Shown piece by piece: positions 1-64,000 of a stretch of DNA of 64,000 bases (the first letter of the stretch is position 1; every line of letters begins with the position of its first letter). The stretch is from Cordylochernes scorpioides (Eukaryota > Arthropoda > Arachnida > Pseudoscorpiones > Chernetidae): positions 18,185,691 to 18,249,690 of the forward strand of contig CP092874.1 in NCBI GenBank assembly GCA_030710605.1. The letters run 5' to 3'. Below the pieces are notes generated by a model. That model made no database searches. It saw nothing but the letters and a program-made list of their open reading frames with translations, and had not been told where the DNA came from. A program made the position numbers and the translations under genes.

Positions 1-705
1 GTTTCATTAATTCTACTGCGGCTACTCAACGAGTTTCATAAATCTACTGAGGCTACTCCACCAAGTATCACCAAATCTACTCCGGCTACTCCACGAAGTT
101 TCATCAAATCTACTGCGGCTACCTCACGAAATTTCATCAATACCTCTGTAGCTACTCAACAAGTTTCATCAATCTCCCGAGGCTACTCCACGTAGTGTCA
201 TCAAATCTACTGCGGCTACTACACGAAGTTTCACCAATCTACTGCGGCTACTCCAACAAGTTACATCAAATCTATTGCGGCTACTCAGCGAGTTTAGTCA
301 AACTACTCAGGCTACTCCACGAAGTGTCATCAAATCTATTGCGGCTACTCCACGAAGTTTCGTTAAATCTCCTGCGGCTACTCTACGAAGTATCAACAAT
401 TCTACTGCGGTTATTCCACGAAGTTTCATCAATTCTACTACGGCTACTCAACGAGTTCATCAAACTACTAAGGCTACTCCACGAAGTGTCATCAATTCTA
501 CTGCGGCTACTCTACGAAGTATCAACAATTCTACTGCGGCTACTCCACGAAGTTTCTTCAATACTACTGCGGCTACTCTACGAAGTGTCAACAATTCTAC
601 TGCGGCTACTCCACGAAGTATCAAAAATTATACTGCGGCTACTCAATGAGTTTAATCAAACTACTGAGGCTACTCCACGAAGTGTCATCAAATCTACTGA
701 GGCTA
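1..705. repeat. 33-bp minisatellite, runs off left edge
   Basis: About 20 tandem units of roughly 33 bp, each with a TCTACTGCGGCTACTCCACG-like core followed by AAGTTTCATCAA. In one frame a unit would encode an 11-residue STAATPRSFIK-like repeat. Units ending CAACGAG rather than CCACGAAG are one base shorter, so the frame breaks repeatedly and stops occur (for example at 39-41). I therefore read it as a non-coding or decayed array. A frame with the tail KSTEAKVDEVAGVTHLKTKI ends at 752, so a relic of a repetitive protein cannot be excluded. Confidence 0.85.
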
Positions 706-2229
706 AGGTCGATGAAGTAGCTGGCGTTACCCACCTCAAGACCAAGATATAGTTACTGCTATAAAAGTATTCTTTTATTTAAAAATAGTTTTCCCGATTA
801 TAATGTTAAATATATTTTTTTACTATATACTTGTAAAAATATTGAGAAAGATAAGAAGCCGCGAAGTTCTTTGCTGTTCGGGTTTTACCTTAATATTGTT
901 GGTTTTCTGGAAGGTGAAACATTCAGAGGTAAGATTTATTGGAATAAGGTTGAGTGGAACGCCCAATGTCGATAGAAGACAAGGACGCAATTAAGATTCA
1001 GGCGATGAAGTGGCAGACGAACTCCTTAAAAGGAGCCCCCACTCGTCTGACCATATTTGGATTGGCGCGGCCTCTTTTGGCAGATTTACTCAAGTGACTC
1101 AGCCCTTTGGTTTCTCCACTCTTCCTTCTGTTTACCTTTACATCTATATTTTTTTACACTTACGTGGCTACACTTATCATTCTGCTTTACAAGCGTATTT
1201 GCATATCTACTGTAAACTTTGTTTAAAGTGGCCACACAAGAGACCAATGGTTGGACACAACAGGCTCTGTGATTCTCAGCATAAATTCAAATTAAATCCT
1301 TTATTCCCGTCCGTCTAAAACAGTCCAGTGATCTCTGTCTTTGATTCCAAGTTCTCTGTAGGAACTGAGGTTAGCAGATGGTTTGTATCCAGTTGGGTCT
1401 TCCGGATGTCCTAATTTCGTTTATTCTTTTATGTAAAAGCTTTGTATGGGGAAGTCTATAAGAAAATATTCTCGTTATTCAACCAATGTAGTTTTTGTTA
1501 ATGATAGTCATGTCTGGGTCTCTGTGTGAGTTATCTTGAGTTTGTCTATATGACTTTTTTATCATTAGTTTTGGGTTCTTTACAGAATGAATCATCTTAA
1601 GGTGTTTCGTTTCGAAAATAAGGATTTATTATTATTTATTAATTATGGGTGTAGATATATGTAGTTAAAGAGAGAGAAAATATATAAGAATTTTAGAATA
1701 AATATAAAATAAATATACTAGGAGAAACTAGACACTCGCAAGAAATATACAAAATATAGACAAGAAACATACAATAAGGTAACAAAAATGAACATAAAAT
1801 AACCAAGAGATATCCAAAAGGTGAACAGGAAATTTATTCAAGACGTAGATATAAAACGTTTATAAGAAGTAGACAAGTAGAAATAACTAAATAGGAAATA
1901 GGCGATTATATAAAAGAAAAAAAGGAATTTTCAATAAGTCCAAGTGACCAGAAGTACAACAAACACATGTACCAGGTTTTATATTTAAAGTGCAGTATGT
2001 GAATAAATTAAAGTATGTGAATAAATTAAAGTATGTAAATAAAGTAAACTACGGAGGAGGGTCGTTTGTTCCATTATTAAAATATCATGGCAACCTTTTT
2101 TGGTGGACAAATATGTCTTTAAATTTACATATTGTTTTACCTCAAGGGAACAAGTTCTAGCACGTAGTTGGTCTAGAATTGAAACCTCTACAAGTTAAAA
2201 TGAAAGGAATTTTCAAGTTACCCACAAGT
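706..2229. other. AT-rich stretch, possible LINE RNase H relic
   Basis: No intact gene seen. Around 1000-1045 (plus) a short reading GDEVADELLKRSP resembles the GxEVADELAK tail of LINE-encoded RNase H domains, but it is too short to be sure. From 1640 to 2050 the sequence is AT-rich with weak AGACAAG-type repetition. Confidence 0.25.
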
Positions 2230-2441
2230 ACACTCATAGACAAAACTTAAGGAAGTTGTACCTTTTAGCATGCACATCGGGATTCAGACAATAACTCTGA
2301 AATATATTACAGTGATATTTATTGAATACACACCAGATAACCAAGTGTGAAAAAAAATTGCCTCTGTCTCCTTAAAAAAAAAACACAGACGACCGATACA
2401 TCAAAGACTTTCCAATTCTTCAAGTTTTGTCTACCATTGTG
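2230..2441 (-). mobile_element. Tc1-like TIR element (MITE), copy 1
   Basis: This segment is the reverse complement, with divergence, of 16219-16431. The ends read CATAGACAAAACTTAAGG and CAAGTTTTGTCTACCATTG, an inverted pair around a TGGACAAAACTT-like core typical of Tc1-family termini. The interior has no coding capacity. Two opposite-orientation copies in one window support a dispersed non-autonomous family. Confidence 0.6.
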
Positions 2442-4492
2442 TATCAAACTAAAACTGTAATTTCGGACAAGATTCTTTCTGAGCGGTAGACATAGAGTCG
2501 AAGTTGGTGTATTTAATATAGATTTGAGACCAAGGATAAATGATGTGATGGGCCATGTTGAATGTCGTTACAAATTTACCTGGAGCAGTAAGGACATGAT
2601 GTGGGCCAGTAAGGACATGGCGAGGATAGGCGGTAAGGACCATATGGCGCGGAAAGAGACCGTCGGGAGCTGGCCATCCTGGGATATGGATTTGTTTCAA
2701 AGGTGACTATGGATCAAAGAACTCCATTGAATAGCTCCATTCGGACCCAAATCTATTGTCCTATCAAAGTCATAGTTCCTCCTAGCGACTTTTCACACGT
2801 CACACCATGTACACAAACCGTTGGCAGTTATATGAAGAAGGATGTTGGCCTAATAACTGTCGACAACCTGTCTCTGAGATCGAATTCAGCGAAACTTTTC
2901 TCTCAGAAGGCCACCGATTTCTGGACAAGTTCAACTCCATCAGTGAATTCAGGTAACCAAATGGGAATCTCACATTTTTTAAATTGTAAAAGTCTAAATG
3001 CTTTCTACACGTCTTTAGACATGTTGTACTCTGATTAACAGACGCAAATCCCTTCTTTCGATGATTGCCGTGGCTTACTATATGTGATTGGGATAAGTTT
3101 TATGATAGTTTTATAAATACAGTAGAGTATACCCCAGATGTGTAAGCAAATTCTGACCTACTTCGTATACAGAATGATAGCAAATGTATTGGAAGAGACA
3201 TTGATCTTGGGGAAATTTGAAGGAAGAGATGAATACCTGCAATGAGCTGTCTAGAAGGTGTCAAGAAAGGAAGTTCACTATATGAGAATGATGGCCACAA
3301 ACAAATCAAATTGGAGAACATTTGTCCATATAGTCATCAAAAGTTGACTTGATGGACGCTACCACCAACAGTCTCCCGTGTAAGACAATAGCGTAAAAAA
3401 TGGTTAAACCCGGTATCTGCTGGAGGTATTCTCTCATAAGAGGATCTGTCATGTCAGGTCAAGTCAGTTTTCCTACCGAACGCAGTCTCTGATGAGAGGC
3501 CACCCCCAGGTGAGACCGAGTACTCGACTATGGTTTCACATGACAGACCCTACTGTATAGAATGTTGATAGAATTTGGGCCACTGCCACAAATAACCAAC
3601 CACCTTTGGTAATCCAAGGTTACATGAACTAAAAACCTCAAATGAGAGACCAATGAGTGTCCATATTCCAGATGAGCTACCATAGAATGTTTTACAGTAC
3701 CTTTAATGTTGGACAAAGCAGGGAATACACCATTTTACATTTCATATTTCAGTTCGAAAAGAGGCCCCTTACACAAATTGCTAGGAACTTCATTCTGCGA
3801 AAGGCGGGGGAGGTGGATACGCTGTAGAACTTTTGGTTACTTCTTTTTACATGCTACGTTTGTGTGAAAGTATAAAACATGATACATCTGCGTTCCTATT
3901 CTCTGCGTACTTCAAGAATTCTAATCTAGTATATGGTGTAGATTACTTGTGTTTTTTACTTCCTCCTGGGTACTTCTTGTATACATTGTTTGTCTTACAC
4001 TTGTAAACTTCTAGTATACTAAACTACCACTTGTCTTATTATCTACTTATAATCAAAAGAAAGACTAACTGAACGTAACCAGAACTCCCGGAGCGAACAA
4101 TTTTATCAAAATTAAATCCCAATTCTAATTCATTAAACGGTCGAATATCAATGATTCGATACTATTTAAAACGACATGTTTTTCGTTATTGAATTATAAA
4201 TGATCTAATTTAAACTTTATATCCATTTTTTAACATTTCATCGACCCGCTGTCGCCTCCCCCCCCCCTTTTTTTATCTCGTTAATAAGGATTTTTTAAAA
4301 TTTAACGAATAAATCGGCTTTTTTTTAACACACCCACAAAATAGAAACTCTCTCTCCTCAAAAATTTAACATTATTCTCTTTTACTATGGGCTTTCCAAA
4401 GGTAATCCTGTTTGCTCATAACTCAAATAATATTTGACCTATTTTATTTAAATTTTAATATGTTGTTAAATAAAACCTTATTAAGTAGAAGT
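2442..4492. other. No recognised gene; one hairpin element
   Basis: Contains unrecognised open stretches (for example 2703-3038 plus, 111 codons) of somewhat higher GC content. At about 3425-3515 there is a hairpin-like repeat whose halves contain TTCTCTCATAAGAGGATCTG and GTCTCTGATGAGAGGCCACC. It is related to 10455-10535 (GGTGGTCTCT and AGAGACCACC arms). A short C tract occurs at about 4256. Confidence 0.4.
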
Positions 4493-5490
4493 ATGGAAGA
4501 ATCAAGACAGAAACAAAGAGCTGCTATTAATTTTTGGAAACGGAAGGATGTTCATCTTCAGATATTCACCAGAGACTGAAAAATGTATATAAGAATTCAT
4601 AATTGATGTAAGCGATTTTAGAAGATGGATGAAAAGATTACGAAGTGGTGAGACTTCTTTGGATGACAAACCACGTAGGGAGGTCATCAACCAACCCTGA
4701 AAACGAAGACAAGGTTGATGAGCTTATCCGTAATGATCGAGAAATAACTCTCAGAGAATTGTGTAATATATACTAATTGTTGGATCTAATGTAGGTTATA
4801 GAAAAATCTTTTCAAATGGTTTCCATGGAAACTAACCTCTGATCAGCGTGATCAAAAGGTTCAACTATGCCAAGAGCTACTGGATCTCTATGAGGCCCAA
4901 AAGGATATTATTTTAGCTATAGTAATTATTGATGAAACCTGGGTATACCTTTATGATCCAGAAACTAAGGCACAATTATTAGAATGACATCATCCTAGCT
5001 TATTTATGAAAAAAAAATCAATGTGCAGAGGTCATTCAAAAAGGTGATGGCAACTGGGTTTTTGGTACATGCGAGGTGTAACACTGATTGATTTTCTAGA
5101 AGAAGGTAGCACTGTGAACAGTTCTCGCTTTGTTATAATATCACGAAAGCTTAGGAAAGCCTATAGAAAAAATACCAGAAATTCCTCATAGATCCGATCA
5201 AGTTAAACCATACTAATATGCACGGCCGCACACCTCCTTCCAGACTTCAGAGGCTATCGGACAAATGGGCTGTTCACTGGTCCCACAACCCCCATACAGC
5301 CAAGATACCTTGTGTGACTTCTATTAATTCTCCCCGAAGAAAGAAAATTCTGAAGGGACAAAGATTTGAAGACCTACAGTAATTAAAACGGGCCATAAAG
5401 ACATGGTTGAGAAAACAACCTCTAGCATATTTCCAAAGCGGATTTACAGCGTGGGTTCAATACTGGAGGAAATATAAAGACACCGCTGGA
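4493..5490 (+). pseudogene. mariner-family transposase, degenerate
   Basis: Translation in shifting frames gives the order expected of a mariner transposase. It has an N-terminal start MEESRQKQRAAINFWKRKDV, an RWMKRLRSGETSLDDKPR linker, VDELIRNDREITLREL, then DETWVYLYDPETKAQLLE with the first catalytic D near 4931, GVTLIDFLEEGSTVN, ARPHT near 5225 and a third acidic site in DTLCDFY near 5314. The family acts by DD34D cut-and-paste transposition. In-frame stops (for example the W expected after LLE reads as TGA), frame changes and loss of the D normally before NARPH show it is dead. Terminal inverted repeats were not delimited. Confidence 0.85.
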
Positions 5491-5499
5491 GAATATTTA

Positions 5500-5885
5500 T
5501 GAATATTATCATTTTATTCACAAATATTTTATCTATATGTGTGCAAAATTTTATTCAAAATATTTAGCACTTTTAGAGTGTCAAACAGGCATTACTTTTG
5601 GAACTATATATTTAAATATTAGCATCGTTTGAATCTAATTTTGATATAGGGAGCGTAAAATAGTTTTAAAATCAAAATTCAATAAATATTTTTAAAAAAA
5701 GTAGATTTTTAAATTACTTGTAAAAAAAAAACTAGCTTTATTTTTACATTTTTGTTTTTATTGCGCCTATTTTTGGCGGTCCCTTAAAAAACCACACAAT
5801 AGAGAGGTATTGAAATATTTCCCAGAAAAAAATAAATATTAACGATTTGAACAATAGATTCGACAAAAAAAAAGAGTTTGTATGA
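5500..5885. other. AT-rich intergenic or intronic sequence
   Basis: No coding or structured feature recognised. It leads into a pyrimidine-containing tract ending TGTTTCCAACAG at 5907-5918, a plausible 3' splice site for the ORF that follows. Confidence 0.3.
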
Positions 5886-5948
5886 ACTTGTTTACACTTT
5901 TTCAAATGTTTCCAACAGCAGCATAGCAGCCGGTCTCGTGGGGGAAGC

Positions 5949-6326
5949 ATGAGGAAAGAACCTATAAGGAGGCACCAACACGCGCGCCTAGAAGATGCAG
6001 AGCAAAACACCACCACCACCAACATGGACGCCAACCCTCACCATCAAATCACATCAATACAAGAAACCACTACGAAAACCGAAGAGGATTTAATTAAAAA
6101 GAAGAAAAGGAAAAAGCGCCATTCGAGGAAGATGGAAACCATCTTGAAACCGAATTTTCTAGAAGGTCTTGAAGCTATCGAATCGTCAGAGAAGAAAGTA
6201 GCTGAGATCAAGAAGCGAATCGAAGAAATTCAGAAGACGTACAGCGCTCTCAAGGTCGGCCTGCGGGATCTCGAAAAAGAACATCGAGAGAGGAAAGCAA
6301 GAATCAAGAAAAAAGCCTTGTCGTGA
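5949..6326 (+). CDS. Coiled-coil protein, possible ARID4-like terminal exon
   Basis: An ORF of 125 codons from this ATG; the frame stays open upstream to 5886. A plausible acceptor, TTTCCAACAG at 5909-5918, would make it a last exon adding QHSSRSRGGS before the Met. Residues 1-50 are polar with a TTTT run. Residues 51-60 are a basic KKKKRKKRHSRK cluster, and 75-125 form a charged coiled coil (KKRIEEIQKTYSALK, then a KARIKKK end). From family knowledge, the C-terminal coiled coil of ARID4A/B, subunits of SIN3-HDAC co-repressor complexes, has the same layout (LQEKLQELRK, LKSEV, RRRKRLKKK). The match is by eye over about 40 residues and could be convergent coiled-coil composition. Codon use is less AT-extreme than the flanks, supporting real coding. 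Confidence 0.45.
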   Translation: MRKEPIRRHQHARLEDAEQNTTTTNMDANPHHQITSIQETTTKTEEDLIKKKKRKKRHSRKMETILKPNFLEGLEAIESSEKKVAEIKKRIEEIQKTYSALKVGLRDLEKEHRERKARIKKKALS

Positions 6327-7229
6327 ATCAAGAATTATCAAAAAACAATTATCTTCAACTTTTATCTACGCTTACAAGTCTCTAAAATTTACAAGACATC
6401 TTCTAAGCCCCCTTAAGATTAATTTTCAACAATGTTTTTATCTCCTATTAAAAGAAGCACTTATTTATAATTCCTGCCGTTCAAATTAACTCACTAAATA
6501 TATAATAAATCGATATAAAAGTTTATAACCTTTCAACAAAAATATTTCTAAAAAATCAGCCAAAATTTACAGTAGACATACTTAAAATATCGTCTATATA
6601 CTGATCTAAATATTCCAATATTGCGAAGGATTCTTTTGAAACCCAAAGTTATCAAGTATCTAAGGAACTTTCTAATTTTTCAATCAAATTTGACTTTTTT
6701 TTGTACAGTTAAGACTAGAGAAAAGACAATTATTCAAACATTTCAGAAAAAAAAAAGAACTTTTATTTAAAAAAAACTTGCGAAAAAAAAAATCATTTTT
6801 ATTCTTGCAATATATCGCGTGATGTGAAGACAAAATAAGTATTCAAAAACATAATTCAACAGAGAGGAATTCAAGAAAATTTCTATCAAATAATTCATTA
6901 TTTAATTTACATATAAGCCTAAAAACTTTCAGGTTATGTAATTTAGCTTTTTTCTATCTCTTTCGCTATCTTTCACCTTTCACTTTATTTTCATTTCCTT
7001 TGCGAAGTGGTTAGCCAAAAAAAAAATAAACATTACAACACACCTTTTAAAACGATATCAATAAAATGTATTTAACTGTCATTGTATTCGTTTATTTTTA
7101 CAAATGAAAAACATTGTGCAGATAATTTACATCAAGCGTCCTATTATTAATTAGATTTTTACAAGAACACATGTTGTGGCATTCCCTACGTAGAAATTAA
7201 AGGCTTACAAAATTTCACGCCATTTTAAC
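6327..7229. other. AT-rich, no gene seen
   Basis: Probable 3' flank of the preceding ORF, with A/T homopolymers and no recognisable coding or RNA feature. Several AATAAA-type hexamers are present, as expected by chance in such sequence. Confidence 0.3.
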
Positions 7230-7335
7230 ATATAATGCAATTTCCTACTGTCTTTACTGCGAAGAAAAATATTAAGAGTGTGCCTGACTCATCACTATTA
7301 AACCCTCCAAACGAGAAAGTAATTCCGAAAAACGA
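7230..7335 (+). mobile_element. Old fragment of the CTACTGCCCTTACTGC element (family A)
   Basis: Reads TTTCCTACTGTCTTTACTGC, then GTGCCTGACTCATCACTATT and AAACCCTCC. These correspond to CTACTGCCCTTACTGC, GGCCTGGCTCATCAGTGG and GAACCCTCCC of better copies such as 59077-59457. Ends are lost. Confidence 0.5.
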
Positions 7336-7744
7336 AACCATTATTTTATATTATTCAATGCAACCATTGAAATTAAAAACACTGACTAGCTAATGGATTC
7401 AAAATATGATTGCCAGAATAATACCATGTAATATAAGAGAACCAATCAATGCATTTCATTTTTCAAATTAAATTTTATTTTTCCCCCCCGCGTGCACCAT
7501 TCGTTTTATGAGAACTCAACACGTCACTTTTTTTTCTTCCTTTATCCTAATATTTTAATTCATAGATGTGGTAGTGTGACCAGGTTGAGAATACAGATAT
7601 TTTCAAAACATCGAATTACTCTACCATTTTATAAATTTGAAAAAAAAAAACAAAACAACATCGATATTTTATAAACGATTATATATAGGTTTTTAAATTC
7701 AAATTAAAAATTTTTAAATTTCAAATTGAAGTTTATCAATGCAA

Positions 7745-8275
7745 TATTGAATATCTCTATATCTATATAAAAATGAATGTTTGTATGTTTGTCTGTCTGT
7801 ATGTCCGGTATACAAATTCGCAATAGTTCACTAATTCAAACCAAAATTTTCATACATAGGTAAAAAAATACGGGGAAGACGATAGGCTATTTTAAAAAAT
7901 ATATATAAATCAATTATTAAAACTATATATATTTTAGTCAAAAAATGTGATGACGATATTGCTGTATCATGTTTGATTATCAGATACAAAATTATATCAG
8001 GAAAAATTCCAAAAAGCAGAGACCACGGGTGAAGCCAGTTCATTTTTAGTATGCAGGAACAAAATTCTAACAGAAAAACATTCATTCGAGCAGAAGACAC
8101 AAAGCCAGATCATCTCTTTATAAAAATATCGCTTCTCAGACACAAAGTTTGAAGCGAGACGTTTCACAAGAATGACATCCACGGCGCCAATTTATAATTG
8201 TAACGAATAGTATTTGAATAAAAGCATTTAATCGGGTAAAATCCGGGCGTTGCCCGGGTCATTCGGCTAGTATTG
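7745..8275 (-). mobile_element. CCCGGGCAACGCCCGG-headed repeat, copy 1
   Basis: On the minus strand it starts ACTAGCCGAATGACCCGGGC and ends in a run containing ACAGACAGACAAACATACAA followed by TATATAGA. This layout, a GC-rich head and an ACAGACAG/TA microsatellite tail, is shared with 8690-9378 and with the 37407-41375 chain. The 60-90 codon ORFs here lie in different frames and I do not regard them as genes. Confidence 0.6.
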
Positions 8276-8680
8276 AATATTTACAATAAAAAATGAATAC
8301 TAATAAGAATTAAAAAAAGTTAAATAAAGCAATTTGGACAAAGCATTTAATGCAACGGTTGTTCTGCTACAGCCAGTTTCCTAGACATGTCAACGTCAAA
8401 ACGTCAATGCAATAAATACCGTTGTGTGGTCATTTTGACGTTGACATGTCTAGGAAACTACCGCTGGTTGTAGCAGAACAACCGTTGCATTAAATGTTTG
8501 TCCACAAATTGCTTTGTTTAACTTTTTTTGATTCTTAATCTTGTTAGTATTCATTTTTTATTGTAAATATTCAATACTAGCCGAATGACCCGGGCAACGC
8601 CCGGATTTTACCCGATTAAATGCTTTTATTCAAATACTATTCGTTACAATTATAAATTGGCGCCGTGGATGTCATTCTTG
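8167..8680. repeat. 514-bp palindrome (foldback)
   Basis: Positions 8167 and 8680 pair outward from a centre near 8423. CAAGAATGACATCCACGG on the left mirrors CCGTGGATGTCATTCTTG on the right. The arms continue through the CCCGGGCAACGCCCGG head, the AATGCAACGGTTGTTCTGC segment and CCTAGACATGTCAACGTC. Small indels and substitutions are visible. The central loop is about 20-25 bases. Confidence 0.8.
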
Positions 8681-8689
8681 TATAATATA

Positions 8690-9378
8690 CTAGACGAATG
8701 ACCCGGCTTCGCCCGGGAATTCAGGAGTACATAAAAACGAATAAACGCCGTTAAGATGCTAATAATATGTACATTTAAATATTAGGAGAGATTTTGCATA
8801 TTGCTTGATATTAGAATATTTTATTAAGTTAGTTTTTTTTTTTGCATATTGACTATTGTTTGTTTAATTTTAAGAATTATCATATTGACTGTAACTTTTA
8901 TTTATTATATAATAAAAAAAAACAAAGGCCAGAACAAAAATTAATAAAAAATACGAAAGCCATTGTTTACATACAGTAACGCTAATTTTGTAAAGTTTTT
9001 TTTTTAAATTGCATTGTGTGCACTTACCGTAACTTAATAATATAAATTTCTCTCTCAATACTTTTGTAAAAAAAAGTGACACTCGTATAAAAATATATTT
9101 AAAAAAAGTACGCAAGCAACTTGAAAAGAAATGCAGAACGCTCATTGGTCGCTTAATTGGCCTCGTGTTGTTATTTCGCCTCGTATTTACTCCGCGTAAA
9201 AAAAAAGTTCTTCAAATGAAAAAAAGAAATAGCCAAAAATACTAATCAAAATGTTGCCGAAAATTTTCCTCAGGTTTATAAAAAGCGACATGCAAAATTT
9301 GGTACCAATTGGTTCAGTAATTTTTGAGTTTATCGCGAAAAACAGACAGACATTGACTTTTATATATATATAGAGATA
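8690..9378 (+). mobile_element. CCCGGCTTCGCCCGGG-headed repeat, copy 2
   Basis: Begins ACTAGACGAATGACCCGGC and ends CAGACAGACATTGACTTTTA with a TA microsatellite. It abuts the right arm of the 8167-8680 palindrome, which it appears to truncate. No conserved ORF. Confidence 0.6.
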
Positions 9379-9416
9379 AATGAGTTTTAAAAATTTAAAA
9401 AAAAAAATAATAAAAA

Positions 9417-9487
9417 TGCATCGGCCGGGAATCGAACCCGGGCCGCCCGCGTGGCAGGCGAGCATTCTACCACTGAACCACCGATGG
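9417..9487 (-). tRNA. tRNA-Gly(GCC): tRNA-Gly (anticodon GCC)
   Basis: The minus strand reads a near-canonical 71-nt glycine tRNA: D-arm with box A TGGTTCAGTGG, anticodon loop CTGCCAC (anticodon at 9453-9455), and T-arm with box B GGTTCGATTCC. The acceptor stem pairs at six of seven positions. The first pair is C-C because position 1 is C instead of the usual G. Discriminator is A. A T-run follows within a few bases on the minus strand, suitable as a Pol III terminator. It is unspliced with no encoded CCA. The first-pair mismatch means it could be a recent pseudogene or SINE head, but the internal promoter is intact. Confidence 0.85.
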
Positions 9488-9559
9488 TTATGAGAAATAG
9501 CTATATTTGGGTATTTATTCCATTCACAAAAGCAAACGGTGACAGAATTGATTAAGAAA

Positions 9560-9692
9560 GGGCAATGTCCGGGTTTTACCCGATTAAATGATTTTATTCA
9601 AATACTATTCGTTACAATTATAAATTGGCGCCGTGGATGTCATTCTTGTGAAACGTCCCGCTCCAAACTTTGTGTCTGAGAAATTCTGAGTT
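9560..9692 (+). mobile_element. Fragment of the CCCGGGCAACGCCCGG repeat
   Basis: GGGTTTTACCCGATTAAATG through TATAAATTGGCGCCGTGGAT to TTTGTGTCTGAG repeats the head region of 8575-8680 and the minus-strand copy at 8110-8260, in direct orientation. Terminal head bases are lost. Confidence 0.6.
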
Positions 9693-10182
9693 ATTAAGAA
9701 TTGTTGCTTGATGACTCTGATAACTGTATATATTAATAATTACATCAATATAAACTTCAATTTGAAATTAAAAAACTTTAATTTGAAGTTAAAAACCTAT
9801 AATTATAAATTTTCGGTTTAAATTAAATAACTTTATTTTATAAAACCCGAATATATATTTTTAAAAATGGACTCTAACCTTATCGCCTAATTTAAAATAA
9901 CTATTAACTAAACTAACACAAATATGTTTGTCGCATGATAACATTGGTTAAATGTATTGATTACCCATTTAAAATTTGTTTTTTTGTAATGGCGCTAAAT
10001 TGAAAAATTGGATTTTAAATGGTTATTACGCACACTTGTCAACTCTTACTCGCATTCAAAATCCCGATATGTATTTTGACCTTTGTTAATTATATTCGAT
10101 AAATGACCCGAGCAAACACCCAAGGTGGATTTTTATAGAGTGTACATATTGAAAATAATTTTTTAATACTTAATTATATTCA

Positions 10183-10320
10183 TATAAAAAATAGATACTT
10201 CGGCCAGTTGGAGTTTTTCAGTTCGTCAAGACACGCATCCAAGCATCTCACAGAATGGTAGATATACAGAAGAGAAAAAATAAAAAAAACTCCAACTGGC
10301 CGAAGTGTCTATTTTTTATA
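10183..10320. mobile_element. Short TIR element (MITE)
   Basis: Left arm TAAAAAATAGATACTTCGGC followed by CAGTTGGAGTTTTT, mirrored on the right by AAAAACTCCAACTGGCCGAA then GTGTCTATTTTTTATA. The inverted arms are about 36 bp with roughly 65 bp between. TA-rich flanks make the target duplication ambiguous. Confidence 0.75.
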
Positions 10321-10454
10321 TAAATATAAATGCCGGCCAGGCAGCCTCTATATTTACGATAAATTATATTCGTTATAAATTTTATTTTATAATCAGATCA
10401 AATTATTTGATAAGAATCAACGTTAGTAATCGCCTGAAACACGGCTAAACCGGT

Positions 10455-10535
10455 TTTTTTCTTAAGGTGGTCTCTAATCAGAGTCTCTGCGTGACATGAA
10501 AGATTCTCTTATAAGAGACCACCTCCAGAAGAGAT
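10455..10535. repeat. Hairpin element, GGTGGTCTCT arms
   Basis: AGGTGGTCTCTAATCAGAG faces CTCTTATAAGAGACCACCT across a short spacer containing CTGCGTGACATGAAAG. A diverged relative occurs at about 3425-3515. Confidence 0.55.
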
Positions 10536-10716
10536 CCCTGTTTACCTACATACATATTGATTAATCACTTTATCATAATTATATATATACAGCTATTTCA
10601 GAAGGTTGCACTCCTTGGACTGTTAACTGCATTGCTCTGTTGAATATACCAAGACCGGCCTGGAGACACTTGATGAATTGGTTTACTAAGGCACCAAAAC
10701 AGCGGCACAGCGCGTA

Positions 10717-13700
10717 TAGTTGGCGATCTACGGATACGTTCCAAGAGCCTGGGTTACATATATGGTACAAGTATAGGGAGACTCCCCGGGTAGTTGGCGA
10801 TCTACGGATACGTTCCAGCAGCCTGGGTTACCTATATGGTACAAGTATAGGGAGACTCCCCGGGTAGTTGGCGATCTACGGATACGTTCCAGCAGCCTGG
10901 GTTACCTATATGGTACAAGTATAGGGAGACTCCCCGGGTAGTTGGCGATCTACGGATACGTTCCAGCAGCCTGGGTTACCTATATGGTACAAGTATAGGG
11001 AGACTCCCCGGGTAGTTGGCGATCTACGGATACGTTCCAGCAGCCTGGGTTACCTATATGGTACAAGTATAGGGAGACTCCCCGGGTAGTTGGCGATCTA
11101 CGGATACGTTCCAGCAGCCTGGGTTACCTATATGGTACAAGTATAGGGAGACTCCCCGGGTAGTTGGCGATCTACGGATACGTTCCAGCAGCCTGGGTTA
11201 CCTATATGGTACAAGTATAGGGAGTCTCCCCGGGTAGTTGGCGATCTACGGATACGTTCCAAGAGCCTGGGTTACCTATATGGTACAAGTATAGGGAGAC
11301 TCCCCGGGTAGTTGGCGATCTACGGATACGTTCCAGGAGCCTGGGTTACCTATATGGTACAAGTATAGGGAGACTCCCCGGGTAGTTGGCGATCTACGGA
11401 TACGTTCCAGGAGCCTGGGTTACCTATATGGTACAAGTATAGGGAGAATCCCCGGGTAGTTGGCGATCTACGGATACGTTCCAGGAGCCTGGGTTACCTA
11501 TATGGTACTACTATGGGGAGTCTCCCCGGGTAGTTGGCGATCTACGGATACGTTCCAAGAGCCTGGGTTACCTATATGGTACTACTATGGGGAGGCTCCC
11601 CGGGTAGTTGGCGATCTACGGATACGTTCCAAGAGCCTGGGTTACCTATATGGTACTACTATGGGGAGACTCCCCGGGTAGTTGGCGATCTACGGATACG
11701 TTCCAAGAGCCTGGGTTACCTATATGGTACAAGTATAGGGAGACTACCCGGGTAGTTGGCGATCTACGGATACGTTCCAAGAGCCTGGGTTACCTATATG
11801 GTACTACTATGGGGAGACTCCCCGGGTAGTTGGCGATCTACGGATACGTTCCAAGAGCCTGGGTTACCTATATGGTACTACTATGGGGAGACTCCCCGGG
11901 TAGTTGGCGATCTACGGATACGTTCCAAGAGCCTGGGTTACCTATATGGTACAAGTATAGGGAGCCTCCCCGGGTAGTTGGCGATCTACGGATACGTTCC
12001 AAGAGCCTGGGTTACCTATATGGTACAAGTATAGGGAGACTCCCCGGGTAGTTGGCGATCTGCGGATACGTTCCAGGAGCCTGGGTTACCTATATGGTAC
12101 AAGTATAGGGAGCCTCCCCGGGTAGTTGGCGATCTACGGATACGTTCCAGGAGCCTGGGTTACCTATATGGTACTACTAAAGGGAGACTCCCCGGGTAGT
12201 TAGCGATCTACGGATACGTTCCAAGAGCCTGGGTAACCTATATGGTACTACTATGGGGAGCCTCCCCGGGTAGTTGGCGATCTACGGATACGTTCCAGGA
12301 GCCTGGGTTACCTATATGGTACAAGTATAGGGAGACTCCCCGGGTAGTTGGCGATCTACGGATACGTTCCAGGAGCCTGGGTTACCTATATGGTACAAGT
12401 AGAGGGAGACTCCCCGGGTAGTTGGCGATCTACGGATACGTTCCAGGAGCCTGGGTTACCTATATGGTACTACTATGGGGAGACTACCCGGGTAGTTGGC
12501 GATCTACGGATACGTTCCAGGAGCCTGGGTTACCTATATGGTACTACTATGGGGAGACTACCCGGGTAGTTGGCGATCTACGGATACGTTCCAAGAGCCT
12601 GGGTTACCTATATGGTACAAGTATAGGGAGCCTCCCCGGGTAGTTGGCGATCTACGGATACGTTCCAGGAGCCTGGGTTACCTATATGGTACAAGTATAG
12701 GGAGCCTCCCCGGGTAGTTGGCGATCTACGGATACGTTCCAGGAGCCTGGGTTACCTATATGGTACTACTAAAGGGAGACTCCCCGGGTAGTTAGCGATC
12801 TACGGATACGTTCCAAGAGCCTGGGTAACCTATATGGTACTACTATGGGGAGCCTCCCCGGGTAGTTGGCGATCTACGGATACGTTCCAGGAGCCTGGGT
12901 TACCTATATGGTACAAGTATAGGGAGACTCCCCGGGTAGTTGGCGATCTACGGATACGTTCCAGGAGCCTGGGTTACCTATATGGTACTACTATGGGGAG
13001 ACTACCCGGGTAGTTGGCGATCTACGGATACGTTCCAAGAGCCTGGGTTACCTATATGGTACTACTAAAGGGAGACTCCCCGGGTAGTTGGCGATCTACG
13101 GATACGTTCCAGGAGCCTGGGTTACCTATATGGTACTACTAAAGGGAGACTCCCCGGGTAGTTGGCGATCTACGGATACGTTCCAAGAGCCTGGGTAACC
13201 TATATGGTACTACTAAAGGGAGTCTCCCCGGGTAGTTGGCGATCTACGGATACGTTCCAGCAGCCTGGGTTACCTATATGGTACTACTATAGGAAGACTC
13301 CCCGGGTAGTTGGCGATCTACGGATACGTTCCAAGAGCCTGGGTTACCTATATGGTACTACTATGGGGAGACTCCCCGGGTAGTTGGCGATCTACGGATA
13401 CGTTCCAAGAGCCTGGGTTACCTATATGGTACTACTATGGGGAGACTCCCCGGGTAGTTGGCGATCTACGGATACGTTCCAAGAGCCTGGGTTACCTATA
13501 TGGTACAAGTATAGGGAGCCTCCCCGGGTAGTTGGCGATCTACGGATACGTTCCAAGAGCCTGGGTTACCTATATGGTACAAGTATAGGGAGACTCCCCG
13601 GGTAGTTGGCGATCTGCGGATACGTTCCAGGAGCCTGGGTTACCTATATGGTACAAGTATAGGGAGCCTCCCCGGGTAGTTGGCGATCTACGGATACGTT

Positions 13701-15820
13701 CCAGGAGCCTGGGTTACCTATATGGTACTACTAAAGGGAGACACCCCGGGTAGTTAGCGATCTACGGATACGTTCCAAGAGCCTGGGTAACCTATATGGT
13801 ACTACTATGGGGAGCCTCCCCGGGTAGTTGGCGATCTACGGATACGTTCCAGGAGCCTGGGTTACCTATATGGTACAAGTATAGGGAGACTCCCCGGGTA
13901 GTTGGCGATCTACGGATACGTTCCAGGAGCCTGGGTTACCTATATGGTACAAGTAGAGGGAGACTCCCCGGGTAGTTGGCGATCTACGGATACGTTCCAG
14001 GAGCCTGGGTTACCTATATGGTACTACTATGGGGAGACTACCCGGGTAGTTGGCGATCTACGGATACGTTCCAGGAGCCTGGGTTACCTATATGGTACTA
14101 CTATGGGGAGACTACCCGGGTAGTTGGCGATCTACGGATACGTTCCAAGAGCCTGGGTTACCTATATGGTACAAGTATAGGGAGCCTCCCCGGGTAGTTG
14201 GCGATCTACGGATACGTTCCAAGAGCCTGGGTTACCTATATGGTACAAGTATAGGGAGTCTCCCCGGGTAGTTGGCGATCTGCGGATACGTTCCAGGAGC
14301 CTGGGTTACTTATATGGTACAAGTATAGGGAGCCTCCCGGGTAGTTGGCGATCTACGGATACGTTCCAGGAGCCTGGGTTACCTATATGGTACTACTAAA
14401 GGGAGACTCCCCGGGTAGTTAGCGATCTACGGATACGTTCCAAGAGCCTGGGTAACCTATATGGTACTACTATGGGGAGCCTCCCCGGGTAGTTGGCGAT
14501 CTACGGATACGTTCCAGGAGCCTGGGTTACCTATATGGTACAAGTATAGGGAGACTCCCCGGGTAGTTGGCGATCTACGGATACGTTCCAGGAGCCTGGG
14601 TTACCTATATGGTACAAGTAGAGGGAGACTCCCCGGGTAGTTGGCGATCTACGGATACGTTCCAGGAGCCTGGGTTACCTATATGGTACTACTATGGGGA
14701 GACTACCCGGGTAGTTGGCGATCTACGGATACGTTCCAGGAGCCTGGGTTACCTATATGGTACTACTATGGGGAGACTACCCGGGTAGTTGGCGATCTAC
14801 GGATACGTTCCAAGAGCCTGAGATACCTATATGGTACAAGTATAGGGAGACTCCCCGGGTAGTTGGCGATCTACGGATACGTTCCAGGAGCCTGGGTTAC
14901 CTATATGGTACTACTATGGGGAGACTACCCGGGTAGTTGGCGATCTACGGATACGTTCCAAGAGCCTGGGTTACCTATATGGTACTACTAAAGGGAGACT
15001 CCCCGGGTAGTTGGCGATCTACGGATACGTTCCAGGAGCCTGGGTTACCTATATGGTACTACTAAAGGGAGACTCCCCGGGTAGTTGGCGATCTACGGAT
15101 ACGTTCCAAGAGCCTGGGTAACCTATATGGTACTACTAAAGGGAGTCTCCCCGGGTAGTTGGCGATCTACGGATACGTTCCAGCAGCCTGGGTTACCTAT
15201 ATGGTACTACTATAGGAAGACTCCCCGGGTAGTTGGCGATCTACGGATACGTTCCAAGAGCCTGGGTTACCTATATGGTACTACTATAGGAAGACTCCCC
15301 GGGTAGTTGGCGATCTACGGATACGTTCCAAGAGCCTGGGTTACCTATATGGTACTACTATGGGGAGACTACCCGGGTAGTTGGCGATCTACGGATACGT
15401 TCCAAGAGCCTGGGTTACCTATATGGTACTACTATGGGGAGACTACCCGGGTAGTTGGCGATCTACGGATACGTTCCAAGAGCCTGGGTTACCTATATGG
15501 TACTACTATGGGGAGACTACCCGGGTAGTTGGCGATCTACGGATACGTTCCAAGAGCCTGGGTTACCTATATGGTACTACTATGGGGAGACTACCCGGGT
15601 AGTTGGCGATCTTCGGATACGTTCCAAGAGCCTTGGTTACCTATATGGTACTACTATGGGGAGACTACCCGGGTAGTTGGCGATCTACGGATACGTTCCA
15701 GGAGCCTGGGTTACCTATATGGTACTACTATAGAGATACTCCCCGGGTAGTTGGCGATCTACGGATACGTTCCAGGAGTCTGGATTACCTATATTGTAAT
15801 ATTATGAAGAGACTCCAGGG
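10717..15820. repeat. 74-bp satellite array, about 69 copies
   Basis: Each unit starts TAGTTGGCGATCTACGGATA, continues CGTTCCARGAGCCTGGGTTA and CCTATATGGTACAA, and ends GGGAGACTCCCCGGG. Successive starts are 74 bp apart (10717, 10791 and so on) except one 73-bp unit near 14330, where a C is missing from CTCCCCGGG. Because 74 is not a multiple of three, three units form a 222-bp coding-frame cycle, giving spurious 73-codon frames that begin with TTG and end at the next TAG. Variant units form larger blocks: 11756-12640 recurs almost unchanged at 13310-14197, offset 1554 = 21 units. The last unit (15748-15820) is degenerate. Confidence 0.97.
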
Positions 15821-15875
15821 GTACCTCTACTCCACCAACTCGCCATGTGTAAACAGCCAGAACAAAGTGACTTGA

Positions 15876-16125
15876 ATGTATAACCTGTAAACTGAGACGA
15901 AAACAATAAAAAGAGTTTACATGGAAAATTTGCCACAGGAGCTTATCGTTAAAACCGACAGACACATTTTTATAATTATAAGATATGTATGCATATATAG
16001 AGCAGGTAATTTCCTTTTAGCTTTGCATTTGTGCTCTTGTGATTGAAAAATAAATGATGTCCTGTAAGTACTTTACAGGAAATATAACTTAATTTTAAAA
16101 AATAATTATAAAAAAAAAAAAAAAA
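15876..16125. other. Satellite 3' flank, AT-rich
   Basis: Unique-looking sequence after the array with a poly-A tract (16108-16125) just before a tRNA-like segment. No gene seen. Confidence 0.3.
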
Positions 16126-16194
16126 GTCTGTTAGGATTCGAACTAAGAATCTACCGGTATGCAGTCAGGCATGTCAGCAATATCGTCACGTCAA
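16126..16194 (-). pseudogene. tRNA-like segment with box B
   Basis: On the minus strand, TTAGTTCGAATCCTAACAG has a box B and a four-pair T-stem, followed at once by a long T-run like a Pol III terminator. The acceptor and D arms do not fold convincingly, so it is more likely a tRNA pseudogene or SINE head than a working tRNA. Confidence 0.35.
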
Positions 16195-16218
16195 CTATTT
16201 ACTTAAGTGTTTCTTATA

Positions 16219-16431
16219 TATATGGACAAAACTTGAAATATTTTCATTTTTTGATGCCGCCTGTCTTTTTCTTTTTATTATGGAGACAGAGGAAGCTTTG
16301 TTCACACATGGTTATCTCGTGTGTCTTCAATAAAAGTCACTGTGTATCAAATTTATTCCAAGAGTTATTGTCTGAAATCTGATATATACATGCTAAAATG
16401 TACAACTTCCATAAGTTTTGTCCACGAGTGT
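16219..16431 (+). mobile_element. Tc1-like TIR element (MITE), copy 2
   Basis: Ends TATGGACAAAACTTGAA and CATAAGTTTTGTCCACGAG are inverted. The interior matches the reverse complement of 2230-2441, including GAAATCTGATATATACATGC versus its mirror. Non-coding. Confidence 0.65.
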
Positions 16432-16569
16432 ATATAAATTCGGCATATATCTGGTTAGTTGGTGTTCTGCGCTCCAAAAACCTACGTTATAAATATCTTC
16501 GTATATATAAAATTTGAAAAATGCACATTAAGAGTAAACAATAAATAACAATATATATCAGAAGTAGTC

Positions 16570-17000
16570 ACGAGACATGCAAGAAGTATTCATGAAATAT
16601 GCAAAAAGGTATGGAAAAGGTAGACAAAAAATGTGTACAAATCGAAAGTATTATGTAACTTTCAAACATACAAGAAGTATTCATGAAGTATGCAAAAAGG
16701 TATGGAAAAGGTAGACAAGAAACGTACACAAATCGAAAGCATGTATGTAACTTCCAAATATACAAGTATGCAAAGAGGTATGAAAAATGTAGACAAGAAA
16801 CGTACACAAATCGAAAGCATGTATGTAACTTTCAAATATACAAGTATGCAAAGAGGTATGAAAAATGTAGACAAGAAACGTACACAAATCGAAAGCATGT
16901 ATGTAACTTTCAAATATACAAGTATGCAAAGAGGTATGAAAAATGTAGACAAGAAACGTACACAAATCGAAAGCATGTATGTAACTTTCAAACGTTATAT
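16570..17000. repeat. 78-bp tandem array, about 5.5 copies
   Basis: TACAAGTATGCAAAGAGGTA recurs at 16761, 16839 and 16917, exactly 78 bp apart, with more diverged units to the left. Because 78 is a multiple of three and the unit lacks stops in several frames, 100-120 codon ORFs stay open in two plus and two minus frames. That is an artefact of repetition and is not evidence for a protein. Confidence 0.9.
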
Positions 17001-17009
17001 ATAAATCGA

Positions 17010-17858
17010 AGTAATTGAGGAAGCTAACGGCTGACGTGGCACATGCCACAACGTCTTGTCCATGCTTTTTTTTCTATGCAAATCTGGGTAGGACTCCCTC
17101 GTTTTGGAGAGCTAATTCTGCCAAGTTTAGAGCGGCGTAAAGTATATTGTAGAAGACATTCGTTTAGTTCATTCATTTAGAATGAGTAGGCTCTTTTACT
17201 TGACGTCAGCGTTGAAGGCGCATGCAAATTTGCCTGAAGTCGGGATGCTTAGGTTACACAGAAGTTTTATATCGGAATGATTTTGCTCAATCAAAAATTA
17301 TTTCTCCCACGTGTACCATTCTCTTTATAAAAACCCTACACGTTACCTTACTCAACAAACTATCTACAACAAAGGTTACAAGGTTGTTACATGGTTGTTG
17401 TTCTATATGGTGTGATGGACAGAATCCTATTTACTGGGGACAACAGGAGTGGTAGCTAGGTCTGTGGGGTTGAAGTTGGATAAAATTTATATATGTATAT
17501 CTTTCACTCATTTGTTTATACTGAGGATTTAGCCTGTTTGATAACTCCAAGAAAGTGAAGGTTACTTTAAATGTTCTAGAATTAAAAATGAAGTGACTGT
17601 AAGATGTTTTATTTCTTGAATAATTTTTGAGAAAATAGTGTTTCTGTATTCACTTATATTCTCTCAAATACTCTCTCTCACTCTCCCTTAATGTAACCCA
17701 AATTTCTGCGTGTAAATATGCAAATTAACAAAGTCAATAGAGAAATAATTTTTAAAATTCAAAAGCCATCTATCGATAAAATTTGTAACAAATTTTCTGG
17801 CAAAGTTTTTTTTTTTTTTTAATACCGTGAAATATTATCTCTACAGATCTTACTGCAA
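17010..17858. other. No gene; part shared with 7450-7540
   Basis: Contains two ATGCAAAT octamers (near 17077 and 17222), a TGACGTCA site near 17202, CACGTG near 17308 and a TATAAAAACC near 17325, which together resemble a promoter. However, the CACGTG to CACGTTACC part is repeated at about 7475-7530, so a dispersed repeat is the simpler reading. The assembly gap starts at 17859. Confidence 0.35.
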
Positions 17859-17958
17859 NNNNNNNNNNNNNNNNNNNNNNNNNNNNNNNNNNNNNNNNNN
17901 NNNNNNNNNNNNNNNNNNNNNNNNNNNNNNNNNNNNNNNNNNNNNNNNNNNNNNNNNN
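17859..17958. other. Assembly gap, 100 N
   Basis: Exactly 100 undetermined bases, the usual placeholder for a scaffold join of unknown length. Distances across it are not reliable. Confidence 1.
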
Positions 17959-17981
17959 AGTACTGAATGTACTTCAGTACT

Positions 17982-18024
17982 TTGTCTGAAGATGGTAACA
18001 ACGCTGTTACCGAAACGTCACACA
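17982..18024 (+). ncRNA. Hammerhead-like motif (one extra base)
   Basis: CTGAAGA at 17986-17992, then an unpaired T, then a perfect seven-pair helix GGTAACA/TGTTACC with loop ACGC, then GAA (18012-18014) and ACGTC. TGT before the core can pair with ACA after the C. The added T between core and helix II departs from the hammerhead consensus, so activity is doubtful. A sister copy is at 36660-36720. Confidence 0.5.
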
Positions 18025-18169
18025 CTATTTATTTATTTGGATTTGTCTTATGTCTCTTCATCTAAATCCATGCATTCTGGGCTGACGTGATGACAAAATG
18101 CAGTTTCGATAGCTTTATTAATATTATGATGTATAGCACGCTATCTGTTATGAATATTCAAAACTATTA

Positions 18170-18368
18170 TAGACACGTAAGATTCTTTTGAAAATTAAAC
18201 AATTTCTACTGCCCTTACTGCAATGGAAAAATTAAAGTGAGGGCCTGGCTCATCAGTGGTGAACCCTCCCAGCGGTTTCGCCAGTTTAATCTACCATACC
18301 GCTACTATATTGCATTTTTGGAACTTCCTTTTATAGTGATACTGATGCTAGACTCTTGGAATGGGTAT
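18170..18368 (+). mobile_element. Family A TIR element, truncated copy
   Basis: Runs from CGTAAGATTCTTTTGAAAA through CTACTGCCCTTACTGCAATG, GGCCTGGCTCATCAGTGGTG and GCGGTTTCGCCAGTTTAATC to CTCTTGGAATGGGTATT. It matches the left part of 59077-59457 but lacks the outer AGATGGCGC terminus. Confidence 0.75.
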
Positions 18369-18939
18369 TAATATTAAAATGGAGAGAGAGGGGTCTTATT
18401 CATTATTTTCACATATAAATACATTTTTAAACAGTTCTTTTGACTAAAACATGTGTAGCTTATTGATATTGATCTATTATCAAATTCTTAAATGTATGTA
18501 TAATTCATTGTTTTTGTTTTTATATATTTAAGTCTAAAATATAATATTTAGTTATTATTCATAATACACTTAAAAGAGATATGTACACACAAATATCAAA
18601 ACAGAAGAATTTGAAATCACTTTGTTATCTGAGACTAAGAGTTAAATGTTTATATTATTTGTGTTAAGAAATGTGGTCAAGTGTGTATGCACACACACAC
18701 ACATTGTGCATCTTTTTTTCAAATAAGTAACAATAAATTAAACCCTTATTTTAATAAAGTCAAATAAATGTACTTTTGTTTATAGAAATGTGTGAAGGTC
18801 ATTTTAGATATTAAAGGAACTATACTTAAGCATGCACATTGTGTTTGATAATTCAGATGTTTCTAAATTATGTATAAGGTTAAAAATTTGAAATTATATA
18901 TTAGTTTTGAATAAGATTGTATTTTTGATATGTACTTAC
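18369..18939 (-). other. AT-rich, probable BAZ1A intron
   Basis: Follows the splice donor GTAAGT (18939-18934, minus strand) of the BAZ1A-type exon. It contains a short CA repeat near 18694 and no further recognisable exon. The third coding exon must lie further left or outside the window. Confidence 0.4.
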
Positions 18940-19571
18940 CTAACTCCATCGATTATTACTTCAACTATTTCACCAACAAAATATCTGTTCTTACAAATTT
19001 GAAACATCATCTGAAAGTTCATTTATACTTGTCTTTTTGACTAAAGAAGCAACATAAAGGAAGTGGTTGTTGAAGAGCATTTTGGAAAACTATTTAAAGC
19101 TTTTTTGGCAGATTCTTCAGACTCTAAGGCTTGATTGTATGTTAAATTTTGTTTTCCTGTCATTTCACAACTCCAACAACTGCTATTGCATAGCAAGATC
19201 CTGTCATAAAAGGCTCTGCAAAACACAGACATTATCAATTTTAAATAAAAATTGCAACCTCTAAAATATTTTTAAATGACTTTGAGCATTAAAAACAGTT
19301 CATATGTCAAATGACAGCACTTGTTTCGATATCGTGAAGGTCTTAATTTCAAGAAAGATGCCATAGAATTAGGGCACGAGTCTTGGCCCTAATGTATTTA
19401 TGGCGTCGTCTAAGTCGCTATCACTTTGTGGATGTAGTCTGTTCGAGCCATTAATACTTACTCGTAATGTCTAAAGGCTTCATTTGTGACTTTACAGAAA
19501 AATATCTTTTCATCAGGCTTTAAGTTAGTTATAACATATCTCTGAAATGTTTTGTTTTTAAGCAAAGGCAT
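18940..19571 (-). CDS. BAZ1A: BAZ1A/ACF1-type chromatin remodeller, 5' exons (WAC domain)
   Basis: Two exons on the minus strand. Exon 1 coding, 19571-19462, starts ATG CCT TTG CTT and reads MPLLKNKTFQR, then LKPDEKIFFCKVTNEAFRHY, with donor GTAAGT at 19461. Exon 2, 19215-18940, follows acceptor TGTTTTGCAG and reads AFYDRILLCNSSCWSCEMTG, KQNLTYNQALESEESAKKAL, then a YVASLVKKTSINELSDDV segment and NRYFVGEIVEVIIDGV, ending at donor AG|GTAAGT. From family knowledge this is the N-terminal WAC DNA-binding domain of ACF1 (BAZ1A), partner of the ISWI ATPase in nucleosome spacing; the MPLL start, CKVTNE, LCNS, WSC, TG..LTY, ALESE and SFP positions all agree. Frame breaks occur after SFPK (an A-run one base short) and after SDDV (two bases short). 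These could be assembly indels or signs of a pseudogene. PHD and bromodomain exons are not in the window. Confidence 0.88.
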
Positions 19572-21195
19572 TTTATTAACATATAATGTGTATGTGAATA
19601 TTGAAACCGCACTCTTGCTTTATTTTACAAGTATATAAATGCACCGTGAGAGAAAACTAAAATGAAACTATATTTATTTAAACTTCATTAGAATAGGCTG
19701 TCCCTCACGATGACCACAAACTAATACAAAGTTAAAAAAACAAGATACAAACAATAATATCGCTTGGTAAAAATTAATACATATTATTTTTATACTGTAT
19801 GACAAAATAGAGTCAAATTGAAGAAGGGTATTTTACTCTGTGAATTTTTTTTTTTTTTTTTACACATTGAGGGAAAATGTCACGTGTAAAATAAATTCTC
19901 AAATATTTTTAAAAGTATAGCAAAAATTTATTTGTAACAATAATATTTGAAATTGTTATTATTTTTTGATTGGAGAAAATATCGATCGATAAATGATTTG
20001 TTTTTTTATTTTAGTTTCAATGTTGACAGATATAATCTGCAGCCTATTTTTATGCCTATATTATTAATAAAAAGTAATTAATTTAATGAAGACACTAATT
20101 AATACACTTTTTAGTGTGAATTCAAAACTTTGAAAATCTCGGAGTTCACACAGGAGCTTTGCTGAAAAATTCACTAAATGTGGGGGGGGGGAGGCACACA
20201 GGTGCAATAATATGAATAAAATATGTATATAATAGAGTTCTTTTATTTTGTACTCAAAAAATAGCCAATTAAATGAACAAATTTGACGATTAGTTAATTG
20301 TGAACTAGATGAACATTCAAAATAAATATGACTTTATTTTTGCTCTGGTAATATCATAAGTGTTATTTGCTCGACCAAAATTATTTTAACAAACTATAGG
20401 CTATTATTGTTATTATAATTATTGATACAGGTGAGGCTAGTTATTATAATTATTATCTAATGTAATATCATCACCAGCTATTCATTATCAAGTAATTTGC
20501 ATGTAAGGTTGAAACAATCACAATGACTTCCTCCAGACTCAACGATCTCCATTTTTTTTAATCATCACAATCTTTGTAATATAAATAATTTACAGTTTCC
20601 ATTTATAATTTTTTATCTGTAGAAAGGTCTATTTTGTCTTGATGACTGATGGTGATATGATCAAGTTTCTCTCTACTCATTATCTACTGTTCTCATAGCT
20701 AAATTTGGTAAAACAACACATGAGTCTCAGGATGTGTATTGGGATCTCATATTTTATTTGATACCAAATCTTGGTATTATACTTCAAAATTAGTACATAG
20801 TACTTTGAGCTGACTTTTTGGCGCTCTTTAAAGATCTTGGAGTTGAGGGAAAAATAAAAACTCTTGCAGAGCCAAGACTTGTGATGAACTTGAGAAATTA
20901 GATAATGTATGGATTCGAGTAGTATATCCTATAGTTTCGGAAATATATGTGGCCTTGAGGTAGATTTTATTGTTTTGAACGATTTCTGGCCTTAGAATAA
21001 CAGAGAGAAGAATTTAGATAATTCTTTATGTTATCACTCAGATATCACACCAGTAAGCTGTTTATTATCCTGAAACAGTACTTAAAAAAGGTTTTACTGA
21101 TTCATCTAGAAATTGGAGTACCAGTTCCACTCTGTTGATTAGAGAAGTGATATAGAAACAAGAAAGTTTATCTGCCACAAATTATAACTTGGTGT
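19572..21195. other. BAZ1A upstream region, AT-rich
   Basis: Would hold the 5' UTR and promoter of the minus-strand BAZ1A-type gene. No TATA or initiator can be assigned with confidence. Homopolymers occur at 19848-19861 (T) and near 20183 (G). No other coding segment recognised. Confidence 0.3.
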
Positions 21196-21978
21196 TGTAG
21201 AGGCCACTTCTGGGGCCTCCACAAAGAGGACTCCAAGAAATGGACTTCGAGCATGCTTCTTTGTAAAAAACCAGCCCATCTCTTCACCTCCTTTTTTTTT
21301 ATTTCTAGTTTTTGTAAATAACTTATAGTACTACAATAATTTTTCTTTTTATTTAAATATGCAGCTATTTTGGTTTTCCTTTTTTAATATTTTAAAATTA
21401 ATATTTCAAATAATAATTTTTATTATAGTTTTTATTTTTTTATTTTTAAAATTTCTTTTTTTTTTTTCACAGAGGGTGACCAGATAAAGATTTATTTTTT
21501 TAATTTTTTTTTTCGGTCACCCTGGGGAGAAGAGAGTTAGTCACACAGCAAACTTTTGGTGAGGTCAGTTCTTCTTAGAGATAAGATAGTACAGGGAAGC
21601 TCGTTAAAATGTAGTTCTACAAGATTTTGGGGAGGGATTTCCAGCCTTCCAACAGAAGCACAAAGTTAAGTATTTTTTAATAATGATTTTTAATAGGTAT
21701 ATTCATGTTAAAATTTCTCACAGCGTTTCCTCGTTGCCCGTTTTATTTATCTTTTAATTTTTATTCTTATCTTTGTATGACCGTCAAAAGAGATAAATAA
21801 ATATATTGTAGTATTAATCAAATCCATAGTTGCCTATCTCTTTTTTTTAACCCCAGTGCGCGCAGGATATTACAAATTGTACCGTTTATATAGCAGGATG
21901 CAAACTTTACGTGAACTCCCTGAGAAAAAAAAGAGGCTCATGGATTTCGGGACGATAGCGCCGAAATAAAACTCATCA
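21196..21978 (+). repeat. Left LTR of the 8.6-kb element
   Basis: Starts TGTAGAGGCCACTTCTGGGG, includes an inverted pair GAGGGTGACC/GGTCACCCTGG around a T-rich stretch, and ends GCGCCGAAATAAAACTCATCA minus its last base context. It differs from the right copy by scattered substitutions and homopolymer length changes only. Confidence 0.8.
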
Positions 21979-21979
21979 A

Positions 21980-21999
21980 TGACGCCTTCAACGTGGGAC
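21980..21999 (+). promoter_or_regulatory. Putative primer binding site, tRNA-Lys-like
   Basis: TGACGCCTTCAACGTGGGAC begins one base after the left LTR. It resembles TGGCGCCCAACGTGGGGC, the complement of the 3' end of tRNA-Lys used by many retroelements, with a two-base insertion and substitutions. This is a match by eye. Confidence 0.55.
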
Positions 22000-22239
22000 G
22001 ACCAATTCCATATAAGGCCACGAAAAGTTCATGGTAAAATAACACCCTGCTGTTTAAAAACATGTAACTTGTAAAATCCTGTCTAAAGCATAAAACTAAT
22101 ATATAAATGTGTGATAGTTGGAGGCTACGGAAAATCCAGTAAAGAATGGTAAAGTCCACGAGGCGGCCAACCACGTGGAGGACGGATCCCGCCATTTTTT
22201 TGAGGTAAGATCTGACATATTTGTGGGAATATTAGATAT

Positions 22240-22365
22240 TATTTGTTTATTATTTGTTTCTTGAATAAAATTAGGCATATATTGTTTAAAAAGGCATATT
22301 TTAGATCAAAATATCATTGTTTCCAATATTTTAGTTGGCTGAACGCCAATCTTTATTAAGATATT
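22240..22365 (-). repeat. Diverged copy of the GGCGTTCAGCCAACC hairpin repeat
   Basis: On the minus strand AAAGATTGGCGTTCAGCCAA then CTAAAATATTGG parallels 59905-59960 (GGTTGGCGTTCAGCCAACC then GAAATATTGG). It lies inside the 8.6-kb LTR element and must have inserted there or been carried along. Confidence 0.5.
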
Positions 22366-23137
22366 ATTGAGCATTCTGAAAAATAACAGTAACGCCAATT
22401 TTATATTTAAAACTATTTGTACTATGTGTAAAAGATTTTCGCATAAAATAACAAAATATATAAAAAAGAAATGTTAAACTACAGTTTTTTTTTTAACTAA
22501 AAAAAAAACACAGAGGCGCAAATGGGCATAAATATAAAATTGTGAAATTTGAAATGGAACATAAGTAAAATTTGAACATATCCACAATTTGGATAATTGC
22601 GTGTATATATTTTTAAATTATATGCAATTAATACAATTGAACATTGGAAATCATTGGGATTAGGCGTTCGATGTCAAATTTTACATATAGCAATTATAAG
22701 TAGTGGCTTAAAAATATGTTTAGTCAGCACTTTCGCCTCAAAATGTACATCCTGCAGATCTATTAAACTTGATGTATTGGTCTTTATTGCAAGCAGCTTA
22801 TTTTGTATCGGTCAGGTAAAGTTGGTTTTCTCCCTTGGATCAGAAGTTAATGGACATTTTATTCAGAAGGTGTTCAGGGGTTTGTTGTTAGTTTCCCACA
22901 AGTGCATGCAGGTGAACCCAATTTTTGCCAATTCTAAACAAATATGTGTCGAAGTCACCATGTGTCCAGTATAAAAATTTTGAACGTTATAGAAGTGGGG
23001 TTATAACTTAAAACACTGCATCATTTTGTAATCTATCTTTTAAATCATATATTGTCAACACCAGTATTTTTTTTAGCAAGGTACACCAATTTAGAGTATT
23101 TGAAATTAAAGGTAAAAGACTCTTCTAGTAAGGTAAA

Positions 23138-23325
23138 TCAATTAAGAAGGATTAGAAGATGAGTTTCTTTATTGTAAGAACGCTACGAGCTTTCGGACAA
23201 AAGTCCTTCAACGGGCATAAATATAACTATAAATATAACTATTTATGCCCGTTGAAGGACTTTTGTCCGAAAGCTCGTAGCGTTCTTACAATAAAGAAAC
23301 TCATCTTCTAATCCTTCTTAATTGA
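23138..23325. repeat. Perfect-looking 188-bp palindrome, 87-bp arms
   Basis: Left arm starts TCAATTAAGAAGGATTAG and the right arm ends CTAATCCTTCTTAATTGA. Arms span 23138-23224 and 23239-23325 around a 14-base centre. Each strand contains GTTGAAGGAC, TTTT, GTCCGAAAGCTC, a helix plus GAAA arrangement like a decayed hammerhead (the CTGANGA core is lost). Confidence 0.9.
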
Positions 23326-24632
23326 GTATTTGAAATCTCAATTTTTTATTTTTGTGTTTATTAGTTAACAATCTTAAAAATTTCGTTATACTAGCTGGTA
23401 GATAGAAAATTACAAGGAAAATTTTTTAGCGGGAAAATGCTAAGAATCTGAGAAACCATGGGAAAGCAAATAAAGATATCAATCAATGTCAAATTCTAGA
23501 CTTCCCCCCCCCCGCAAGTTTGATTGACAAGTCGGCGAGACCCTAAGGGTTTCAAGAGAAACCGCTTTCCCGCCCTACAAGGAAACCTTTAACAAAGGAC
23601 AGGCTAGACCAAGCGCTTGGTGTGAAAAGGTACGTTTTTCAAAGGATTGGCCTTTTAGGCCTGGCATTATGCCTGCCACATATTTCTTCCATTTCTTTTA
23701 TTTAGCTATTCATTTTTATTTAAGTATAATATTCTAATAGCGTCGAATATAATATAATTTAAAAACAATTTTTGCACAAGTCATTGGGACAAGATAATAT
23801 TTATGGATTCAGTATGGTTAGTTTATCGGAGCGCAAATCCTTGTTTAAAATAAATGTCTTATTGCCATTTTTGATTAAGTTATGTATGGTGATTAATTTT
23901 TTTTTACGCATCATTTTAAATATTTTAAGTACTTTAGTTTATGCGAGAAATATGTTTGTTCAATTATACAGTTTTAGATAAGACGTGTTTTTACAATATT
24001 TTTATTTTAATAGCGTAGATGACATTAAACTGGTCTCGTATTTTTATTTGCATGGACATACCATCTTGTGCAGATAGTAATCTGTAATTCTGTAGAATTG
24101 TATATTCTCATTTGTAACTCCTCGTGGAGGGAAATGCGTGACAACAGTATAGCGTTTATAGACAGAAAAACCTTCTTTGTATAGATTATTAGCCTTTTTT
24201 TTCCAGTCACCTTTGATTATATATATTTTTTTGCATGTGTCACACACATTACAAATAGTTACTGCATATAGTTTTATCTCTCCCATTTATAGGTGTATTT
24301 ATATTTTATTATTTAGTTATTATCATATTCAATCTAATAGCGATTTTTATAGTATGATAATCCATATTACAGAATTGGTGGGGGAAGGTTCTCCTTTTTA
24401 ATGAAAGCAGTGAAATTTTTGTTTCTTTTCTTTAGCTCCAGCCAAAGAACGAGATCATTTTATATAACCTGCATCCTTTGGAAATTAATGACTCTATTTC
24501 GGAATACGAACTTAGCAGTTTACCAGATATTTGGTTTTTGATAACCTTAGATAAACAGAGATAGAGAGTATTGCACCTCGTGTGTGTTTGCACTTGACTG
24601 GTTTTGATAAGCCTTTCCAGAAAACCTTATCT

Positions 24633-25079
24633 TCAGATTGTCTGGCAGCAGAGGCCTGTAACAAAAGAAAAGCTTAATAGTATCATAGCAGACTTAAAAA
24701 CTCGTTTCGACATCGGCTTCCCTAGTATTATGAAATGTGACATTAGGCATTGGTAACCAGTAGCAAAGACTACATTTCTGGGAGGTCGGGAATAGGCCCT
24801 GAAGATTAAGAAGAATATCTTGCGTAGTTTAAACAATGGACGTCGGAGCATGCTATTTTGTCTATAAAATTGTATATTATATAATAGGACTAAGATGCTC
24901 ACGAAGGTGGACGTGAGTGAAGAACGACATAAAACATAATATCCCGATGGACGCCACCGAGCGTAAAAACCACGTGGCATGAACCAGTTGAAGAATGGGT
25001 CATTGTGGTAGTATGTGAAGAAATCATCTGAAATATATGCATCATTTATAAAATATAGATTTAATCTATATATATCCAT
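24633..25079 (-). other. Unrecognised open frame inside the LTR element
   Basis: 148 codons, hydrophobic, richer in GC than its surroundings. No family motif recognised. It may be a relic of an internal gene or of a captured host segment. The adjacent minus frame at 25287-25499 is also open for 70 codons. Confidence 0.15.
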
Positions 25080-25502
25080 CTGCAGGCTGATGCACCATTT
25101 CGCTCAGAATTTCCAAGATTGATTAATCGACATGCCGAGTCAATCTACGCAAGATGTAGTTGTGCCAATCTGCACCTACTCAGATGTGTCTAGGCTCGGT
25201 TCACCTCTGTCATACCACGAGAAACCACTGCGATAGCCATGTTTTAGCGAGATAAATGTTTAACACCACAACGAGATATATATATTTTAGCATTCAATTC
25301 CGTACTTTAGTGAGACCTCAATGGGAAAGCGTGCTGTGTCAAACCAGGTCAAGTCAATACACATAATATCATCAAAGGCGTAAGAGAGATTAGCCTGCAA
25401 TCGACAGTATATTTTTACGAACCACCGTGTAATGAACAAGAGTTGAGGCTGGAATAAGGAAAAGAACAATATGATAGAAGGCTGTATAGAAACAGTCATT
25501 TA

Positions 25503-26006
25503 GTAAAATTTTAATATGTATTGAGTGGGAGAGACCAAATTAAGCAGAACTTTTCTTTTATAGAATTTTTTTTCATGAAACCTTAAATTTTGAAATTTTT
25601 AAGTGTAGTGTGCATTTGCAAGTGTAGACTTTGTGATGTGAGCGGTGGCCATAGTCACTGATGTGATGTAGTGTGAAGAGAGTGACATGTATAGAAAGCG
25701 TAAGTTGGTAAAACTTTAATATGTATCAGGAGAGACCAAATTAAGCAGAACTTTTCTTTTATAGAATTTTTTTTTCATGAAACCTAAATTTTGAAATTTT
25801 CAAGTGTAGTGTGCATATTGTAAGTGTAGACTTTGTGATGTGAGCGGTGGCCATAGTCACTGATGTGATGTAGTGTGAAGAGAGTGCATGTATAGAAAGC
25901 GTAAGTTGGTAAAACTTTAATATGTATCAGGAGAGACCAAATTAAGCAGAATTTTTTTTCTTTTATAGAATTTTTTTTTCATGAAACCTTAAATTTTGAA
26001 ATTTTA
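25503..26006. repeat. About 203-bp tandem repeat, 2.5 copies
   Basis: GTAAAAYTTTAATATGTAT recurs at 25503, 25708 and 25909. The unit contains AGACCAAATTAAGCAGAA and TGTGAGCGGTGGCCATAGTC. The third copy is cut at about 26006. Lies in the interior of the 8.6-kb LTR element. Confidence 0.85.
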
Positions 26007-28133
26007 TGTTAAAATTTTCAAACTTTCTCATGTCAAAGCATATAGTATAGACAATCAGTCTTGTTTAATTTTGGCAAATAGGTGTAACCAATTTGGCACA
26101 AATATTCAAGTTTAGGGTAATTTTTTTATTAAGATTAGATTTAATTAGAATAAGATATTATTTGATCAAGAAGCGACTGGAGAACCAGACGCTCTTGAGT
26201 GGTCATTAGGTGGTAACTTTCCAGTTATGAACAACGACTTAGTACTTCAGTATGGTGCATACTTTACAGTAGGATCGGTGGCGCAAGCAGCTAAATAGAT
26301 GTATAGGTATAGCTGGGCGACATCAAGTTTACTCCAGAGCCACACAACAACTCCAGAGAAAGATGTACTGCCGAGGTCGGAGTAGTGTTTGGCGGCGGGC
26401 TGTTTGTGTTCTTAGTGACGTCCAAGGTTGGGTATACGAGCCATCGTATGACGCTCAATAATCCCTTGAATTGAGATTAAGTAGACATAGACAATCAGAA
26501 GCCAGGTAGTTGAGAGCAGTGGTGTAGCAGAGTGTAGGTTTCCACATTAGTACAGATATCGGTTGGGTATATATATAGACGCCCTTTAATTCCATATTCT
26601 AGAACTATTGCGTGTTGCCTACAGTCAACAGGTAGGATAAAGTTGTTGACTAGTGGTGTAGAGTGGTTGCTGTGACTGGAGCGTGTTTGAGGAGAGAAGG
26701 TCAACAATAGGATCTTATCAGTGGAGGAAGCGTCTCCAATTGTCTGTCGCCTTCATGAGTTGAATGTTCTATTCTTTGTCGCTCTAATTAGTAAATTGTC
26801 CTATTAAATTACCTTTGCAGTGGTACTAGGTGTTGAGGCAAGATAATTTAGGGACTTTGATATTTACAATTATTTTAAGGTTAGGTTAGCTTACAGTTGA
26901 GACTGATATCAGTCATTGAATATAAATAGTTAGTAAGAGATTGTATGAGGCATAGGTTAATTTATATTGAAGGGCATTTAGTTCCCAAGTTTTATTAAAT
27001 ATTTTCTTTGATTTCACATCTTGTCCTAGAAGATTTTATTATTGTTAGGGCTTATTTGATAATGATAATTGAGTGTTTTGGCTTCTATAGCAGCTTTTAA
27101 CTTTAGAATGAATGCCCTCAGTGACTGAATTTTTCTTTTTGTATGAATGTGAAGTGGAATAAATGATGAGAAGGTTAGAAAACTATTATATTGTTAGACC
27201 AAGATACATTTAGAATAGTGTTAGGGAATTTTAATAGGATCGATTTTATTTTGATTTCAAATTTGTTAGGGATATAAGCCTCTCAGGACAATGCAATTCT
27301 CAAATTAGAAAATAGTCGCTTCTTTAGTTAAGCTTCCTTCGGGAATATGAGTTGTTTTTTTTTGTTAACTTTTGATATGTGTGAGACTTTGGTGGACTTA
27401 GCGGGTTTCCACCGGCGCACCAGATGGTTACATACAATTCAATTAAATCAATGTAGGGTTTGATAACTGGGTGGTATCTGGTTTCAAACCCCAGTAGGGG
27501 AACTATGCGCTATGGGTATGCTTCCTTCCATATGGATAACGTTAGTGGTAAAAGGCTGAGTTAGGGTGGGTTTTTCAAGTCGGGGATTTGATCGGTTCTA
27601 TGCGCTGACCCATTTGTTGGGTCTGATACCATTAATAGGGACGTGCGAGGTTTCGTAGTGTCTTCAGATGACTGACACGAGGACTCTTCGGCGAGGGTAT
27701 CAATAAGTACAGAATAGGCCAGTTAATCACGCCACGGGCTTTGTGCTGGACGTGAGGTCTTTGGCATTTCGGGCTTTGTGCTGAATGTCGTATTTACTCA
27801 TTCACTGGCTATGAACCATGATGAGTTGGATGATGTGTTCATCCTGGAGAACCAACCCAGCCCAGTCAGTCTTTATAACGGACTCCCTACCAGACGTACT
27901 ATGGTAGTACATTGATAAAATACTATTTCATTTATTTTATTAGGTATTAAACAAGTCTAGAGCGTGATCATGTTAGTTTAAATTAGTTAGTAGCAAACCC
28001 ATATAGAATTGGACATGTTTCAACGAAAAAGGCATGGAACTGATAGAGATAAATTTTGAATGACAGGCACCGTGTCAAGTCGAAGTGAAGTCACCAGTTT
28101 TTTTTTTCTCAATTATGGGCCCTTTTATTTTTA

Positions 28134-28560
28134 TTTTGGTTTGAATTCATTATAGTTCAGGTTTGAATTCATTATTGGTTTTCTTATCTATTTAATTTTT
28201 TTTTTGAATTCATTATTGGCCTTTTATTTATTTAATTTTGTTTGAATTCATTATTGGTTTTCTTATCTATTTAATTTTTTGTTTGAATTCATTATTGGCC
28301 CTTTTATTATTATTTTTAGTTTGAATTCATTATAGTTCAGGTTTGAATTCATTATTGGCTTTCTTATTTATTTAATTTTGTTTGAATTCATTATATTAGT
28401 TCTTTTATTATTATTATTTTTAGTTTGAATTCATTATAGTTCAGATTTGAATTCATTATTGAATCTTATTTATATTTTATTTTTTATTTTATTTTAGTTT
28501 GAATTCATTATGATTCAAATTATTATTCATTATTGACTCTTTTATTATTATTTTTTTAAT
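28134..28560. repeat. AT-rich minisatellite with GAATTC in every unit
   Basis: At least ten occurrences of TTTGAATTCATTAT, alternating with ATAGTTCAGG and TGGTTTTCTTATCTATTTAA segments. The spacing is irregular. Non-coding. Confidence 0.8.
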
Positions 28561-28827
28561 TACTAAGCATTATTTTTTTAACTAGTAGGTATGCACCTTC
28601 CCACAAATGCGTCAAATCTTACATATAAATAGATGTATATATATGTTTATAACCCTTGTGTTCCAGGCACCCTAAGACTCCGGATATACTTATCACAATA
28701 CTATCCGTGTCACAGAGTGGAATTAAAAAAGCCAGTCTTGCATTCAACTGGCGAATAAATAGAATACATGGCGCCCTTTGTTTTGACATTTATTTTTTTT
28801 TAGACAGTGCTATTGTTTCCTCTAATC

Positions 28828-29000
28828 CAGAGCACTCCCCGACCTCCACTTTTGACCCCGGAGATTTGCCTTGCTCCCTCGCAAGCCAGAGCATCCCCGA
28901 CCTCCACTTTTGACCCCGGAGATTTGCCTTGCTCCCTCGCAAGCCAGAGCATCCCCGACCTCCACTTTTGACCCCGGAGATAGTCCTGCTCCCTCGCAAG
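28828..29000. repeat. 58-bp tandem repeat, 3 copies
   Basis: CAGAGCATCCCCGACCTCCA then CTTTTGACCCCGGAGATTTG then CCTTGCTCCCTCGCAAGC, repeated three times with the last copy variant. Apparent proline-rich or glycine-rich ORFs here are repeat shadows. It sits just before the purine tract and right LTR. Confidence 0.9.
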
Positions 29001-29017
29001 CCCAAATCCCGTGGTCT

Positions 29018-29031
29018 TGGCGGGGAAGGAC
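29018..29031 (+). promoter_or_regulatory. Polypurine tract-like site before the right LTR
   Basis: GGCGGGGAAGGAC lies directly against the TGTAGAGG start of the right LTR, as a plus-strand primer tract would. Confidence 0.55.
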
Positions 29032-29813
29032 TGTAGAGGCCACTTCTGGGGCCTCCACAAAGAGGACTCCAAGAAATGGACTTCGAGCATGCTTCTTTGT
29101 AAAAACCAGCCCATCTCTTCACCTCCTTTTTTATTTCTAGTTTTTGTTAATAACTTATAGTACTACAATAAATTTTCTTTTTATTTAAATAAGCAGCTAT
29201 TTTGGGTTTTCCTTTTTTTTTAATATTTTAAAATTAATATTTCGAATAATAATTTTTATTATAGTTTTTTATTTTTTTATTTTTAAAATTTCTTTTTTTT
29301 TCACAGAGGGTGACCAGATAAAGATTTATTTTTTTAATTTTTTTTTCGGTCACCCTGGGGAGAAGAGAGTTAGTCACGAGCAAACTTTTGGTGAGGTCAG
29401 TTCTTCTTAGAGATAAGATAGTACAGGGAAGCTCGTTAAAAATGTAGTTCTACAAGATTTTGGGGAGGGATTTCCAGCCTTCCAACAGAAGCACAAAGTT
29501 AAGTATTTTTTTTTTATAATGATTTTTAATAGGTATATTCATGTAAAATTTCTCACAGCGTTTCCTCGTTGCCCGTTTTATTTATCTTTTAATTTTTATT
29601 CTTATCTTTGTATGACCGTCAAAAGAGATAAATAAATATATTGTAGTATTAATCAAATCCATAGATGCATATCTCTTTTTTTTTAACCCCAGTGCGCGCA
29701 GGATATTTACAAATTGTACCTTTTATATAGCAGGATGCAAACTTTACGTGAACTCCCTGAGAATAAAAGAGGCTCATGGATTTCGGGACGATAGCGCCGA
29801 AATAAACTCATCA
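29032..29813 (+). repeat. Right LTR of the 8.6-kb element
   Basis: Collinear with 21196-21978 end to end, with T-run length changes (for example near 29505) and a few substitutions. Followed by GTGT, the target duplication. Confidence 0.8.
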
Positions 29814-29817
29814 GTGT

Positions 29818-31655
29818 CAAATTACAAAAGAACATAGACATTTAAAAACTTAGACCAGAGTTGAAAAAGTAGAAGAGGTTCCACCTTAATGCAGTAGACA
29901 AAGAACTTCATAGATATAGGGTGAATAAGGCAATAATATTGGCTTATATAAGTAATTCCCAATGAAATGATCCCATGTGTTCACTCCAAATTTACTCACA
30001 TACAAACTATTAACCTCTGTTTTTTTTCCCGCGCGCCCAGATAATCTAAAAAAAAACTTGGATTGGCCATTTATCAGACTGAATGGCCTACCAAGCAGAA
30101 TTTGTGACTACCTAGGAGCTGTTGAAGTTATGGCACAGAGAAATCACCAATACAAAAATGGTTAAGAAGGTTTGTACAATCATCAGACAATGAAATATCA
30201 GAGAGGGTTGGGAGGGTTCACCATTGATGTGTCTGGCACACTCATAATATTTTCAGCTTCCATTTATTAACATTGTATAAATTTGTGTGTATATTATTGG
30301 AATTTATCTGTCGCATGTGCTATATTATAATATCTATAGATCAGAGCCTAGGTATTGTTTGTGTTTAATGATTTATATATTTTTTATGTATGCTTTTAAA
30401 AATATATTTCATTTGACAGAATTTCCTTAACACCCCAGAAGTGTCTGCTTCAGTGCGTAACCCTTTGTTTATAGTGGCAGCTCGACCTCTATATATCCTG
30501 AGAGGTAAACCTATATTGAGGGCCCCCAAGACCTCCTATTAAACTCTTTAGACAGAACTAGCACCAGAACTCGCTAGCTCAACCCACATACCTCATTTAG
30601 TAAGTAATTCTGGGCAAGTATAAATACTTTAGACCGACCAGGATTATTAGACCAAATGACCACATATTTAAGGAAACCAAACATATTTATTTGAACTAAA
30701 ATTAAAAGGTAAAACTATAAAATACTTAAATTGTCACACATATAAAAATTAGGAAAGACAAAGATGAGGATGAAAAGGTACGTTTTATTTTCATTAAAAT
30801 AAATAAACATTAGTTACATAAATCAACAGAGAGACACTGAACACAAATTTGTAGAATATAACAATAATGTTATCATTCTCTATATAACAATATTATTAGA
30901 TAACTTTAACCATAAGATTACAACTCGAAAAACTATAGTGGAATTTTAAAAAATTATTTTCTATTTCAAGTATAAATAAATATTTTTAGCTAAAATTCCT
31001 AAAAGTTTAAAAAAAACATACAATAAAATTATATCGCTTTCAAATGATCACTATGCACTTTGGCGCAAGAAAATATTTGTTTTTTTATAAATATTCTACA
31101 TTTCCTCTCATAGCTTTGAGAAGCCAGTTGAAAAGCGACTTTGATTGAAAATTTTCACTTATTTTACACATTTAAAAAATATAAACTGTTAATTTTTATT
31201 GAAAGTTTTAATAAAAGTTAATATCACTGTGTGATCTATGCACGAAAAACGATGTATATAGTCACAACTTTTGTACATAGATATTCTTTCCTTTTCTTCT
31301 TTTTCTCTTTTCTGAGCGAGGATTCTTCCCCTGCTTCTCATTTATTTCTAGATTCATTTCTAACCGCGGTATAGGATGGAATGTCTTTATAAAGGCTTGT
31401 GTGTGTGAATAAAAGTTAATAGATTAAAATGTCATTACTCCTGAAGACCTGCAGAACATTCCCAAGTACAAATCATCCTGGCGATATCTGATAAACTGTA
31501 TGTCTGCTGCCACCAGTAGACGTGAAGTCTAAAGACGTGGCTCCAGGAATCCAGGTTACCTCAAGAGAGAGAAAGAGAAAGGGAGAGAGAAGGAGAGAGA
31601 GATTGAGATTGAAACTGATTTATTACAATGTACATTAAAAATTATATAGGGTTAA
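29818..31655. other. No confident gene; mixed repeat debris
   Basis: A fragment with GAGAGGGTTGGGAGGGTTCA at about 30190-30250 resembles family A sequence. An open stretch at 29977-30165 (plus) follows a pyrimidine tract ending CGCGCGCCCAG and might be an exon, but I recognise nothing in it. A GA-rich microsatellite lies at 31560-31605. Confidence 0.3.
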
Positions 31656-31892
31656 TTATATAGAGAGGGGGAAAATGTATAGAACAAAATAATTACAAAT
31701 AGTTTGTATCAGATGTTTGTCTTCTCGTTCAATGTCGCATTCTGCCCTGAAGTCGGACAGCATCTTGCCTAGGTTGGAGTCCAAGGAGAGGGAGAGAGAG
31801 ACAGAGTCTTCATTATCAGCTAGGACAGACTCGAGGTGAATGCGGAAAGAAGCACAGTCCTTGGAGACGACGACCTTGTCTATTTGGATCAT
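31656..31892 (-). CDS. Unrecognised small ORF with nearby poly(A) signal
   Basis: 78 codons, starting MIQIDKVVVSKDCASFRIHL, acidic in the middle (LADNEDSVSLSLSLDSNLGK) with DFRAECDIEREDKHL near the end. Codon use is balanced compared with the AT-rich flanks. On the minus strand an AATAAA lies about 40 bases past the stop (near 31617), followed by a CT/GA tract. It could be a last exon or the 3' end of a retroposed gene. I do not recognise the family. Confidence 0.35.
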   Translation of the reverse strand: MIQIDKVVVSKDCASFRIHLESVLADNEDSVSLSLSLDSNLGKMLSDFRAECDIEREDKHLIQTICNYFVLYIFPLSI

Positions 31893-32900
31893 AATGTTGT
31901 GTGTTTTATGTACTCTTCTACCTAATATTCAATAATCTTAGGTAATGTAGTTTTGTTAAAATCGGGAGATTTTATACTTTTACTTTGTTGTTGTTTTTAA
32001 AATAACTATTTCCAGATCTCTACATGTCCAAATATTAGGGCGCCAGTGGCTGCAGAAAAGCAGACCACAAATGTATTCATCTATGGCACATGTAGAGACC
32101 TAAAGCTGTGCCGGCTAGCAATAGATGTTAAAGGGGGAATTAACCAATACTTTCTGGTTAAACATATTTTATTTATTCTAAAAAATAAATTTTCAATGTA
32201 CAACAAATATTAGAAAAAAATGAAGAAAAGATAATTAAATATGATATCGCATATATAAGATTCAAAAAATAGGATTAAAAAACTATATATATAAGGTTAA
32301 AAGGGAGGCGTTTAAAGGTATATATAAACGTAAAAAAAAAAGAAAAAAGGCCTATTATGCCAAAGTCCCCAGATTATCCCCACCTACCTCGACATCTAGC
32401 CACCCAAGTCCAGGATTCGAAAAAAGAGCGGCTAAGGCCGCAGCCAGCGGCCTGAGCCCTCAGCAACTCCCAGTCCTCAGCTTCTCAGGAAGAAAAAAAA
32501 CTCAAACTAATTAAAAATAAATGTAAATATCCCGCTTCCTTGCCCCAGTGTTGCTGGACTCACCCCCCCCCCCCCCCAAGGCTATCATCACCCTTCTTTC
32601 TGTGAAAATAAAAATAAAAAAGGTATCTTTAAAAAATAATAATAATAAATTAAATATAAAAATTATTAAAGAAAAATTCACAGAAAAATAAATAAAAATA
32701 CGAAAATATTGAATTAAAAAATAATTTTAAAAATATAATTACTATTGTTGGATCTGGGCATCTTGGGATCAGCTTGGGAAAGGTTCAGGGATCGTGGTGG
32801 AGCTGGTGTTCTGTCTGAAGAACCTTCACCTGAAGCCTGTGGCTTGCCCATAGGCATGCTGGAGTCTGCCTTGGTACTGATGGAGTCAAGTCAAGCGCTA
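31893..32900. other. No gene seen; homopolymers
   Basis: AT-rich with a C-run at about 32562-32577 and A/AAT tracts. No coding or RNA feature recognised. Confidence 0.3.
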
Positions 32901-32907
32901 TAGGTGA

Positions 32908-33140
32908 GTGGCTTGACTACAGGGAAGGGGCTTCTGAGTCCATCTTGGATTCTGGCTTGAGGTCAAGTCGGCCACCATGGGACAGGTGGCTTGACCACCA
33001 GGAAGGGGTGGCTGAGTCCATCTCAGACCAGCTTGGTAGGGCCAGGTCATCCACCACAGGTCAGGTGGCTTGACCACAGGAAGGGGTGTCTGAGTCTATC
33101 CTGGACTCTGGCTTGGGTTCAAGGCCGAAGGTGGCCTCAG
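32908..33140. repeat. 79-bp imperfect tandem repeat, 3 copies
   Basis: GTGGCTTGAC recurs at 32908, 32986 and 33065, each followed by CACAGGAAGGGG-like sequence and CTGAGTCCATC. It is GC-rich relative to the region. The ORF across it is a repeat shadow. Confidence 0.75.
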
Positions 33141-33714
33141 GCTCCATCTCTACACCTCGCAATCACCAGAGGCTTGTAGCTTAAATGGACAAAGGTGGGA
33201 TATGGTTAGGTTAGGTGGGGTTCTGGGTGATTTTGGCATGATATGGTCACGAGGTGTCCTAACAGTTTTTCATTAAAAGAGATTGTATGCTACTGAAAAG
33301 TTATGTATTTGCATAATATTTTACTATTACACAGAATTATCATAAGAACTAAAAACATGAATATCTCACGCTATATGTTGATTACATCACACAACAACAA
33401 CAACCAAGTCCTTGGTCAAAACCATATATACATATTATATATTACAGTGTGAATATTATCCTTTTACAGACTGTGTGGTGTTGAGGGGAGCTTTCTCTCA
33501 ACAACGTCACATACACAGTAATCTAAGGGGTTGCAATCTGGGGCTAAATTTCGAAATTTCAGCAGATGAGAAGCTTATGGGTTAGCCATACCAATTTATT
33601 ATTTTGTTTTATTTATGTTGGATCGGTGGTTCAATCAAATTGAGAATAGATTGAAATATATATAGGTTTTAATATATCTCTCTCACGAGGATATGCAAGC
33701 AGTCAAAACAAGGT

Positions 33715-33835
33715 AGAGATAACAGGAAGTGAAAAAGAGGGTACAGCGCCTCCAGTGGCAGTGGTTGGAAGCTCCCCGAATGCCACGTCGTCCTGTGACG
33801 TAGGCGCGCTGTATTTTTGAAGTAGCACGCGGTTC
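33715..33835. promoter_or_regulatory. Candidate promoter: ETS and CRE-like sites
   Basis: A local GC-rich island in AT-rich DNA with AACAGGAAGTG (ETS-type), GCCACGTCGTCCTG and GTGACGTAGGCGCG (CRE-like). A GCGTAAGG donor-like site lies near 33948. No downstream exon was identified, so this is inference from motif clustering. Confidence 0.3.
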
Positions 33836-34190
33836 AGCAATTTATTTATTATTTAATACAAATATCGTAATATTAGGCTATTTAGATCTTTTGTTTTATG
33901 TGTTTAGGACTCGTGATTTTGATATGTTGTGTTAAATTTGAAACATCGCGTAAGGAAAACCTATATACCTTCAAATAAATTTATAAAGACTTGTCAAAAA
34001 ATTTTTTTTTCTTACATTTTCCAATAAGAGGGCAAAATAGTTTCTGTGGAAACGTCAAATAATAAAAACTTCCTTTTGATTGAAAACTATGAATGTTGGC
34101 CATATACAACCTCTTATTTTCCAGCCATACCTATGTCTTTTGTTTGCCTTGTGGGCTAAAGCTGAGTTTTGTTGGAATACGTACTTCCTT

Positions 34191-34346
34191 TTTTTGCTTA
34201 TCCCTATTACACGTGGTACAGGCCATGATAATCATAGTGGGTAGAAGTAGGCGACTGCTTTTACTGTAAGTGCACCACATGTCTACACATGTGAAAAGCA
34301 GTTCGACTTTGCACTTACAAATATGCCAGAGCCCCGTTTTAGTCAC
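34191..34346 (-). mobile_element. tRNA-derived SINE, 5'-truncated, with 14-bp TSD
   Basis: Flanked by the direct repeat ATACGTACTTCCTT (34177-34190 and 34347-34360). On the minus strand it ends with CACGTGTAATAGGGATAAGC and an A-run, and it contains TGTAGACATGTGGTGC. It is cut just after the GGGGCTCTGGCA segment, so the tRNA-like head present at 44008-44299 is missing. Confidence 0.85.
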
Positions 34347-34543
34347 ATACGTACTTCCTTCCCGTATACACCTTGTCTATCCATTGGCTTTAGGGCGATC
34401 TCCAGGAATCTGATGTCGGCGTTCATCCTGAAGCCTTGTTTTAAAGAAAGGCTTAACATGAACCTCGCTGCTGATTACACCATGGATCATCATGGAAGCA
34501 GGACATCCTGTGTGTATAAATACAGATACCACTATGATGAATT

Positions 34544-35215
34544 ACCGCGCCATCTGTTATTAGAAATTCGAACTATTTTTGATACATGTGTTTCTTTTCG
34601 AAATTAAAACCATTTTCTACTGCTCTTTCTGCAATGATATAATAATGGGATCGCCTGGATCATCAGTGATGAATCCTCCCAACTGGTGTCGCCAGTTTAA
34701 TCTACTATACTGCTGCAATATTATATTTGGCTGTTTTACTTTTATAGTTGTTGCGACTACACTTTGCTAAGCGAGAGCGAACTGGGACAAAGCTCCATTA
34801 CACACAGGGGCAGTGGACGGCCTCGGCAACCGCGAGCGTCAACCTGACTACGCATGCGCGCGGGACGTCATCAGAGACTCTGGCCACTCACGCGGTAAAC
34901 AACAAGGCTTGCTCCAACGGCCGTTACTTCAACCGTTACTTCTTTTCTCTTTATATATTTCTCTGGCTTTAAATAAATTAATTTTAATTATAATTTTATC
35001 AGCGGCCTTTCCACAAGCCACATCAACATACCACGCAACAACCATCCTACATAGTGATACTGAATCTAAAATCTTGGAAAAGTTATCGAAGGTAAAGAGA
35101 AATCTCTGGTAGAGAGTTCATCACTGATGAGCGAGGCCATCCCATTATTTCATCATTGCAGTAAGGGCAGTATGAAATTGCTTTTTTTTTCGAAACAAAT
35201 ATTACGCGCCAAAAA
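34544..35215 (+). mobile_element. Family A TIR element split by a solo LTR
   Basis: Left part 34544-34748 has GCGCCATCTGTTAT, CTACTGCTCTTTCTGCAATG and GTCGCCAGTTTAATC. It resumes after 35051 with TAGTGATACTGAATCTAAAA and continues to GAGTTCATCACTGATGAGC and TTGCAGTAAGGGCAGT. The 303-bp insert is the LTR at 34749-35051. Quite diverged from the 59 kb copy. Confidence 0.7.
34749..35051. mobile_element. Solo LTR, 303 bp, TSD TAGT
   Basis: Starts TGTTGCGACTAC and ends CATCCTACA, interrupting the family A element. TAGT flanks both sides (34745-34748, 35052-35055), a four-base duplication as made by Ty3/gypsy integrases. Inside are a GC-rich stretch (CTACGCATGCGCGCGG) and TTTAAATAAATT, possible promoter and poly(A) signals. 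No internal region remains, so it arose by LTR-LTR recombination. Confidence 0.7.
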
Positions 35216-35773
35216 TAATTCAAACTTCTTATACCAGATACAATTGATGGGTCTTTAAAGATTCAACGATCATTTTTGGGATTTACCTTTTGGTCCCGGT
35301 CAAAGGTCTTTTCATCAGGAAAAAACCTCAGCATGCCTTAAGTATGATGTTTCTGTGGAAGGCAGAAGTCTTTCTTTTTTATTTTTTTTTTAATTTACTT
35401 CATCGCCTCCGTCAGCAACAGGGATAGAGGAATTGAGATCAAGGTTCTCATGGACAGCATCCTATCTATATAAGGTTATGTTCATAGTTTTCTTGACCAG
35501 GATTCCAGCAAGCAGTGTAGAATATATAAGCAGAATCGCCCAAATACTGTATTATAATTCTAAAAGGGGTCTGGTGGATTAAATTGGCGAAATTGTTGAG
35601 AAGATTCACCTCGCATGAATCAAGATCTCTAAATATCTTTCATCTCTGAAAGGACAGTGTTGAGAATTAAATGTATATATCTGTGAATATTTATTTGTTA
35701 TTAATATTTTTATTCTGTGTCTAGATCAATTGTTAATACTTGCTATTTTGCATAATTTTGTTTGTAAAATAAG
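35216..35773. other. Repeat debris, no gene
   Basis: Around 35270-35320 the minus strand reads CCTGATGAAAAGACC, resembling the CTGATGA part of hammerhead-like repeats but without a proper helix II or GAAA. About 35560-35640 resembles family A (AAATTGGCGAAATTG, TTCACCTCGCATGA). Confidence 0.3.
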
Positions 35774-35842
35774 TTATTCTGTTTTAATTCTTTTGACCAC
35801 GGGCCAAGGTGTATAAATAGTGTTGTTGTTTAAATAAAGTGT

Positions 35843-36031
35843 CCAGCTCCCCCCCCCCCCCCCCCCCCCCCCCCCTGCGGTGACGCCTCCACTGCCAGAT
35901 CCTAGGATCCCCTCCTCCTCCTCGGGGCGCTCCGCGCCCTGTCTGCGCCTTTCCACCCTCTCCTCGGCCATGATGTTTTGCCTTAAAATGCTTCTTTCTG
36001 AAAGCATGTAGAAGGCGGATCAATAGTCGTC
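35843..36031 (-). other. GC-rich insert with coding-like start, flanked by 18-bp repeat
   Basis: GTTGTTTAAATAAAGTGT flanks the segment on both sides (35825-35842 and 36032-36049). On the minus strand a good ATG context (AACATCATGG, ATG at 35971) opens MAEERVERRRQGAERPEEEE then GILGSGSGGVTA and a glycine run encoded by G27 (C27 at 35849-35875 on the plus strand). The frame runs to 35774. It could be a first exon with a poly-glycine tract, or a retroposed cDNA piece bounded by a target duplication. Protein family not recognised. Confidence 0.4.
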
Positions 36032-36408
36032 GTTGTTTAAATAAAGTGTGTATGTCTCATAGTGTTGGTGTTAGCTTGATGGGAATACACGAGGTAGACA
36101 GCAGTAGAGTGGAGCCTTATTAATGGAACAAAAATACAGTCCTCAAGAAATTAAGGAGCTACCAGACAGTAAAAAGTTTTTTAAAATCTGTAATCGAAAA
36201 ATTTGTTTTATTTCTTATATATGATTTTAATTAATTGGCGACCAAAAAAAAAAGGTTTATTTTTTTAATTTACCTGCTCAATCCTCTTCAGCTGTTGTGT
36301 CGACGTTGAAATAAGGTCTGCTGAGAATGGAAAGAGATCTGGGGCGAGTATGTAATGTCTCAATATGAAAGTACGTTTCAAATTTGCCCCCCAAAAATAT
36401 GTTTTTAC

Positions 36409-36560
36409 TTATTATAAATACACGTGGTACAAGCCATAATAATCGTGGTTGGTAGAGGGTTGTGACAGCTTGTACTGTAGGTACACCACATGTCTACACA
36501 TGTAGTACCAGGCCATGATAACATGGTGGGTAGAGGGTTGTTTTTTGTGAGGATTGAATC
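36409..36560 (-). mobile_element. SINE-related segment, rearranged
   Basis: TACACGTGGTACAAGCCATA, TGTAGGTACACCACATGTCT and a second CAGGCCATGATAACATGGTG are modules of the SINE at 44008-44299, here partly duplicated. Old and rearranged; limits approximate. Confidence 0.5.
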
Positions 36561-36659
36561 CTAGGAGAATGTTTGTTAGCTTTACATTAAAGAGAAGATG
36601 GTAAAACACAATTTGGATTATAGATCAGAACTTCAAGAAAATAAGACTTAATACAAATA

Positions 36660-36720
36660 AATTAATAGTGTCTGATGATGATAGCAACACTGTTACCCAA
36701 ACGTCACACACTATTAATTT
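36660..36720 (+). ncRNA. Hammerhead-like motif, core mutated
   Basis: CTGATGA at 36672-36678. Outer arms TTAATA and GTGT pair with ACAC and TATTAA across an AC bulge, an extended helix I. The GAA after helix II is CAA (36698-36700), which should abolish cleavage, and helix II is partly mispaired. Sister of 17982-18024. Confidence 0.45.
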
Positions 36721-36832
36721 ATTTGGATTAGGTCTTGTTTTCTGGTAGTTATTAAATAGTTAAGCAGAGAATTTTGCCGAGTAACCTAAAATATTCAATA
36801 TTATGGGGATAAAATACTGAATATTCTATTAT

Positions 36833-37074
36833 ATGAAAGAGTCTATCTCAACAGTATCACTATAAAAGGAAGTTCCAAAAATGCAATATAACAGCGGTAT
36901 GGTAGATTAAACTGGCGAAACCGCTGAGAGGGTTCACCACTGATGAGCCAGGCCCTCTCATTAATTTTTCCATTGCAGTAAGGGAAGTAGAAATTGTTTA
37001 ATATCAAAAAGAATCTTACGCCTTTAAAATAGTTTTGAAATTTGATAACAGATGGCGCGCTAGTGCATCATACT
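36833..37074 (-). mobile_element. Family A TIR element, one end
   Basis: Minus orientation. TAAACTGGCGAAACCGCTGA, GGTTCACCACTGATGAGCC, then TTGCAGTAAGGGAAGTAG and the terminus AACAGATGGCGCGCTAGTGC. Part of the other end is missing. Confidence 0.8.
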
Positions 37075-37406
37075 GAATATTCTGCTTCATTATAATATTT
37101 AAATATAACTCGAATTTTATGATTTTTGAAAACTAATTTATTTTAAAAAATTAACGAATTAGAAAACAATAATTATAAATAGTTTAATTTTTTATCAATA
37201 GATGGCAGCACTTACCAACGCATCGCCAATTTTTGGTCAATTCTCAAGTAACGGCTTAGAAATGTTTAAAATAATACACAAGGGTTATATCACATGAACA
37301 TCTGTCCAGTACCACATGTATATATATTTATATATTTACAATGTCAAATATTTTATTTTTCAATATAGTTTCCCTTCTTGTAAATCTAGTCAGCTTTATG
37401 GACCAA

Positions 37407-40078
37407 ACTAGCGGATGTACCCGGCTTCGCCCGGGTTTTACCCGAGTAAAGGTTTGTCTAACGAACATTTGTTTAAAACAATTCTCTATAAACTTATAAA
37501 AAAAAAAAAGATATATTTTGATAATTTGAAACTCGTAAATTTGAATCTCTCGATAAAGTGAACATTATTTCCCGGTCCCTTGAAAAATATTCGATAAGTT
37601 GAATAAAATCAATATTAATTGGTTCCCTCGGTAATGGGAAGTTAAAGGAATTTTTTTTTTATTGTTACAAAAGCACGAAGTCCAAAGGACTATTGTGCTG
37701 TGCTAGTATTATTTACATATATATGATTAATTATTTACACGATGGATTAGTAGTGTTTTGTAAATTATTATACAAATAGTTCTAAACTTAATAAAGTTCT
37801 CATAAGATAGAGTATATACACAAAGAGAATTTGGTAATGTTTCAAAGTATCTACATACAATTTGATTAGTCAGAGGGCAAGTTAAAAGAAGATGCTCTGG
37901 TGATTCAACATCTTAGCGGCATTCACATGTTGGATCATTGATAACATTCAGTTTGAATAGGAAACTTAAGAAGGGTCCTTTGCCTGTTAAGAATAAAGTA
38001 GTGAATTTAACAGAAGAAATGAAATTTGGGACAGCAATTGGAAAGAATTTCTTGAACAGTTCATTAGATTGAGAAAGATAAAACTTAAATTTTAGATCCA
38101 GATATAGTTTACTTAATTCTTTTTGAAGGGGTTTTTTGAGTGTTTGATCTGTGAGAGAATTTGTCATATTATACTTTGTTTGTGATAATTCAAGATAATC
38201 GGACAGTAAAGGAGTTTTCGCTAGTATATGTGTGATGTAAGAAGATGAAGTCCTATAAGCATGAATGCATCTAATAAGAATTTGATATTGTATAGAGGAT
38301 TCAACTTAGATCTTTTTGCTGCAGTGATAAAAAGAAACCAAATAATTGATGCATAGCTTATTGTAGAGCGTATCATAGCTTTATATAAGATCAATCTTCG
38401 CTGAGTATCAATGCCCCAAGTACGTGCACATAATGAGAACAATATATTCTTAAGTTTCGTAGCTTTCATAATTATATTGTCAACATGTGTTCCAAAATTA
38501 ATCTTATTCCTTTGTCTATGATTTTTAAAAATAACTCCCAAAATTTTAACAGTTTCTGATGGTTGAATTATTTTTCCATCAAAATTAATGGGCAATTTTT
38601 CATAGTTATGAAGATAGAGTATACCTGTTTTGTTTGGACTTAGTAAAAGTTTTACCTTTTCACACCAGGCTTTGATTTTTATTAGACATTTGGTAATATT
38701 GTACTGAAGATCATAGATGTTTGAACTCCATACCACAAATGTCACATCATCCGCGAAAGCAATTACTCTAGCAAAACTTTCGTTAAAAGATGAGTTGAAA
38801 TCATTAAGTAATATATTCCAAAGAATAGGAGAAATAATACCACCCTGGGGACATCCCTTATTTATCTTTCTTATACACTTTACATTAGTATATTTAAACT
38901 CTACACTCCGGTCTTCAAAGTAAGAATTAATTATTTTTATAAGTACCGCTGGAAAATTTGCCTTGTCCAATTGTTGGAGAATTGCCGGATGCCATGCGTT
39001 GTCGAAAGCTCCGCTGATGTCCACTGTTACTATTGCCGTATTTTCTGTTTATCTTTTCTGAAGACTTAATTTAGTTATTTCTTGTAAAGCAGAGATTGTT
39101 GATTTTTCTTGTGTAAATCCATGTTGAGCAGGATGCATAACATTATTACTATTAATATGATTTAAAAGTTCAGTATGAATTAGACTTTCAAAAATTTTAC
39201 CTAAATTAGAAGACAAGCTTATAGGGCGGTAGGCTTTCGGATCTTTATAATTTTCTTTATTAGTTTTTTTTTTAATAATCATTACTGCTGACTTTCTCCA
39301 GGCCTCCGGATAATAATTAAGTCCAATACAAGCATTGAACAATTTTGTTAACACAGGAGATATATGATGAACTGCTGTTTTGATCATCTGATTGCTTACA
39401 TGATCTATTCCTGGAGCCTTGCCATTTTTGAGTTTTTCAATTATTGAACAGATTTGAATATTATCAAAATAAATGATTTTATCATTAGAAAAGTATAACT
39501 CTTGTCTCTGATTAATTTATGATAGTTTGTGTCAGAGAAGATTGACAGTCTTTCGGAAATAGAGAAGAGAGAAGATTTTTCATTTCTGATTCGAGCACAT
39601 CTTGAGCTACATTTAGAATTGGTAAATCAAAAGACCTAGGAGAAATTTTTTGTTTAAAAGTTTTATAAGTATTACCAAAAGGAGATGTATTTTCAAAGTT
39701 AAAGGAATAGTATCTTGCCTTGGAATTGTATCATTATTCTTGTCTCAAATAAATTGCCGTGTCATCCTGAATTTTGTCTTTCCTAATTTTCTACATTAAA
39801 AAAATAATTTTATCTATTCTCCCAATATATATGTTGTAAATAAATGATAAAACTAACTTTGACTTGTGCGCAATTAATAGGTAGAAAATTTTACTTTTGA
39901 TAAATAATCATCATCATTTAGTTAAATCTACAAATAACTCTAAGGATATTCAAGATATTATTTTTCAAAAACCTTCCCGGTGATATACCTAATAATATCC
40001 CAAAATTTCACGGCGATTGGATGTATGGTTTTTGAATCTATAGAGTACAGACAGACAGACATTCAATTTTATATATAG
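37407..40078 (+). mobile_element. CGGATGTACCCGGC-headed repeat, copy 1 (split by LINE)
   Basis: Starts ACTAGCGGATGTACCCGGC, passes AACGAACATTTGTTTAAAAC and GGTTCCCTCGGTAATGG, is broken by the LINE at 37652-39695, and resumes to CACGGCGATTGGATGTATGG and ACAGACAGACAGACATTC with a TA tail. The next copy starts immediately in the same orientation. Confidence 0.75.
37652..39695 (-). pseudogene. R1-type LINE, 5'-truncated, disrupted
   Basis: Flanked by AAGTTAAAGGAAT (37639-37651 and 39696-39708), with a T-run at 37652-37660 that is the poly(A) tail of a minus-strand element. Minus translation reads KLKNGKAPGIDHVSNQMIK (fingers), AYRPISLSSNLGKIFESLI, QHGFTQEKSTISAL, then SGAFDNAWHPAILQQL, GCPQGGIISPILWNILLND, the catalytic FADDVTF, and LSPNKTGILYL. 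A C-terminal part has FLTGKGPFLSFLFKL and TCECR, typical of R1/LOA-like elements. A TAA at 39049-39051 and a frame shift near 38280 break it. The endonuclease domain is missing through truncation. Confidence 0.92.
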
Positions 40079-40583
40079 ACTAGCGGATGTACCCTGCTTC
40101 GCCCGGGGTTTTACCTGAGTAAAGCTTTGTCTAACGAACATTTGTTAAAACAATTCTCTATAAACTTATAAAAAAAAGATATATTTTGATAATTTGAAAC
40201 TCGTAAATTTGAATCTCTCGATAAAGTGAACATTTTTTCCCGGTCCCTGTGTGCCGTGTCATCCTGAATTTTGTCTTTCCTAATTTTCTACATTACAAAA
40301 TCATCATTTTATCTATTTTCCCAATATATATGTTGTAGATAAATGATAAAACTAACTTTGACTTGTGCGCAATTAATAGGTAGAAATCTTACTTTTGATA
40401 AATAATCATCAACATTTAGTTAAATATACAAATCTGCAAATAACTCTGTTATTCAAGAAATTATTTTTCAAAAACCTTCCCGGGGATATACCTAATAATA
40501 TCCCAAAATTTCACGGCGATTGAATGTATGGTTTTTGAATCTATAGAGTACAGACAGACAGACATTCAATTATATATATATAG
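40079..40583 (+). mobile_element. CGGATGTACCCGGC-headed repeat, copy 2
   Basis: Head ACTAGCGGATGTACCCTGC, tail CAGACAGACATTCAATTATA. Head-to-tail with copies 1 and 3. It is shorter because the middle segment between CCCGGTCCC and GTGCCGTGTCATCCTGAA is deleted. Confidence 0.75.
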
Positions 40584-41375
40584 ACTAGCGGATGTACCCG
40601 GCTTCGCCCGTGTTTTACCCGAGTAAAGGTTTGTCTAACGAATCTCTCGATAAAGTGAACATTTTTTCCCGGTCCCTTGAAAAATACTCGATAAGTTGAA
40701 TAAAATCAATATTAATCGGTACCCGAGTAAAGGTCTGTCTAACGAACATTTGTTAAAACAATTCTCTATAAACTTATAAAAAGAAATAGATATATTTTGA
40801 TATTTTAAACTGATAAAGTGATCATTTTTCCCGGTCCCTGTGTGCCGTGTCATTCTGAATTTTGTCTTTCCTAATTTTCTACATTACAAAATCATCGTTT
40901 TATCTAGTGAACATTTTTTCCCCGGTCCCTTGAAAAATACTCGATAAGGTTGAATAAATTCATGGTCGTTTATGGAAGATGGACGAAGTTCCCGGAGGTC
41001 ATCTTGGGCAAGCTCCCGCGAGGCTTTTTTTCTTGTCTACTTGGCACAGCTGTGTCACCAACTCTGCCCTGATTGGTCGGTGGGTACTTGGACTGTCGGC
41101 CGGCGGCCGGACGGATCCATTCTCTCACGGGGTGGGGCAGACCTAAGCCTATCTCCGTCGCAAGGTGGCGCTGCTTGCGAGTTAAAGCTACAAATCTGCA
41201 AATAACTCTAAGGATATTAAAGATATTCAAGAAATTATTTTTCGTAAACCTTTCCGGGGATACACCTAATAATATCCCAAAATTTCACGGCGATTGGATG
41301 TATGGTTTTTGAATCCATAGAGGACAAACATATACACACACACACACAGACATTCATTTATATATATATATATAG
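40584..41375 (+). mobile_element. CGGATGTACCCGGC-headed repeat, copy 3 with GC-rich insert
   Basis: Head at 40584, tail CACAGACATTCATTTATATA. Contains an internal duplication of ACCCGAGTAAAGGT (40615, 40722) and, at about 40965-41190, a GC-rich segment with GGCCGGCGGCCGGACGG and GCAAGGTGGCGCTGCTTGCG that is absent from copies 1 and 2 and is probably another inserted element. Confidence 0.7.
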
Positions 41376-41540
41376 ATGGAAAATTTGCCGGGAGGAAATT
41401 AATCCATGGAAGCAATGGTCGCCTCTCCCGTCAAAATTAACGTCAGAATCTGACGCCATCTATTGACCGTCGCCGCAACTAGCGGCATCGGGTCGGTGAC
41501 AAAGCCACAACACCAACTTTGGCAAACTGATAAGCGTCCA

Positions 41541-41584
41541 CCTAGAGACCATGGTTTCGGGCTAATGGCCCTCGTCAGTCTAGG
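41541..41584 (-). ncRNA. Hammerhead ribozyme, type I (left arm)
   Basis: Mirror of the plus-strand copy at 41799-41842. On the minus strand helix I CCTAGA/TCTAGG (41579-41584 with 41541-41546), core CTGACGA (41572-41578), helix II GGGC/GCCC with loop CATTA (41559-41571), GAA (41556-41558), helix III ACC/GGT (41548-41555), cleavage-site C complement at 41547. Confidence 0.88.
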
Positions 41585-41798
41585 GCGGACTTTATTCCAT
41601 GAGATCCACACGGGATCTAATGGAATCCTCACAATCTACCAAAGGGGTGTTTTGCTGGCAATGTGGCTGGGCCAAATCTATTGGCAAAACATAGATGGAA
41701 AATTTGCCGGGAGGAAATTAATCCATGGAAGCAATGCCCTTTGGTAGATTGTGAGGATTCCATTAGATCCCGTGTGGATCTCATGGAATAAAGTCCGC

Positions 41799-41842
41799 CC
41801 TAGACTGACGAGGGCCATTAGCCCGAAACCATGGTCTCTAGG
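41799..41842 (+). ncRNA. Hammerhead ribozyme, type I (right arm)
   Basis: All conserved parts are present. Helix I CCTAGA (41799-41804) pairs with TCTAGG (41837-41842). Core CTGACGA is 41805-41811. Helix II GGGC (41812-41815) pairs with GCCC (41821-41824) around loop CATTA. GAA is 41825-41827. Helix III is ACC (41828-41830) with GGT (41833-41835) around AT, including the required A15.1-U16.1 and C15.2-G16.2 pairs. Cleavage is predicted after C at 41836. The very short helix III, palindromic as ACCATGGT, matches minimal type I hammerheads known from Penelope-like elements and animal retrozymes, which cleave best as dimers or in tandem. Confidence 0.9.
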
Positions 41843-42000
41843 TGGACGCTTATCAGTTTGCCAAAGTTGGTGTTGCGGCTTTGTCACCGACCCGATGCCG
41901 CTAGTTGCGGCGACGGTCAATAGATGGCGTCAGATTCTGACGTTAATTTTGACGGGAGAGGCGACCATTGCTTCCATATATATATATATATATAGATGAG

Positions 42001-42245
42001 CCGACGGTGGCGCTCGTGTTGTGGAAATGTGAACTAAATTTGGCTTTGTGTTATTTTGTCATATTTAACATAAATTAGAGTTTGGGGTCAGGTAAATATT
42101 TTTTAAAATTTATTATATTATCACAAAAAATAATAATAATAATAAAATAACACACAAGTATACCACTTTAAATGGTAGGTGACAATTATTAAACCAATTT
42201 TAGTTCCCACTTCCGCCACTCGAGCGCCACCGTCGAGCTGACATT
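42001..42245. mobile_element. TIR element with GACGGTGGCGCTCG ends
   Basis: TGAGCCGACGGTGGCGCTCG on the left faces CGAGCGCCACCGTCGAGCTG on the right, with further pairing of GGAAATGTGAACT against AGTTCCCACTTCC. The inner part is AT-rich with an AAT repeat. Abuts the family B foldback. Confidence 0.7.
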
Positions 42246-42413
42246 TCGTCCATAAAGCTCGCGGGTTGAATGAATTGGTTCCAATATGTTTTTTTTATTG
42301 TTGTTGTTATTTAATAATTAGAGTGTCACAACAGTATATATCTATAAGTCCTAAGAATGACACAGGGATAATTCCTAAGAAACAGACCAAGAATCTTGTT
42401 CCTGTACCAAGAC

Positions 42414-42452
42414 TATATACCATGGTTTCAGGCTATGGCATTCATCAGTATA
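42414..42452 (-). ncRNA. Hammerhead ribozyme, weak helix II
   Basis: On the minus strand: helix I TATA pairs with TATA, core CTGATGA (42442-42448), helix II ATGC/GCCT around CATA with one mismatch, GAA (42427-42429), helix III ACC/GGT around AT (42419-42426), cleavage-site A (complement of 42418). All core nucleotides are consensus; A is permitted at position 17. Confidence 0.7.
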
Positions 42453-42535
42453 CTTCACCAGCTTAAAACATCTTTTTGGTAAATTCTACCGATGTCATAA
42501 CTCCCATTACAGGATGTTATAGAATTGTAGCCATG

Positions 42536-42574
42536 TGTACTGATGAGGGACATAGCCAGAAACCATGGTATACA
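42536..42574 (+). ncRNA. Hammerhead ribozyme, helix II damaged
   Basis: TGTA (42536-42539) pairs with TACA (42571-42574). Core CTGATGA 42540-42546, GAA 42559-42561, ACC/GGT 42562-42569 and A at 42570 are intact. The helix II segment GGGACATAGCCA keeps only about two pairs and ends in A rather than C next to GAA, so activity is probably low. Confidence 0.55.
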
Positions 42575-43204
42575 GGTTGTTGGCTTTTGTCTGAATTTGT
42601 CAATACTGGTGTTGTGGCTCTGATTCCTTATCAACATTAGTAAAGTTCTTTCACTGGGATTACACTACATGTTCTACTGTACGGCAATGGAAGAAGAGAA
42701 AGAGAAATTATTCGTCAAGAGATCGGCTATAATAGCAATTCGCCTTATGTTTTAATGGCAAAAGTCGTAAAATCCAGACCCTTTGCATTCGCTTTTTAAA
42801 AATACTGGAAATCAGCTCAATCAAAATATTTAGCACAGACTCGATAATTGGTCGAGGTCAATACCCAATATTTGTATATAACTATGATGCTAATCTGTTA
42901 TTTATTTATTTTGTCCTACCGGGAGAATCCTGTATGGCACGTGTGCCCAATAAAGGCTATTGTTGTATTTCACTGGGATTATAAACATATTTTAAAGGGA
43001 GAGGTGCCTCTTTAGATACATGAATACCATCCTCCCGTAACTTTATGTTGTGATATATCTCCACATAGTTTCACCTTAAAACACATATAGGTAAAAACCA
43101 AGGTAACACCCTCGATTCCCGACAGTCATGAACCGGGATTGTATCCCGCGTTAACATTTTGTTTAATATGTGAATAACTCACATTCATTGTTGTCTTCTT
43201 CTTT

Positions 43205-43488
43205 CTTATCTCAAAGCCATGATAATCATGGTGGGTAGTTAGTGACTGCTTTTACTGTAAGTGCACCACATGTCTACACATGTGAAAAGCAGTTCGACTT
43301 TGCATTTACAGATGTGCCAGAGCCCCTTTTGGTTACTTGCACTCGCTGGTGGGGGTGGACTTTTGCATGAATCGGGGGCCGTTGTAGCATTTTTTTTAAC
43401 ATAAAAAAAGTGTCCAATGCGGGAATCGAACCCGGGTCGTAGTGGTCGAAAACCAAACGGTTTAACCAGCCTTCCACCGACCCCCTTT
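43205..43488 (-). mobile_element. tRNA-derived SINE, full head
   Basis: Minus strand starts GGGGTCGGTGGAAGG, then box A TGGTTAAACCG and box B GGTTCGATTCC, then GCATTGGACAC. The body has GATTCATGCAAAAGTCCACC, GGGGCTCTGGCACATC, TCGAACTGCTTTTCACATG and CATGATTATCATGGC. The 3' CACGTGTA-A tail is lost. Transcription would be by Pol III and mobilisation by a LINE in trans. Confidence 0.85.
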
Positions 43489-44007
43489 GTTGTAAATATC
43501 ATAAACTAGGTTGCTCTTGTTGAGCTGTACCTAATAAAGTGATTTTGGAATCGAACCATAAAACAGGAAAAGCTGGTCTTGTGTTATAATCTTTTGTTTG
43601 AAATAATGCCACTATTTTATATTTATTTAAAAAAACTGAATTATTTTATTATCTAGGTTTATTTGATTCAAAATTTCTGCAGTTTTTTTTTAATATAAGT
43701 TATCAAGTTAGTTAGTAGAAGGTCAACATGGGAAAAAATCTTTTAAAATATATAGTAGTCAAATTGGCATTGATATGGGAACTCACAGCACAGATTAAAG
43801 GTACTCTAAAAGTTATTATTAAAACGTGTGTAAAACCAAAGAAATTGTTTTAGAGAATTTGTTTAAAATATTTAAAATATTTGACTACACGCAATTTCAT
43901 TTTCAGTGAAAAAAATAGTAAAATTTGATACTGGAATCAGAGGGAGAATTTTTTAAGAAAAGGTTTAATACCAACATCTGCCGGAATAAATATTAATTTT
44001 TTTTTTG

Positions 44008-44299
44008 CTTATCCCTAGTACACGTGGTACAGACCATGATAATCATGGTGGGTAGTTAGCGACTGCTTTTTTACTGTAAGCGCACCACATGTCTACACAT
44101 GTGAAAGCAGTTCGACTTTGCACTTACAAATGTGCCAGAGCCCCGTTTGGTTACTTGCACTCGCTGGTGGGGTTGGACTTTTGCAAGAATCGGGGGGCCA
44201 TTGGAGCATTTTTTTTAAACATAAAAAGTGTCCAATGCGGGAATCGAACCCGGGTCGTAGTGGTCGAAACCAAACGGTTTAACCAGCCTTCCACCGAGC
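44008..44299 (-). mobile_element. tRNA-derived SINE, near full length
   Basis: Same head (box A TGGTTAAACCG, box B GGTTCGATTCC) and body as 43205-43488, plus the complete 3' end GTACCACGTGTACTAGGGAT and AAGC followed by an A-run (T-run on plus at 44000-44008). Short TIR-like CATGATTATCATG lies in the body. About 290 bp in total. Confidence 0.9.
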
Positions 44300-44356
44300 T
44301 AGGCATATAGCCTTATTCTGAGAGTTTTTTTTAAGTCTATTTTTTATTTAATAAAA

Positions 44357-44516
44357 GGGGAGAGCGCGTACGCAGTCCCCACTACCAAAAATTACGCGCC
44401 CCAGCTATCCCAGTTTGGGAAAGTGGCCAGGGTCAACCCAACCGCAGTGCAATGGCTGGGCCTCTCCTGGGGGCACGGGTTTGATGAGCCCCGTGACACC
44501 GACGCCAGGTAAGTAT
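44357..44516 (-). ncRNA. U1: U1 snRNA-like gene, variant stem-loop I
   Basis: Minus strand starts ATACTTACCTGGCGT, the U1 5' end that pairs with 5' splice sites. Stem-loop II keeps GCCATTGCAC then TGCGGTTGGG (loop ATTGCAC, the U1A contact). Stem-loop III has TTTCCCAAACTGGGA. The Sm site is GTAATTTTTGG at the expected place. The 3' stem-loop is GGGGACTGCGTACGCGCTCTCCCC, written here as GGGGACTGCG then TACG then CGCTCTCCCC. Length 160 nt is close to the usual 164. Stem-loop I is CACGGG/CCCGTG around GCTCATCAAA, unlike the normal GATCANGAAG loop bound by U1-70K. No PSE was recognised upstream. It may be a U1 variant or a pseudogene. Confidence 0.85.
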
Positions 44517-44579
44517 GCCTAACCGCGGTCAGGGCGCCCTCCCAACTTTAACCTACACTTTTACCAAACGGGTAGTTAA

Positions 44580-45332
44580 AGAAATATTAAAGATATTTGA
44601 TATCTAACATTATATTTTATATTTATTTAGTATAATTTTACTATATAATTTTTCTATTTAAAAAATATTTAACGTTATTTACTATATTTTGAAAAATTGT
44701 TTATGGCAGCGCCATCTCTTAACCAGTTCTTAAACTATTTATAGTATTTAGCAATTTTAGTTTTTTTTTTCTCCCTAAAAAAAAAAAAAAAAAATCTTAA
44801 TATTTTCAAATTTATAAATAAATTCCTCGCATGTAACTATTTAAAAAAATATTTATTTTAATGAGCCATGCCCTTTTTTTTTAAAACGAGTTTCCAATAT
44901 AATTATACATTTATAGAACTAGCATATCACAATCAAATATTAAACTGATAAAGTCTTTGAAGCAGATGGTACAGACCGGATTCACAAAACACAGAATGTA
45001 AATATTATTTAATGTATATATATATATGATGTACCCCTGTATACATAACTATTGATTGTACATTTATGAACTAGGTTGCTTTTACTGAGCGACACCTAAT
45101 AAAGTTATTTTGAACTGGAGATCAAATATTAAAACATTATTTTTAGAATTAAATCTTTAAACTTTATCAGAGCACATTCAAATAATAAATCAAATAACTT
45201 CAAAATATCCAACACACACACAATGATTGTCAGTTTACAGGGAGTCCAGGTAAACCCCAGTCAGGTTTGTGGGGCCGTAATTTGGGAGTTAAACTTAAGT
45301 TAAAAGTATCTCTGTATATGCATAATATAATA
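44580..45332. other. AT-rich, no gene
   Basis: Contains one GCAGCGCCATCTCTTA (44706-44721) and poly-A/T tracts. Ends with GGAGATCAAATATTAAAAC-type AT-rich sequence before the next family A element. No coding segment recognised. Confidence 0.3.
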
Positions 45333-45628
45333 ATTCGAAATTATTTTAAAGGCGTAAGATTCTTTTTGAAAATAAACAATTTCTACTGCCCTTACTGCAA
45401 TGGAAAAATAAATGGGAGGGCCTGGCTCATCAGTGGTGAACCCTCCCAGCGGTTTCGCCAGTTTAAACTACCATTGAAAAATGGGAGGGTTCACCACTGA
45501 TGAGCCAGGCCCTCCCATTAATTTTTCCATTGCAGTAAGTGCAGTAGAAATTGTTTAATTTCAAAAAAGAATCTTACGCCTTTAAAATAATTTCGAATTT
45601 TGATAACAGATGGCGCGCTAGTGAATCA
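45333..45628. mobile_element. Family A element as a foldback
   Basis: The left half (plus) runs from AATTCGAAATTATTTTAAAG to GCGGTTTCGCCAGTTTAAAC. The right half mirrors it from GGGAGGGTTCACCACTGATG to AACAGATGGCGCGCTAGTG. The normal interior is deleted, leaving two inverted half-elements. Confidence 0.85.
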
Positions 45629-46154
45629 TACTTAATATAACATAAATCCTTCCAAGGAATCAATAAAGAAAAGAGATCGGGGCCACTTTGAGGAGAATAC
45701 TGTCAGAAACTGGACTGGCTGCCTACTCTGTTCTATAGATAGCTGGTTATCTGGATTTTTTTATTCTCCCTGTAGTCTCATTCTTTTTATATTTAATCAA
45801 TTGAGTTGTATATTTCATTTCCCATATCCACCCTATACTTAATGTCATATATACAGCTACAATTTTGTTATAATCAGGAGCTTCTTTATTTTAGATTCGT
45901 TAACATATGCAAATTACAGTTTTTTTTTATTCTTTTATTTATTTTGTATCTTTTCTTCGTATTTACCCAGACCAATCTGTTTATAAGCTCAATTGTCTTA
46001 ATTAGGTTTTTCTTGTGTATAAATTTCATTATTAATATTAGATGTAATTAGCTTTTAATTTTTTTTTGCAGAGACTCCGTTGTAAATCCTGGTATAATAA
46101 ATTTCCTTCAATTTACCCACAGACTAATCTATTAGCTTGATTGTCTTTATATAA

Positions 46155-46490
46155 TTGATCCTGTATATGAATATCATATTACCATTAAAAGCCTTAAATG
46201 GGGCTGATGCTCGTCGGGAGGTTTTCATTACTCTGCGAGACGGAGTAAAGATCTCCCAGATCCCTGCCCGGCTGGATGTCAAGTCCAAGGGAATGGTCAC
46301 AGATTTCTATGTTACCTACGGCATCAAGTATTCCCTGTGCCATAACCAGGGACACAAACGTACAAACTATCATCTTAAGACAGGTCTCCAGGAGGACAAG
46401 TTGGTGCTCCCTGTGGACATTCCCGGTGCAATTTTATCCCAACGTAATTTTGAAGGGAGACTCGCGACTTTGTCCGTCATATCGTAAGGC
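46155..46490 (+). pseudogene. gag/ORF1-like zinc-knuckle fragment
   Basis: 110 codons, GC-richer than the flanks. DARREVFITLRDGVKISQIP, then VTDFYVTYGIKYSLCHNQGH and KRTNYHLK. The layout (RREVFITLRDGV..IP.R, then VTYG, then C..N.GHKR) resembles the segment before a CCHC knuckle in LINE ORF1 or gag-like proteins. The second Cys and the last Cys of a knuckle are missing (N-Q and Y). Low-similarity inference; no full domain is present. Confidence 0.35.
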
Positions 46491-46544
46491 TGGTGTGAAG
46501 AGAAAAACGACTGCATAGATATTAGAATAGATGGATAACGGCGA

Positions 46545-46606
46545 CGATCAATAGATGGCGTCAGTTTTTGACGTTTATTTTGACGGGAGAAGCGCCCTAC
46601 GCTTCT
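46545..46606 (+). mobile_element. Family B terminus fragment
   Basis: GGCGACGATCAATAGATGGC then GTCAGTTTTTGACG and ATTTTGACGGGAGAAGCG match the right end of the 41.9 kb foldback (CGGTCAATAGATGGCGTCAG, TTTTGACGGGAGAGGCG). Hammerhead part absent. Confidence 0.7.
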
Positions 46607-47430
46607 AGATATTAGAATATTTAAAATTATTAATTGTGAAAAAATTAAAGTTATTTATTTTTTAAACCAACTTTTTTATTATTATAAAGATATTAATACA
46701 ATAATTGCAAATATTATATTAAGAGTTTACATATAAAATTTGATAGAGAAAAAATTATATAGAATTTTTATAGGCAAAACACATACAACATGTACTAACA
46801 AAATATGACGTCACCAAAAATAAGCACAGTAAAATATATATGATCAATATTTAAGAATATTTATATGAAATAAAATGTATTTCTCTCAAAAATAAAAGTA
46901 AAGCAGAAAAAATGCTTTATATATATTGCCACGTGGAAAATTAGGGAAAACTAACTTCGGGAAAAGACAGCAATTTATTTCAGGCAAGGACAAACTATGA
47001 ATGGTAAATAAAAGATAAGCCACGAGAGAAATTTACAGATTAGCAGAATATAAACATAAAAATGACCACTCTGTTAATAAAAATAAAAAAATTAATAAAT
47101 ACTTTGTTACAATATTGTAGATAAAAAACAGAGACCAAAAATATGATAGTTATAATCAATAGGGCAATAAGGAAGGACATGGAGAATTCCTTCAAGTCGT
47201 AGTTGGCCATTTTGGTCTTTTTTTTTTTTTTTTTTTTTGCGTTTAGCTTGCTTTTGGTATAGCTTTGAAATTCAATGCACTTAACGATAGCTTGTTATAG
47301 AAAGTAACAATTTAAAATATTCTAAAACAATAATCATTTAATTTTTCTGATGCAAACTGGAAAGCCGAGATACTGTATTCAAATCTCGAAGTTGTTTAAG
47401 CTAAATATGTTTATTTATATTTATTATATT
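46607..47430. other. AT-rich, no gene
   Basis: A/T tracts including T20 at about 47219-47238. Nothing recognised. Confidence 0.3.
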
Positions 47431-48810
47431 TTGACATGGACCCAGAGCAGCAGCTTTACACACCCAAGATAGTGGACATTGCTGTGATAGAGATGTATGG
47501 AGACATCTGAGGCTCTTCATTGGACACAACAACAACAACAGAAAATTGACATGGACCCAGAACAGCAGCTTTACACACCCAAGATAGAGAACATTGCTGT
47601 GATAGAGATGTATGGAGACATCTGAGGCTCTTCATTGGACACGATAACAACAACATAAAATTGACATGGACCCAGAACAGCAGCTTTACACACCCAAGAT
47701 AGAGAACGATTGCTGTGATAGAGATGTATGGAGACATCTGAGGCTCTTCATTGGACACGACAACAACAACAATAGAAAATTGACATGGACCCAGAACAGT
47801 AGCTTTACACACCCAAGATAGAGAACATTGCTGTGATAGAGATGTATGGAGACATCTGAGGCTCTTCATTGGACACGACAACAACAACATAAAATTGACA
47901 TGGACCCAGAACAGTAGCTTTACACACCCAAGATAAAGAACATTGCTGTGATAGAGATGTATGGAGACATCTGAGGCTCTTCATTGGACACGACAACAAC
48001 AACAATAGAAAATTGACATGGACCCAGAACAGTAGCTTTACACACCCAAGATAGAGAACATTGCTGTGATAGAGATGTATGGAGACATCTGAGGCTCTTC
48101 ATTGGACACGACAACAACAACATAAAATTGACATGGACCCAGAACAGCAGCTTTACACACCCAAGATAGAGAACGATTGCTGTGATAGAGATGTATGGAG
48201 ACATCTGAGGCTCTTCATTGGACACGACAACAACAACATAAAATTGACATGGACCCAGAACAGCAGCTTTACACACCCAAGATAGAGAACGATTGCTGTG
48301 ATAGAGATGTATGGAGACATCTGAGGCTCTTCATTGGACACGACAACAACAACATAAAATTGACATGGACCCAGAACAGCAGCTTTACACACCCAAGATA
48401 GAGAACATTGCTGTGATAGAGATGTATGGAGACATCTGAGGCTCTTCATTGGACACGACAACAACAACATAAAATTGACATGGACCCAGAACAGCAGCTT
48501 TACACACCCAAGATAGAGAACGATTGCTGTGATAGAGATGTATGGAGACATCTGAGGCTCTTCATTGGACACGACAACAACAACAGAAAATTGACATGGA
48601 CCCAGAACAGCAGCTTTACACACCCAAGATAGAGGACAATGCTGTGATAGAGATGTATGGAGACATCTGAGGCTCTTCATTGGACACGACAACAACAACA
48701 GAAAATTGACATGGACCCAGAACAGCAGCTTTACATACCCAAGATAGAGAACATTGCTGTGATAGAGATGTATGGAGACATCTGAGGCTCTTCATTGGAC
48801 ACAACAACAT
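47431..48810. repeat. 116-bp tandem array, 12 copies
   Basis: TTGACATGGACCCAGAACAG recurs at intervals of 115, 115, 119, 115, 118, 115, 116, 116, 115, 116 and 115 bp. The unit contains CTTTACACACCCAAGATAGA, GCTGTGATAGAGATGTATGG and AGACATCTGAGGCTCTTCAT. Length changes are in the (ACA)n stretch. The long plus and minus ORFs across it are repeat shadows. Confidence 0.95.
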
Positions 48811-48849
48811 ATTATATATTATTCTGAATATAGAGCAATCCATAATACC

Positions 48850-48920
48850 TAGTAAAAGATGGACGATTGGTCCATCGAAATATTGGATCAATAAATAATC
48901 TTATTGAAATCCAAAATAAG
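48850..48920 (+). repeat. GAAATATTGG repeat end after the array
   Basis: GATGGAC, GATT and GGTCCATC form a helix followed by GAAATATTGGATCAATAAAT. The same order (helix, GAAATATTGG, AATAAA) occurs at 59905-59960. The core before the helix reads CTAGTAAAA and is not CTGANGA, so it is at most a decayed hammerhead. Its close attachment to the 116-bp array suggests both belong to one element. Confidence 0.4.
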
Positions 48921-48955
48921 CCTTATTTTTAAATGTTTATTTATATAAATTATAT

Positions 48956-49271
48956 TGAGACGTTACAGAAACAATTTTCAATTGTACATAAATTCCTTTA
49001 AAATGTTACTTTAATTTTTCATATGTTTATTTTCAATTTCTTTTTCTCATTCATCAAAAGTCAATGATGTACATACTAAATTAGTAAAAACTCAATAAAA
49101 ACGATATGTAAAAATATACATAAAACAAATGGCTTGTAAAAGAAAGCAGCAATAAATGAGTTTAGGCAAAATGTCTATTTCATTAACAAACATTTCACTT
49201 TTAAAATAATAAACTTTAAAAATAAAGTTTTACTAAACTAAAATTAGCGTTTTAAAAATAAAAACGTGGCA
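48956..49271 (+). repeat. 5' LTR of Ty3/gypsy element
   Basis: 316 bp, starts TGAGACGTTACAG and ends AAAACGTGGCA. It is AT-rich with several AATAAA-type hexamers. Read base by base it matches 52959-53274. Confidence 0.95.
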
Positions 49272-49273
49272 TT

Positions 49274-49290
49274 TGGCGCAGTCGACAGGA
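49274..49290 (+). promoter_or_regulatory. Primer binding site
   Basis: TGGCGCAGTCGACAGGA follows the 5' LTR by two bases. The TGGCGCAGTCG start matches the site used by 17.6/297-type gypsy elements, which prime with tRNA-Ser; that assignment is inference. Confidence 0.7.
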
Positions 49291-49302
49291 TACGGAAAGA
49301 AA

Positions 49303-52300
49303 ATGGCGGAAAATCCAAACAACCGGTTGCAAAAATTCAACGGCTCAAAGTCGGCAATTAGGCCTGAGTCATGGATCAAATTATATGATTTTGAAAATAA
49401 TTCTTTAAAAGAAGATGAAAAAATCAAAAATCTTATGTACTACTTGACAGATTCAGCACTTGAATGGTATGCAGACGAGATTATTTCAAATCCTGCAATA
49501 AAAAGATGGGAAGTTGTAAAGGAAAAGTTGATTCAAAGATTTGGTTCATACAACGCAAATCCAATTGTCTCAGCATCACATCGAAGATTAAAACGAGAAG
49601 AATCAATAGAAAATTATTTTCAAGATAAAATTCGCCTGTTAAATCAAACCCATCTAACGAAGGAGGAAAAAATTCATTTATTAACAGACGGACTTCCAAA
49701 TGATTGGAAAGATTTAATTGTGGCTGCACAGCCAACTGACGCCACAAAATGGTTTCATATCGCAGCTTCAATTGAACAAAATAGGGCTTCAATTCAGTTT
49801 AAGCCTAAAAACAAAATACATCTCGCGACAAAAAATAATGATAATAGAAAAAATGTTTGCCCATTCTGGTGTCCAATATGTTCGAAAAAGGGAATAAAAA
49901 TTAAACATTGGGTCACAGATTGTGAGGATTATGATCCTAATTATAAAAAGGATAGGCCTAATCAAAACACTTCAGTGAAACAAGTATGCGAAGCCCCGGA
50001 ATTGTTGAATGTAAGTACTTTGACAAATACCCATACACAAGGAGCTTTCAAGCTTATCAACATAAGTGTTGAAGTAAATGGAATTCCTGCGCAAGCATTT
50101 GTGGATACTGGAGCAACAGTATCAATAATCAATTGGCGATTGTTCAAGCGAACCCGTCTTCAACTTCAACCAAATTCAGACATTCACATCAGCCAAGCGG
50201 ATGGTGTTACCAGGACATGTGGAAGCCTTCAGACCAAGGTAAGAATAGATAAACTAATTAAACCTGTAACTCTCCATGTAATGAAGAACTTTAAATATCC
50301 ACTCTTGATCGGATTAGATGTTGCATCTCTTTTTAATCTTTTAATAGATGTCAAAGACAAAACAATTTACACCAAATTTGATGGATTACAAAATCCAATT
50401 CTTGTAAATCATCTAGAAGAGATAAGAGAACATGAATTAAAAAAATTACTTGAACACAATAGGAATGTATTTTGTCAGCATGCCATTGATTTGGGAAAAG
50501 TAGCTATACAACATAAGATCATCACGAAAAGTGAACAACCAATTTCTCTTAGACCCTATCGTCGTCCTCTAAAAGAGTATGAAGAGATAGCTGAACAAGT
50601 TAAAGAACTTCTCGAACACAAGTTAATAAGAATTTCAGATTCTCCTTGGGCATTTCCTGTTGTTATGGTTCCCAAGAAGGATGGAAATAAAAGGATGTGC
50701 ATTGATTACAGACGTCTTAATGAGATCACACTAGATGACAGGCAACCCCTACCTCACATACAGGACATGTTTGATCGATTGCATGGATCCAGATTCTTCT
50801 CTACCCTTGATGTTGCATGGGGTTATTGGCAGATCGAAATGGACCCGCAATCTATTCAAAAAACTGCATTCGTCACAAACGATGGTCATTATGAGTTTTT
50901 AGTGATGCCCTTTGGTTTAAAAAATGCTGCTTCAACGTTTCAAAGGATAATCCAACATATTCTAGGTGAATTATTATGGAAAGGAACTTGCTCTTTCCAA
51001 GATGACATATTGGTGTACACGAAAACATGGCAAGAGCACATAGAGCTTCTTAGTAAAGTTTTTGACAAATTAAGACAGTACAACATGAAATTAAAATTGT
51101 CGAAATGTATTTTTGGAAGAACTGAAGTAAAATACCTCGGACATATCATCAGTCACAATCAATTAAAACCTGATCCAGGAAAAGTAAAATCTATTCAAGA
51201 CTTTCCAAGACCTGATACTGTAAAGAAAGTTCGTCAGTTCATGGGATTGGCAAATTATTACAGAAAATTTGTGAAGGACTTTTCTAAAATTTCATTCCCC
51301 TTGGTTCGACTCACTCGGAAGAATCAGCCCTTCTTCTGGAATGAGGAAGTAGAGGAGTCATTCGCTAAACTTAAAATGGCACTATCTACAAAACCTGTCC
51401 TTGCTATTTACAACCCGGACTACCCCTCTAAAGTTTATACAGATGCCTCCAAATATGGAATTGGAGCAATCCTAACACAAATTGGTCCAGACAATGAGGA
51501 ACATGTAATTGCTTATTACTCCAAAACACTGCAACCACACCAAGAGAATTATTCTGCTTATGAGATGGAATGCCTAGCCGTAATACAAGCAACTGATCAC
51601 TTTCATGTGTACATAGAAAACCAACCATTTGAAATCATCACTGATCATGCGGCGCTCCAATGGCTTTTCACCATGAAGAAACCGAAACCTAAGTATTTTA
51701 GATGGATTCTTAGTTTATCCTCGAAATCATGTAACATCGTTCATCGTTCTGGAAAGCAACAAACTCATGTTGACGCCTTATCAAGACTCCCAGTTGTTAA
51801 CATTGCAACTCAAGAACTTCAAGAACACCAACAAAATTCAGATTTGAGTTTCTTGAAAAATTCCCACACTCACGACGGTGTGGTAATGATCAAACAAAAA
51901 GGAGTTTTTAAAGCAGTTGTCCCAAACTCGCTTACCAAAAAAATATTGGAAGAATATCACGATTCATTGAGTCACCCATCAATAACCAAAACATGCAAAC
52001 TTATAACTCAATGTTATTGGTGGAAAGGAATAACAACTGATATCAAGAATTATGTTCGATCTTGTAAATCTTGTCAACTAGTGAAGGTCAGACATGAACC
52101 AACTTTAGGAGAAATGATCACTCCAACGTCAAATATCCAACCATTACAAATGATCGGTTGTGACACTATTGTACTGGGAACAGCAGCAGCTAACACAAAG
52201 CATAAATTCATTCAAGTTTTTGTTGATCACGCAACTCGTTATCTATGGGCATATCCCACAATAACAAACACTGCTCAAGCTGTCACTCAATGTCTTGATA

Positions 52301-52938
52301 AGATATTCAAATCTGTTAATTCGATCAATACTATCTTAACAGATAATGGCAAAAATTTTATATCAAAAGAGTTCAACAAATTTCTTTCTTTACAAGGAAT
52401 TAAACACACATATACTTCGCCTTATCATCCTCAGTGCAATGGCATTTGTGAGAAATTGAATGATACGATAATGACAAAACTGAGAATAGCTGTTCTGGAG
52501 AAACCTAGATGTAAATGGAGCTCATTGTTACCGCAAGTTGTCAAAAATTATAATTCCACACCACATGACGTGACTGGTTTTTCACCGCTTTTCTTAATGT
52601 ATGGAATCGGTAATGTACCCGAATTTGCCGACCAAACTCCAATTACAATTGAAGAAGCCAGGAAGAAAGCTAGCCTGCGGACAGAACAAATTAGAAGTAA
52701 GTGGAAGATTAAACACGATAGCCATCACCCCAAGTATGTCTATAAAGAAGGAGACTTAGTCATAAGAAAAATTGCCTTCAACGACCCTCGTCTCATCAAG
52801 ACATCACCAAAATATGAAGGACCATTTGTCATTCAAAAAAAGGTATCTGATGTAACCTACGATATCTCTCTGAAAGACCAAAAGCAAGCAAGACGCGTTC
52901 ACATATCTCAACTTCGACCATTTATTACCCGAGAATAA
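49303..52938 (+). CDS. Gag-Pol polyprotein, Ty3/gypsy
   Basis: 1211 residues in one frame with no stop between gag and pol. I start at ATG 49303, since upstream codons lie in the primer binding site. Order: gag-like region 1-180; variant zinc knuckle C190-x2-C193-x8-H202-x4-C207 (the usual spacing is x4 before H); protease DTGA 268-271; reverse transcriptase with FQDD at 565-568 (F in place of the usual Y); RNase H with YTDAS near 714; integrase H886, H891, C921, C924 and the catalytic triad D954, D1014, E1050 (DD35E); a GPF-type C-terminal module (SPKYEGPFVI). It copies RNA to cDNA and inserts it in the genome. Every catalytic motif is intact, so the element may be active. Confidence 0.96.
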   Translation: MAENPNNRLQKFNGSKSAIRPESWIKLYDFENNSLKEDEKIKNLMYYLTDSALEWYADEIISNPAIKRWEVVKEKLIQRFGSYNANPIVSASHRRLKREESIENYFQDKIRLLNQTHLTKEEKIHLLTDGLPNDWKDLIVAAQPTDATKWFHIAASIEQNRASIQFKPKNKIHLATKNNDNRKNVCPFWCPICSKKGIKIKHWVTDCEDYDPNYKKDRPNQNTSVKQVCEAPELLNVSTLTNTHTQGAFKLINISVEVNGIPAQAFVDTGATVSIINWRLFKRTRLQLQPNSDIHISQADGVTRTCGSLQTKVRIDKLIKPVTLHVMKNFKYPLLIGLDVASLFNLLIDVKDKTIYTKFDGLQNPILVNHLEEIREHELKKLLEHNRNVFCQHAIDLGKVAIQHKIITKSEQPISLRPYRRPLKEYEEIAEQVKELLEHKLIRISDSPWAFPVVMVPKKDGNKRMCIDYRRLNEITLDDRQPLPHIQDMFDRLHGSRFFSTLDVAWGYWQIEMDPQSIQKTAFVTNDGHYEFLVMPFGLKNAASTFQRIIQHILGELLWKGTCSFQDDILVYTKTWQEHIELLSKVFDKLRQYNMKLKLSKCIFGRTEVKYLGHIISHNQLKPDPGKVKSIQDFPRPDTVKKVRQFMGLANYYRKFVKDFSKISFPLVRLTRKNQPFFWNEEVEESFAKLKMALSTKPVLAIYNPDYPSKVYTDASKYGIGAILTQIGPDNEEHVIAYYSKTLQPHQENYSAYEMECLAVIQATDHFHVYIENQPFEIITDHAALQWLFTMKKPKPKYFRWILSLSSKSCNIVHRSGKQQTHVDALSRLPVVNIATQELQEHQQNSDLSFLKNSHTHDGVVMIKQKGVFKAVVPNSLTKKILEEYHDSLSHPSITKTCKLITQCYWWKGITTDIKNYVRSCKSCQLVKVRHEPTLGEMITPTSNIQPLQMIGCDTIVLGTAAANTKHKFIQVFVDHATRYLWAYPTITNTAQAVTQCLDKIFKSVNSINTILTDNGKNFISKEFNKFLSLQGIKHTYTSPYHPQCNGICEKLNDTIMTKLRIAVLEKPRCKWSSLLPQVVKNYNSTPHDVTGFSPLFLMYGIGNVPEFADQTPITIEEARKKASLRTEQIRSKWKIKHDSHHPKYVYKEGDLVIRKIAFNDPRLIKTSPKYEGPFVIQKKVSDVTYDISLKDQKQARRVHISQLRPFITRE

Positions 52939-52944
52939 ATGCTT

Positions 52945-52958
52945 CAAGAAGGGGAATA
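52945..52958 (+). promoter_or_regulatory. Polypurine tract of Ty3/gypsy element
   Basis: CAAGAAGGGGAATA directly precedes the TG of the 3' LTR, where plus-strand synthesis is primed. Confidence 0.85.
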
Positions 52959-53274
52959 TGAGACGTTACAGAAACAATTTTCAATTGTACATAAATTCCT
53001 TTAAAATGTTACTTTAATTTTTCATATGTTTATTTTCAATTTCTTTTTCTCATTCATCAAAAGTCAATGATGTACATACTAAATTAGTAAAAACTCAATA
53101 AAAACGATATGTAAAAATATACATAAAACAAATGGCTTGTAAAAGAAAGCAGCAATAAATGAGTTTAGGCAAAATGTCTATTTCATTAACAAACATTTCA
53201 CTTTTAAAATAATAAACTTTAAAAATAAAGTTTTACTAAACTAAAATTAGCGTTTTAAAAATAAAAACGTGGCA
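52959..53274 (+). repeat. 3' LTR of Ty3/gypsy element
   Basis: 316 bp, same sequence as the 5' LTR as far as can be read, followed by ATAT. Confidence 0.95.
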
Positions 53275-54363
53275 ATATAAAAAATGTAATTAATCAAATA
53301 TAAATCTCCGAGGATGACTTTCTTTATTACACTTTTAACGTGTTTACAAGTTTTCGGGTTTTAAACGATCCTTTTACAGGTAAAAAGTTTTAGAAAAAGG
53401 TTTTTCTAAAGTTTTTAGAAAAAAAAAAAAAAACGGGGGATTATAGTTCTAATATAAACAACAAACAAGCCTTTATTTAGGGTCACTGACCCTATACCGG
53501 ATTCACCAGAGGTATGCATAAGAACAAAGCAGTGAGACAAAGGAAACAACAATATAAACAGAAAAAAAGAAACAAGAAAGAGAAAGAGGGAAGCAAGAAA
53601 AAACAAGACAAAAAGAGTAGCAGTAAGAAAGTGAGGAGTGAGTGTCACTTGGCCTTCTTCTGAGATATGGACTTGTGGAAACCATAAAACGCCGTAGCAA
53701 TATACTTATTCTGGGTCATATTGTCAATTATTGATGGATATAATTCTAATATAAAAAAATGTGTATTTATATTTAATTATAAGTCTATATATGCTAAGCG
53801 TTTTTTTAGTTAATATAATAATTAAAAAAAAAGAGAAAAACTATTTAATTATGTAAAACTTTCACAAAGAACAAGTGTTTATAGATTGATATTTGTTACT
53901 AGAGCGAAAAGATAATTAATCTAAACCTAGAGAATTATAAAAAGCTATTTTATATGGAAGTGTATTAATCAATGAAGCAAGAGATTAGAGAAATGGAGTT
54001 CAAATAAAAAACTGTAGTTAAAAAAGGAGAACATATACAAAATAAGCACACGATTTAAAATCAAATAAGTGATTAAAAAAAGAGAGTTTTAGAAATTAAT
54101 TTATAATCAAAGATAAAAAAAAAATTAGCTTGAAAAATTAAATTTAAATATAATTGATTTAATTAATTAGTGAACAATTTTTAGAGTTAAAAACGAAAAT
54201 AGAATTAGCAATATTTTGTTAAGCAATTTTAGTTTTAAAAAATGTACTATATATTAATAAATTTTAGTTATAATTAAATTTGCTAGACAATTTTTAGCTA
54301 TAGAATAAAATTTGTTAGGCAATTTTTAGCTGTAGAATCAAATATATTAGACAAATTTTAGTT
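53275..54363. other. Repeat debris, AT-rich
   Basis: On the minus strand around 53390-53320, CCTGTAAAAGGATCG, AAACCCGAAAACTTGT and TAATAAAGAAAGTCATCC follow the layout helix, GAAA, AATAAA seen in other hammerhead-like repeats, with a lost core. 53415-53720 is another old repeat. No gene recognised. Confidence 0.35.
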
Positions 54364-54535
54364 AAAATTCGAAACTATTTAAAAGGCGTAAGATTCTTTT
54401 TGAAATTAAACAACCCTCCCATTAATTTTTCCATTGCAGTAAGGGCAGTAGAAATTATTTAATTTCAAAAAGAATCTTACGCCTTTAAAATAGTTTCGAA
54501 TTTTGATAACAGATGGCGCGCTAGTGCATCATATT
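54364..54535. mobile_element. Family A element, internally deleted foldback
   Basis: ATTCGAAACTATTTAAAAGG then GTAAGATTCTTTTTGAAATT on the left. The right half starts CCCTCCCATTAATTTTTCCA and ends AACAGATGGCGCGCTAGTGC. Only the terminal parts remain. Confidence 0.8.
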
Positions 54536-55413
54536 ACAAATTTTAGTTTTAATTAAATTTGATATAAGTTTTAGTTCATAAAAAATTTGCTAGGCAATTT
54601 ATAGTAGAATTAAATGTATTGGGCAAATTTTAGTTCAAATCAAATTTGTTAGACAAGTTTCAGTTTAAATTTAATTTGTTGAACATTTTTTTTTGTTAGA
54701 ATCACACAAATTTGTGTTAAATAATTTTTAGTTTAAATCAGTTTTTTTTTCAGACAATTTTAGTTTATAAGACAGTTTCAAATTAAATTTGCTAGACAAT
54801 TTTTAGTTTGATTTAAATTAGAAATTCAATTTTCAATTGAGATCAAATTTATCAGAGGTAACTTTTCAGTGTACTCAAAATCTGTTAGACAATATTTAGT
54901 TCAAATCACAAAGATATATAAATAGAATAAATTTACAAACCTAAATTTATATATAATAATAAACGGATTACTTACATTTTTGACCATAGGTTCTGATATA
55001 ATATATTTTAGATATAAAATATAAAATAATTATCAATTGCAAAAAAAAGTTTGTAAAATTATAAAATATAGTTAAACATTAAAAATATAAAGACATCCTT
55101 TCCAAAAGTTTAAGCATATAAAACCTAAAACATAAAATAAAATCGTATATTAAAAACATCTCCAATTGAAAAAAAAAAATAATTTGCATATAAAATGTAT
55201 ATGCATAATATTATTATTATTTTTTATTTGTGTGTTTGTATATATACTAATTCTACACTATGCTTTTCTAAATAGTTTTCAATGATTTGGTCATTTAATT
55301 CGTGAAATGAAGTATTATACTTTTTGTGTCCATGCACAACTTTTGGAAAAGAATATTGCATAGATACAACATACACACAGCTGATAAAGAATAAATAATA
55401 ATAAATAGTGATA
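54536..55413. other. AT-rich with TTAGACAATTTTTAGTT-type repetition
   Basis: A loose tandem of AATTTGTTAGACAATTTTTA motifs from about 54200 to 54910. No gene. Confidence 0.4.
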
Positions 55414-55606
55414 TTATGAAAAAAGGGGCATCTCCTTATCGTACAACTGAAAGTTGCTGATGGCTTGCGCCATCTATCGGAATAAATATCAACTATTCTC
55501 GTTGATTTTTAATTATTCCAGAATTGGCCAAATACCCATTCTTGATAGATGGCGCAAGCCATCAGTAACTTTCAGTTGCACGATAAGGAGATGCCTTTTT
55601 TCATAA
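55414..55606. mobile_element. TIR element with GGCATCTCCTTATCGT ends
   Basis: Arms run TTATGAAAAAAGG, GGCATCTCCTTATCG, CTGAAAGTTGCTGATGGC, TTGCGCCATCTATC on the left and mirror this on the right (GATAGATGGCGCAAGCC through CATAATTAT), about 80 bp each. The centre has AATTGGCCAAATACCCATTC, related to 63700-63860. Confidence 0.85.
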
Positions 55607-55684
55607 TTATGCACCTTATCCCAGTACAATATTACATTTGTACTATTTTTTCACAAATAGTGATATATTAACCGCTCTTGATTT

Positions 55685-55735
55685 ATTTCCTTTCGGCGAC
55701 TCGCTGCCGTCTTCCTCAGGCGAGTCACTCGGGAA
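55685..55735 (-). ncRNA. Hammerhead-like motif, incomplete
   Basis: On the minus strand CTGAGGA, one extra A, helix GACGGC/GTCGCC with one mismatch around AGCGA, then GAAAGG. No acceptable helix III and cleavage site follow (GGAAATAAAT). An alternative hairpin GACTCGC/GCGAGTC overlaps. Confidence 0.35.
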
Positions 55736-56074
55736 ATAAATAAAAACGGTTGAGAGATGTAGCTATGTACCCATTTAAAAATAAGCTATTAATCACGAAT
55801 GTTCCTTTTACAACTAAAACAAACTTCTACTGCCCTTACTGAGATAAAAAAAATGTTGAAATTGGTAAACAAATCAATTTAAAATAATCTGTGATGTCAA
55901 ATATGTTTCTTTTTGACTAAGTTTGTTTTGTTTATGTTGTAGTAATAGCTTGGAATATATTGAAGCTCAACTTTTTTTTTCATTCGTTAATTAGTTTGTT
56001 TAACCTCTCCTTATATTTGAATAATAAATTTGTTTAAATTGATAAGCCGCTGTTATGCTAAATTAAAAATTAAA

Positions 56075-56400
56075 AAAAATACAACAATGGGAGATCTTGG
56101 CTCATCAGTGTTGAACCCTCCAAGCGGTTTCTCCAATTTAATCTTCCAGATCGCTATTCAGAACTCTAATACTGTATTGGACGATTATGTGCTTATATAT
56201 ATGCTACACTGAAGGTAGGAATCTTAGTTATGGTGTTTTTATCAAACTATGGACATACGATTTTAGGACAGAGAGTAGAATTACATATTTTTCATCATAA
56301 GTAAGGACAGTAAAAACTGTGTGTTTGTAAAGGAAACATGCAAGTTTAATAGTTTTATGTCTTTTTATATAGATGGCGCGTTATCACCTTATAATTAAAA
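56075..56400 (+). mobile_element. Old family A element
   Basis: GATCTTGGCTCATCAGTGTT and GCGGTTTCTCCAATTTAATC correspond to the family core. TATAGATGGCGCGTTATC at 56369-56386 is the probable right terminus. Diverged. Confidence 0.6.
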
Positions 56401-57052
56401 AATAAACAAACTCCCAAGCAAATAATACTTTTTTTAAACAGATAGAGAAGACCTGAAAGATAGGGAAATAAAACACGTCATCTATAATCTAGAAATAAAA
56501 CTATTAAAAGGACGATAATTTTTTAAAATATAAAATACACCTTCTTACTGTCCTTAACTGCTGTGTAAAATATTAGGAGAGCTTTATAAATACTTCTCAT
56601 CACAGTTATGGACATTAAGGAGGGCGTTTTAATTTAAAAGTAAATAATTTTGCTTCAATAGTTCTATTTTTTTATTTGTTAATAGGTGAAAGAAGAGTTT
56701 TAGAAAACCAAAAAAAAAATCGCAAAAATTTGAAAACATAACTTTACAAGAAGCTTGCAAATACAGACAAGAAACAAAGAAAAGGAAATCTAAGCGGAGG
56801 CAATTTCTCTACCTGGTATTAATTGAGAACAAGCGTAAAGACAAGTGGGAAAAACGAAAGAAAAACATGTAGTCAGAACAAAATAAATGAGGACAACAGT
56901 CCATTTCAGAAGAAAGAACAACCCAAATCCAAGATCCCACACCACTAACCATGTAAATATGTAAATATACTGTAAATATGTAAATACATATTATCCATTG
57001 TAAATATCCTAAGTTGGATTTTTGACAATGGTACCTGATAAATTTATACAGG

Positions 57053-58168
57053 TTAGAAAAACCGAGTTAGAATCATAGTGTAGGTATAGGCACAACCAGC
57101 AATGGTGAAGAAAGTCATAATATTTATATAGACAAAATGGCCTGCCTTGAAGGAATACCCGGGATTGGAGCCAAACAGACAGTAGAGCTTCAGTCGTAGA
57201 TCCACAGATAGAGAATTCCCAAGTTGTTCAATCAGCAGGAATGGAAACTGACAGGATTCATATTCATGCATCGTTCCGAAAGTGCACATCATTACCGAAA
57301 GCAAAACATTCAATATGATCATAAAACAGAAATCAAGAAAACGTATTTCATACAATTCTTTATCTCTCAAAACATAATGGATATAATACAACAAGATATT
57401 AAAGATACTTCCAAGATAGATTAAGATAGGAAAAGCATAAACATCATTAATTTTATCAGCTAATTTCATAATTTCAAAATGTTCATCCGTTATATTTTCA
57501 ATTAGACGATTAGGTGCTGTTGTTTTCGAGTTAAGACATCGAGTATTAAGCTTACGAAATCCCAAAGTGGTATGCATAGCTAAATAAGAAAACTGTATAA
57601 TAATACAAGCATACATGTAGGTAGTTAAATGATAGGTAATCTTACCAAAAATTTGATGATAGCGTCCGTTCATTGTGGTATACAAATTATAAATATCCAA
57701 ACAAATGGAAACAGTCATAGAAGAGATAATTAAAAGAAGAAAGAATTGGAATATATAATGTTGATACCTTTTTTTAGGTGGTTTTACCACGTGCACAATG
57801 GTGAAGACGATTTCGAAGATCCGTCGAGCATAGAAGAGAAGGATTCCATTCATGACAATATGGCAGACAGCGAAGAGCACGACGTAGATGACGCGATGTA
57901 GATCATGTCCACGGTAGATGAGAAATATGGTAGCCTTGACAATATTGGCAACCAGTAGCTGCACCCAGAATCTTATCTTGTAGAAGAGAGAAGGCTCGCT
58001 GAGTGGGATGTTTCCTGAAAGATAGAAGATGACTCGTAAGTACCAGGGATAGAAGATGTAGACATCTTCAATGGTAGAGCATCGTCTACTCGTGCGCTCC
58101 TCAACTGCAGCCTCTTCCATGTAGATTCTCCCAGCTTCTGCCATTTGATGTGTATTATTCATCTGCAC
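57053..58168 (-). CDS. Gustatory-receptor-like seven-transmembrane protein
   Basis: A single 371-codon exon. About seven hydrophobic helices can be placed near residues 66-85, 91-113, 138-160, 178-200, 243-265, 276-298 and 345-369, with a long hydrophilic N-terminus (1-60) rich in E and R. The last helix ends AYTYTMILTRFF; the TY....L..F pattern in helix 7 is the signature of arthropod gustatory receptors, ligand-gated channels with inverted topology relative to GPCRs and an intracellular N-terminus. Length fits the family (350-450). The R at 369 stands where insects usually have Q. No frame break is seen. Spider and tick genomes carry many such genes, which fits but does not prove a chelicerate source. 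The ligand is unknown. Confidence 0.82.
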   Translation of the reverse strand: MQMNNTHQMAEAGRIYMEEAAVEERTSRRCSTIEDVYIFYPWYLRVIFYLSGNIPLSEPSLFYKIRFWVQLLVANIVKATIFLIYRGHDLHRVIYVVLFAVCHIVMNGILLFYARRIFEIVFTIVHVVKPPKKRYQHYIFQFFLLLIISSMTVSICLDIYNLYTTMNGRYHQIFGKITYHLTTYMYACIIIQFSYLAMHTTLGFRKLNTRCLNSKTTAPNRLIENITDEHFEIMKLADKINDVYAFPILIYLGSIFNILLYYIHYVLRDKELYEIRFLDFCFMIILNVLLSVMMCTFGTMHEYESCQFPFLLIEQLGNSLSVDLRLKLYCLFGSNPGYSFKAGHFVYINIMTFFTIAGCAYTYTMILTRFF

Positions 58169-58394
58169 ATTACGTTGAGAGGTGTTGTTAATGTTTTACA
58201 TGCTCATTAGTATAATTCCACTTCCAGCGCTATGTAATTAACCCATTGACAGCCTTCATTTTAACCTGACATTATGTAGATAAGTGCTTTGAACTATTAA
58301 TATATATTTATTAAATTTAAAAGAGGAATAGAACCTTGTCTTTTATCAATTCAATCTATTAATAAAGAAGAAAATGTTTGTTTTTTTTTTCTCG

Positions 58395-58965
58395 CATACC
58401 TTCCCACAATATTTGACCTATCGGAAAGAAATTTTGGTACAATATAGATTTGGAAGGAGTAACTACCATAGTTTTGAACTTTGAATATGCAAATTAACCT
58501 AATTACTGTCTATAATTTACACATTTTTATTCCTTTTAGGTTTTCACAGTAATTAACGTGTCTAGATGAAACTTTATCTTTCGTTACAGAGTATATCTGG
58601 TTGGAATATAACTCATAGTTTCAACGACGTCTTATGCAAATTAACCCAATTAGTGCCTAATTTACATAGTCTGTTTATTCCGCCTACATTTCCGCAGTAA
58701 TTAGCGTGTCTGGATGAAACTCTAGCTTTCGTTACAGAGAGTATATCTGGATGGAATATAACTCATAGTTAAAACGCCGTATTATGTAAATTAACCCAAT
58801 TAGTACCTAATTTACATAATCTGTTTATTCCGCCTACACTTCCGCAGTAATTTTAGCGTGTCTAGATGAAACTTTATCTTTCGTTACAGAGAGTATATCT
58901 GATTGAAATAACTCATAATTTCAACGTCGTCTTGTGCAAATTAACCCAATTTGCACATTCCGTTT
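58395..58965. repeat. 149-bp tandem repeat, about 3.7 copies
   Basis: CAGTAATT at 58547, 58695 and 58845 marks successive units, each with GTGTCTAGATGAAACTTTAT, CTTTCGTTACAGAG and GCAAATTAACCCAATT. It lies upstream of the receptor gene on its 5' side. Confidence 0.9.
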
Positions 58966-59076
58966 TACGTATATACATATAGTTCGACAACAGACAGAAA
59001 CTGGCTTGGTCATTTATCCAGTTTAAAATAAAGTTAAGGAAGACACCATCTTTCAGCAATATACTCATCCATAATA

Positions 59077-59457
59077 TGATGCACCAGCGCGCCATCTGTT
59101 ATCAAAATTCGATACTATTTTAAACGCGCAAGATTATTTTTGAAATTAAACAATTTCAACTGCCCTTACCGCAATGGAAAAATTAAAGGGAGGGCCTGGC
59201 TCATCAGTGGTGAACCCTCCCAGCGGTTTCGCCAGTTTAATCCACCATACCGCTGTTATATTGCATTTTTGGAACTTCCTTTTATAGTGATACTGTTGGT
59301 AGACTCTTGGAATGGGTATTTTAGATTAACTATGGACATAAGCTTTGAGGACAGTAGAATTACATACAATTATAAATATTGTTTAATTTCAAAAAGAATC
59401 TTACGCCTTTAAAATAGTTTCGAATTTTGATAACAGATGGCGCACTAGTGCATAAAT
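59077..59457 (+). mobile_element. Family A TIR element, most complete copy
   Basis: Left terminus GATGCACCAGCGCGCCATCT then GTTATCAAAATTCGATAC, mirrored on the right by CGAATTTTGATAACAGATGG then CGCACTAGTGCAT. TIRs are about 74 bp. The interior holds CTGCCCTTACCGCAATGG, GGCCTGGCTCATCAGTGGTG, GCGGTTTCGCCAGTTTAATC and CTCTTGGAATGGGTATT. Non-coding, about 381 bp. Other copies in the window derive from this form. Confidence 0.9.
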
Positions 59458-59899
59458 ATATATTGTTGCACCAAGTTGCAAGTTTGCAGGGTCGTCGACC
59501 TTGGTTTCCTCTTTCTTGGTGTTATTCACCGAGCGGGTTTCCATATTCAAAGCAAATAAAGAAAAGTAAATAAAAATAAATTACCTTTTAAAGTTATTGT
59601 GTTTATTTAATTGTTGTCTTCCTCGTAGGTCGTGATCCGCCGTCTTCGTCTAGTTCCTCTCTCGCTCCAATAACCAATCAATATATATGTACAATAAAAT
59701 ATTACAAAAGGAATGAAACTATAAAAAGGAATGATGATAATCTAAATAATCTGTTTTAAATAAATATTAAATATCATAGAATATTTTGAATAAATGTAGG
59801 GCGTATTGATGCAACAATATAAATTTGTGCTGTTAAAAATTATTTTAACTGTGATATTATAACACTATGCGGCGCTGAGTTTGTTTATACAAAAATGTA

Positions 59900-59970
59900 A
59901 TGCCTTGACAAAGGTTGGCGTTCAGCCAACCGAAATATTGGCTAATAAATATTTTATTCAATCCAATATA
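59900..59970 (+). ncRNA. Hammerhead-like motif, decayed core
   Basis: TTGACAAA stands where CTGANGA would be. Helix GGTTGGC/GCCAACC around GTTCA is followed by GAAATATT and GGCTAATAAATATTTTATTC. The last two core positions are lost. Related copies: 22240-22365 (minus) and 48850-48920. Confidence 0.4.
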
Positions 59971-60115
59971 TGTCTTTTTATTATCTAAAGATTAATAGAG
60001 TGTAAGTTTGTTATTTTTTATTGGTAAAAAAAATTACTTACCTTGAATGTTTCTGGTAACAAAGGGACACTGTAATTATACCATAACTTGGATATATATC
60101 TATAAAAATATAGGT

Positions 60116-60390
60116 CACCTCTCCCGTCAAAATAGACACGAAAATTAAACGCCATCTATTGACCGGTACCGCAAACTAACGGATTCAGGTCGGTGACAAA
60201 GTCACAATACTAACTTTGGCAAACTGAGAAGCGTCCAGCTGGAGACTATGGTTTCGGGATAATGGCCCTCATCAGTCTAGGGCGAGGTGTAGTAGCTATG
60301 TCATCGACCCGAGTCCGCTAATTTGCGGAGACAGTGAATAGGCGGCCCTTAGTTTTGGCGTTTATTTTTTACGGGAGAGGTGGCCTTTAT
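60116..60390. mobile_element. Family B TIR element, single copy with hammerhead
   Basis: Inverted ends CACCTCTCCCGTCAAAATAG and TTTTTTACGGGAGAGGTGG. Inside them AACGCCATCTATTGACC and GTCGGTGACAAAGTC on the left mirror GTGAATAGGCGG and GTCATCGACCCGAG on the right. About 85-bp imperfect TIRs flank a centre of about 90 bp that contains the ribozyme. Confidence 0.85.
60239..60282 (-). ncRNA. Hammerhead ribozyme, type I (family B)
   Basis: Minus strand: core CTGATGA (60269-60275), helix II GGGC/TCCC around CATTA (60256-60268, three of four pairs), GAA (60253-60255), helix III AC/GT with loop CATA (60245-60252), cleavage-site C (complement of 60244). Helix I CCTAGA against TCCAGC pairs at four of six positions. 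All core nucleotides are consensus. Confidence 0.72.
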
Positions 60391-63300
60391 GTTTTATTTT
60401 ATTATGAAGAAAATAAAGTCTCCAGAGCTAAGTTTCTTGTTCAAATTTTATTCTCTAGCTTTCGGACCTGTCAGTCCTTCCACAGTAAAAAATCAATATT
60501 CCCCCCCCCCCAGCAAATTGCGTATTGAAGTAGTAGAGAAACATAAAATAAAGAAAACAAACAGACTTTATTTCATCTTTTGTTTCCATTAACACACTCC
60601 ACTTAAAACACACTCAAGTGACATTAGATAAATACAAAAAAAATAATGAAATAAAATATTTGGTTAATTAATCTTTGGACTTGAAAATTATGTATAACAT
60701 ACCCGAAATAAATAAATAAATTTATATGATTTATAAGTGTAAAATAAATATATACACTTTAATAAAATAAATACAATGAAATACTTGACAAATTTTCTTC
60801 TGTTACATAGTGCCGACTAGTCATATTCTTTACGTTAAAAAATCAAAATTTCAATTAAATAATAATTAACTAAAAATGATAGGGCAAATAAACACTCAAT
60901 TGTATTATGTAATATTATATATTTTTTAGAAAGCACACAAAAATTACCATTATATTCAAAGTTTTTTTTTTTAAATATATAATATGGCGTTAGAATTATA
61001 ATAATTTATATGAATTAGGACAATGAAGGTTTAAAACCAACGTTAAATGGTTTATAAAATATAATTACATCATATGAAAAAGAAAATTAACTCTTTGGTT
61101 TATCTCATTAATAGAATTGAATGGCAAAAAATTCAATTGAGAGATATTTTATTCCTCAATCTTGTTTTTGATTAAAAAAAACGTAATACAAAACTATAAC
61201 AGTTTTTATACTAAAATTATATATAGTAGTTAAACATGAATAACATTTTAATTAGCAAAAATTAAACAACAATAATAAATTATAATAATAAAAAAAAACA
61301 TACAGTTTATATTTCAGTTAATGTTTTTAAAAATAGATTTAGAGTACAATATTATACAATAACTCATTTTAACGTAAATAATAATTTTAAAATAATATAA
61401 TTTAAAAACCATACGTTTGACAAAATGAACACTTTAATCGTAAATTTACTATAAATATAATAAATTAACGGAAAAATAAGAAAATAATAATAATAAAACA
61501 TATTTATATATAAAATGAGGTGCAGACGATAAAATCGGCGGTCAAATATTGATCGACCAATAGCATCAGGCCATATTTCCCGCCAAAATAGTATGAAAAA
61601 TGAATCCTAGCACGTTACGAGATAGTATATCACATTTTGACAGTGTGGCGAAATATAATTTACAACATATTTATTTAACTCATAGAACAAACATACCGTG
61701 AAATTTAAAAATATAATAAATACATATCGTATGGTAATTATAAACAAAATTAGATGTCTCCTAAACTTAAAAATTATATAGAAAAAACAAAACGATAATC
61801 AAAATAATGGATATATATAAAATTAGAAAAGAGAAAAACAAATTATAAATAAAGTCATATATATATATATTACGTATATTTAGCATTTTTTTCCACATAT
61901 AATAATTATCTTTTTAAAACTTAAATACAATTTCTTATAAGGGGCAAACAAAAAAAATATATAGCAGCAGATTATAGCACGTTTTATATTAGCGCCCTTA
62001 AAAAAACGCTCTAACTAAAATAAATTAATATTACAGCAACTAAACATATAATTATATATTTTAATAAACTTCAAGCTCATAAAACGGATCAAATATATAT
62101 ATACACACATTATTTAAACTTTGTAAATAGCTTTAAGAATATATAAGAGAGAACAGAAAACATCAAAGATAAATACATACATATATATAATATATAGATA
62201 TATATATATGGAGTAATATTAGAATATATATAGCATAAAGTATATATAACAATATATATATAAACATATTTATAATTTTCAATGAAGAAATTGATATATA
62301 TATATTTTTTGAAAGAGTTTTATATGATAAATACGCATCCATAAACAGATTATATATATGTAACAGACATTTTAAAAGGATAATATGGAAATACACCAAG
62401 AAAACACGCTTGAGGTGACATATATATATATATATTTGGATAAACATGGAAGCAATTTTTTCATATATATAATCCACATAGGTTACATTCACAATGAGTA
62501 TATATATAAGGGGTATACATATATATTTATTTAAGAACAATTATATATATATTTTTTAAAGCGCCTGTTAATCTTTATTTTTTGATTATCATTAAATGTG
62601 TTAAAATGTGATTGTAATTTTTCAAAGTAAGGCTTTTTTTATTCTTTGTATTTTGTTACTAAGATCTTTTTTTATACACCACAATACATGCAGGAATATA
62701 TTTAAGTGTCTTCAGAACTAGTTTATTCTCTATTTTTTAGTGTAATATGCATTTGTGTTTATTAAATTTGCATACGGTATTTTACTTGCTTAGGTGCTTG
62801 GTTAAAATTTAATGTTTATAAGTAAACTATATTTTTAGGTAACCCTGGAAAAAAATCACTGATACTAAAAATTCATTGATTTTTAAAAATAATATTTAAT
62901 TTTTTAATGCGTTTATTAAATTAAGATTGAATATAATTTTTATAATTACGTCATACAATAATTTTTTAAAATTAAATAAAGGTGACAAATAAAGTTGGGC
63001 AAATAAATAAATAAATAAAAATGTAATATTTACATACAAATACGTATGTAGATAATATTGATAGAAATATGGAGCGGGGATTATTCAAAGAAATATGAAA
63101 TTTACGTGAGCAAAAATTTTTGTTTCTATTTTTTTTTTCCATTTAATTTTTACTTTAGAATTTCACCATAAAAATCAAATACCGCAATAGATTCTATAAT
63201 ATCGTATTCTATACCCCTAAAATACCAAATTTTGTTCGCGCCTTTTTTTTTTAAGCGCAGAAGATTAAAAAAAAAAAAAAAAACTAAAGAGAATACTTCT

Positions 63301-63594
63301 GCAAAAATTCTTTTACACCATTGATTAAATCTTTATTAAATTGTGATTATATATATATAAAAAGCAATCGATTATTTAAAAAAAAATCATAACCATTATA
63401 TCTTGCGTGATTTTTATTTAATATTATTTATAGTGATTTTTTAATAAGAATCTATAAATGGAAAATAAATGTACTAAAAAAACACATGGATAATATTGAA
63501 TTACTTTTTTAAAGCAATTATTTATATTTTATGATATCCACAATGTATGTACACCATACAATAATTCAATATTATTAAAATATTAAAAATAAAG
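60391..63594. other. Very AT-rich region; one E2F/CCAAT-like cluster
   Basis: Mostly A/T with (TA)n stretches (62160-62560). At about 61535-61585 GACCAATAGC and TTTCCCGCCAAAA lie 20 bp apart, matching a CCAAT box and an E2F site. This might be a promoter, but no exon was identified on either side. A C-run lies at 60500-60510. Confidence 0.35.
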
Positions 63595-63895
63595 AAGGCA
63601 TCTCCTGACCACAAGCACATGTGCTTTTTAGATGGCAGAGCGCCATCTAGTCGAGCAAAAATAAACTAAACGCTTATTTAGATTGCTCCGTGATATTTGG
63701 CCAACCCAAATTCTTGATAAATCAAGAAAAGCCATCCACGAACGTGTTTCGCGCTGTTGGCGCTCGTCAGCGTGGAGTAAGCTGTAACCACCGCGACCAA
63801 AAAGATTTTTGGTCCCAGAGGCTTCTTGAGAAATCAAGAAATGGGTATTTAAGGCCAAATTTGCGTAAAGACGCTTATTAAAATATTGTATATAG
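63595..63895. mobile_element. GGCATCTCC-type element with hammerhead
   Basis: Begins AGGCATCTCCTGACCACAAG and GAGCGCCATCTAGTCGAGC, comparable to the ends of 55414-55606. The interior has TTGGCCAACCCAAATTCTTG and, inverted, CAAGAAATGGGTATTTAAGG CC. The right end is not clearly delimited near the window edge. It carries the ribozyme at 63735-63776. Confidence 0.65.
63735..63776 (-). ncRNA. Hammerhead ribozyme, type I, U at cleavage site
   Basis: Minus strand: helix I TCCACG (63771-63776) pairs perfectly with CGTGGA (63735-63740). Core CTGACGA is 63764-63770, helix II GCGC/GCGC around CAACA is 63751-63763, GAA is 63748-63750, and helix III AC/GT around AC is 63742-63747. The residue at position 17 is U (complement of 63741), allowed but usually slower than C. 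Every core residue is consensus. Confidence 0.85.
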
Positions 63896-64000
63896 CTTTA
63901 AAAAACGCTAAGTTTATTTATTATATTTGACTATGACTTTTGAGGTAAAACTCATTTACATATGTCCCCAAACTCTGTTGTAGTTAGCGTCCTTCAAGTT

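Follow-up and report, generated by a model that had tools for sequence, protein, structure and literature searches.

Head-to-head hammerhead motifs in Cordylochernes scorpioides: a likely two-sided insertion of a non-autonomous Penelope-like retroelement

The foldback element and its surroundings

The window analysed here, the whole stretch of 64,000 nucleotides from Cordylochernes scorpioides (contig CP092874.1), contains a foldback element at 41372-41977 (Table 1). Its inverted arms, 41406-41646 and 41737-41977, are 241 nt long each, are separated by a 90-nt spacer and differ by one mismatch in the alignment (the repeat finder printed 100%). The near-perfect foldback that an earlier note on this DNA had placed at 41407-41976 is thus present. 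The element is also asymmetric, which that note had overlooked: the left arm reaches 34 nt further outward and runs on beyond one full 319-nt unit. It consists of unit 1-319 at 41690-41372, then unit 274-319 at 41736-41691, so that the same 46 nt stand at both of its extremities (direct repeat 41372-41417 / 41691-41736). Its outer end, at unit 319, is what we call the long ("distal", tail-bearing) end. The last 1-2 nt of the right arm are ambiguous with the flank.

The element is bordered by a target-site duplication, the left copy of which (CATTTATATATATATATATAGAT) differs from the right one at 1 position in 23. The limit of the left copy is ambiguous, the sequence being a simple repeat and the element's own end reading ATAGATGG; the length of the duplication at this locus is not fixed because the duplication is a TA repeat.

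The 319-nt unit is non-coding and has a GC content of 49.5%. A search of 41372-41977 for open reading frames (ORF) gave no frame of at least 120 aa and no ORF with RT plus GIY-YIG domains, so that the element can be, at most, a non-autonomous derivative of a Penelope-like retroelement (PLE). The characteristics of retrozymes are found here, namely a non-coding unit of 150-450 bp with a type I hammerhead, a GC content below 50% and direct tandem repetition (tandem units occur at several loci). Those of PLE are also found at the 41372 locus: head-to-head pLTR-like arms, a tail on one end and an AT-rich target duplication. The tail is 34 nt long at this locus and in family A, to which the unit belongs, and about 49 nt long in family B2 (query 246 vs 295), beyond the published range of 30-40 nt.

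The window houses other copies. A head-to-head pair of family C (42412-42576) adjoins the foldback. In the insertion at 46530, the right arm spans unit 216-282 with the short end, and the left arm is reduced to about 7 nt of the long end, as judged by eye. The insertion at 55416 has its short end on the left and its long end on the right, and the arms of the 60104-60394 insertion are truncated independently, at unit 104 and unit 177.

Table 1. Features of the foldback locus and of related copies in the window
Feature	Position	Strand	Remarks
Target-site duplication, left copy	41355..41377	.	(TA)nAGAT
Left arm	41372..41736	-	365 nt = 1.14 x 319-nt unit
Minimal type I hammerhead	41541..41584	-	C17 at 41547; predicted cut 41547/41546
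Right arm	41737..41977	+	unit 45-285; outer end = short ("proximal") end
Minimal type I hammerhead	41799..41842	+	C17 at 41836; predicted cut 41836/41837
Target-site duplication, right copy	41975..41997	.	(TA)nAGAT
Family C hammerhead (older related family)	42412..42454	-	left member of second head-to-head pair
Family C hammerhead	42534..42576	+	right member; helix II base mismatched
Family A insertion without hammerhead	46530..46606	.	14-bp duplication TAGATATTAGAATA
Family B2 head-to-head insertion	55416..55656	.	12-bp duplication AAATAGTGATAT
Older family A head-to-head insertion	60104..60394	.	outer ends unreadable
Family A hammerhead in 60104-60394 insertion	60238-60281	-	model R1
Family B1 hammerhead	63735..63776	-	descriptor (63770 -), model R1

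Elsewhere in the window, there is a U1 snRNA match (44355-44516, minus strand, 130.6 bits), a tRNA match (9417-9487, minus strand, 59.5 bits), a 1233-aa open frame with protease, RT, RNase H and integrase domains, which is that of an LTR-type retroelement (49237-52938, plus strand), and a 380-aa frame that matches 7tm_7 chemosensory receptors (57053-58195, minus strand), a match that speaks for a host among the arthropods or other invertebrates.

The hammerhead motifs

A type I hammerhead is defined by conserved core residues and three helices, and is open at helix I. Each arm of the foldback contains CTGACGA, helix II GGGC/GCCC (4 bp), GAA, ACC(AT)GGT, C17 and helix I CCTAGA/TCTAGG (6 bp), so the core residues and the three paired helices that the earlier note had read in both arms are all there. 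A descriptor of the motif matches three times in the real window (41541-41584 on the minus strand, 41799-41842 on the plus strand, and 63770 on the minus strand), and never in 60 dinucleotide shuffles of the window.

Rfam returned no hammerhead at the gathering threshold in the whole window, nor at E<=10 in 41300-42800, and RF00008 had no match across the whole genome; the control genomes likewise gave none, so that this last search is uninformative. The earlier note had named the absence of a hammerhead model match above threshold as grounds for refutation and, as far as Rfam is concerned, such a match is absent. In our judgement the miss can be discounted, because helix III is tiny (its 8 nt make 3 bp with a loop of 2 nt, and family B has 6 nt) and 18 copies covary. 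Matches to miRNA models near the foldback are far under the gathering scores, and we took them to reflect the inverted repeats.

The covariation was examined by aligning 18 copies from the genome, 16 of them distinct, which belong to families A, B and C and were chosen by motif. The number of cells changed on both sides is 33, compared to 11.8 in shuffles (0/500 as high) and 1-8 in slid structures. The number of pairs changed on both sides gives weak support (8 vs 5.9, 27/500 as high) and that of further pair types gives none (18 vs 17.1, 213/500 as high); in all, three of the five measures beat the shuffles with 0/500 as high, the fourth being the weak one and the fifth the one without support. 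The core residues, the shuffles and the covariation therefore support the assignment of these sequences as putative hammerheads.

The covariance model built from the 18-copy alignment (model R1) gives 71.9 bits to 41541-41584, which is among its own sources. It has 29 matches at E<1e-4 in 364 kb, 22 of which are within 28 readable 10-kb stretches outside the window and its flanks. This is about one per 13 kb, or, by extrapolation, about 200,000 hammerheads in 2.62 Gb, a rough number considering that there are 28 stretches, that the matches are clustered and that part of R1 was made from them.

As for folding, the self-complementary ACCAUGGU might pair across two RNA molecules to build helix III (predicted duplex energy -11.2 kcal/mol). 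The tiny helix III is shared with the minimal PLE hammerheads that cleave as dimers, to which ours are likened by description (Lunse et al. 2017; Cervera and de la Pena 2014). The 623-nt plus-strand transcript is predicted to fold into a long hairpin (-543.9 kcal/mol); it is from this predicted energy that the competition between arm pairing and ribozyme folding, anticipated in the earlier note, draws its support. That note was right to describe a young foldback with minimal type I hammerheads, and to relate it to PLE and animal retrozymes.

Arrangement of the family in the genome

The genome was searched with the single unit, and the best 40 of 751 candidates were scored (141 rows, 39 loci). 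These loci were not chosen for inversion; the query favors loci with a full-length unit, so that long arms are over-represented. Among them, 32 of 39, with the window locus among them, are head-to-head (31 by script, plus C18:10285875) and only one arm is seen in the other seven, two of which are clipped, apparently by a 50-bp search margin; one of these two, C2:36624808, is a full foldback in the foldback query described below. No tail-to-tail pair occurs in these 39 loci except for a tail piece outside C18:10285924. This piece (G000:C18:10285875-10285917) is an isolated 43-nt fragment (unit 243-285, plus strand, 88%) which faces the head-to-head insertion tail to tail. In the same 39 loci, the arms range from 44 nt to about 1.87 kb and reach about six tandem units in some cases. 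The earlier note had presented the arrangement as an unfamiliar one; it is real, but it is implied by the published anatomy of PLE and is the commonest form of the family in the loci examined.

The outer ends could be typed at 27 of these loci (26 by script, C18 by eye). In 26, one end is long and the other is short, with a difference of about 34 nt; in the remaining one, both are long. The excess of long and short combinations has p ~2e-7 if the ends are assumed to be independent and equally likely. In the 26 loci, the shorter arm carries the long end in 14 cases, 11 of which show a difference above 30 nt, and the short end in the other 12, again with 11 above 30 nt. The query with the foldback (best 40 of 1249 candidates) is biased toward the foldback form and its loci overlap those of the single-unit query; among the matches listed (239 rows, in part), 28 of the 31 typed loci are long and short, and three are long and long. 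The exception C24:22245063 is common to both queries, and the long and long reading of C3:43077644 is uncertain, its right side being clipped in the single-unit query. The ends of C5:52258595 almost coincide with those of C5:52706439, so the two may go back to a single insertion that was duplicated, and this may also be so for C1:155250790 and C1:155427228 in the foldback query; all were kept.

We also examined a sample consisting of 10-kb stretches and the window, using Blast with the unit and two family B references, followed by reading of the sequences. All 13 insertions with both ends readable are long and short: six of family A (window 41372, window 46530, L004, L014, L018 and L024) and seven of family B2 (window 55416, L015, L020, L021, L022, L027 and L030). 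Some of these ends were judged by eye, L014 is the window's neighbor and not a random stretch, and window 46530 and L020 are counted with one arm of only about 7-12 nt. The rows left out were those with unreadable ends, running off the stretch, with one arm seen, or odd: 42412-42576, 60104-60394 and 63735 in the window; L001 (several); L004 1416 and 8930; L005 6139, 8687 and 9872; L007 (three); L009; L011; L014 9967; L015 5333 and 6098; L016; L017 344-720 and 788-1190; L019 4528; L024 2774-3221; L025 9837 and 2201-2430; L027 1646 and 2740; L028 6630 and 7742-8058. In L017:344-720, a family A copy, an inverted piece of unit 14-45 replaces the expected left outer end.

A target duplication with a score of at least 10 borders 10 of the 13 insertions, compared to 17 of 2000 swapped-flank controls; the score is below 10 for L015, L020 and L027. 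Three of the ten duplications (window 41372, L018 and L030) lie in AT-rich simple sequence, and duplications in non-simple sequence measure about 11-14 bp. The two arms of L018 diverge unequally from the unit, the left one by 6-11 changes per piece and the right one by 0-2; this difference is suggestive, though not conclusive, of two different template RNAs.

The centers of the arms were read from 58 inner ends, in 29 of the 32 head-to-head loci from the best 40 of 751 candidates (three were omitted for clipping or odd ends). Fourteen of the 58 fall at unit 221-246, where 4.7 would be expected in a uniform 26-nt bin, and a near-palindrome, CGTCAGATTCTGACG, lies around this position. The inner junction of the window locus (unit 274/45) is away from it. 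A cut linear monomer was considered as the visible template and discarded: one of the 58 inner ends is within 3 nt of the hammerhead cut at unit 145, which is about the chance level (1.3 by proportion). Sixteen inner ends are reported at unit 1, which may mark the 5' end of the template or only the limit of the search; the search lists no piece below about 26-29 nt, and the true ends could thus fall at any position of unit 294-1. At the 29 centers, the matched pieces overlap in nine cases, abut in three and leave a gap in 17; the abutting pieces share 8 nt (CCATCTAT) in one case and none in two, including the window locus. Considering this mixture, joining by microhomology is a possibility. 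In the 26 long and short loci, 34 of the 52 arms exceed 325 nt, an excess which is helped by the selection for full length; that arms are longer than one unit implies that the template was circular or multimeric.

A candidate for the enzyme is encoded at L002:7516-10000, where RT (RVT_1) and GIY-YIG frames occur in copies that are head-to-head over 727 bp at 99.3% identity. The domain pair assigns this element, which extends beyond the fetched stretch, to the PLE. The minus frame starts within the RT. Since the RT/GIY-YIG copies are head-to-head, the coding PLE has, at one locus, the same form as the 319-nt element; no sequence link was seen between the L002 PLE and the 319-nt unit.

Origin of the head-to-head arms

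We consider it likely that the foldback results from one two-sided, target-primed insertion of a non-autonomous Penelope-like retroelement, whose unit is the 319-nt hammerhead sequence, the reverse transcription being probably performed by the PLE machinery. A PLE protein would nick the two strands of an AT-rich target at positions about 12 bp from each other, giving two 3' ends, each of which would prime the reverse transcription of a hammerhead RNA. Synthesis would begin at unit 319, the distal site, on one strand and at unit 285, the proximal one, on the other; polymerization would proceed toward the 5' end of the RNA, at times through more than one unit, and the two cDNAs, of the same polarity, would be joined centrally. 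Filling in would leave the RNA 3' ends outward and the 5' ends inward, with a target duplication. It is because the RNA 3' ends are outward in both arms that the two hammerheads would face away from each other.

The DNA displays the anatomy of the foldback, the long and short rule in the typed loci, the duplications at 10 of 13 insertions, the multi-unit arms and the head-to-head PLE coding DNA. From these we infer that both strands are primed in C. scorpioides, and that the enzyme is a PLE; a circular rather than multimeric template, the mode of central joining and the activity of the ribozymes are likewise presumptive. The long and short ends resemble the two RT start sites of the PLE studied by Frangieh 2024 (PMC11167929). 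In the account given there, both target strands are cut and then extended by the purified PLE in vitro, with a preference for AT-rich sites, RT starts at two adjacent internal sites which bound a "tail", and hammerhead mutants are still inserted. It may be, from the latter result, that the ribozyme is dispensable.

The most serious alternative to two-sided priming is that a single cDNA folds at a palindrome, primes itself and copies back the second arm; self-priming, on an antisense template, has been proposed for the head-to-head repeats of Penelope (Arkhipova 2013, PMC3846280). The near identity of the arms at the window locus and the clustering of 14 of 58 inner ends (best 40 of 751 candidates) around the near-palindrome are in its favor, although this clustering could serve two-sided priming as well as self-priming, and many junctions, including that of the window, are away from the palindrome. 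An arm made by copying should stop at the point where its template arm starts, whereas the outer ends are about 34 nt apart in 26 of 27 typed loci. Moreover, the longer end is on the shorter arm in 14 of these 26 (by more than 30 nt in 11), which is impossible for a copy. We therefore regard self-priming as unlikely. It is less plausible still that the pair of ribozymes has been selected as a device, for example a ribozyme and an antisense copy that regulate each other in transcripts from either strand. Both hammerheads are intact at 41372-41977 and the whole transcript is predicted as a single hairpin, as such a device would have it, but the arm lengths vary widely among the loci from the best 40 candidates, and only one hammerhead is left in L004 and L024, and none in window 46530, L022 and L030. 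The best reading is that the ribozyme pair is the product of an insertion.

The two remaining explanations are, in our opinion, very unlikely as well. Long inverted arms and target duplications are what one would see if a transposase moved a fold-back or MITE-type DNA transposon with terminal inverted repeats, in which the hammerheads would be incidental; such a transposon does not account for the unequal outer ends, the independent truncation of the arms at the center, the arms of up to about six tandem units (best 40 of 751) or a coding PLE of the same form. Tandem arrays do recombine, fold-back artefacts of long reads exist, and the family is abundant, so that a secondary inversion, a recombination of neighboring copies or an assembly artefact could be invoked with equally slight probability. 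On the contrary, all 32 inverted loci (best 40 of 751) are head-to-head, and these processes would yield neither the long and short ends nor the duplications seen at 10 of 13 sampled insertions.

Two-sided priming can be taken one step further, at the price of a more tentative proposal, which we think has rather less than an even chance of holding. In this bidirectional rolling-circle target-primed reverse transcription (TPRT), a dimeric PLE would use a small circular hammerhead RNA and, at the same time, both 3' ends of a staggered cut, with a different start site for each, and each enzyme would run one to several times round the circle, giving a head-to-head double array of a non-coding RNA.

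Place among known elements and significance

The literature already describes PLE with head-to-head arms, with a tail that may be present on one arm, and with hammerheads. The inverted pLTR is part of the typical Penelope structure and head-to-head is described as the most frequent arrangement (Arkhipova 2013, PMC3846280); hammerheads in pLTRs are reported as well (PMC7761336). As described in the former paper, canonical Penelope shares with the 319-nt element the head-to-head arms and partial tandems, target duplications (8-10 bp in some cases, absent in others) and an optional 31-bp tail on one inverted pLTR. Unlike it, the 319-nt element has no RT/endonuclease ORF, its unit joins end to start directly, its arms reach about six units, and the long and short ends have been counted across loci (best 40 of 751). 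Poseidon/PAc of Anolis, according to the account in PMC11167929, has in common with our element a hammerhead that precedes the region where RT starts, the existence of two such start sites, the AT-rich targets and the cutting and extension of both strands; it differs in being an autonomous coding element studied in vitro, and the main text and legends of that paper do not describe joined head-to-head products.

The metazoan non-LTR retrozymes (Cervera and de la Pena 2020, PMC7229834) are similar in that their units, which measure about 150-450 bp, are described as non-coding and directly repeated, with type I hammerheads, a GC content below 50% and duplications of more than 4 bp. The words "inverted", "opposite" and "head-to-head" are absent from the main text of that paper, in which circular RNA is demonstrated, whereas a circular RNA of the 319-nt unit is putative. 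The helix III of our unit looks like the minimal PLE type, unlike that of the metazoan retrozymes presented there. The 319-nt element thus lies between retrozymes (size, tandems, absence of coding capacity) and PLE (ends, arms, duplication). Our searches of the open-licence PMC literature turned up neither head-to-head arms made of several non-coding hammerhead units of retrozyme size nor a count showing one start site per end.

In the text of PMC7229834, PLE are named only as a strong candidate for moving animal retrozymes. That retrozyme-like units have the ends, arms and duplications of PLE supports this mobilization anatomically and, if it is true, bidirectional rolling-circle TPRT would be the missing mobilization step of animal retrozymes. 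The pattern of one long and one short end also turns the two RT start sites observed in vitro into a prediction, that of one site per target strand. Both the mobilization of retrozymes by PLE and this prediction can be tested in any genome that bears PLE.
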